DNA of 34,439 nt from Dehalococcoidales bacterium (GCA_016927955.1 JAFGLR010000145.1:1-34439), one strand, 5' to 3'; positions 1 through 34,439 are shown, numbered from the stretch's first letter. Numbers and translations: made by a program. Notes: generated by a model not told the origin, from the sequence alone.

Positions 1-1344
1 AGTCAGTTTGCCGCGCCGGTAGTTGAGGAGTTCGCCGCACTGGGAACTTGCGGCACTGGCGGTAAAGACCGATTCAGGAATATCAGTGGGACCCTGGAAA
101 GCTCCGCTGACGAAAACGCCGGGTCGGGAAGTTTCCATCGGATTAATCTGATTAATCTTACAAAAGCCGTGAGGCTCCAGTTCAAGGTTGAATTTTTCGG
201 CAATATTCTTGAAATCGGTAGGCGGATTCAAGCCAACGGACAGTACGACCATCTCGAATTCTTCTTCTTTAACGCCCTCATCGGGCGTAGAATACCGGAT
301 GGTAACATTTTTTGTTTTCGGGTCTTCTTTGACGATATTAACGTAGCTGCGGATAAACCGGACGTTAGGCAGATTGCCGGCTCTTTCATAATACCGTTCG
401 AAATCTTTACCGTAAGACCGGATATCATTATGGAATATCGTGCACTCCGCATTGTTGTCGTGCTCTTTTGCCAGAATGACCTGTTTCTGCGTGTACGTAC
501 AGCAAACGGCGGAACAATAGCTGTTGCCGCCTTCGATAACCTGCCGGGAGCCGACGCACTGAACCCAGGCGATTTTCCGGGGGTGTTTCAGGTCGTTGGC
601 ACGTCTGATTTCGCCTTCGTACGGGCCGGTGGCACACAGCAACCGCTCGAAATCCATACTGGTAACTACGTTCTGGAATTGGCCGTAGCGGTAGTCTTCC
701 CTTACCTTGGGGTCGAAGGGTTCTATGCCGGGTGCCAGAATGACAGCTCCGACATTAACTTCAATTCTTTCGGGCTTTTGATTCAAATTGATGGCATTAT
801 TCTCGCAAACGTTCTGGCATATCTGGCACTTCTTATCTTTCAAGTAGAGACAGCTCTCATCGATATAGGTGACTAGTGGAACCGCCTGAGCGAAAAAGAT
901 ATGAATCGCCTTATTCTGGGAAATATCCTGGTTGAATTGGTCAGGATATTTTACCGGGCAGTACTCGACACAGGTAGTACAGCCCGTGCATTTATCTTCG
1001 TTGATATACCGCGGTTTTTTGACAAGGGTTACCTTAAAGTTCCCGGCTTCACCTTCGACTTTCTCGACTTCGGTGTAAGTCAGGACTTCTACGTTTGTCT
1101 GCCGGTCGACCTCGACCAGTTTCGGTGCAAGTATTCACATGGAGCAGTCGTTGGTAGGGAACGTCTTGTCGAGCTGGGCCATGTGGCCCCCGATAGAGGG
1201 TAGTTTCTCGACAAGATAAACCTTGAAGCCGGAGTTGGCCAGGTCAAGCGAGGCCTGAATACCACTAATGCCGCCGCCGACGACCATCACATCTCCGAAC
1301 TTCCCATCGAAGCTCTTACAAAGTTTTTCGATTTCGTTTACCAT
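1..1344 (-). CDS. HdrA/BamE-like FAD and Fe-S subunit, selenoprotein, partial (runs off left edge)
   Basis: This is the start of an HdrA-family flavin/iron-sulfur protein, the electron-bifurcating type of subunit; after bamB, C and D its counterpart is BamE. The first 69 codons hold an FAD-binding GGGISG motif (residues about 23-28) and end in NDCSM. The next codon is TGA (1137-1135). The frame then stays open to position 1 and reads [11 protein letters not shown], a 4Fe-4S site [12 protein letters not shown], a second CQICQNVC site, and further HdrA-like sequence. HdrA proteins carry Cys or Sec at exactly this place (CSM-C/U-ILxPK), so TGA is read as selenocysteine 70. In total 448 codons lie in the window; the C-terminus is missing. 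The gene starts at ATG 1344, 24 nt after bamD. The family and Sec call are firm; the BamE role is inferred from gene order. Confidence 0.9.
1102..1137 (-). promoter_or_regulatory. Selenocysteine UGA codon and bacterial SECIS-like hairpin
   Basis: The in-frame UGA is at 1137-1135. Starting 15 nt after it, CUGGUC pairs with GACCGG (1119-1114 with 1107-1102) and closes a six-base loop, GAGGUC. The loop contains AGGUC, as does the apical loop of the E. coli fdhF SECIS, and lies only about 5 nt farther from the UGA than in fdhF. This fits the spacing that bacterial SelB needs. The structure was folded by eye. Confidence 0.8.
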
Positions 1345-1368
1345 TCTTCCGTCCTCTCTGTCCCGGGG

Positions 1369-2511
1369 TTAAATTACTTCCTGGACAATTTCGGTAATAT
1401 CTTTAACTTCCAGAGCATCACAGTTCTCCAGAGTTAAACGGCTGTCTTCAAAGTTAATAATGCAGTAGGGACAGGCGGTGACCAGCACTTCAGCGCCGGT
1501 AGCGACTGCCTGCTCAACCCTGATATCGGCGAAACGTTCGCCTTTCTTGCGGTCCATCCAGATGCCGCCGCCGCCACCGCCGCAGCAAAGGCTTTCCCGG
1601 CGGGAATCGAACATTTCCAGAACATCTTTACCGGAAGCCTGTTTCAGCACCTCCCGCGGTTCATTGTATATGCCATTGTGGCGGCCGAGGTAGCAAGGGT
1701 CGTGATAGGTAATTTTCTTCTCATATTTCTTACCGAGCTTGAGCCGTCTCTGGCTTATAAGCTCCTGTAAATACTGGGTGATATGAACAATCTCAAAGTT
1801 TACTTTAAATTCGGGGTATTCGTTTAAAAAGGTGTGATAACAATGAGGTGAAGAGACAAGGATTCTCCTGACGCCGGCATCGATAAAGGTCTTGATATTT
1901 TCTTTAGCCAGACGTTTAAATAACTCTTCATCGCCGGTTTTACGGATACTTTCGCCGCAGCAATTTTCTTTGTCGCCGAGGATGCCGAAATTAACTCCGG
2001 CTTTATTGAGGATATTAACTGTGGCCGCCGCTACTTTCTTTAATCTTCCGTCATAAGCAAGATAGCAGCCGGGGAAATACAGGATTTCCATGTCCTCGGC
2101 AAAGGGCTTGACAGAGATGTCTTTAGCCCAATCACCGCGGTTTTTACGCGGTTCACCGAGGGGATTGCCCTCACCGCCCAGATTAGCAGAAACGGTGTGA
2201 ATGGAGGCAGGTGTGATACCGGCTTCCGTAGCAATACGGCGTATCGATACGCCCACTTCTATTTGCTTGACACCGCGGGGGCACCGATCGGGGCAGGTGC
2301 CGCAGGTGGTGCAGCGCCAGATTTCCTCGCCTTCGAATTCCGGCAGGCCGAAAGTGGCCTGTCTGACCAGATTACGTATACTGAAATTTGTGACCCTGTT
2401 CCAGGGGCAAACGGAGTCACACATCCCGCACTGGTAGCAGAATTTATTAGTTTCGCCGCCGGTCTCTTTTACGAGGTCTATCGCTTCTTTATAAGGGGAT
2501 ACAATCTCCAT
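1369..2511 (-). CDS. bamD: HdrD/BamD-like Fe-S oxidoreductase with two CCG domains
   Basis: A 380-residue cytoplasmic electron carrier of the HdrC-HdrB fusion type. The N-terminal ferredoxin part has two 4Fe-4S sites, CYQCGMCDSVCP (Cys 25, 28, 31, 35) and CTTCGTCPDRCP (Cys 67, 70, 73, 77). Two cysteine-rich CCG domains follow, the first with CCGES and CPHCYHTF, the second with HDPCYLGRHN, CCGGGGGG and CPYC. In class II benzoyl-CoA reductases this subunit passes electrons between the HdrA-like BamE and the BamBC core. It lies 18 nt after bamC and 24 nt before the HdrA-like gene, so they share a transcript. Its C-terminal half closely resembles the same domain of the membrane protein at 9573-11594, so the two are paralogues. 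The family is certain; the Bam assignment rests on the neighbours. Confidence 0.85.
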   Translation of the reverse strand: MEIVSPYKEAIDLVKETGGETNKFCYQCGMCDSVCPWNRVTNFSIRNLVRQATFGLPEFEGEEIWRCTTCGTCPDRCPRGVKQIEVGVSIRRIATEAGITPASIHTVSANLGGEGNPLGEPRKNRGDWAKDISVKPFAEDMEILYFPGCYLAYDGRLKKVAAATVNILNKAGVNFGILGDKENCCGESIRKTGDEELFKRLAKENIKTFIDAGVRRILVSSPHCYHTFLNEYPEFKVNFEIVHITQYLQELISQRRLKLGKKYEKKITYHDPCYLGRHNGIYNEPREVLKQASGKDVLEMFDSRRESLCCGGGGGGIWMDRKKGERFADIRVEQAVATGAEVLVTACPYCIINFEDSRLTLENCDALEVKDITEIVQEVI

Positions 2512-2529
2512 AGTCGTCTATCCTTTTCT

Positions 2530-3081
2530 TCAGGCTTTAGTCTCGCTTTTCTGTGATAACCGGGCAACAGCATCGGTTACTTTATCGATGCCATACTTGT
2601 TTATTATCGATTCCAGGCCGATTTCCATATCTGACGGTGTTTCCGATTCTTCGACTTCCTCTTCTGTTTCTTCGTATTTCAAAACATCATTCAAACACCA
2701 CTCGACGCATTTTGGCTTTTCCAGCGGCGGGTCGCTTTCACACATATCACATTTAAGAGGAAGACCGGAATCAGGTTCTTTGAATATATCCCTCGATGGG
2801 CAAACAGCCCGGCAGAAGTCACACTCGCTGTATTCCTTGCCGTCGATGATATATATATCCCGACCCATACATTCGGCCGGGGTATATTCACCTGCGAAAA
2901 CCGGCAGCCAGATATCTTTAGACCGGTTGGTGACTACCTGGATGCGGGATCGGGCCGGATTATTGCTGCTGTATTTTGGGATAGCGTGAAATGAAGAGCA
3001 GGCTATCTCGCAGGAACGGCAGCCGTTACACTTATCAGCGTCGACTTTAATTGTTTTTATCTTTTTCTTGACTTTGGCCAT
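2530..3081 (-). CDS. bamC: BamC-like 4Fe-4S ferredoxin subunit
   Basis: A small electron-transfer subunit of the HycB/DMSO-reductase-B type with about twelve cysteines, enough for three 4Fe-4S clusters: CNGCRSCEIAC near the N-terminus, SECDFCRAVCPS in the middle, and LKCDMC with KCVEWC later. The last 50 residues are acidic and then likely helical. BamC is known as the three-cluster partner of BamB, and this gene follows the bamB-like gene, overlapping its end by 35 nt. I chose the ATG at 3081 (MAKVKKK), preceded by GAGAGGT at suitable spacing; an upstream ATG at 3120 would add 13 residues and lacks family support. The acidic C-terminal tail looks variable. Confidence 0.82.
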   Translation of the reverse strand: MAKVKKKIKTIKVDADKCNGCRSCEIACSSFHAIPKYSSNNPARSRIQVVTNRSKDIWLPVFAGEYTPAECMGRDIYIIDGKEYSECDFCRAVCPSRDIFKEPDSGLPLKCDMCESDPPLEKPKCVEWCLNDVLKYEETEEEVEESETPSDMEIGLESIINKYGIDKVTDAVARLSQKSETKA

Positions 3082-5038
3082 CTTTGTAAATACCTCTCTT
3101 CTGTAAGTCTTCGTAAACATAGTCCAGGTCTAGTTCATGTAATCGTTCTTTGGTCGGAATGCCATCTTTATTCCAGCCCTTGAAGGTATAGTACGTATCC
3201 AAAAGCTTTTCTTCTAACTCAGGGAACCGGTTCTTCCAGTGGTCCTGGGGCGGCTTCTCATCAGCCCTGGTCATACCCCGGCGGTTGTTATAAGCCCGGT
3301 GTAAGTTCCGGCTGCGATTAACAATTTTCTTCAGACTGGTCTCGTCCAAATCCAAGCCGGTAGCGGCCGAAATCAGTTTCGGGAAATTATGTATATGATA
3401 CGGAGGTTTCAAACAGAATGAAGACATACCGGCACACATGCAGACGGCGTCATCGATGTTATGAAGCATCTCCATCCAGTCTACGATTTGCGAGGCGATT
3501 TCAGGAGTCGGGTAATAAGGAATACCTTTTTCACCCCGCGGCTCCCATTCCAGTAACCACTGTTTCCAGCTTGGGTCGGGAAGCTGAGGCCAGTCTTTCA
3601 CGAACTCCTCTCTTTGTTCCATCGTGGGGAAAGCTCCCTGAGGCCAGTTGCCTTCAATCTGGGTGATACTGATTTTTTCATTAGTCGAGTACATCAGGAA
3701 GTAAAGAGGGTCGAGGGTACTAAGTTTGAGGGGTAGCTGCTCATGTTTTTTGATGGTGTTATGAGCCAATTCCTGAGCTACCTTGCCCAGTTTTTGAGCG
3801 GCCCACCAGGTACCGTCAGCTAAAATGTCGCCAATGCCTTCGCGGTTGGCGACCCGGTCGAGCAGCCAGATGAAGCGGCCTTCTTTATCTTCCGGACAGC
3901 CTTTGAAATCGCTATCCGTGAAAACGCCGGCCTCTTTACATTCAACGGCGAAAGCCAGAATCTGTGGTGTCGAGAAAGAGTCCATACCATATTCGGTAGC
4001 CCGCTGGAGAATCCTGAAGTTGAAGTCGAGGCGGTCGACCATAGAGGCCATCGAATAGGTGAGTTTACCGAAACATTTGGCCATGTATCTGGGCGTATCT
4101 TTATAGGAGATTAGCGCGCCGCACTGCTGCGGGCAGTTAAAGCAGCTAATTAAACGCTTGATGGCACTTAATTGAGTGGTCGTCCAGTCCTCGGCGTGTT
4201 CCGGCGTCCAGAAGTCGCGGCGGCGGACACGGGCATTACCCCACATGAAGTTCTCACTGTGCCACTTTTCATCGGTGTGTTTCATTTCCTGCGGCGAACC
4301 GATACCGGACAGGATGGTCATAACGTGAGGTATGGGATAGGCATTACGGTACTTGATGTATTCCGTAACGCCCTTCATAATTTCATTGAATTTCTCACCG
4401 TCATAAAGGTTGATGTCTTTCGTACCGCGGACGGCGATAGCTTTAACCTTCTTGTCTCCCATCACAGCACCGCCGCCAAGGCGTGAAGCACTGGAACGGG
4501 ATTGCTCGATGGAAGCGGTATAACACCGGTTTTCGCCGGCGAGACCGATGGCAGCCACCTGGACTTTCGGGTCTTTTAACTCTGCCCGGATAAGGTCCTG
4601 GGTTTCCAGAGCACCTCTCCCCTTTAAATGAGAGGCATCGCGGATTTCCACTTTATCATTATTGATGTAAATATAAACCCATTTCGGGGACTTATTTTTC
4701 AGTAGTACTTTATCATATCCGGCATATTTCAATTCCGAAGACCAGAAGCCGCCCATCATCGGGTAGGCCAGTAACTCCGACTGGGGCGAAACGAAGGTAA
4801 CCACGGTGCGATTAGCACTGAAAGCCGGCGTAGCGTTAAACAGACCGCTGCTGAATATCAGCAGATTCTCCGCGTCAAATGGTTTAACTTCAGGACCGAC
4901 TCTGTCCCAGTGCAACTTAACACTGGTACCGAGTCCGCCGAGGTGGCGTTCCATCAATTTCGGGTCGGTTTCAACCCTTTCGATGTTCCCTGTCGCCAAA
5001 TCAATTTCCAGGTTATAACCTGTTTCTGCGTATCTCAT
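3047..5038 (-). CDS. bamB: BamB-like tungsten enzyme of the AOR family (class II benzoyl-CoA reductase catalytic subunit type)
   Basis: A 663-residue aldehyde:ferredoxin oxidoreductase-family protein expected to bind tungsten-bispterin and one 4Fe-4S cluster. The start MRYAETGYNLEIDL, the internal KKHEQLPLKL and the segment PPYHIHN match what I recall of Geobacter BamB, the ring-reducing subunit. By position, E251, E257, H260 and C322 coincide with active-site residues I recall being reported for BamB; the expected histidine at 255 is Thr here, with His at 254. Cluster ligands are probably C299, C302 and C306 (SCFNCPQQC) plus a Cys in DDAVCMCAG. The length fits BamB (about 650). The ATG has GAGGTGAGG upstream. 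The substrate may be benzoyl-CoA, another aryl-CoA, or a related enoyl-CoA. AOR membership is certain; the BamB subgroup is likely. Confidence 0.85.
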   Translation of the reverse strand: MRYAETGYNLEIDLATGNIERVETDPKLMERHLGGLGTSVKLHWDRVGPEVKPFDAENLLIFSSGLFNATPAFSANRTVVTFVSPQSELLAYPMMGGFWSSELKYAGYDKVLLKNKSPKWVYIYINNDKVEIRDASHLKGRGALETQDLIRAELKDPKVQVAAIGLAGENRCYTASIEQSRSSASRLGGGAVMGDKKVKAIAVRGTKDINLYDGEKFNEIMKGVTEYIKYRNAYPIPHVMTILSGIGSPQEMKHTDEKWHSENFMWGNARVRRRDFWTPEHAEDWTTTQLSAIKRLISCFNCPQQCGALISYKDTPRYMAKCFGKLTYSMASMVDRLDFNFRILQRATEYGMDSFSTPQILAFAVECKEAGVFTDSDFKGCPEDKEGRFIWLLDRVANREGIGDILADGTWWAAQKLGKVAQELAHNTIKKHEQLPLKLSTLDPLYFLMYSTNEKISITQIEGNWPQGAFPTMEQREEFVKDWPQLPDPSWKQWLLEWEPRGEKGIPYYPTPEIASQIVDWMEMLHNIDDAVCMCAGMSSFCLKPPYHIHNFPKLISAATGLDLDETSLKKIVNRSRNLHRAYNNRRGMTRADEKPPQDHWKNRFPELEEKLLDTYYTFKGWNKDGIPTKERLHELDLDYVYEDLQKRGIYKDGQSQEKDKNN

Positions 5039-5065
5039 TTTTCCTCACCTCTACATACTGGGTTC

Positions 5066-5093
5066 ATAAAACTATCCGGGTAAATGTCGTCAA
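5066..5093 (-). promoter_or_regulatory. Putative promoter before bamB with TATCCGGGTA in the spacer
   Basis: On the minus strand TTGACG (5093-5088) and TTTTAT (5071-5066) are 16 nt apart, a plausible sigma-70 pair about 30 nt before the bamB ATG. Between them, 5073-5082 (plus strand) reads TATCCGGGTA, one base off the perfect palindrome TATCCGGATA found at 9516 and 18551. This could let bamBCDE be transcribed apart from the upstream cofactor genes. The 144-nt gap it lies in is the largest inside region 1. Confidence 0.4.
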
Positions 5094-5182
5094 ATTGTAA
5101 CATCATTAGTAGCTTCATTTCTATTTGAATTTTTTACAAAATTACAGTAAAAATTCTCCTTTCTCAGTGTCCGGAAAAGGTT

Positions 5183-6322
5183 CTAAACCGTTTTACATTT
5201 CCGTTCATTCTTTATTTTTTCCAAATTTCTCAATCGGGGAATAATTTCTTTATGTATCTGGCAAACCACGGATTTACCAGAACGGTTACCGGTCAATAAT
5301 AATTTATCGAACGGACACCCTCCCTGGCAGGCGGCCCGGGCTTCACAAGACTTACAGTCTTCGGGTACGTCTGGTTGTCCGAGGTCGTATTGGAACGTAG
5401 AACACTGGAGTTTGCTCATCGGGTCGGGGTCGAATATCGTACCGGTTTTAAACGATTGGTTTCTGAGGCAGGGCCCGATAGAGCCGTCAGGGTAGACGGT
5501 GGCAATACTCTTACCGCAAAGATACGGCGAAGGCTCATCATCCCAGGTGGGAATCAAGGTATCCAGTAAAAAAGTAGTATGGACGTTATAGCCTTTAACG
5601 ACATACTTTTCAAACAAATCGCAAAGTTCATGGTATTTCTTTAATAATCGGGTCTTATATTCTTCGTCAACGCCGCGGAATAAATTCCGGTAAAATCTCA
5701 GACGATAACCGTTTTCGATGCCGAATCTGGCGATATCAAGAGCCCTTGCCAGATTTTCATCATCCAGTGTTGCGGTAATGGTCTGGCCTTTCGTATTCGA
5801 CCTTTCGGCGATTATCTTCATCCGGCGGGACAACTCCGGAATCCTGATATCTGTGATATTTATAGAAAACCACTGGATATCTTCAAGGTCGTTCCAATTT
5901 ACGGAATCCACCAAATCACCGTTGGTATATACATTACCCGGCATACCATCCGTGTTTTGATAGACGGCATCCATCAGCTGTTTGATTCTGTCCGTGCGTA
6001 ATAAAGGCTCACCGCCCAGGAAACTTATAGCGTTTACTTTAATATTATTAGCCCGCCAGACTTCCGGAATCCATTCCAGCAGCCGGGCAAAGGTTTTATC
6101 ATCCATTTCCATCTGATTCTCATCACCGACCTGGTTAAAGGCATAACAGTATTTACACCGGCGGGTGCACTTATAGGAAAGAAATAGGATAAACCAGAAG
6201 AACGCCAGTTTAGCCCAGGGGCCTTTGCCCTGGATTCTCCCGTTATCGGCGGTATACATTCTTTTCAGTTGTTCAGCGTGTTCCGTTTCTTTTCTTACCA
6301 TATCATTGCTTCTCTTATTCAT
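5183..6322 (-). CDS. Radical SAM/SPASM protein, probable maturase of the tungsten enzyme
   Basis: A radical SAM enzyme with the 4Fe-4S motif CTRRCKYC (CX3CX2C), a following SFLGGEPLLR motif, and a C-terminal SPASM domain for auxiliary clusters (CGKSIATVYPDGSIGPC, then CKSCEARAACQGGCPFD and a last Cys). Such proteins usually modify a peptide or protein. A family described as tungsten-cofactor oxidoreductase radical SAM maturase sits beside AOR-type genes, and this gene directly precedes the bamB-like gene and follows mobB and moeA, so that role is the best inference. Its substrate is unknown. The start is uncertain: ATG 6322 is used here; TTG 6334 and ATG 6301 are alternatives, none with a strong ribosome site. 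It lies about 47 nt after mobB. Confidence 0.8.
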   Translation of the reverse strand: MNKRSNDMVRKETEHAEQLKRMYTADNGRIQGKGPWAKLAFFWFILFLSYKCTRRCKYCYAFNQVGDENQMEMDDKTFARLLEWIPEVWRANNIKVNAISFLGGEPLLRTDRIKQLMDAVYQNTDGMPGNVYTNGDLVDSVNWNDLEDIQWFSINITDIRIPELSRRMKIIAERSNTKGQTITATLDDENLARALDIARFGIENGYRLRFYRNLFRGVDEEYKTRLLKKYHELCDLFEKYVVKGYNVHTTFLLDTLIPTWDDEPSPYLCGKSIATVYPDGSIGPCLRNQSFKTGTIFDPDPMSKLQCSTFQYDLGQPDVPEDCKSCEARAACQGGCPFDKLLLTGNRSGKSVVCQIHKEIIPRLRNLEKIKNERKCKTV

Positions 6323-6369
6323 TCCGGCGGGCAAACAGACCGGTATCAGCCGGAAAACTGATTTTTAAT

Positions 6370-7029
6370 TTAAGACTTGTCCCGGGAAAATACCTGGAAA
6401 TTTTTAACCCGGCTTACTCCTTTTAAACTGGAGAACATACCTTTTAAGGTTCTGGTCATAAAATCCCGGACAAAGGGATTTAACGGTACGGGTTTTTTAT
6501 TTACAAAGAGTACGATTTCTTTTTCCGGCTGGTCGGAGAGCCATCTTTCGATTAAGTCAGTAAGGGCAACGGTATTATTTACCGAGGCATCGAATTGCGG
6601 AACTTTAATATCGAGCGGTTCGTCGGTGATGACGGCCAGTAACTGCTCCGGCTCAGCCAGCAATTTCGGTTCCACTACCTTCCGGTGAACTTCAATCTTA
6701 GGGGTAGCGGCATTTTTAAAGCCTTCCGTGAGTATCAGGTCGATATCGGGGTCGATTAGGCGGGTAACCTCATCGATGCTGAGGTCACGGCCGGTCTTTT
6801 GCGTTAGCATTAATTCCTGCGGACCGCTAACGATGACGGTCTCGGCACCGGCGGCATTATAGCGCTGGCTATCCTTGCCGTCTTTATCGAACTCGAAGGC
6901 ATCATGATGCGAATGTTTAATGACAGCCACCCTAATGCTGCGTCTTTTAAGTTCGGTGACTACTTTTTCCAGCACGTTAGTCTTACCGGAACCGGAACTG
7001 CCGATGAAGGAAATAATCGGTATCATCAT
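6370..7029 (-). CDS. mobB: MobB-type GTPase of molybdopterin/tungstopterin cofactor synthesis, with C-terminal extension
   Basis: Binds GTP and assists late steps of Mo/W-cofactor assembly. The P-loop is GSSGSGKTN at the N-terminus, followed by the MobB signature VAVIKHSHHD and later LILTEGFK. The core fills about 165 residues. A further 55 residues (VNKKPVPLNPFVRDF and onward) exceed the E. coli MobB length of about 170 and may be a small added domain. The ATG at 7029 overlaps the moeA stop as ATGA and follows GGGGAGG at good spacing; a TTG at 7047 is rejected. Next to moeA, a radical SAM maturase and a tungsten enzyme, it probably serves that enzyme. Confidence 0.88.
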   Translation of the reverse strand: MMIPIISFIGSSGSGKTNVLEKVVTELKRRSIRVAVIKHSHHDAFEFDKDGKDSQRYNAAGAETVIVSGPQELMLTQKTGRDLSIDEVTRLIDPDIDLILTEGFKNAATPKIEVHRKVVEPKLLAEPEQLLAVITDEPLDIKVPQFDASVNNTVALTDLIERWLSDQPEKEIVLFVNKKPVPLNPFVRDFMTRTLKGMFSSLKGVSRVKNFQVFSRDKS

Positions 7030-8282
7030 AAATCCTCCCCACCCCAATCCAGCATCATAACGTCTACGGTATCGCCGGGCTTGACCAGCGGTTTATCTTC
7101 CGGAACGACAGCGAGCCCATTAGCCAGGCTCATGGAAGTTAAAATACTGGAGCCCTGATGCCCCGAAGTGCGTGCGAAATATCGGTCACTACGGCGTTCG
7201 ACCACTACCCGGGCATACACGCGCCTCCCATCATCGTTTTTCAGTGTATCCTCGGATATGGCTTGAATCATCCTTTTTTCGAAATTGGTTTTACCGGACA
7301 TCTTTAATATAGCGGGACGAGCGAATACCTCAAAGGTAACTGTAGAGCTTCCCTGATTGCCGGGAAGGCCTAAATGGGGGACTTCGCGGTTGCCGACCGA
7401 GAAAATACTAAAAAGGACCGGTTTACCGGGTTTCAGACGAACTTTCCAGAAGATAACGCGGCCTTCTTTCTCAACGATATCTTTGACCAAATCGAAATCA
7501 CCCATCGAAACCCCACCGGTAGTAATAAGCATATCAGCCTGTAACCCCTGGTGCATGAGGGGGCCGAGAGAGTCTTCACTGTCTCTGGCGATACCGAGTA
7601 CCTCGGGGATACCGCCATATCTGGTTACCAGAGAAGCTATGGTATAAGAGTTACTATTATAAAGCTTGCCCGGAGACAAAGGGCAGCCTGTTTCGACCAG
7701 CTCATTGCCGGTAACTAATACGGCAACCCGCGGCCGCCTTATAACTTTAAGGTGGCTTTTACCCACTGAAGCCAGTAAGCCGAGGTGGGCCGGATTAAGA
7801 ATAGTACCCCTGGATACGGCCAGCGAACCTTTACGGACATCATCGCCGGTGCGGCGGATATGGTTGCCCTTCGGTGCTGCACGGAATATTGCGACCTCAT
7901 CAGCCTTCCGGTCTTGTTTATCGGTATCTTCAAAGGGGACGACACTATCGGCGCCGGATGGTACCGGGGCCCCGGTCATAATTCTGATAGCGGTGCCGCC
8001 GGTAACAGAGTGTGATGAAATCGCTCCGGCGATAACGGTATCGATGACTTTTAATGTACGGGGTGACTGAGAACTGGCTCCTGATGTATCTTCAGCGCGA
8101 ACCGCAAAACCATCCATGGCGGAGTTATCCAGAGTGGGGATATCGATATCTGCAATGACGTCTTCCGCCAGTACCTGACCCCGGCATTCCAGGAGAGGTC
8201 TGGTTTCCGCCTCCAGAACTTTCGTATTGCTGAGGACTTTATTCAATGCCTCTTCGACTGTTAGCATATCTGTTTTCGCCAT
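7026..8282 (-). CDS. moeA: MoeA-type molybdopterin molybdenum/tungsten transferase
   Basis: Inserts molybdate or tungstate into adenylated molybdopterin. The 418 residues show the MoeA order: N-terminal domain with SAMDGFAVRAED, the MoCF-binding domain with GNELVETG, TTGGVSMGDFDLVKD, and a C-terminal beta domain. The usual LPGNPVS motif reads LPGNQGSS here. The gene starts 5 nt after the paaX-like gene and overlaps mobB by 4 nt, so cofactor synthesis is probably co-transcribed with, and under control of, the repressor. The neighbouring BamB-like enzyme makes tungsten the likely metal. Length is normal for the family. Confidence 0.9.
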   Translation of the reverse strand: MAKTDMLTVEEALNKVLSNTKVLEAETRPLLECRGQVLAEDVIADIDIPTLDNSAMDGFAVRAEDTSGASSQSPRTLKVIDTVIAGAISSHSVTGGTAIRIMTGAPVPSGADSVVPFEDTDKQDRKADEVAIFRAAPKGNHIRRTGDDVRKGSLAVSRGTILNPAHLGLLASVGKSHLKVIRRPRVAVLVTGNELVETGCPLSPGKLYNSNSYTIASLVTRYGGIPEVLGIARDSEDSLGPLMHQGLQADMLITTGGVSMGDFDLVKDIVEKEGRVIFWKVRLKPGKPVLFSIFSVGNREVPHLGLPGNQGSSTVTFEVFARPAILKMSGKTNFEKRMIQAISEDTLKNDDGRRVYARVVVERRSDRYFARTSGHQGSSILTSMSLANGLAVVPEDKPLVKPGDTVDVMMLDWGGEDL

Positions 8283-8287
8283 AACTC

Positions 8288-9250
8288 TTAACTCATAAAT
8301 ATCCTTTGCGATGATGGCAGAACCGTACTCATATTCAGCACCTGTCTCCGGAAAGAAACCGGGGAATGCTTCCCGGTATTTACTTTATTCCGGCGGCGGG
8401 GCTTACGGCCGGTATTTGCCGGTGTTTCCCGGTAATCACCGGTGACGGAGTCAAAGTATTCATTTGCTTTCTCAGTGAGGGAGCCGTGGTATTCCTCAAA
8501 TAAAGCCGCTGCCTGAGGTCGCAGCCAGTCAGCGGGGAGCAATTCCGCGGGTAAATCGGGGTCGAAAAAGGGCAGCTTACGGTATTCATGGATAAGATTA
8601 AAACGGGCGACAAAACACTCGCTGGGGGTAATTGTTTCTCCGTCCTGTAGCCGCTGCATATGTTCGGCGAGCTTCGGACGGTACTCAGCGATGAAATCAG
8701 CGTATTGGCGGTGTATTTTATTCAGGTTCCAGCAGCGGGAAACGATTTTTTTCGGGTTGGTACCGCCCTGATGGATGGCATTAAATATATGAATGTACTC
8801 CTCGATTTTAAGCCGGCGTAGCAGGTTTTTGACGTCTTTGGTCAGGTCGTAAGGAGAAATCCAGGTGGCTTCGCCAAGAGGCCCGTAACCCAGCCAGACT
8901 AACTCCAGACGGAGCCGGTCTCTCGCCGGCCGGAGGCGTTCCGGTATGGAATAGGTGACGATATTCCAGTTGCCGTTCCATGTTGAATTCTTGCGCTGAA
9001 AGATACGCAGGGCACCTTCGGTAAGCAGGTTATAGCCGTCACCGGTGAGGGAATAATAACTTTTGGAGCCGGTACGCCTGGCTTTAAGAAGACCGGAACG
9101 GCACATGCGCGAGACAGCAGACCGGATGGCCTGTTCCGATAAACCGAAGTTGTTGAGTAATCTGACCAGACTACCAATCCCAATTTCCCCTCCCCGGTGG
9201 AGAACATAATCTCCGTAGAGAGTCAGCATCGCGGCTCTTGGATGGAACAT
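8288..9250 (-). CDS. PaaX-family transcriptional repressor
   Basis: A 320-residue regulator with the PaaX N-terminal winged-helix domain (residues about 4-75): LTLYGDYVLHRGGEIGIGSL, then FGLSEQAIRSAVSRMCRSGLL and SKSYYSLT, followed by the PaaX central and C-terminal domains. PaaX represses phenylacetate catabolism in E. coli and is released by phenylacetyl-CoA; relatives sense other aryl-CoA or acyl-CoA thioesters. Length matches E. coli PaaX (316). As first gene of the moeA-mobB-rSAM-bam operon and divergent from the 9573 gene, it probably controls both and itself. The last 40 residues are basic and low in complexity. ATG 9250 has GAGG upstream. Confidence 0.88.
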   Translation of the reverse strand: MFHPRAAMLTLYGDYVLHRGGEIGIGSLVRLLNNFGLSEQAIRSAVSRMCRSGLLKARRTGSKSYYSLTGDGYNLLTEGALRIFQRKNSTWNGNWNIVTYSIPERLRPARDRLRLELVWLGYGPLGEATWISPYDLTKDVKNLLRRLKIEEYIHIFNAIHQGGTNPKKIVSRCWNLNKIHRQYADFIAEYRPKLAEHMQRLQDGETITPSECFVARFNLIHEYRKLPFFDPDLPAELLPADWLRPQAAALFEEYHGSLTEKANEYFDSVTGDYRETPANTGRKPRRRNKVNTGKHSPVSFRRQVLNMSTVLPSSQRIFMS

Positions 9251-9295
9251 CGGTATGCCTCTATTTTGATAGTGCGTATTTTAAACGCCATATTA

Positions 9296-9324
9296 ATTTT
9301 ATCACCCATTATAAGGCAAGTCAA
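9296..9324 (-). promoter_or_regulatory. Sigma-70-type promoter of the paaX-moeA-mobB-bam operon
   Basis: On the minus strand TTGACT (9324-9319) and TAAAAT (9301-9296) are separated by exactly 17 nt, a near-consensus promoter about 45 nt before the paaX ATG. An inverted repeat GCGT/ACGC lies just downstream and may be part of an autoregulatory site. Confidence 0.6.
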
Positions 9325-9371
9325 TCTCGTACAGATATATTTTTCGTCCTGTTAAGGTGCCCTTACCGGCC

Positions 9372-9438
9372 TATCGGATTATCATAACGGGGCTAGAAAT
9401 GTCCGATACGAAATGCTATAATTAGTGAAATAATCACT
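9372..9438 (+). promoter_or_regulatory. Promoter with inverted repeats upstream of the membrane Fe-S gene
   Basis: An extended -10, TGCTATAAT, lies at 9414-9422, with a weak -35 TAGAAA at 9394-9399 (17-nt spacer). Two inverted repeats frame it: TATCGGA (9372-9378) with TCCGATA (9402-9408), centres 30 bp or about three helical turns apart, and AGTGA (9424-9428) with TCACT (9434-9438). This looks like an operator for a dimeric regulator, possibly the PaaX-like protein encoded next door. The rest of the 322-nt gap up to 9572 holds the palindrome at 9516 and the ribosome site. Confidence 0.45.
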
Positions 9439-9515
9439 TAATATAATCCTGAGATAATTCCCGGATAGGTTTATCGTTTAAGAGCAATCAGTGGTTCTTT
9501 TAGAAGTGAGAAGCT

Positions 9516-9525
9516 TATCCGGATA
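9516..9525. promoter_or_regulatory. Perfect palindrome TATCCGGATA
   Basis: A ten-base perfect palindrome 47 nt before the ATG of the 9573 gene. The same core occurs in an intergenic 14-base palindrome at 18547-18560 and, with one change, in the bamB promoter spacer at 5073-5082. CCGGATA also occurs at 9461-9467. It is a candidate operator half of a small regulon. Confidence 0.35.
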
Positions 9526-9572
9526 CTTGAGTGGAATAATATTAGAGTCTCCGAAAAAGGGGGGTTAATATC

Positions 9573-11594
9573 ATGCCGGGTACAGTCCTATATTACGTTC
9601 TATTCTGGGGGGTATTCCTGATTTCCCTCGGCATATTTATGTATCGCTTCAGGCAATTATGGCAATATACGTTTTTAGGCCAGAAAGTCGATAAAAGAAG
9701 TCCCTTCAGACAAATCTGGGACACACTGGCCTATATCCTCAGTCAGCTTTGCCAGTTAAAGAATTTCCGGTTAAAAGACTTTGCTCCGCTGGGACATGCG
9801 TTAATGGTCTGGGGCTTCTTCGTTTCCATCCTGTTCTACTTCTTCTTCATCATACTGGCCGGTGGTCTGGGCCTGGTAGGTCTGGAAGATACAGCCTTCT
9901 ATTTCTACTTCGTTTGGGTAATGGAATTCATGGCAGCCTTCGTATTCATCGGTGCCTTATGGGCGGTAATACGGCGTTATATAGTCCGTCCGGACCGTCT
10001 TAAGGGCGAACAGACCTGGGAAGCGGGTATTATCCTGTTCTCCGTGTTGACACATCCGATAACCCACTTTTTCGAGATAGCAACCAAGATTGCCGCCGGG
10101 CACTTCCCTGAGGAGTTCGGTGCTATTCTACCGCCCATCAGCGGCTGGATTAGCAATTTATTCGTCGGCAACACTCACATAATAGGCTGGAATCTCGGTT
10201 TTTCGTGGGCACACTGGCTAACGGTAGTATTAGTGCTCATCCTTATACCTTACACAAGATACACCCATATCATTGCTTCAATCTTCAACGGTATATTACG
10301 GAATCCGCAGCGGATGGGTGTGTTAAAAACCATCGACGTAGAAAAAGAGATGGAGAAAGAAGACCCCTTTGCCTGCAAGGCGGATACGCTTACGTGGAAA
10401 CAGAACCTAGACTTGTTTTCCTGCGTGGTCTGCGGTAACTGCCAGGAACTCTGCCCGGCTTATAATACCGAAAAACCGTTGAATCCGAAAAAGGTAATTC
10501 AGGACCTGAAAAAACATCTCCTTAAAGTAGGGCCGCAAATGGTGGCCGCAAAGAATAAGGGGGAAACGGTTTCCGAGGAAGTTAATATTCCACTACCCGG
10601 TAATGTGGTAACGGAAGATGAAATCTGGGCATGCAGTACGTGCGGTGCCTGCGATACCGTCTGTCCGGTCTGGGTAGACCATGTCGATAAGATAGTCGAT
10701 ATGCGGCGCAATTTAGTACTGGCACAATCGGTGATGCCGGAAACTGCCAAGGGAGCGCTGGAGAGTATCGAAAAGAGAGGCCACCCGTGGCGCGGCACGA
10801 CCAAACAGCGTACCGACTGGGCGGAAGGCCTGGATGTGAAGACGATGGCGGAAGATGCCGAAGTGGATATCCTGTTCTGGGTAGGCTGCACTTCGGCACT
10901 GGAAGACCGTAGCGTTAAGATTTCTCAGGCTTTCGCCAAGTTGATGAAGCAGGCAGGGATAAAATTCGGTATTCTGGGACCGGAAGAAAGCTGCTGCGGC
11001 GACCCGGCACGCCGTCTGGGAAACGAGTACCTCTACCAGATGATGGCACAGCAGAATATCGAAGTTATGAAGGGTTATAACGTTAAGAAGATAGTAACAG
11101 CCTGTCCGCACTGCTTTAACACGCTGAAAAATGAGTATCCGCAGTTCGGCGGCAACTTTGAAGTGGTACATTACACTGAGTATATCAATGAGCTAATCGC
11201 AGCCGGCAAGATAAAATGTGCTGCCAGTGGCTTCGGTAAGGTGACCTATCATGATTCCTGCTATCTCGGGCGGCATAACGACATCTACCAGCCGCCGCGC
11301 CAGATTCTCAAGAGTATGCCCGGTATGAATTTGTTGGAAATGGAAATGAACAAGAAGCGGGGCTTTTGCTGCGGCGGCGGCGGCGGACGGATGTGGCTGG
11401 AAGAAAAAGGTATGCGGATGGGCGAGAGCCGTGTCCAGCAGGCTATGGATATTAAAGCCGATATGATTACGACGGCGTGTCCGTTCTGCTTGCAGATGTT
11501 CGATGACGCTATTAAAGCTAAGCAGGCCGAGGAGACCTTCAAGGTGAAGGATATCGCCCAAATGGTATTGGAATCTTCGTCGAACCAAAAATAA
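9573..11594 (+). CDS. Membrane NarI/HdrD-type Fe-S oxidoreductase, probable ETF:menaquinone oxidoreductase
   Basis: A 673-residue membrane protein. The first 230 residues hold about six hydrophobic segments of the NarI cytochrome-b type. They are followed by two 4Fe-4S sites, CVVCGNCQELCP and CSTCGACDTVCP, and two CCG domains with CCGDPARR, CPHCFNTL, HDSCYLGRHN, CCGGGGG and CPFC. Proteins of this build in syntrophic fatty-acid and benzoate degraders pass electrons from ETF to menaquinone (EMO) during acyl-CoA dehydrogenation. The gene stands alone, with AAGGGGGG before its ATG and a terminator after it, but shares its upstream region with the PaaX-like repressor. ETF genes are not in the window. 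Architecture is certain; the EMO role is a family-based inference. Confidence 0.85.
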   Translation: MPGTVLYYVLFWGVFLISLGIFMYRFRQLWQYTFLGQKVDKRSPFRQIWDTLAYILSQLCQLKNFRLKDFAPLGHALMVWGFFVSILFYFFFIILAGGLGLVGLEDTAFYFYFVWVMEFMAAFVFIGALWAVIRRYIVRPDRLKGEQTWEAGIILFSVLTHPITHFFEIATKIAAGHFPEEFGAILPPISGWISNLFVGNTHIIGWNLGFSWAHWLTVVLVLILIPYTRYTHIIASIFNGILRNPQRMGVLKTIDVEKEMEKEDPFACKADTLTWKQNLDLFSCVVCGNCQELCPAYNTEKPLNPKKVIQDLKKHLLKVGPQMVAAKNKGETVSEEVNIPLPGNVVTEDEIWACSTCGACDTVCPVWVDHVDKIVDMRRNLVLAQSVMPETAKGALESIEKRGHPWRGTTKQRTDWAEGLDVKTMAEDAEVDILFWVGCTSALEDRSVKISQAFAKLMKQAGIKFGILGPEESCCGDPARRLGNEYLYQMMAQQNIEVMKGYNVKKIVTACPHCFNTLKNEYPQFGGNFEVVHYTEYINELIAAGKIKCAASGFGKVTYHDSCYLGRHNDIYQPPRQILKSMPGMNLLEMEMNKKRGFCCGGGGGRMWLEEKGMRMGESRVQQAMDIKADMITTACPFCLQMFDDAIKAKQAEETFKVKDIAQMVLESSSNQK

Positions 11595-11622
11595 CGCGAA
11601 ATAGTTAAGTTATAATTTTAAA

Positions 11623-11661
11623 GTAAATCCGGCTGTGAAATAAAGCCGGATTTACTATTTT
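11623..11661 (+). terminator. Rho-independent terminator after the membrane Fe-S gene
   Basis: GTAAATCCGGCT (11623-11634) pairs perfectly with AGCCGGATTTAC (11644-11655) around a 9-nt loop, and is followed by TATTTTT. It begins 29 nt after the stop codon. Confidence 0.9.
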
Positions 11662-11852
11662 TAGGCTGGAATGTTAAAATAGATTAAAGGTTAACCATGT
11701 TCAACAGGTTAAATCAATAATGATATTTTAATATTAAATATGCCATACGGTTAACTTCGACAATGACCGTATATATTTGCCTGATTATTCCTCTCAATAA
11801 GAATAGAGAGTCCTGGAAGACGAGTACAAAATATAGCTGGGGTGAGAATAAA

Positions 11853-12287
11853 ATGTTCAAACTGCACCATATCGGCCTGGTGGCTCCAAGTATCCCGGAG
11901 GCTACTGAGATTTTTAACAGCCTGGGGCTTACAGAGGCGACGATACCGGGCACAGACCCTATTCAAAAGGTTAAAGCGAGCTTTGTAACTACCGGTGAAG
12001 GACAGGATGTGTACGTCGAATTACTCGAACCGGCAGGTGAAGATTCACCCATATTTAAGTTTCTGAATAATAAAGGCGGCGGGCTGCACCATTTGTGCTT
12101 TGAAGTTGATGATATCGATAAATTAACCGCTGAGTTTTTAAAAAAAGGATTTAAGATGGTCTGTGCACCGGTGGAATGTGCCGGCTATGATGAGACTTAT
12201 AAAACGGGAGCCAATAACGCTACCAGAGTGGCCTTTTTTATATTACCGAACAAGTTGTTAATAGAGCTAATACAGATTGGAAACTAA
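11853..12287 (+). CDS. Methylmalonyl-CoA epimerase-like VOC protein
   Basis: A 144-residue vicinal-oxygen-chelate protein that would interconvert the 2R and 2S epimers of methylmalonyl-CoA, a step of propionate metabolism. Metal-binding residues appear at their usual places: HHIG at residues 5-8, GLHHLCFEVDD in the middle, and LIELIQ near the C-terminus. Length is normal (about 135-150). I chose ATG 11853 because GGGGTGAG lies 7 nt before it and the family N-terminus begins there; an upstream ATG at 11763 would add 30 unrelated residues. It stands alone between a terminator and a convergent gene; no mutase gene is in the window. Other VOC enzymes remain possible. Confidence 0.82.
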   Translation: MFKLHHIGLVAPSIPEATEIFNSLGLTEATIPGTDPIQKVKASFVTTGEGQDVYVELLEPAGEDSPIFKFLNNKGGGLHHLCFEVDDIDKLTAEFLKKGFKMVCAPVECAGYDETYKTGANNATRVAFFILPNKLLIELIQIGN

Positions 12288-12337
12288 TCGGGAGAATGTC
12301 CGCTTCGGAAATCTTCCTGATATAGGTAATAGTCTTT

Positions 12338-12364
12338 AAGTTTGCCGTCCGAACGGGCAGACTT
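12338..12364. terminator. Possible hairpin between convergent genes
   Basis: AAGTTTGCC and GGCAGACTT can pair with one wobble around a short stem-loop in the 95-nt gap between the epimerase gene and the quinone-reductase gene. No T-run follows directly, so termination is uncertain. Confidence 0.3.
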
Positions 12365-12382
12365 GAATGCAGATGCCCTTTT

Positions 12383-12982
12383 TTATAAGCCTCTCGGAAA
12401 ACACTTATTCGTAATTTCACGGACTTCTTTAAGCCATATCCGTCTTTGTTTAAGCGTGCTGGTAACGATGACCCCAAAATTTCTCCGGTAAAAGTTCTTT
12501 ACCCCGCAGGATATTAACATATTGTTCTTCCATAGAGTTTCAAGGGGGTCGCCATAAAGGTTCAATTCTCTGTCAACAGGTGTGTTTGACGTGTTGAATA
12601 CCATCACCATATTTGCCTTTAAAAGGCCGATTAATTCTCCATCTCCGCTATCGCCCTCGGCAAAGGTGTAAGCTACGCCGGGACGAAGGACTCTATCAAT
12701 CCAACCTTTTAATATAGCGGGGGGCTGTCCCCACCAGTTGGGATGAATTATGATAATCCCATCCGCTTTTACAACCTCCGAGCAATGCCTGCTTATAATC
12801 CGGGGTAAAGAAGCACCTCTAGGAATTTCCTGAACAGGGAGGGTTGCTGGAAATTTTTCGCGGTAAAGGTCATGGAAAGCTACCTCATGCTCATCCGCAG
12901 TTAAAGTTTCTATGGCTACTTCTGCAATGGCATGATTGAAGCTTGTTTTGTCAGGATGGGCGAGAAGGACTAAGATTTTCAT
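12383..12982 (-). CDS. NAD(P)H dehydrogenase (quinone), flavodoxin-like fold
   Basis: A 199-residue FMN/FAD protein of the Flavodoxin_2 (NQO/KefF/MdaB) family, expected to reduce quinones or other acceptors by two electrons in the cytoplasm. The N-terminus MKILVLLAHPD, the motif IIIHPNWWGQPPAILKGWIDRV and the following GVAYTF are typical, and the length fits. It lies 21 nt after the zinc-ribbon gene and is probably co-transcribed with it. It may protect an anaerobe against electrophiles or oxygen, but nothing here shows the substrate. Confidence 0.82.
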   Translation of the reverse strand: MKILVLLAHPDKTSFNHAIAEVAIETLTADEHEVAFHDLYREKFPATLPVQEIPRGASLPRIISRHCSEVVKADGIIIIHPNWWGQPPAILKGWIDRVLRPGVAYTFAEGDSGDGELIGLLKANMVMVFNTSNTPVDRELNLYGDPLETLWKNNMLISCGVKNFYRRNFGVIVTSTLKQRRIWLKEVREITNKCFPRGL

Positions 12983-13003
12983 CGTATATAATATCCTTTC
13001 GGG

Positions 13004-13618
13004 CTAAACCCTTAAGAAAAGTCTCAAGGCCAGCATTAGCACACTCATGGCAGTACTAATGGTACGTTCGGCGGCAGAGGCTGTATCACCGGAAGCGACC
13101 GGTTTCATCGTGACGGTATCTACCGGAGTGGAGAGGAAATTACCCAGACGGGCAAGCGTATCGCTGCCTTTGTTACTCTGGTAATCCGCCAGAATCCGCT
13201 GCATCTTTTCTTCCAACTGTGCGTTCGATTCGGTAATGATGACTTCCCGGGGTTGTTTTGACGCCCGGCGGGCTTTCTGATATTTGGTAAATTCGCCACG
13301 GTTAAGCCAGAAACCTTCACAAACGGGACACTTAGCCACGATTATACCCGAGGGGAAATATTTATCATCGAACCGGATGAGTTCCGCACGGTCCCGAGGG
13401 CAAAGGAGCCTGTAATTTTTCATTAAGGTGGGATTAGTAAGCCGGGCAGAATCGATATTTTCCAGTTTATCCGCCTGGTCGAGTTTAGCGCGGTATAACT
13501 CGAATTTATCGAACCAGAGACCGCCGCATTCGGGGCACTGGTCGAGAGTGATACGCTGGCCGTAGTGGGATACGATTTCCACGGGAGTCATTTCGGTTTT
13601 ATCATTAGAGCAAAGCAT
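13004..13618 (-). CDS. Double zinc-ribbon (TFIIB-like) protein with C-terminal membrane segment
   Basis: A 204-residue protein with two zf-TFIIB-like zinc ribbons. The first starts at the N-terminus with MLCSNDKTEM and closes with CPECGGLWFDKFEL (about residue 30); the second has LLCPRDRAEL and CPVCEGFWLNRGEF (about residues 73-110). The LWFD/FWLNRGE parts are the family signature. A charged linker (residues 112-150) leads to a hydrophobic C-terminal stretch, SVLMLALRLFLRV, that could anchor it to the membrane. The function of these small bacterial zinc-ribbon proteins is not known. It is the first gene of a likely two-gene unit with the quinone reductase. The 216-nt gap upstream, to the end of hypE, holds nothing I can name. 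Confidence 0.65.
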   Translation of the reverse strand: MLCSNDKTEMTPVEIVSHYGQRITLDQCPECGGLWFDKFELYRAKLDQADKLENIDSARLTNPTLMKNYRLLCPRDRAELIRFDDKYFPSGIIVAKCPVCEGFWLNRGEFTKYQKARRASKQPREVIITESNAQLEEKMQRILADYQSNKGSDTLARLGNFLSTPVDTVTMKPVASGDTASAAERTISTAMSVLMLALRLFLRV

Positions 13619-13834
13619 GGGATTATTATAGAACGAGGAAAACTAAAGCTCAAATCTCAAAGCCATAACTACAAGCTTATTACGTATTAATTTTACCTTT
13701 AAAAATGTTTTATATTATGTTCTATTCCACAGCGATACTTTCTAAGAATAATTCAGTACCAGGTCGAATATACTCTGGGTTATTTATAATTCATCCATAA
13801 CAACTCTTAAGTTGAAACTGATGGTAAATAATTA

Positions 13835-14839
13835 CTAACATATCCTCGGCAATGGGTCACCCACCAGCATATCGACAATTCGCGAAGCACCCAATACGGT
13901 ATTCATCACTACCTGCCCGGGATGTTCCGCCCTGACCTCACCGATAATAGCCGCATCCTTACCGTATTTATGCTTCCGCATCGCCGTCAGGACTTTCTCT
14001 GCATTTTCCGGAGGGACAATCGCTATTAATTTACCCTCGTTAGCGACATACAGCGGGTCTAAACCCAGCATCTCGCAGGCTCCCAGCACTTCTTCCCGCA
14101 CCGGTATTTTTACTTCTTCGATTCTAATATTCACCCGCGACTGTTCGGCTATCTCATTTAAAGTTGTCGCCAGGCCGCCGCGTGTGGGGTCACGCATAGC
14201 ATGAATATCCGTACTGGCTTTCAGAATGGCAGCTACCAGGCCGCCTAACGGAGCACAGTCGCTTTCCAGCCTGGTTTTAAAGCCTAGGCCTTCGCGTTTA
14301 CTCATTACGGCAATGCCGTGGTCGCCGATATGCCCGCTTAAAATCACTTTATCCCCCGGTTTAGCATTGCTGCCGGAAATATTCACGCCCTTCGGAACCA
14401 GACCTACACCCGCCGTATTAATGAATATTTTATCGGCAGTGCCCCGGTTCACAACTTTAGTATCGCCGGTAACAATTTGAATGCCGGCCTCTTTCGCCGT
14501 CTTTTGTATCGAGCCTACGATTTTTTCCAAATCTGTTTGCAGCAAGCCTTCCTCGATAATGAAAGCCAGCGAAAGATATAAAGGTTTTGCCCCGGCCATC
14601 GCCAGATCGTTCACCGTACCGCAAACCGATAATTTACCGATATCACCGCCTGGGAAAAAGATAGGATTTACCACATAGCTGTCCGTCGTGAAAGCCAGCA
14701 TACCTTTAGCTTCAAAAACCGCCGCGTCATCTAACTTTGCCAGCAGAGAATTGTCAAAAGCTTTTACAAAGCTCTTTTCAATAAGGTCGTGAGCAATTTT
14801 CCCACCGCTGCCGTGAGATAACAGGATTTTATTCGCCAT
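13835..14839 (-). CDS. hypE: Hydrogenase maturation protein HypE (carbamoyl dehydratase)
   Basis: Converts the carbamoyl group on its C-terminal cysteine to thiocyanate, the source of the cyanide ligands on the NiFe site. The N-terminus LSHGSGGK, ATP-binding motifs such as LDDAAVF and RDPTRGGL, and the C-terminal PRIC that carries the modified Cys are all present. I chose ATG 14839 (MANKILLSHGSGG), which overlaps the end of hypD by 11 nt and follows TTTGGAG; the longer frame to 14902 would add 21 residues unlike the family. It is the last gene of the hydrogenase operon. It differs from the related SelD by this C-terminus. Confidence 0.95.
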   Translation of the reverse strand: MANKILLSHGSGGKIAHDLIEKSFVKAFDNSLLAKLDDAAVFEAKGMLAFTTDSYVVNPIFFPGGDIGKLSVCGTVNDLAMAGAKPLYLSLAFIIEEGLLQTDLEKIVGSIQKTAKEAGIQIVTGDTKVVNRGTADKIFINTAGVGLVPKGVNISGSNAKPGDKVILSGHIGDHGIAVMSKREGLGFKTRLESDCAPLGGLVAAILKASTDIHAMRDPTRGGLATTLNEIAEQSRVNIRIEEVKIPVREEVLGACEMLGLDPLYVANEGKLIAIVPPENAEKVLTAMRKHKYGKDAAIIGEVRAEHPGQVVMNTVLGASRIVDMLVGDPLPRIC

Positions 14840-15923
14840 TATCTTCTCCAAATAAATAATAGGCTGAACACGTGCCTTCTGACGAAACCATACACGGGCC
14901 AACCGGAGACTGCGGTGTGCAGGCTTTACGGAATAACTTACACTCGGAGGGAGTTTTTACTCCCCGCAGGACTTCACCGCAAATACAGCCCTTAGGCTCC
15001 ACCGTTTTGCCCGGCTTGATTTTAAAATTATATTCGGCATCAAAACGCTGATACTTTTTCCTGATTTTCAGACCGGAACCCGGCACACTGCCCATGCCCC
15101 GCCAGTCGGCGGTAGACGGTTCGAAGACATGCTCCATCAGTTTCAAGGCCTGTAAATTACCTTCCATATGAACACTGCGGCGATAGGCAATTTCCACTTT
15201 AGACTCGCCTTTTTCAATCTGAGTTACCAGCATCGCAATGCACTGTAAAATATCCAGCGGTTCAAAGCCGGCCACCACACAGGGAATACCATACTCTTTA
15301 GCTATAAACTCCCACGCTCCGGCACCGGTAATGACGGAAACGTGTCCCGGGCAGATTAATCCGTCCAGTTTAACTTCACCGGAATCGAGGAGTGCCCGGA
15401 TTACCGGCGGGCATATTTTGTGCATGGAGTAAACGTAATAGTTTTTTAAGCCTAATTCCTCCGCCTGTAAAATAGATGCAGCGACAGTCGGTGTCGTAGT
15501 CTCGAAACCGATGCCCAAAAATACTATTGATTTATTCGGATTCTCGCCGGCGATTTTTAAGGCATCCATTGTCGAATAGACCATCCGCACATCCGCCCCG
15601 CTTGCTTTGACTTCCTGAAGTGTCGAGCGGCTGCCGGGAACCTTTATCATGTCTCCGAAGGTTGTAATAATCACATTCGGAAATTTAGCCAGGGCAATGG
15701 CTTTATCCAGATCGGAATTAGCGGTTACGCAAATAGGACAACCCGGTCCGGAAACCATTTCCACGGTCGGCGGTAAGACCTGCCGGATGCCGTAACGGAA
15801 AATACTTACCGTGTGGCTGCCGCAAAATTCCATCAGCCGCACCGGCTTCTGAGACTTTTGCTTAATTTGGGAGATTAACCCCTTTGCCAGGGCTGAATCG
15901 CGGAACTCGCTGACCAGCTTCAC
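14829..15923 (-). CDS. hypD: Hydrogenase maturation protein HypD
   Basis: The scaffold on which, with HypC, the Fe(CN)2CO unit is built. The 364 residues include CGSHT with Cys34 and GPGCPIC with Cys62 and Cys65, matching the essential Cys41, 69 and 72 of E. coli, and C-terminal 4Fe-4S ligands (CICGEVLRG, CKLFRKAC and following). It starts with GTG at 15923, which overlaps the hypC stop as GTGA, with GGAAGG at proper distance. The tight coupling to hypC and hypE fits their joint complex. Confidence 0.96.
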   Translation of the reverse strand: MKLVSEFRDSALAKGLISQIKQKSQKPVRLMEFCGSHTVSIFRYGIRQVLPPTVEMVSGPGCPICVTANSDLDKAIALAKFPNVIITTFGDMIKVPGSRSTLQEVKASGADVRMVYSTMDALKIAGENPNKSIVFLGIGFETTTPTVAASILQAEELGLKNYYVYSMHKICPPVIRALLDSGEVKLDGLICPGHVSVITGAGAWEFIAKEYGIPCVVAGFEPLDILQCIAMLVTQIEKGESKVEIAYRRSVHMEGNLQALKLMEHVFEPSTADWRGMGSVPGSGLKIRKKYQRFDAEYNFKIKPGKTVEPKGCICGEVLRGVKTPSECKLFRKACTPQSPVGPCMVSSEGTCSAYYLFGEDNGE

Positions 15924-16147
15924 TCCGCACCTTCCAGTTCTGCCATTTCCCGGAACATTTGAAGCGTTTCCTCAGCTTCTTCCTGATCTACGATACTGAT
16001 GGCATAGCCGGTGTGCACCAGCACATAATCGCCCACTTTAGCCTCCGGAGTAAGCCAGACGTTGATACGGCGGGAAATGCCCCCGATTTCCACATCGGCC
16101 TCTTTCCCTTCGATTGATTTAATTAACGCCGGAATTGCCAGGCACAC
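15920..16147 (-). CDS. hypC: Hydrogenase maturation chaperone HypC/HybG
   Basis: A 75-residue chaperone that carries iron with HypD and delivers it to the large-subunit precursor. It begins MCLAIPALI, with the essential Cys2, and has the beta-barrel motif VGDYVLVHTGYAI. It starts with GTG (16147-16145), confirmed by GAGGTG upstream and the conserved N-terminus. It lies 50 nt after hypF and overlaps hypD by 4 nt. Confidence 0.95.
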   Translation of the reverse strand: MCLAIPALIKSIEGKEADVEIGGISRRINVWLTPEAKVGDYVLVHTGYAISIVDQEEAEETLQMFREMAELEGAE

Positions 16148-16197
16148 TGTAACACCTCAAAATTTAAATATTAAAAATATTCTTAAATCACTTTTCA

Positions 16198-18483
16198 TTA
16201 TACCAATTTCATGGCTTTTAATTTAACCTGCGATGCCGCCACCGCCTGTCCCAGGGAAATACCGCCGTCATTGCACGGTACGAGGTGATGCGTAAATACC
16301 TTAAAATCCGCTTGCCACAATGCTTCAAGAGTAAGTTTTTGCAGTAATATATTCTGGAATACTCCACCGCTTAAAGCTGCCTGATTGATACCGGTATTCT
16401 CTCTTAATATCCGGCACATCCGTAAAATAATCTCTGCCATGGTTTTATGAAATTTAACAGAAATCAGCGAGGCCGTGACACCGTTTTTAATGTCCCCGAT
16501 TACCGCAGTAATTAATTTCTCCAGTTTCACTATCCTGACGTTCCCAGCGGTAATCGAAAACGGATAACTTCCAGTTTCCGGAATATTATCGGGTGCCGCC
16601 ATTTCCAGTTCGATAGCCGCCTGTGCTTCGTAATCGATTTCCAACCTGATACCCGATAACGCCGCCACCGCATCGAACAGCCGGCCGGCACTGGATGTCA
16701 GCGGTGTGTTTATTTTTTTATCTATCTGCTGCTTGATAATTGAATACTCGGATGCGTATTTAGCCAGCGGTAGACCTTCGAGAGGATAATCTTTTCCTAA
16801 CAGGGTGTAAATATAACTCAATGCCATCCGGTACGGTTTCTTAATCGCCGCGGCACCGCCGGGCAGCGGCACATTTTCCAGGTGTCCCAGCCGCTGAAAA
16901 CCCTGCCGGTCAACCAGTAAAAACTCACCGCCCCAGATATGGCTGTCCGGTCCGTAGCCTGTTCCATCGAAAGCCACCCCGATTATTGGTCCCTTTACTT
17001 TATTTTCCGTCATACAGCTGACAATGTGGGCATGGTGGTGCTGCACCGGTACTAATTTCAGTTCTGCCCCCATCTTCAGGGCATATTTCGTTGCCAGATA
17101 TTCCGGGTGCATATCGTAAGCCATTATCTCCGGCTGAATACGGAACATTTTTTTATATAGTTCGATGGTATTTTCAAAATGTTGCAGAGTCTCTTCATTT
17201 TCCAAATCACCGATATGCTGGCTGACGAAGGCATGCCGGTCCCGCGTCAGGCAAATAGTATTTTTTTCTTCTGCCCCACAGGCCAGGATTTGTTTTGACT
17301 TATACGGAAGAAGAATCGGATACGGAGCATATCCCCGTGCCCGCCGTATTATCTGCGGCCGGCCGTCAGCCACCCGGCTGACGCTGTCATCATATCTGGC
17401 GTAAATATCCCGGTTATGCAGAACAAAATAATCGGCAATGCCCTTTAGCCGGTATATTGACTCGTCGTTATCCCGGGCAATCGGCTCTTCGCTCAAATTA
17501 CCGCTGGTCATAATCAACGGGGAACCTGCTTCCATAATTAAGAGATGATGCAGCGGGGTATACGGCAGCATCACGCCCAGGTATTTATTACGAGGAGCCA
17601 CCGACTCAGAAATTTTGCCTTTTTTTAACCATCTTAACAGCACAATCGGGGCTTCCGGTGACTCCAGCAACTTTTCTTCTGCCGCCGATACTTCGCAATA
17701 CTTTTTTACATCGGCAATGCCGGACAGCATAACGGCAAAAGGTTTCGACGGCCGGTGTTTCCGTTCCCGGAGTAAACTTATTACTTTTTCATTCGTCGCG
17801 TCACAGGCCAGTTGAAACCCACCCAGCCCCCGAACAGCTAGTATCTTCCCCGCTCCTAATAGTACCGCTGCCTTTTTAATAACATCTTTACATGCAACCG
17901 GTTTACCCCGATTATCCGCCAGTTCTAATTTCGGTCCGCAGACCGGGCAGGCATTCGGCTGAGCGTGGAACCGGCGGTCGGCCGGGTTTTCGTATTCTTT
18001 CCGGCACTTCGGGCACATCTTAAACCGGCGCATCGTGGTCTTAGGACGGTCGTAAGGAATATCCTCGATAATCGTAAAACGCGGTCCGCAGTTAGTGCAG
18101 TTCGTGAAGGGGTAACGGTAACGGCGGTCGGCCGCATCGAATATCTCCCGCCGGCAATCTTTGCAGGTAGCGATATCCGGCGAGACCGGTTGGTATTGCC
18201 CTGTCTCCGCTTCGCTTCCTTTTATCTCGAAGGAGGTATAACCTCGCAGGGGTTGAGATAACGAACGGACTGTTTCAATTCTCGCCGCTGCCGGTGCGGT
18301 CGCTTTCAAGTCTTTCGTAAAAGCCTGTAAAGAAAGCTGGTTACCTTCGAGTTCGATTTCGACTCTGCCGGAGGTATTCCGCACCCACCCCTTGAGACGG
18401 TGTTTTTTGGCCAGACGGTAAACGAACGGACGGAAGCCGACGCCCTGGACAATGCCCTTTACCGATATTTTTACTGATTTCAT
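16198..18483 (-). CDS. hypF: Hydrogenase maturation carbamoyltransferase HypF
   Basis: Makes the carbamoyl group for the cyanide ligands from carbamoyl phosphate and ATP and passes it to HypE. Its 761 residues show the full order: acylphosphatase domain (1-90, VQGVGFRPFVYRLA), two zinc fingers (CKDC, CTNC and CPKC, CPVC, about 107-185), YrdC-like domain (AVRGLGGFQLACDA, KHRPSKPFAVML, SGNLSEEP), and Kae1-like domain with QHHHAHIVSCM and a GGVFQN motif near the end. Length is normal (about 750). A hairpin lies in the 95-nt gap before it, after the metV-like gene, so its expression may be set apart from the structural genes. Confidence 0.96.
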   Translation of the reverse strand: MKSVKISVKGIVQGVGFRPFVYRLAKKHRLKGWVRNTSGRVEIELEGNQLSLQAFTKDLKATAPAAARIETVRSLSQPLRGYTSFEIKGSEAETGQYQPVSPDIATCKDCRREIFDAADRRYRYPFTNCTNCGPRFTIIEDIPYDRPKTTMRRFKMCPKCRKEYENPADRRFHAQPNACPVCGPKLELADNRGKPVACKDVIKKAAVLLGAGKILAVRGLGGFQLACDATNEKVISLLRERKHRPSKPFAVMLSGIADVKKYCEVSAAEEKLLESPEAPIVLLRWLKKGKISESVAPRNKYLGVMLPYTPLHHLLIMEAGSPLIMTSGNLSEEPIARDNDESIYRLKGIADYFVLHNRDIYARYDDSVSRVADGRPQIIRRARGYAPYPILLPYKSKQILACGAEEKNTICLTRDRHAFVSQHIGDLENEETLQHFENTIELYKKMFRIQPEIMAYDMHPEYLATKYALKMGAELKLVPVQHHHAHIVSCMTENKVKGPIIGVAFDGTGYGPDSHIWGGEFLLVDRQGFQRLGHLENVPLPGGAAAIKKPYRMALSYIYTLLGKDYPLEGLPLAKYASEYSIIKQQIDKKINTPLTSSAGRLFDAVAALSGIRLEIDYEAQAAIELEMAAPDNIPETGSYPFSITAGNVRIVKLEKLITAVIGDIKNGVTASLISVKFHKTMAEIILRMCRILRENTGINQAALSGGVFQNILLQKLTLEALWQADFKVFTHHLVPCNDGGISLGQAVAASQVKLKAMKLV

Positions 18484-18518
18484 CTTATTACCGTTAGCTA
18501 TTTATACCATAAACCAAA

Positions 18519-18540
18519 AGAGAGGGACGAATCCCTCTCT
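18519..18540 (-). terminator. Intra-operon hairpin between metV-like gene and hypF
   Basis: A perfect 9-bp stem, AGAGAGGGA with TCCCTCTCT, closes a CGAA loop. On the transcribed (minus) strand it is followed by TTTTGGTTT. It could act as a partial terminator or as an mRNA stabiliser that lowers hyp expression relative to the structural genes. Confidence 0.55.
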
Positions 18541-18546
18541 CAGCCA

Positions 18547-18560
18547 AATATCCGGATATT
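18547..18560. promoter_or_regulatory. 14-bp perfect palindrome AATATCCGGATATT
   Basis: It lies between the metV-like stop and the hairpin before hypF. It contains the core TATCCGGATA also found at 9516-9525. It may be an operator, or by chance a second small stem. Confidence 0.35.
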
Positions 18561-18578
18561 ATTAATTACATAGCTAAA

Positions 18579-19235
18579 TTATACCGTTACTTTCCAGCCT
18601 GTAACACGGTAATCGCGTAACGGACGTAACTCTTTGAGCTGGTCGAGTTTGCCCTGAGCCTTTAATCGGTCGTATATCAATACCCAACCGCAGGGTCTCT
18701 CCGGACTAAGTTCGCATTTGCCCTCTTTAGCTCCGCCGCAGGCACCGTTCAGCAGCCCCTTGCTGCAGCGGGCTACCGGACAAATCCCGCCGGTAATTGC
18801 CAGCACACAGTCGCCGCAGCCGGCACATCTCTCTTCTAATGTTCCCTGCTCCCTTTCTTCCGCACCCATGAAATGGGTATTCTGAGCGGGGAATACCGGT
18901 ATTGATGGGTCGATACCGGCCAGCATCTGCACGCCAAGACCGCAGGCCATCGTTAATATGGCATCCGGCTTTTCGAATTTACCCAGCAGGTTACTCTGTT
19001 GCACGGTTTCGGCCGCCAGATGCGAATCGCACTGTTTGGCACAGGTACCCGTCTTAAAGACGAATTCTTTATTCTTTAATTTTCCCGCCAGTTCTAACAG
19101 TTGCGATATTGTGATAGCTTCCCGTATGCCACGAGGCGGTTGGGTACAGCCATCGCAACCCATAATAAAAATATTTTTATACGGCGCAATAAAGTCCAGT
19201 ATTTCGTCAACCGGCTTTTGTGTTGTGACTATCAT
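18579..19235 (-). CDS. MetV-like protein (methylene-THF reductase C-terminal domain family)
   Basis: A 218-residue Fe-S/zinc protein of the MTHFR_C (MetV) family. Cys-rich motifs are GCDGCTQPPRG near residue 27, GTCAKQCDSH, CAGCGDC, and the family end NGACGGAKEGKCE with RPCGW. In acetogens MetV pairs with MetF and links it to an HdrABC-MvhD module. No metF is present here; instead the gene follows the tandem MvhD-like gene with a one-base TAATG overlap, inside a hydrogenase operon. That suggests it docks on the MvhD-like protein as an electron relay, perhaps to a MetF encoded elsewhere. The family is firm; the function in this setting is open. Confidence 0.8.
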   Translation of the reverse strand: MIVTTQKPVDEILDFIAPYKNIFIMGCDGCTQPPRGIREAITISQLLELAGKLKNKEFVFKTGTCAKQCDSHLAAETVQQSNLLGKFEKPDAILTMACGLGVQMLAGIDPSIPVFPAQNTHFMGAEEREQGTLEERCAGCGDCVLAITGGICPVARCSKGLLNGACGGAKEGKCELSPERPCGWVLIYDRLKAQGKLDQLKELRPLRDYRVTGWKVTV

Positions 19236-20404
19236 TAGACTCTCTCCTTTACCGGTAATCCAGCTATTTGTTGCGCGAAATTCTGGAGTTCAGTATCGAA
19301 CCGCCCCGGGAAACGGGGTGCCGCGGTGATAAAGTGCAACCTTTCCCCCATCCCTATTTGTGCGAGTTGTTTCTGCAATTTTTCGACAGTCTTTTTAGCT
19401 TTACCGCCCGCTTTTTCCTGTTTACAGTCTTCTTCGGAACAGGCTACTACTAAAATACCGTCAATACCGTTCTGCAAGGCAGTGAGAATATGCATCATAT
19501 CGACCCGCGAAGCACAAGGTAAATCGATAATGTTAACATTAGCCGGTAAATTGCCATTCAATCCCGGGAAAGCCGCCCACTGGCAGCGGAAAACCATTAT
19601 CTTCGGGCTGCCGGTAGCACTTTTGGCGGTGTTAGTAACCAGCGTCTTAAGTGTATCGCCTTCCCAGTGCTCCAATTCAAGGGCAAAGGCCGGACACATT
19701 GCCACGCATAAGCCACAACCTCTGCAGGCACTTATATCAAAGTGTACTCCGGTACTATCCAGCGTAGCCGCATGATAGGGGCAATACCACACGCAGTTTC
19801 CGCAGGAAATACACAGGTCAGCATCAACCTTTACCTTGAGCGTATTCTTCTTAAATGTAATCGTGTCTTTACCATACCCGAGCTGTTCCAGAACATTGTT
19901 CAACACCATTATCTTACGTCCGGTTACGGAACTCCCGCGTTCGAAGCGGCAGTAGTCTCCGTCACAGGCAAGTATATTAATCTTATTAATCCCCTGCTGA
20001 ATTGCCCGCAACAATACTTCCTCGGGCACCCGGCCGACACAGGGTACGGATAGCGGTATGAATTTAGTAATACCGAACATCTTTTCTATGCCGGTAAAAT
20101 CCGGGGCACTGCCTTTGCACATAATTATCAGGTTATCGCTGTCGAATTGTTTTCGGGCTTTCTCCAGATAGCGGTCAAGCGAATCGACATCGTAAAAGAG
20201 AACATCGAAGGCTTTGGAAGGGCAGTTAGAATAACAAAGTCCGCAAACCTGGCATTTCTCTATATCCAGTATTGTCTTCCCGGTCTCGGCATGTTTTACT
20301 ACTGCTCCGTAAGGACATAGGGAATAGCAAACTGAGCAGCGGCTGCACTGTTCTTCATCGAGTTTGAGACCAACCAGCTCTTGAGTAACTTCCGGTGTTT
20401 CCAT
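19235..20404 (-). CDS. Tandem ferredoxin/MvhD-like electron-transfer protein
   Basis: A 389-residue cytoplasmic protein built of the same unit twice: two 4Fe-4S sites followed by an MvhD-like domain. Unit 1 has CSRCSVCYSLCP and CQVCGLCYSNCP (residues 20-62), then MvhD-like motifs MCKG, PCVGRVP and ACDGDYC. Unit 2 has CISCGNCVWYCP and CRGCGLCVAMCP (about 195-235), then RCQW, PCASRVD and ACSEEDC. MvhD normally carries electrons from the Mvh hydrogenase to HdrA; here the doubled form probably takes that place next to the hydrogenase and MetV. Each MvhD unit keeps four cysteines at the expected places but lacks the second Cys of the usual CxWC. It is translationally joined to the metV-like gene. 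Confidence 0.82.
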   Translation of the reverse strand: METPEVTQELVGLKLDEEQCSRCSVCYSLCPYGAVVKHAETGKTILDIEKCQVCGLCYSNCPSKAFDVLFYDVDSLDRYLEKARKQFDSDNLIIMCKGSAPDFTGIEKMFGITKFIPLSVPCVGRVPEEVLLRAIQQGINKINILACDGDYCRFERGSSVTGRKIMVLNNVLEQLGYGKDTITFKKNTLKVKVDADLCISCGNCVWYCPYHAATLDSTGVHFDISACRGCGLCVAMCPAFALELEHWEGDTLKTLVTNTAKSATGSPKIMVFRCQWAAFPGLNGNLPANVNIIDLPCASRVDMMHILTALQNGIDGILVVACSEEDCKQEKAGGKAKKTVEKLQKQLAQIGMGERLHFITAAPRFPGRFDTELQNFAQQIAGLPVKERV

Positions 20405-20427
20405 ACTGCCTCGCTTTCTGCCCGGGA

Positions 20428-20910
20428 TTATGTTACTAACCGGGCAAGGTTCTCCTCTTTGATTATCTGCTCTGCAATAGAGGGGATACAGGCTTCAACC
20501 GTCGGTGTGCAACTTTCGGCAAAGGTCGTATTATCCGCCACTTCGATAGCATAAATACAAACATGCCTGGGTATTTGGTAACCCAGTTTTTCCCCCAGAT
20601 TAAACGCTGTGGCAATATCGACCCCGTGGGAGGTGGGATAATAAGATTCCGGCTTTAAATCCTGCAGTTCCAGCTTATAAACCTCGGGCACCTGCCCGCC
20701 CGATTTAATCGAATCGATGATTACCAGACGGTCGTAACCGCAGACATAATCCAGCATTCCAATGCCGTACTCGCTGGTCTCAATTACTTCGAGTTCCGGG
20801 TATCTCTTCTTTAGATACTGTGCTAAACGGATACCTACGGCATCGTCGGAAAGAATAGGATTACCCATACCCACAATAATAATTTTTGTCTTTACGATAG
20901 TATCATTCAT
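20428..20910 (-). CDS. Hydrogenase maturation protease (M52, HyaD/HycI family)
   Basis: A 160-residue endopeptidase that removes the C-terminal tail of the large subunit after nickel insertion. Motifs are GMGNPILSDDAVG near residue 14, an Asp in VIIDSIKSGG, and a His in SHGVD, which fit the nickel-sensing Glu/Asp-Asp-His set. The likely substrate, two genes upstream, has a 25-residue extension after its last nickel-binding motif. The gene lies 30 nt after nfu and 23 nt before the tandem MvhD-like gene. Confidence 0.9.
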   Translation of the reverse strand: MNDTIVKTKIIIVGMGNPILSDDAVGIRLAQYLKKRYPELEVIETSEYGIGMLDYVCGYDRLVIIDSIKSGGQVPEVYKLELQDLKPESYYPTSHGVDIATAFNLGEKLGYQIPRHVCIYAIEVADNTTFAESCTPTVEACIPSIAEQIIKEENLARLVT

Positions 20911-20940
20911 TAAATACTTTCGTCTTCAATTGTCACTATA

Positions 20941-21159
20941 CTATACGGAAACGACTTCTTTGACCTCAGGTATACGCTCTTTTAAAATCTTCTCGATGCC
21001 ATTTTTGAGAGTCATCGATGCCATCGGACAACCGCCGCAAGCACCCTTTAACTTAACTTTTACGATGCCATCTTTCTCATCGATGAACTCTACATCCCCG
21101 CCGTCTGCCTGCAATGCCGGCCTGATTTTATTTAGTGTCTCTTCGATTTTTTCTTTCAT
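20941..21159 (-). CDS. NifU C-terminal domain (Nfu-type) Fe-S scaffold
   Basis: A 72-residue protein consisting only of the Nfu domain, with the cluster-binding motif ACGGCPMASMTL (Cys41 and Cys44). Nfu proteins hold and deliver 4Fe-4S clusters as dimers. The place between the hydrogenase large subunit (9 nt) and its protease suggests it supplies clusters to this hydrogenase and the ferredoxin-rich partner. The ATG has AGGAG upstream. Length is usual for single-domain Nfu. Confidence 0.9.
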   Translation of the reverse strand: MKEKIEETLNKIRPALQADGGDVEFIDEKDGIVKVKLKGACGGCPMASMTLKNGIEKILKERIPEVKEVVSV

Positions 21160-21168
21160 TTTTTTCTC

Positions 21169-22626
21169 CTAATTTTCCAGTTTCTTAACTAGTTCTCTAT
21201 TTTTATTATACACGTTTATCTCCAGCGGCACACGTCCCGGCAGGGAATGTGTGGCACAGGCAAAACAGGGGTCGTAAGCCCGGAAACCCATCTCAATCAT
21301 ATTGAGAATTCCATCCGGTACGTTCCCTTTATGAATTAAGCTCTTGGCGGCTTTTTCTACCGACATCCAGATAGGCGCCGCATTGTTAACCGTGGCTACG
21401 ATTAGATTAACCTTGGTCAGAATACCATTTTCATCAGTCTGGTAATGGTGGATTAGCGTCCCCCGTGGTGCCTCGACAACCCCTATGCCTTCCTTGGGCG
21501 TCTTAGTCGGTAAATTTACTATATCCGATGACGTGAGTTCGGGGTCGCGGGAGAGTTCCAATACCCGCTCGGCAGCGCTTAGTGCCTCCACTAACCTTGC
21601 CCAGTGCATTGCCAGTGTCTGATGTACCGGTTTCCCGCCCAGTACTTCATACATCTTGGTATAGGCTTCCTGCGCCAGCGGTGTCGCCATACCCTCGGAC
21701 GCATTCAGCCGTGCCAGCGGCGCTACCCGGTAAATACCGCTTTTCTCACCATCAGTAAACCCTTGCCAGCCCACGTCTTTCAAATAACAGAATTTGATAT
21801 AACTCCAGGGTTCTACGCGTTCTCTTATATGGTTTAAATATTCCTGAGGGCGGAATTTGGCATGTTCTTTACCATTGGGGTCTACGACCCGAAGCATTCC
21901 GTCGTAAAAATTGACCTTGTTATTCTTATCCACCATACCCATGTAGTAGGTACGGTGCTTATAAACATCTCCCGTAATCAGTTTCAAGTATTCTTTGTTA
22001 TTAAGAACAATCTGGCTGAAAAGACCGAGGGCTGTTTTACAGAAATCCACCGCGTATTCACCTGCCTCGATAATCGTCTTTCTCTCATCCTCGTTAATGC
22101 CTTTTGAAACCCCACCCGGTATGCCGCAACTGGGGTGGACCGGTTTGCCGCCGATAATTCGCAGTACATTACGGAGGCGTTTCCTCGTCTCGATTACTTT
22201 AACTCCTACATCCAGCCCCACTTTCCCAATGACGCCAAGAACATTCCGCTCGGCCGCCGGGGCGTCAGGGCCTACGATAAAATCAGGCCCGCCGAGAAAA
22301 ACAAAATGTAAAATGTGGTCCTCTGCCATAAAAGCGTTATGCATCAATTCCCGGATTTTCCTGGCCGTCGAAGTCGGTTCTACCTGCCAGAGGTCGTCAA
22401 GAGTTTTGGTTGCCGCCATGTGATGCGCCGTCGGGCAAACCCCACATATCATCGTGGTTATGCGCGGCATTTCTTCCGCCGGACGCCCTTCACAGAACTT
22501 CTCGAAACCCCGCAATTCGGGTATCTGGAGATAAGTTTTATCGACCTCACCGGCATCATTAAGGAAGATTTCAATTTTACCGTGGCCTTCCAACCGGGTA
22601 ATGGGGTCAATCGTTATTTTCTTCAT
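21169..22626 (-). CDS. NiFe hydrogenase large subunit, MvhA/group 3-like
   Basis: The 485-residue catalytic subunit that holds the NiFe(CN)2CO site. The N-terminal motif is ICGVCPTAHH (Cys61, Cys64, His68), the C-terminal motif DPCFACATH (Cys454, Cys457, His460). All four nickel ligands are Cys, so no Sec here. The tail after His460 (25 residues) is the part the maturation protease removes. No signal sequence is seen and the small subunit has no Tat motif, so the enzyme is cytoplasmic, as expected for the F420-non-reducing Mvh type linked to heterodisulfide reductase-like partners. The start has AGGAGC upstream; 11 nt separate it from the small subunit gene. Confidence 0.92.
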   Translation of the reverse strand: MKKITIDPITRLEGHGKIEIFLNDAGEVDKTYLQIPELRGFEKFCEGRPAEEMPRITTMICGVCPTAHHMAATKTLDDLWQVEPTSTARKIRELMHNAFMAEDHILHFVFLGGPDFIVGPDAPAAERNVLGVIGKVGLDVGVKVIETRKRLRNVLRIIGGKPVHPSCGIPGGVSKGINEDERKTIIEAGEYAVDFCKTALGLFSQIVLNNKEYLKLITGDVYKHRTYYMGMVDKNNKVNFYDGMLRVVDPNGKEHAKFRPQEYLNHIRERVEPWSYIKFCYLKDVGWQGFTDGEKSGIYRVAPLARLNASEGMATPLAQEAYTKMYEVLGGKPVHQTLAMHWARLVEALSAAERVLELSRDPELTSSDIVNLPTKTPKEGIGVVEAPRGTLIHHYQTDENGILTKVNLIVATVNNAAPIWMSVEKAAKSLIHKGNVPDGILNMIEMGFRAYDPCFACATHSLPGRVPLEINVYNKNRELVKKLEN

Positions 22627-22637
22627 TACCGGTGCTC

Positions 22638-23618
22638 CTATTCTATCTTCTTTCTTCTTAACAGAGAGGATGCCAGACTGAACCGGTAAAAAGTACCGGC
22701 CGGGTCAGCAATACTATTGATTAACTTTTTTTCCTCTTCTTCAGTCAGCGTTCCTTCGGCATCTAATCCAAGCAGTGAAGCAATCATCGAAACAGCCTTA
22801 CCACCCTGATCTACCACCCCATCCACCGGACCGAAACAACCGCGGCAGGGCATATTAGCTTTGATACACGTCTCGCCGCAGCCCGACCGCGTAACCGGCC
22901 CCATGCAAATCAGACCCTGCAACAGAAAACACTTTTCAGGGTCTATCTTTATCTCGTAAGGCCGTTTTACTTCTTTAATAGCTATCTTTTCAGGTTTGGA
23001 GGCCGTGCGCGGGCAGGTATCACACAATGCTTTTGAAGGTGCCAGCACTGAGCCCTTGGGTGGTAACTTACCGCTGAGAATTGCATTTACTGCGTCGGCA
23101 ATAAGATTGGGCGGTGGCGGACAGCCGGGTAAGTAATAATCAACCGGAATAGTCTGGTCGAGGGTCTTTACAGTATCATAGAATGCCGGTAAGGTCAACG
23201 TGACTCCATCCACTGTTGTCTTCTCCTGCGGCAACGTTCCGTCTGGATTATCCGTTGAGGGGGTTTCTAAATAGGCTCGCCGGAAAATAGATTCCCGTGT
23301 ATTGAAATTCGCTAAACCTGGAATTCCGCCCAGGTGAGCACAGGCACCGAAGGCAACTACCAGACCGGACTTCTGCCGTATCAGTTTCGCCATCTCTTCC
23401 TGCTCGGAAAGACGTATTGCCCCGTTTATAAAAGAAACGGCAATCTCGCCGTCCTGCATCGCCGCGATATCTTTTTTCTTAAAGTCCATCGCTACCGGCC
23501 ACATCACAATATCTATGGCTTCGGCTACTTTAAGGATATCCTCGTTGAGATCGACCACGGTCTCTTCACAACCGCCGCATGAAGAACACCAGTAAAAGGC
23601 TACTTTAGGTTTAGCCAT
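22638..23618 (-). CDS. NiFe hydrogenase small subunit, MvhG-like
   Basis: The 326-residue electron-transfer subunit. The proximal cluster motif is WCSSCGGCEE near residue 11, with GACAHLGG and PGCPPPP as the further ligands; a C-terminal set (CFLLQGLICMGP, SGCGETC, MPCRGCFGP) binds additional clusters. There is no Tat signal. I chose ATG 23618 (MAKPKVAFYWCSSC), with AAAGGAGA at the right distance; an upstream start at 23660 would add 14 residues. It is the first gene of the ten-gene operon. Confidence 0.92.
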   Translation of the reverse strand: MAKPKVAFYWCSSCGGCEETVVDLNEDILKVAEAIDIVMWPVAMDFKKKDIAAMQDGEIAVSFINGAIRLSEQEEMAKLIRQKSGLVVAFGACAHLGGIPGLANFNTRESIFRRAYLETPSTDNPDGTLPQEKTTVDGVTLTLPAFYDTVKTLDQTIPVDYYLPGCPPPPNLIADAVNAILSGKLPPKGSVLAPSKALCDTCPRTASKPEKIAIKEVKRPYEIKIDPEKCFLLQGLICMGPVTRSGCGETCIKANMPCRGCFGPVDGVVDQGGKAVSMIASLLGLDAEGTLTEEEEKKLINSIADPAGTFYRFSLASSLLRRKKIE

Positions 23619-23698
23619 TCGCTTCTCCTTTCCCTGAATTGAACCGTGAAAGCCAGACAATTACACTAGGGATAATACTACGGGATATAATTTATTTT

Positions 23699-23728
23699 AT
23701 ACTATTTGCCAATACTGTGTAAGGTCAA
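23699..23728 (-). promoter_or_regulatory. Probable promoter of the hydrogenase operon
   Basis: On the minus strand TTGACC (23728-23723) is followed after 18 nt by TAGTAT (23704-23699), about 80 nt before the small-subunit ATG. A TATAAA three bases farther on is an alternative -10. The 391-nt gap from 23619 to 24009 is AT-rich and holds this and the opposite-facing promoters; I see no gene in it. Confidence 0.45.
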
Positions 23729-23868
23729 GTTTTTACAGAGAAGGTGAAAATAGAAATTCCGTTATTACTAATTTACCTATTTTAAGTTGAATATATCATA
23801 AGTTATAAGCAAAGTAAATCATTTTAAGAATATAGGATATGGTAATCTCTTCTTAGTTAACTCTATGG

Positions 23869-23943
23869 TTGACCATTGGCTGCCCAGACCGTTACAATAG
23901 TCTCCAGAAATCTTATCCCGTTGCTAATAATTAATGGTATAAT
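23869..23943 (+). promoter_or_regulatory. Promoter elements for the M16 peptidase gene
   Basis: TTGACC (23869-23874) and TACAAT (23893-23898) are 18 nt apart. A second candidate is the extended -10 TGGTATAAT at 23935-23943, which is nearer to the start codon. Confidence 0.5.
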
Positions 23944-24009
23944 TGCCAGCATCAAGGTTGATTATTCTTATAATAATATAACATTTTATAGACTCTCAAA
24001 GGAGACACG

Positions 24010-25275
24010 TTGTATCAGAAAACTACCTTAAAAAACGGTATTCGCGTTATCACCTCAGGTATGCCATATGCCCGTTCAGTTACCCTTAGTATTTTCATTG
24101 GAACCGGTTCGCGGTATGAGAAAAAGCGTGAAATGGGTATCTCTCACTTCCTCGAACATATTCTTTTTAAAGGTACAAAAAAGCGGCCTTCTTCACGGGT
24201 ATTATCGGAGACTATCGAAGGTGTTGGCGGTATCCTCAACGGCGAAACGGATAAAGAATTGACGGTTTACTGGTGTAAGGTGGCTAAACCGCACTTTCCG
24301 CTCGCATTGGATGTGCTTACCGACATGATTCTCAACTCCAAATTCGACCCGGCAGAAATCATAAAAGAACGCCAGGTGATTATTGAGGAAATTAACCGGA
24401 GTAAAGACTCCCCATCCCAATTGGTTGATGAGCTTACCGACAGCATTTTGTTTCCCGGGCACCAATTGGGCAGAGATGTTGCCGGGACGAAAAAAACGGT
24501 CAGTACAATGACCCGTGAAGATATGCTGGACTATGTCTCGCGCCAGTATTCCCCCGCTAATACCGTTTTTTCTATCGCCGGTGACGTCAACCATGATGAA
24601 ATGGTTTCCGCTATCAGTACGGCGACTGAGGGATGGCAAAACTATGGTATGGCAGCAAAATATAAGCCCTATATAGAACGACCTAACCCTCGGCTCTGCA
24701 TTCAGCCGAAAAAGACCGAACAGGTACACCTTTGTCTGGCATTACCGGGTATATCTCTCTTCGACCCGCGCCGTTACCCCCTGGCACTGCTTAATGTTAT
24801 CCTCGGCGCCGGTATGAGCAGCCGGCTTTTTCTTGAGGTAAGGGACCGTTTGGGGCTGGCTTACTCCGTCCACAGCTATATCGACCACTATAAAGATTCC
24901 GGGGCTATTGTCATTTATGCCGGTGTCGACCCGCAAAAAGTCTCTACGGCTATCTCCGCCATTTTGGAACAACTGGTACGGTTTAAAAATGAACTGGTAT
25001 CTGAGTCTGAGTTGCTTAAAGCAAAAGAATTGTCCAAAGGTCGCTTATGGCTGCGTATGGAAGATAGCTATGCCGTTTCCGGCTGGCTCGGCGGACAGGA
25101 AATCCTTACCGGTAAAGTAATAACCGACGACCAAATGATAAATATTATCGATTCCATAACCGCTCAACAGGTACAGGATGTTGCCCGGGAACTACTGACC
25201 GAAGACAAGCTTCGTATGGCTGTCGTCGGACACGTGGCAAAAGACGACTCCCTGCAAAAACTGTTAAAAATTTAA
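24010..25275 (+). CDS. M16 family zinc metallopeptidase (processing-peptidase-like)
   Basis: A 421-residue zinc peptidase of the pitrilysin/mitochondrial-processing-peptidase family. The inverted zinc motif HFLEH is at residues 46-50 and the second metal-ligand Glu is Glu126 in ERQVIIEEI, exactly 76 residues on, so it is the active rather than the inactive paralogue type. The C-terminal half has the LGAGMSSRLFLEVRDRLGLAYSV signature, the R/Y substrate-binding region (first 20 of these residues diagnostic). Length fits single-unit bacterial forms. The start is TTG at 24010, placed by GGAG five bases before it and by the usual N-terminus (TTLKNGIRVI). It stands alone, closed by a strong terminator. 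The substrate is unknown. Confidence 0.92.
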   Translation: MYQKTTLKNGIRVITSGMPYARSVTLSIFIGTGSRYEKKREMGISHFLEHILFKGTKKRPSSRVLSETIEGVGGILNGETDKELTVYWCKVAKPHFPLALDVLTDMILNSKFDPAEIIKERQVIIEEINRSKDSPSQLVDELTDSILFPGHQLGRDVAGTKKTVSTMTREDMLDYVSRQYSPANTVFSIAGDVNHDEMVSAISTATEGWQNYGMAAKYKPYIERPNPRLCIQPKKTEQVHLCLALPGISLFDPRRYPLALLNVILGAGMSSRLFLEVRDRLGLAYSVHSYIDHYKDSGAIVIYAGVDPQKVSTAISAILEQLVRFKNELVSESELLKAKELSKGRLWLRMEDSYAVSGWLGGQEILTGKVITDDQMINIIDSITAQQVQDVARELLTEDKLRMAVVGHVAKDDSLQKLLKI

Positions 25276-25299
25276 TATAATAACCCGCAATAATTTATC

Positions 25300-25341
25300 A
25301 AATGAAGCGGCTCGCCTTTTTAGGCGAGCCGCTTCATTTTT
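25300..25341. terminator. Strong bidirectional terminator
   Basis: An 18-bp perfect stem (25300-25317 with 25322-25339) closes a TTTT loop. The stem starts AAATGAAGCGGC and ends with ATTT, so both strands present a T-run after the stem. It serves both the M16 gene and the convergent glcF-like gene. Confidence 0.93.
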
Positions 25342-25356
25342 ACCCGCAACATCCGG

Positions 25357-26634
25357 CTATTTAAGCAGTTCCATCAGGTGCATCACTTTATAAGGCACTT
25401 TGTTTCGGATGGAACCGTCGAGAAGCTGGATTTCGCAGCCGGGACAGCCGGTCGCGACGATATCAGCACCAGTCGATTTTATCCCCTCTACCTTCCTATC
25501 GGCAATTTTTTTTGCCAGGTCATAATAGTTCAGGCTAAAGCTTCCCGCCATACCACAGCATTTGTCCGCATTCGGCATCTCGATAAAGTTTATCCCGGGG
25601 ATAGATTTAAGAATCTGGCGCGGTTGGTCTTTAATACCCAGATGACGGCAGTGGTGACATGGGTCGTGATAAGTGACCGTTTTCCCCACTACTCCATCGG
25701 CCGGTTGGAAAGCCTCCGCCGGCAGTTTAAGTACATCTGTCAGGAACTCGACTACATCTTTCGTCTTACTGGCAAAATTAGTATAAATCTCCTGGCGTGC
25801 CGGGTTATTCGCTAAGTATTTGGCATAATCATGTATCGAGGACGCGCAGGTAGCACAATCCGCTATAATATAATCGACATCCGGGAAAGCGTTAACATTG
25901 GTATCTGCCATCTTACGCCCCGTCTCGAAATCACCGGCACCCATAAAAACCGGTGCCCCGCAGCAACCCTGCTTCCGCGGGACGTAAACCTCGATTCCCT
26001 GACGTGTCAGAAAATCGATAATATGCTGTCCGAGTTGCGGATAGACAAAGTCTGTCACACAGCCGGTGAAATAGCCTACCTTCATTCGGGTAGCAACTCC
26101 GGCAGGCGGTTTATTCACCTCCGGGATTATCTGACGGAGAAATTTTGGCGCAATGGAAGGAATATGTCTTCCTTTCCCCAGAGCCGAAAGGAAGAAAGCC
26201 AGATGACGTATGGTTCCTTCCGTCTTCGGCATGAAAGCCCACTGGAACCACGAAGCCAACTTCACGATATTACCGAAAAGCCGCCGCCGCGGCAGTATAT
26301 ACCGGTAAATGATGTTATACGGGAATTTGATACCGCGGGCACGAGTACTATCCGCCCGGGCTGCTACGACTACCGGACAAACCTGAATTTTTACCGGGCA
26401 GTTTTCCGTACAGGCCATACACAGGGTACACTTGTTCAACTTACCGGCCAGTTCAGCGGTAAAATCGAGTTTGCCTTCCATTACGTTCCGGATGAGCATA
26501 TTCTTGCCGCGAGCATAGGAAGACTCCAGTTTTTCCTCCTGGTAAACCGGACACCAGTAGGCACAGAAACCGCACTTCATACACTGGTCGAGGTTACTGC
26601 TGAAGCGGTTAAGTTCCAGAAGTTTATCCGCCAT
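25357..26634 (-). CDS. GlcF-like Fe-S subunit of a 2-hydroxyacid dehydrogenase
   Basis: A 425-residue Fe-S protein that would take electrons from the FAD subunit encoded just upstream. Two 4Fe-4S sites lie at the N-terminus, CMKCGFCAYWCP (about residues 18-29) and CTLCMACTENCP (about 69-80). Two CCG domains follow, with CCGAPVFMG and CATCASS, then HDPCHHCRHL, CCGMAGSF and CPGCE. This is the build of the glycolate/lactate oxidase iron-sulfur subunit. It overlaps the FAD gene by 11 nt. The acceptor could be quinone or, in an anaerobe, ETF; neither can be told here. Confidence 0.85.
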   Translation of the reverse strand: MADKLLELNRFSSNLDQCMKCGFCAYWCPVYQEEKLESSYARGKNMLIRNVMEGKLDFTAELAGKLNKCTLCMACTENCPVKIQVCPVVVAARADSTRARGIKFPYNIIYRYILPRRRLFGNIVKLASWFQWAFMPKTEGTIRHLAFFLSALGKGRHIPSIAPKFLRQIIPEVNKPPAGVATRMKVGYFTGCVTDFVYPQLGQHIIDFLTRQGIEVYVPRKQGCCGAPVFMGAGDFETGRKMADTNVNAFPDVDYIIADCATCASSIHDYAKYLANNPARQEIYTNFASKTKDVVEFLTDVLKLPAEAFQPADGVVGKTVTYHDPCHHCRHLGIKDQPRQILKSIPGINFIEMPNADKCCGMAGSFSLNYYDLAKKIADRKVEGIKSTGADIVATGCPGCEIQLLDGSIRNKVPYKVMHLMELLK

Positions 26635-28024
26635 CCTTCGCCTCTTCTTCCCATATCTTGCCGGGATTCAATATGTTATTGGGGTCCAGTATCGCTTTAA
26701 TCTTTTTCATTAACTCAACCGCTGCCGGGTCCATCGCCCGCTTCAAAAACCGCTGCTTATCAAGTCCCACACCATGCTCACCGGACAGCACGCCGCCTAA
26801 TTCCAATGCCATATTGATTATCCGGTCGATGGTATCCATCGCCCTGGCAAAGTGCTCCTTGTCCCGGGGGTCGGTACCTACGGACGGATGTAAATTGCCG
26901 TCTCCGGCATGACCGATAATATTAATATCGATGCCGGTTTCTTTAGTAATCTCACTCAACCTCTTTAAGAATACCACCAGCTTATCACGGGGCACCGTTA
27001 CATCTTCGGCAAAAACAGTCCTTGCCGAGCTATAAATTGCCGCGAACCCCCCGCTGCGGGCTTTCCAGAAAAAGGCTGATTCCTGGGCATCTTTCGCCGG
27101 TTTTATCAGGCGGGCACCGCTCTTCTTTAAAATCTCCACCATCTGTTCGGTTTCCGTGGCCACCCCGGCCGGGGAACCATCCACCTGTAACATTAGTAGT
27201 ACCTGGGCGTCTTTCGGCAGCCCCAGCTTGAATAAATCTTCAATCCGCCCGAGAATAAAATTATCGACGAACTCCACTTTCGCCGGTATGATGCCGGCAT
27301 CCATAATATTCGGGACGGCCTGGATACCTTGTCCGATGTCATCGAATATAGCCAGCACCGTCTGGGCGGCCGGTGGTGCGGGGATTACCTTCAGGTTCAT
27401 TTTGGTGATAATACCGAGCGTGCCCTCGGAACCGGTCATCAGCATCATCAGTTCGTAGCCGGTACGATTCTTCGCCGTAAGGCCGCCCAGTTTCATAATC
27501 GTGCCGTCCGCCAGTACAACTTCCATACCCAGTAAATACTGCTTGAAAACGCCGTACTTTACACAGTAAGGACCGCCGGCATTCTCGGCGGCATTACCGC
27601 CCAGCGTGCAGGCGAAAAAGCTCTGCGGGTCGGGTGGGAAAAATAGCTTTTCCTTTGCTAAAGCCAGATTCAAATCTTGTAACACAACACCGCATTCGGC
27701 GGTGACGGTAAGATTGGTTTTATTTATCTCAAGGATTCTATTCATCCGGGTAGTGCAAAGGACGATGCCGCCTTTAATCGGGACCGAGCCGCCGCTGATG
27801 TTAGTACCTCCGCCCCGCGGGGTAACAGGAATTTGTTCCCGGTTAGCCAGCTTCATTATCCGGGAAATCTCCTCGGCGGAAGTCGGCAGCACTACCACAT
27901 CGGGCATATGGCTCCAGAAGGCTGTGCCGTCATAGGAATAAGTAGTCATATCTTCTTTAGATGTCAGGATGTTTTGCCCGCCGACTATCTTTTTCAATTC
28001 CGTAATCAAATTGGCTGCCAACAT
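26624..28024 (-). CDS. GlcD-like FAD-linked 2-hydroxyacid dehydrogenase
   Basis: A 466-residue FAD oxidoreductase of the GlcD/D-lactate dehydrogenase family, oxidising glycolate, D-lactate or a related 2-hydroxyacid. The PCMH-type FAD domain shows VTPRGGGTNISGG (about residues 71-83), TLGGNAAENAGGP and GSEGTLGIIT; the C-terminal domain has GHAGDGNLHP and SGEHGVGLDK, the substrate-binding histidines. Length is standard. ATG 28024 follows GGAGG. It is the first gene of a two-gene unit with the glcF-like gene. The exact substrate is open. Confidence 0.88.
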   Translation of the reverse strand: MLAANLITELKKIVGGQNILTSKEDMTTYSYDGTAFWSHMPDVVVLPTSAEEISRIMKLANREQIPVTPRGGGTNISGGSVPIKGGIVLCTTRMNRILEINKTNLTVTAECGVVLQDLNLALAKEKLFFPPDPQSFFACTLGGNAAENAGGPYCVKYGVFKQYLLGMEVVLADGTIMKLGGLTAKNRTGYELMMLMTGSEGTLGIITKMNLKVIPAPPAAQTVLAIFDDIGQGIQAVPNIMDAGIIPAKVEFVDNFILGRIEDLFKLGLPKDAQVLLMLQVDGSPAGVATETEQMVEILKKSGARLIKPAKDAQESAFFWKARSGGFAAIYSSARTVFAEDVTVPRDKLVVFLKRLSEITKETGIDINIIGHAGDGNLHPSVGTDPRDKEHFARAMDTIDRIINMALELGGVLSGEHGVGLDKQRFLKRAMDPAAVELMKKIKAILDPNNILNPGKIWEEEAKDGG

Positions 28025-28136
28025 AGTCGCCTCCGTTTTGTTTGTCTATCTTTATTTTAGCCTTTAATTTTATGTTAAGACAAATTTTCAAATGGAATTT
28101 TAAAAGCCATGAATATTTAGAGTACTAATTAGACCA

Positions 28137-28179
28137 TTGAACCACCTGAATTATATCCATTTATAATACCACTTCAGGT
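28137..28179 (+). promoter_or_regulatory. Promoter framed by an inverted repeat before the acyl-CoA ligase gene
   Basis: ACCTGAA (28144-28150) and TTCAGGT (28173-28179) are perfect inverted arms 29 bp apart centre to centre, with TATAAT (28162-28167) between them and TTGAAC at 28137-28142. A regulator bound here would block the -10 box. The rest of the 259-nt gap also holds a second palindrome. Confidence 0.45.
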
Positions 28180-28231
28180 TCTCCGGATTTTCGAATTGCT
28201 CCTCTGGATCGTCTTGGGATTTTCTAGGGAA

Positions 28232-28245
28232 ATATGTTAACATAT
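28232..28245. promoter_or_regulatory. 14-bp perfect palindrome ATATGTTAACATAT
   Basis: It lies 38 nt before the ligase ATG, downstream of the putative promoter, where a TetR-type repressor could bind. A small stem TAGCC/GGCTA follows at 28251-28265. Confidence 0.45.
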
Positions 28246-28283
28246 GGCGATAGCCCTTCAGGCTAATAGAAAAGAGGCTGCTA

Positions 28284-29945
28284 ATGGAAAAGAAATGGTA
28301 TACAGTATGGGACAAGGGCACTCCTAAAACGTTCCAACCTAAGAAATCCGTGCCGGAGTATTTTAAAGATAATGTAATTTCCGGCCCGGATAAGATAGCC
28401 GTGAGTTTTTACGGGTTTGATATGACCTATAAAGAACTGGATGAAGCCGTAGATAGATTTGCTGCCGGCTTACTCGAACTCGGTGTGGAAAAAGGGGACC
28501 GGGTTGGTTTGTACCTGGCAAATTGTCCTCAGTTCGTCATAAGCTTTCTCGGCACGCTCCGTGCCGGAGGAATCGTTGTAGCTTTGAATTCCATGTTCAA
28601 GCAGGCTGAACTGGAATATGAGATTAACGACAGCGGGGCAGAGACATTAGTTACCCTGGATTATCTTTACCCTGAGGTCGGTAAGATAAAAGATCGCGTA
28701 AAACTTGAAAACATCATTGTAGCCTCTTTATGGGATTATATGCCGGAGAAGCCCGTTTTACCCTTGCCCCCTGAGATGAACGAACCGAAAACAACCTTTC
28801 CGGAAACCATAGATTTTATCCAATTTTTACGTGAGTCCCCGCGGCAGGCTGAATTTGAGCCCATCGGTTTGAATGATATTGCTATTCTGCAATATACGGG
28901 AGGGACAACCGGACTCCCGAAGGGAGCTATGGGTACTCATTATGCACTGACCCATAATACGGTTGGCTCAAGCCAGTGGTTCAGGTATAACATGGATGAC
29001 ATTCACATGGCGGTCCTCCCCCTTTTTCACGTACTGGGACTGATTGCAGTTATGGGGCAAACGCTGGTTACCGGAGGGCGTATGGTTATCATGGTCCGGT
29101 TTAACCCTGAGACGCTTGCCCGGGCAGTCGAGTACTATAAACCCACGGTATGGGTTACCTCCACAACTATGGTAATCGCTATGCTTGATTGGCCTGACAT
29201 CGATAAGCACGACTTTAGCAGTCTTCGCATAACCTGGTTCGGGGGTGCCTTGATGCCCGGTGAAGTGCTGAGGCGATTGCAGCAGCTATTACCCAACGCC
29301 ACCTTAGGCGAAGGCTACGGTTTATCGGAAAATTTCACCTCCGGCGGTGCGGTTACCCCTGTGAATCGGCCCAAGCCGGGTTTTATCGGTATACCGCACA
29401 TATCGGTCGATATGAAAATTATGGACCTGGCAACGGGAACTAAAGAAGTCGCACCCGGCGAAGAAGGTGAAATTATCACCAAAGGCCCGGGACAGATGAA
29501 AGGTTACTGGCTTAATCCGGAGGCAACGGAAAAGACGATTAGAGACGGCTGGTTATACACTGGCGACATCGGCATGATGGATGAAGAAGGATATTTAAAA
29601 GTTATTGGCCGGACGAAGGAACTGATAAAATGCTCCGGTTTTAGTGTCTTTCCCTCCGAGGTCGAAGAGTTGCTTTATAAACATCCGGGAGTAATGGAGA
29701 ATGTGGTAATAGGGATTGCTGACTCTTACCGGGGAGAGACCATTAAAGCCTTTATCGTTTTGAAGCCGGAATTTAAAGGCAAAATAAGCGAAGCAGAAAT
29801 TATCGAATGGGCCAAGGATAATATGGCTACCTATAAGCGCCCCAGGATAGTGGAGTTCAGAGATGAACTGCCTAAAAGCGGCGCTGGCAAAATACTTCGG
29901 CGAGTCCTCGCCGAAGAGGATAAAAGAAAACAGGCTAAATCATGA
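28284..29945 (+). CDS. Acyl-CoA synthetase (AMP-forming), FadD-like
   Basis: A 553-residue ligase that activates a carboxylic acid to its CoA thioester through an acyl-adenylate. The adenylate-forming motifs are in order: YTGGTTGLPKG (about residue 209), GEGYGLSE, GWLYTGDIG, and the C-terminal catalytic lysine in SGAGKILRR. The start ATG has GAGG upstream. The sequence resembles medium/long-chain fatty acyl-CoA ligases; an aromatic acid such as benzoate is also possible given the bam-like genes, but the acid cannot be read from the sequence. It is a single-gene unit with its own palindrome-rich promoter region. After it, 264 nt up to 30210 show no gene. Confidence 0.9.
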   Translation: MEKKWYTVWDKGTPKTFQPKKSVPEYFKDNVISGPDKIAVSFYGFDMTYKELDEAVDRFAAGLLELGVEKGDRVGLYLANCPQFVISFLGTLRAGGIVVALNSMFKQAELEYEINDSGAETLVTLDYLYPEVGKIKDRVKLENIIVASLWDYMPEKPVLPLPPEMNEPKTTFPETIDFIQFLRESPRQAEFEPIGLNDIAILQYTGGTTGLPKGAMGTHYALTHNTVGSSQWFRYNMDDIHMAVLPLFHVLGLIAVMGQTLVTGGRMVIMVRFNPETLARAVEYYKPTVWVTSTTMVIAMLDWPDIDKHDFSSLRITWFGGALMPGEVLRRLQQLLPNATLGEGYGLSENFTSGGAVTPVNRPKPGFIGIPHISVDMKIMDLATGTKEVAPGEEGEIITKGPGQMKGYWLNPEATEKTIRDGWLYTGDIGMMDEEGYLKVIGRTKELIKCSGFSVFPSEVEELLYKHPGVMENVVIGIADSYRGETIKAFIVLKPEFKGKISEAEIIEWAKDNMATYKRPRIVEFRDELPKSGAGKILRRVLAEEDKRKQAKS

Positions 29946-30209
29946 TGCAGTTCAGGAGAGGTAAGTGTTCAAGTATAACAGATACGCAACAACTTTGTTT
30001 GAAAAACATCAAAAACGTGGTCTGTAAAATGTTTGAAGTTGATCAAGGGGGCGAAAAACTGAGCCGAAGGGTTCCATAGACAGAACTAATAATATGGTCT
30101 TTAAAACAGTATTCTCGTTCCCCTCATAGCTAGTAATTGTAGCGGTGGAGATAGATTGTATTGAACATAATTCGGAAAATGCAGACCATGTTATTTCCTT
30201 TGCATGTAT

Positions 30210-31304
30210 TTAAGAACGAAGCACCGCCCATGCGTCATGTTCATTTTGGGCTGCAGCCTGTCGAATTGCGAAATGAATTGCTTGTCGGCGACCGCAGTCA
30301 GCAGAACCAGCTGGCTTGATTGTCCTAAGGATCCATGATGAATCTTTAAATGATTGCTTTAAGATATATACCGGATCGATATTCCTATCTGCGATTCCCC
30401 CAAACCTAATTACCATTCGGGCATCAGGCGAGGAAATAGAAGCTGTGTTCTCCCACACCGAATGTAGCTGTCTTGCGAACGATTCTGGACTTCCGTGGTC
30501 GAGTTGATTGTTATTTGAGTAGTCAACATCGCTGGGTCCACCTAGGAACCAGTTTCTTAGCCATTGATCTGGGATATAGGTGCGCATTCCGTAATAAGGC
30601 GGAGAAGTCACGATCCATTTAACACGTATTTGTTCAAGCCGTTGAAAAACTCGGATATCACGGCTATCTCCCTCTATAACAAATCCTCTTGCTCGTGGTT
30701 GGTCAGAATAATAACGTTCGGCACGTGTACGAATAACATGTAATACATCAACAAATGGTGGATTCATGTGATGTTCCTGCCAAAATCGAACAGCATATCG
30801 TGGTTTGGGTGCATATGTACGAGTGCATTGATTAGAGAAATAAGCTGGCTTCGTTTTAGCCATGGGGCCATGCAATGCTCCTAAGATTACAGCCCGAAGG
30901 GCTTTACGGGCATCTGATTGACAATTCCGTATAAGTTCACGTCGCATTCGGCATAAAGAGTCTAAAACTAGGGGATGGTACCCGAGCGACCAGAATTCGC
31001 CACTAGGAATATCAGACGACGAGGTTTCACGAAGAATGCGATTTGCACAAGATATGATGACGCTTGGGGTTACATTCGCCAACTTGGCTTCAGTCAACGC
31101 GACTGCTACAGGACTGCTGTCCACACCGATTGAGGGAAGTCCTAGTAAACGGGCCGCGTAGGTCGTCGTTCCTCTCCCAGAGAAAGGATCCATCACCCAT
31201 TCTGACTTCGATGCATATTGTTTAAGAATTCTTAGAGGAAATTCAAGCGGAAACATTGTAAAGTATGGACAGATTCCATTAAGTGTAGATTGCGTTATGG
31301 ACAT
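30210..31304 (-). CDS. DNA methyltransferase (N4-cytosine/N6-adenine type)
   Basis: A 364-residue SAM-dependent DNA methylase. The SAM-binding motif is DPFSGRGTT at residues 39-47, preceded by FPLEFPLRIL; the catalytic motif TSPPYYGMRTY begins at residue 233. TSPPY favours N4-cytosine over N6-adenine methylation. The motif order (SAM site before the catalytic site) and the long insert of about 190 residues between them, likely for target recognition, distinguish it from the common beta class, where the order is reversed. Its ATG overlaps the herA-like stop as TAATG, so it belongs to the same unit. It may mark self DNA for the HerA-NurA pair. Confidence 0.82.
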   Translation of the reverse strand: MSITQSTLNGICPYFTMFPLEFPLRILKQYASKSEWVMDPFSGRGTTTYAARLLGLPSIGVDSSPVAVALTEAKLANVTPSVIISCANRILRETSSSDIPSGEFWSLGYHPLVLDSLCRMRRELIRNCQSDARKALRAVILGALHGPMAKTKPAYFSNQCTRTYAPKPRYAVRFWQEHHMNPPFVDVLHVIRTRAERYYSDQPRARGFVIEGDSRDIRVFQRLEQIRVKWIVTSPPYYGMRTYIPDQWLRNWFLGGPSDVDYSNNNQLDHGSPESFARQLHSVWENTASISSPDARMVIRFGGIADRNIDPVYILKQSFKDSSWILRTIKPAGSADCGRRQAIHFAIRQAAAQNEHDAWAVLRS

Positions 31305-33448
31305 TAAATCGAACTCCTAATTAAACGCACATATACCTTATTATTCCTTTGTGTATTCTCATAAGAGTGCCATAACTCGTTTTGAGGTCCTATGACCTCA
31401 TTCAAAGCTTTTGCTACTAGTTGATAAGCAATTTCATCTCGATCCTCAAGGTTATTTGGGAGTTGTCCGAGAAGAAATGCCTTCACAGTGCCCCAAGCTG
31501 CACCCTCTTGTTTAATTTTTCCAATAAGATCCGAATTGCGAAATGCTTCTATGGCATTTTTTTCAAAAGCTGCAATAATATCAGTGCCGGTTATATTAGA
31601 ATCAGGGACATCCTCGACTCCGTTGGATGCAATTACAGCAGGAGGTTGGCCAGCCATGACCCTTTGTTCATCGATAACTGGAATACCCATTTTACGTAAC
31701 GTTTTCTCAAATTCTTCTCGGAGTGAAAGAGCGTAAGTATTTGCCGCAGGAGCGTTTCGGTCTTTGTCTCTTAACGGGTATAAGGCCTCGAACGAAAAAA
31801 CTCGAAGCGAAACCGGGTATGGTGAACCTCCGACTGAACTCCAGAATACGCAGTGACCCGGAATGGGCTCATTTAAAAGCGAACTCAGAAGATCGTTACT
31901 AAAATGAGCATTTGCATTCTTAACGTTTATAAGGTCAGCACTGGATAACAGATGAAAAATAAACCAGTTATCTCCTTGGCTAAGAATCTCAACAGGGATA
32001 CTCCCTGGTTGCTGAGTTATAAGTAGCGCACCAAGATCGTACTTTCTACCCTCTTTTACCCAAGCGATAAATGGCTCAGCGCTGGTCATATGCTCATCCA
32101 AAACGGTTTGGGCCTCTTCAATAACTGCGATCGTTGGGATGGTCCGGGGTTCCGCAGAAGTAAATTCCACCTGATTGTGGTCAAATATCCGCCTAAGGAT
32201 AAGGCCAGAAAGCACTAAAGCCTGACCACTACGCAGTTGAGACGTATCAATGACGCAGAGCTTACCCGCCCTAAGAGCTTGAAATAATAAATCCATAAAC
32301 TGGCTGCTCTTGTCGTGTAGCATACGAACAATAGTTGTCATGTTAGCGCGGGCTGCGAGTGCTTCCATATCTTGTTTTGGATCTAAGTCTAGTATTCGCT
32401 TGATATCATCTAGCGGAGTCTGATTGCCGTGTTCATCGATATTATTAACCAACTCCTCCCACTGCTGTTGGCCCAGTCCTCGCAGTTTTCCAACATTCTG
32501 TTGAGTCTGCTTATCTGGGCCAAGAGCAATTGCGATTACGTCACTTGGACGAAGCCGTCGTAAATCAAGGCGAATGCCTCCAGCAACAAAGGATTGATAA
32601 AACGGACTTTGATTTCTCTTCGGGGTGAATACAACCAATTTGTCTTCTAAAGCTGGAACATCTGCAAGTCCAGGGCGACCAGTGACATCTGGCCAGAAAT
32701 ATTCACCTTCAGGGTCGAATATAATTGTGCCAACGGGAATCTGACGTTTTCCTGGCTTCTCTATAACTGGCGGGGTTTCGTAAAGTTTACTGAACAGGAG
32801 TTTGTTCAAATTTGACTTACCAAAACCTGCGCGGGCGAAGACGAAAGAACGACGAGATACGAGACTAGTGAGGGGGAATTTAATCTCAATGTTGGGCTCG
32901 CATATCTGCACCCAGTCTTCAAGTTGGTCAGCATAATTGCTACCCTGCGCATATACGTATTCACCAAGTGCAAAGAATCCAACTGGAGCGCCTTTGATGT
33001 TGTGCCCAGCGATCTCCCGTAGCACTTCACCAGAAGGAAAAGCAACGGGACTTCCAACATGCGGGAGACGACGATGAGATGCAACGAATTGCACCTTGTT
33101 TTCAGCCCGACGCAGAACGCCTAAAACTCGTATGTTAACGGCGTACCTAAGATATTGTTCGCGTAAGTCTTCAGGCACTGCCCGTTCTCCTTTCATCGCT
33201 CGGATATTAAACTCCTCACCGCTACTGCTAGAGAGCCGCCCCATCGAAGAGAACGATGTAATCCGTCCTAAAACTGCCTCATCTGTTGTTTCCAATTGTA
33301 CTAAGATAAACTGCCCATGCATAGGAATACGCTGGAAATCGCTTCTGTACGGCAAAATAACATCAGCGTGAAATTCAAGACCACCTTCGCGAAATCCGCG
33401 AAATACCCCTACGATGTCTTGTCGATTAAATAACTCCGGTATTAGCAT
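31304..33448 (-). CDS. HerA-like FtsK/HerA superfamily ATPase
   Basis: A 714-residue hexameric DNA-translocating ATPase. The N-terminal part (1-190) resembles the HerA barrel domain. Walker A is ARAGFGKSN (205-213), the DPEGEY segment follows, Walker B is IAVIEEAQ (440-447), and the sensor region is ALLITQQPGSIP (about 476-487). HerA feeds DNA to NurA nuclease in archaea; in bacteria, HerA-type genes often lie in defence islands. About 100 residues extend past the usual core and may bind partners. The ATG follows a perfect AAGGAGGT that overlaps the end of the nurA-like gene, 11 nt upstream. Codon use looks more AT-rich than in the neighbouring metabolic genes. Confidence 0.88.
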   Translation of the reverse strand: MLIPELFNRQDIVGVFRGFREGGLEFHADVILPYRSDFQRIPMHGQFILVQLETTDEAVLGRITSFSSMGRLSSSSGEEFNIRAMKGERAVPEDLREQYLRYAVNIRVLGVLRRAENKVQFVASHRRLPHVGSPVAFPSGEVLREIAGHNIKGAPVGFFALGEYVYAQGSNYADQLEDWVQICEPNIEIKFPLTSLVSRRSFVFARAGFGKSNLNKLLFSKLYETPPVIEKPGKRQIPVGTIIFDPEGEYFWPDVTGRPGLADVPALEDKLVVFTPKRNQSPFYQSFVAGGIRLDLRRLRPSDVIAIALGPDKQTQQNVGKLRGLGQQQWEELVNNIDEHGNQTPLDDIKRILDLDPKQDMEALAARANMTTIVRMLHDKSSQFMDLLFQALRAGKLCVIDTSQLRSGQALVLSGLILRRIFDHNQVEFTSAEPRTIPTIAVIEEAQTVLDEHMTSAEPFIAWVKEGRKYDLGALLITQQPGSIPVEILSQGDNWFIFHLLSSADLINVKNANAHFSNDLLSSLLNEPIPGHCVFWSSVGGSPYPVSLRVFSFEALYPLRDKDRNAPAANTYALSLREEFEKTLRKMGIPVIDEQRVMAGQPPAVIASNGVEDVPDSNITGTDIIAAFEKNAIEAFRNSDLIGKIKQEGAAWGTVKAFLLGQLPNNLEDRDEIAYQLVAKALNEVIGPQNELWHSYENTQRNNKVYVRLIRSSI

Positions 33449-33459
33449 ATTTAACCTCC

Positions 33460-34263
33460 TTAGTCATAACGGCTTTGTGCAGGGTCTGTATCTTGGAGGC
33501 GAAATGAGTCCAAGACCGGAGCAGCATCGCCGAGCACTTTGCGAATTCCCGCAAATATTTCATCTTGAAGAATATCGAAGTCAAAGTCTACTAATGCAGC
33601 GTTTTCATGAGCTTTTTGAAGACAGCGCGGATACAGAGGAACCGGAAAGCCATCTATGGCATCCGCGAGGAGATACCCCAGTATAGCTTGTGCGTTTTCT
33701 CTTTGCGGAAGAAAGATGTCAATGGGCCAGATTGGGTCACGTGTACCATTCCCAAATTTGACTAGAAACATTTTCCCACCGACGAACTTATTAATTTCAG
33801 CTCCTGAAAGCTCACGATCGTCACCGCGCGCGTATTCAGACCACACATATGCCTTTTCCTCGATCTCGCGAGGTACTTCTACATAAGCCGGATATTCTGT
33901 AACCAATACTCTTTCTATTGCCATTGCCAGTCGATAACGAGCAAGTACTTTACTATGCTTGGCTACTCCGACAAGGTAGATACGCCTTCGGTTTCTTTGA
34001 AATTGAAGGTCAATCGCTCTCTTAATCTTTTCAAGATAGGTTTTAAAAAGGTCTTTCGAAAATATTTTACTGCGTAATAAACCATCAGCAACTATGAGAG
34101 TATCGGTTCCAAAATCCTTTTTTTTAAGAATTGAATAAAGAACTGCCCATTCTACTAACTCGCGATACACCATAACCCAACTGGTACTTGTAGGTGCTCC
34201 AGTGTCATTAAGTCTGATCATGTGTGTAAGATCAGGTAAAGTCTTCACACCTAAATCATTCAT
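33460..34263 (-). CDS. NurA-like nuclease, 5' end cut by an IS element
   Basis: The 267-residue frame shows NurA features: VADGLLRSK with Asp60 (the metal-binding motif), YLVGVAKHSK with Lys102, and the C-terminal LLADAIDGFPVPLYPRC followed by QKAHENA. NurA digests DNA together with HerA, encoded next. ATG 34263 is only the first ATG that remains: the frame is open upstream for about 33 codons with no ATG, GTG or TTG (reading VELLSQAQFISDKHP and so on) until a TAA inside the IS21-like end. Typical NurA proteins are longer (about 300-400). So the native start was probably lost to the insertion. The protein may still be made from Met 34263. The NurA call rests on motif pattern and on HerA beside it. 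Confidence 0.68.
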   Translation of the reverse strand: MNDLGVKTLPDLTHMIRLNDTGAPTSTSWVMVYRELVEWAVLYSILKKKDFGTDTLIVADGLLRSKIFSKDLFKTYLEKIKRAIDLQFQRNRRRIYLVGVAKHSKVLARYRLAMAIERVLVTEYPAYVEVPREIEEKAYVWSEYARGDDRELSGAEINKFVGGKMFLVKFGNGTRDPIWPIDIFLPQRENAQAILGYLLADAIDGFPVPLYPRCLQKAHENAALVDFDFDILQDEIFAGIRKVLGDAAPVLDSFRLQDTDPAQSRYD

Positions 34264-34361
34264 TAACTCGCCCAGAGCTGTCTTTGGGTGTTTATCAGAA
34301 ATAAATTGAGCCTGACTTAGTAGTTCAACGCTTGTTGTAGGAGTTATAGCCTCTTGTCGTT

Positions 34362-34439
34362 TCTCAGGTTAATTGACCACCCTGTCTCAAGTTAATGTTC
34401 CACCCATTTTCTCAGCTTAATTTGCCACCCTGGTGCACC
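34362..34439. mobile_element. End of an IS21-like element with three 21-bp repeats
   Basis: Three direct copies of a 21-bp unit, TCTCA..TTAAT...CCACCC, lie at 34362-34382, 34385-34405 and 34410-34430, separated by 2 and 4 bp. Repeated units of this kind near the tips are typical of IS21-family elements, where the transposase IstA binds. The transposase genes would lie beyond the right edge. The tip toward the nurA-like gene is probably near 34355-34362; the exact border cannot be set without the other end. Confidence 0.65.

Follow-up and report, generated by a model that had tools for sequence, protein, structure and literature searches.

A NurA-HerA-methylase gene cassette resembling a restriction-modification system and Tdp, with its nuclease gene split by an insertion sequence in a Dehalococcoidales bacterium

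The window, that is the whole stretch of DNA analysed here (34,439 nucleotides from a Dehalococcoidales bacterium, JAFGLR010000145.1 of GCA_016927955.1), is one whole contig, C171. At its right end, on the minus strand, lies a cassette of three genes, the first of which is cut by an insertion sequence. The features are:

30210-31304, minus strand: intact DNA methyltransferase gene, 364 aa (N6_N4_Mtase, 41-member alignment, structure model)
31304-33448, minus strand: intact gene for a herA/tdpA-like DNA pump ATPase, 714 aa (DUF87, TdpA match, alignment)
33460-34263, minus strand: nurA-like ORF, first gene of the three, with its ATG at 34263
33460-34353, minus strand: 3' fragment of the nurA/tdpB-like gene, family residues 85 to the end, without the DGGN motif
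34351-34354: AGAG (minus-strand reading), one of the two copies of a 4-bp duplication around the insertion sequence (contig-end comparison)
34355-34439: final 85 bases of the contig, formed by one end of an insertion sequence (...GAGAAACGACA) that is multi-copy (copies on other contigs)

An earlier note on this DNA had read the region as coupled genes in the order nurA-like, herA, TSPPY methylase, and this layout holds: there are three minus-strand reading frames, with a gap of 11 nt from the nurA end to herA and a one-base overlap (TAATG) of the herA stop with the methylase start. Codon use does differ from that of the neighbours, as the note had remarked, third-position G+C being 0.34-0.38 in the cassette genes versus 0.49-0.60 in 18 neighbouring genes.

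The insertion sequence (IS), which the note had placed at the border of the region, is present by its end, but it interrupts nurA itself. The nurA reading frame runs on past the ATG at 34263 up to 34353; intact NurA relatives have about 380 aa, and the alignment of the window ORF to them starts at family residue 85. The 5' half (family residues 1-85) lies on contig C71 (L032) at 11693-11947, followed there by the opposite IS end. A second AGAG copy stands at the nurA break on C71, the duplication joins the halves, and both halves meet at the same glutamate. The IS end seen in the window also occurs on C22, C61 and C57, and the opposite end on C71, C156, C150 and C125; a search for IstB, for an IS21 assignment of the insertion, gave partial matches only, all on other contigs. 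Two invariant motifs are divided between the halves, DGGN on C71 and the DG of DGLLRS in the window. Since DGGN is thus parted from the rest of the gene, the restriction arm is probably disabled in the source organism, which does not hold the complete set that the note had supposed; an orphan is what its methylase would be there, should it be expressed.

The predicted pump matches Pfam DUF87, the HerA central domain, at 3e-20 (73.6 bits, cut-off 23.2), and has a Walker A segment, ARAGFGKSN, at aa 205-213. The solved structure best matched by the HerA profile is TdpA (8wet_A, 2.5e-25), ahead of Sulfolobus HerA, and the PADLOC HerA models match weakly (best 58 bits). For the extra C-terminal segment (about aa 560-714) no PDB match was found.

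The note's reading of the first gene needs correction. The window holds only a 3' fragment, which scores 15.8 bits against Pfam NurA (cut-off 21); two intact relatives have no Pfam NurA match, and the intact nuclease has no matching model in PHROGs, nor in PADLOC (PADLOC-DB 2.0) or NCBIfam, both of which lack a model for it. With the NurA profile the sole match in PDB was TdpB (3e-5). The Thermalbibacter NurA, modelled with AlphaFold (pLDDT 86.6), gave TdpB as its best Foldseek match (8wfd_G, E 2e-12, TM 0.65/0.69) and Sulfolobus NurA as its second (5e-6). We assign the gene as a nuclease from this likeness to TdpB and NurA in profile and fold searches, not by Pfam; the predicted protein is not a standard NurA and is closest to TdpB in sequence and modelled fold.

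The third protein matches Pfam N6_N4_Mtase at 3.5e-15, well above cut-off, and its model (pLDDT 91) is a Rossmann methyltransferase. Motif I, DPFSGRGTT (aa 39-47), precedes motif IV, TSPPY (aa 233-237), and the segment that separates them (about aa 65-199) is largely helical. The motifs are invariant across a 41-member alignment, in which the protein is conserved along its full length; no variable recognition domain is obvious there, making this methylase unlike most specificity modules of restriction-modification (R-M) systems.

The note had proposed a search for the same three-gene order, and the set was indeed found again in dozens of genomes, so the arrangement is more than chance. A HerA profile scan of 84,980 species genomes gave 166 relatives, and we retained the 80 best; with duplicates removed these are 77 named loci, and the window and four loci of its own phylum bring the set to 82. 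Many bacterial phyla carry the cassette, as do some archaea. NurA is encoded next to and upstream of herA in 81 of the 82 loci (76 of the 77 named), the exception being a contig that starts inside herA. Absence of the methylase from the neighbourhood of homologous pairs would have spoken against the note's proposal; instead, a methylase of one family adjoins nurA-herA in 57 of the 77 named loci (from the best 80 of 166 relatives, deduplicated) and 59 of all 82. A further case, L114, is split over two contigs and would raise the named count to 58 of 77. In the 59 loci (window and L016 counted) the methylase lies downstream on the same strand 38 times, upstream 10 times and downstream but convergent 11 times, and five changes of arrangement are needed on the HerA tree of methylase-bearing loci. 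Spacing between herA and the methylase runs from -57 to +21 nt in 39 loci. Pairwise distances of HerA correlate with those of the methylase (r 0.70) and of NurA (0.92), values that shared history alone could give. No other gene recurs beside nurA-herA(-methylase) across the locus set.

Nearer to the source organism the cassette is sparse. The 155 other genomes of the same order hold no close relative, and one of them has a distant one; among 400 genomes of the phylum, close relatives occur in five others, plus a fragment. The same 400 genomes have three full-length members of the methylase family, all three beside nurA-herA. Close relatives of HerA were not found in phage genomes, and plasmids have distant ones only. 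Phylum labels on the HerA tree need 31 changes against a minimum of 16. Cupriavidus cauae and Pandoraea nosoerga have 16,088 bp in common at 99.99% identity, an alphaproteobacterial and an acidobacterial metagenome-assembled genome (MAG) have 4.4 kb at 86%, and a gammaproteobacterial and a Nitrospirota MAG have 3.9 kb at 92%, binning error being possible in both MAG pairs. Cassette copies thus move between genera, and probably between phyla.

The methylase family also keeps other company. Viral-collection contigs and plasmids carry full-length members too, in most cases without HerA. Among sixteen well-matched viral-collection contigs the partners included a Dna2-like helicase (10), GmrSD plus HEPN (2; GmrSD_N and HEPN proteins), a full cassette (1) and a herA remnant (1); two plasmids likewise have the methylase beside a Dna2-like protein, and a plasmid of Allochromatium tepidum has a solo copy. 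The Dna2-like partner has about 1,400 aa with an AAA_11/AAA_12 helicase and, in our own reading of its sequence, what appears to be a RecB-like N-terminus. With such partners alongside, most viral-collection copies look like defence cargo, and phage counter-defence by a solo methylase, promising at first, appears improbable for most of them. Partner labels require 13 changes on a tree of 82 methylases, and in loci L041 and L058 a HerA of the main clade stands beside a methylase from the Dna2-like clade. Such exchange of partners is what would be expected if the methylase writes a self mark that several effectors respect.

From these sequence comparisons we consider it likely that the cassette is an R-M-like immune system with a pump-nuclease arm and a methylase arm. 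At the level of function, the R-M hallmark of a methylase genetically linked to a DNA-degrading arm is found at the same 57 of 77 named loci. The restriction-like defence role offered by the earlier note finds good support in comparison, from linkage, a defence-island setting, mobility, likeness to TdpAB and a methylase common to other effectors; a complete set in the source organism finds none. TmtA-like, GmrSD and type I R-M-like genes adjoin relatives of the cassette. In the restriction arm a NurA/TdpB-type nuclease would sit on top of a hexameric pump of the HerA/TdpA type. The methylase would mark host DNA, probably as N4-cytosine or N6-adenine within a fixed motif. The pump would load on unmarked duplex DNA, presumably phage or other unmarked foreign DNA, and feed it to the nuclease; marked DNA may not be loaded, may stall the pump or may fail to activate it. 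Carriers in culture include Thermalbibacter longus, Thermovorax subterraneus, Thioalkalivibrio sp. HK1 and Fibrisoma montanum, which opens both the motif and the effect on phage to direct testing.

A different reading is that NurA-HerA is an effector triggered by a signal of phage infection rather than by missing methylation, the mode assumed for DUF4297-HerA and Sir2-HerA, with the methylase an accessory that, for example, shields host DNA once the nuclease is active. HerA-nuclease complexes do protect against phage even where a modification enzyme is absent (PMC11291478), the lack of an obvious variable recognition domain would suit an accessory role, and intact nurA-herA apparently can exist without a methylase of the cassette family. 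For 15 loci without an adjacent methylase, many of them draft MAGs, a whole-genome search found no full-length family member, and three phylum genomes of 96-100% completeness (G480, G241 and G232) have none anywhere; the two sets overlap by one, G480 being the Roseiflexus genome of L067. The effector thus apparently occurs without its cognate methylase, and either gating by this family is not universal or another mark stands in. The same search did find a full-length member for L049, L052, L079, L085 (of the Dna2-like-partnered kind) and L114, and L013 has another methylase nearby, which may substitute. Against the infection-triggered effector stand a methylase that adjoins the pair, in one of three arrangements, at roughly three loci in four, the occurrence of its family beside unrelated nucleases, and the nearest relative, Tdp, which is modification-gated. 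We regard this reading as unlikely.

Much less probable still is that the pair serves DNA repair by end resection, with a methylase that is nearby incidentally or for an epigenetic role. End resection in archaea is the best-known setting of HerA-NurA (reviewed in PMC12977600). The source genome has, however, a separate canonical HerA-NurA pair on contig C100 (NurA 101.7 bits, HerA with a HAS barrel), so the window cassette is not its house pair. The window pair is moreover patchy within the order, mobile, Tdp-like and methylase-linked across phyla, and it adjoins a defence system: on C71 the 5' half of nurA has gajA and gajB (Gabija; PADLOC 670 and 723 bits) as its immediate upstream neighbours, on the same strand. 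We reject the repair reading on these grounds.

Equally improbable is a methylase acting on RNA (e.g. tRNA or rRNA) with a regulatory or toxin-antitoxin-like link to the nuclease: Foldseek does rank the RNA methyltransferases AviRa and Trm11 ahead of Dam, and a DNA-recognition domain is not obvious, but all TM-scores are low (0.34-0.40 of the query for the AviRa/Trm11-type enzymes), every named match by sequence is to a DNA methylase (Thermus 2zie and CcrM among them) or to N6_N4_Mtase, and the family sits beside DNA-restriction partners (GmrSD, Dna2-like proteins). With RNA enzymes as the nearest folds, we take DNA as the substrate from sequence family and context.

Returning to the R-M-like reading, we offer a broader version of it more tentatively, one that we hold to be somewhat less than an even bet. 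The cassette may represent a new methylation-gated class of immunity in bacteria and archaea, in which a TdpAB-like pump-nuclease reads base methylation rather than phosphorothioation; its methylase family would be a 'self-writer' common to at least three unrelated effectors (NurA-HerA, Dna2-like helicase, GmrSD plus HEPN), one conserved DNA mark protecting against all. If true, TdpAB-type pump-nucleases would be a general effector that differing self marks can gate, sulphur in the backbone or methylation of a base, and several effectors would share a single methylase family as their self-writer.

Several known systems resemble the cassette in part. HerA-NurA of archaea and Deinococcus-Thermus likewise has a HerA ATPase and a NurA-fold nuclease from adjacent genes, and for the pair of Thermococcus an antiviral role has been suggested by the authors who describe it (PMC12977600); compared with the canonical pair (PF01935 plus PF09376), the cassette nuclease has NurA fold similarity but falls below the Pfam NurA cut-off or has no match, a methylase is attached, and the same genome keeps its own canonical pair. 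DUF4297-HerA, described as a HerA-nuclease phage defence, and Sir2-HerA (Nezha) also couple a HerA hexamer to an anti-phage effector enzyme (PMC11291478), but with another effector fold and no modification enzyme. HerA/FtsK capture systems (PMC10853773) and BREX-related capture (PMC12839542) have been described. The former, with DndFGH, share recruitment of a HerA/FtsK-family pump to defence with a nuclease; DndH, however, fuses several domains, including a REase domain of its own, whereas the cassette has separate HerA and NurA-fold proteins and an active-looking methylase. R-M types I-III, BREX and DISARM likewise link a methylase to an arm that degrades or translocates DNA and is driven by ATP, share its defence-island context, and differ in that the arm here is NurA-HerA and the methylase is without an obvious variable recognition domain; no specificity subunit, PglZ or DISARM genes were found among the conserved neighbours of the cassette. 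In the open literature, a scope that leaves the Tdp papers and bioRxiv outside and makes an earlier description possible, we found no published set of NurA-HerA with a methylase.

Tdp is a phosphorothioation-based system, in which TdpC makes the DNA phosphorothioate. By sequence and model the cassette appears nearest to Tdp. The likeness lies in the three-gene plan of restriction plus modification, in a pump nearest TdpA by sequence, and in a nuclease nearest TdpB by sequence and fold (TdpA-TdpB, PDB 8wet/8wfd/8y1k); both a TdpA-type pump and a TdpB-type nuclease are present, the gene of the latter being split in the window. The differences are the large sequence divergence (18-19% over the nuclease), a HerA of 714 aa with an extra C-terminal segment against 586 for TdpA, and a third gene that, by its Pfam match and motifs, encodes an N6/N4-type base methyltransferase rather than a phosphorothioation enzyme. 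The cassette looks like the restriction half of Tdp joined to a putative base methylase where Tdp has its phosphorothioation enzyme.

We found the methylase family, that is, relatives of the window methylase, in company other than that of an intact nuclease and pump. The following loci bear on the modification side alone:

L142 (viral-collection contig), 7332-9077: C-terminal remnant of herA beside an intact methylase
L172 (Allochromatium tepidum plasmid pAt1), 7977-9083: methylase similar to the one in the Thiobacillus cassette (L042)

The first, which has a DNA-ligase-like gene upstream, is a further cassette whose methylase was retained while the restriction side was lost. Neither nurA nor herA is present on the plasmid stretch around the second, and this methylase could shield pAt1 against nurA-herA-methylase cassettes.

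Elsewhere (L137, L138, L140, L141, L149-L157, L173 and L174) a methylase-family gene adjoins a convergent gene for a Dna2-like helicase of 1,400 aa. Such loci, found on viral-collection contigs, plasmids and chromosomes, often include a ResIII/TnsA-like protein, and the combination suggests a defence system of its own, as yet uncharacterised. At two viral-collection contigs (L145, L146) the methylase is followed by GmrSD_N and HEPN proteins.

The window's own genome holds two other relevant loci:

L032 (contig C71), 8004-11487: complete Gabija pair, GajA and GajB, immediately upstream of the 5' half of nurA
L021 (contig C100), 4676-8390: second HerA and NurA pair, canonical and distinct from the cassette

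Third-position G+C of the Gabija pair is 0.26-0.28. A 195-aa gene without a Pfam match sits between the canonical HerA and NurA genes.

L017, L018 and L019 (genomes G214, G509 and G108) form a distant branch in which NurA-like and HerA genes precede a third gene, which may supply the same pump-nuclease with a different partner, for modification or as a sensor; at L018 this gene matches DruA (PF14236, 202 bits) in place of the methylase. The best PDB match of the branch's HerA is TdpA.
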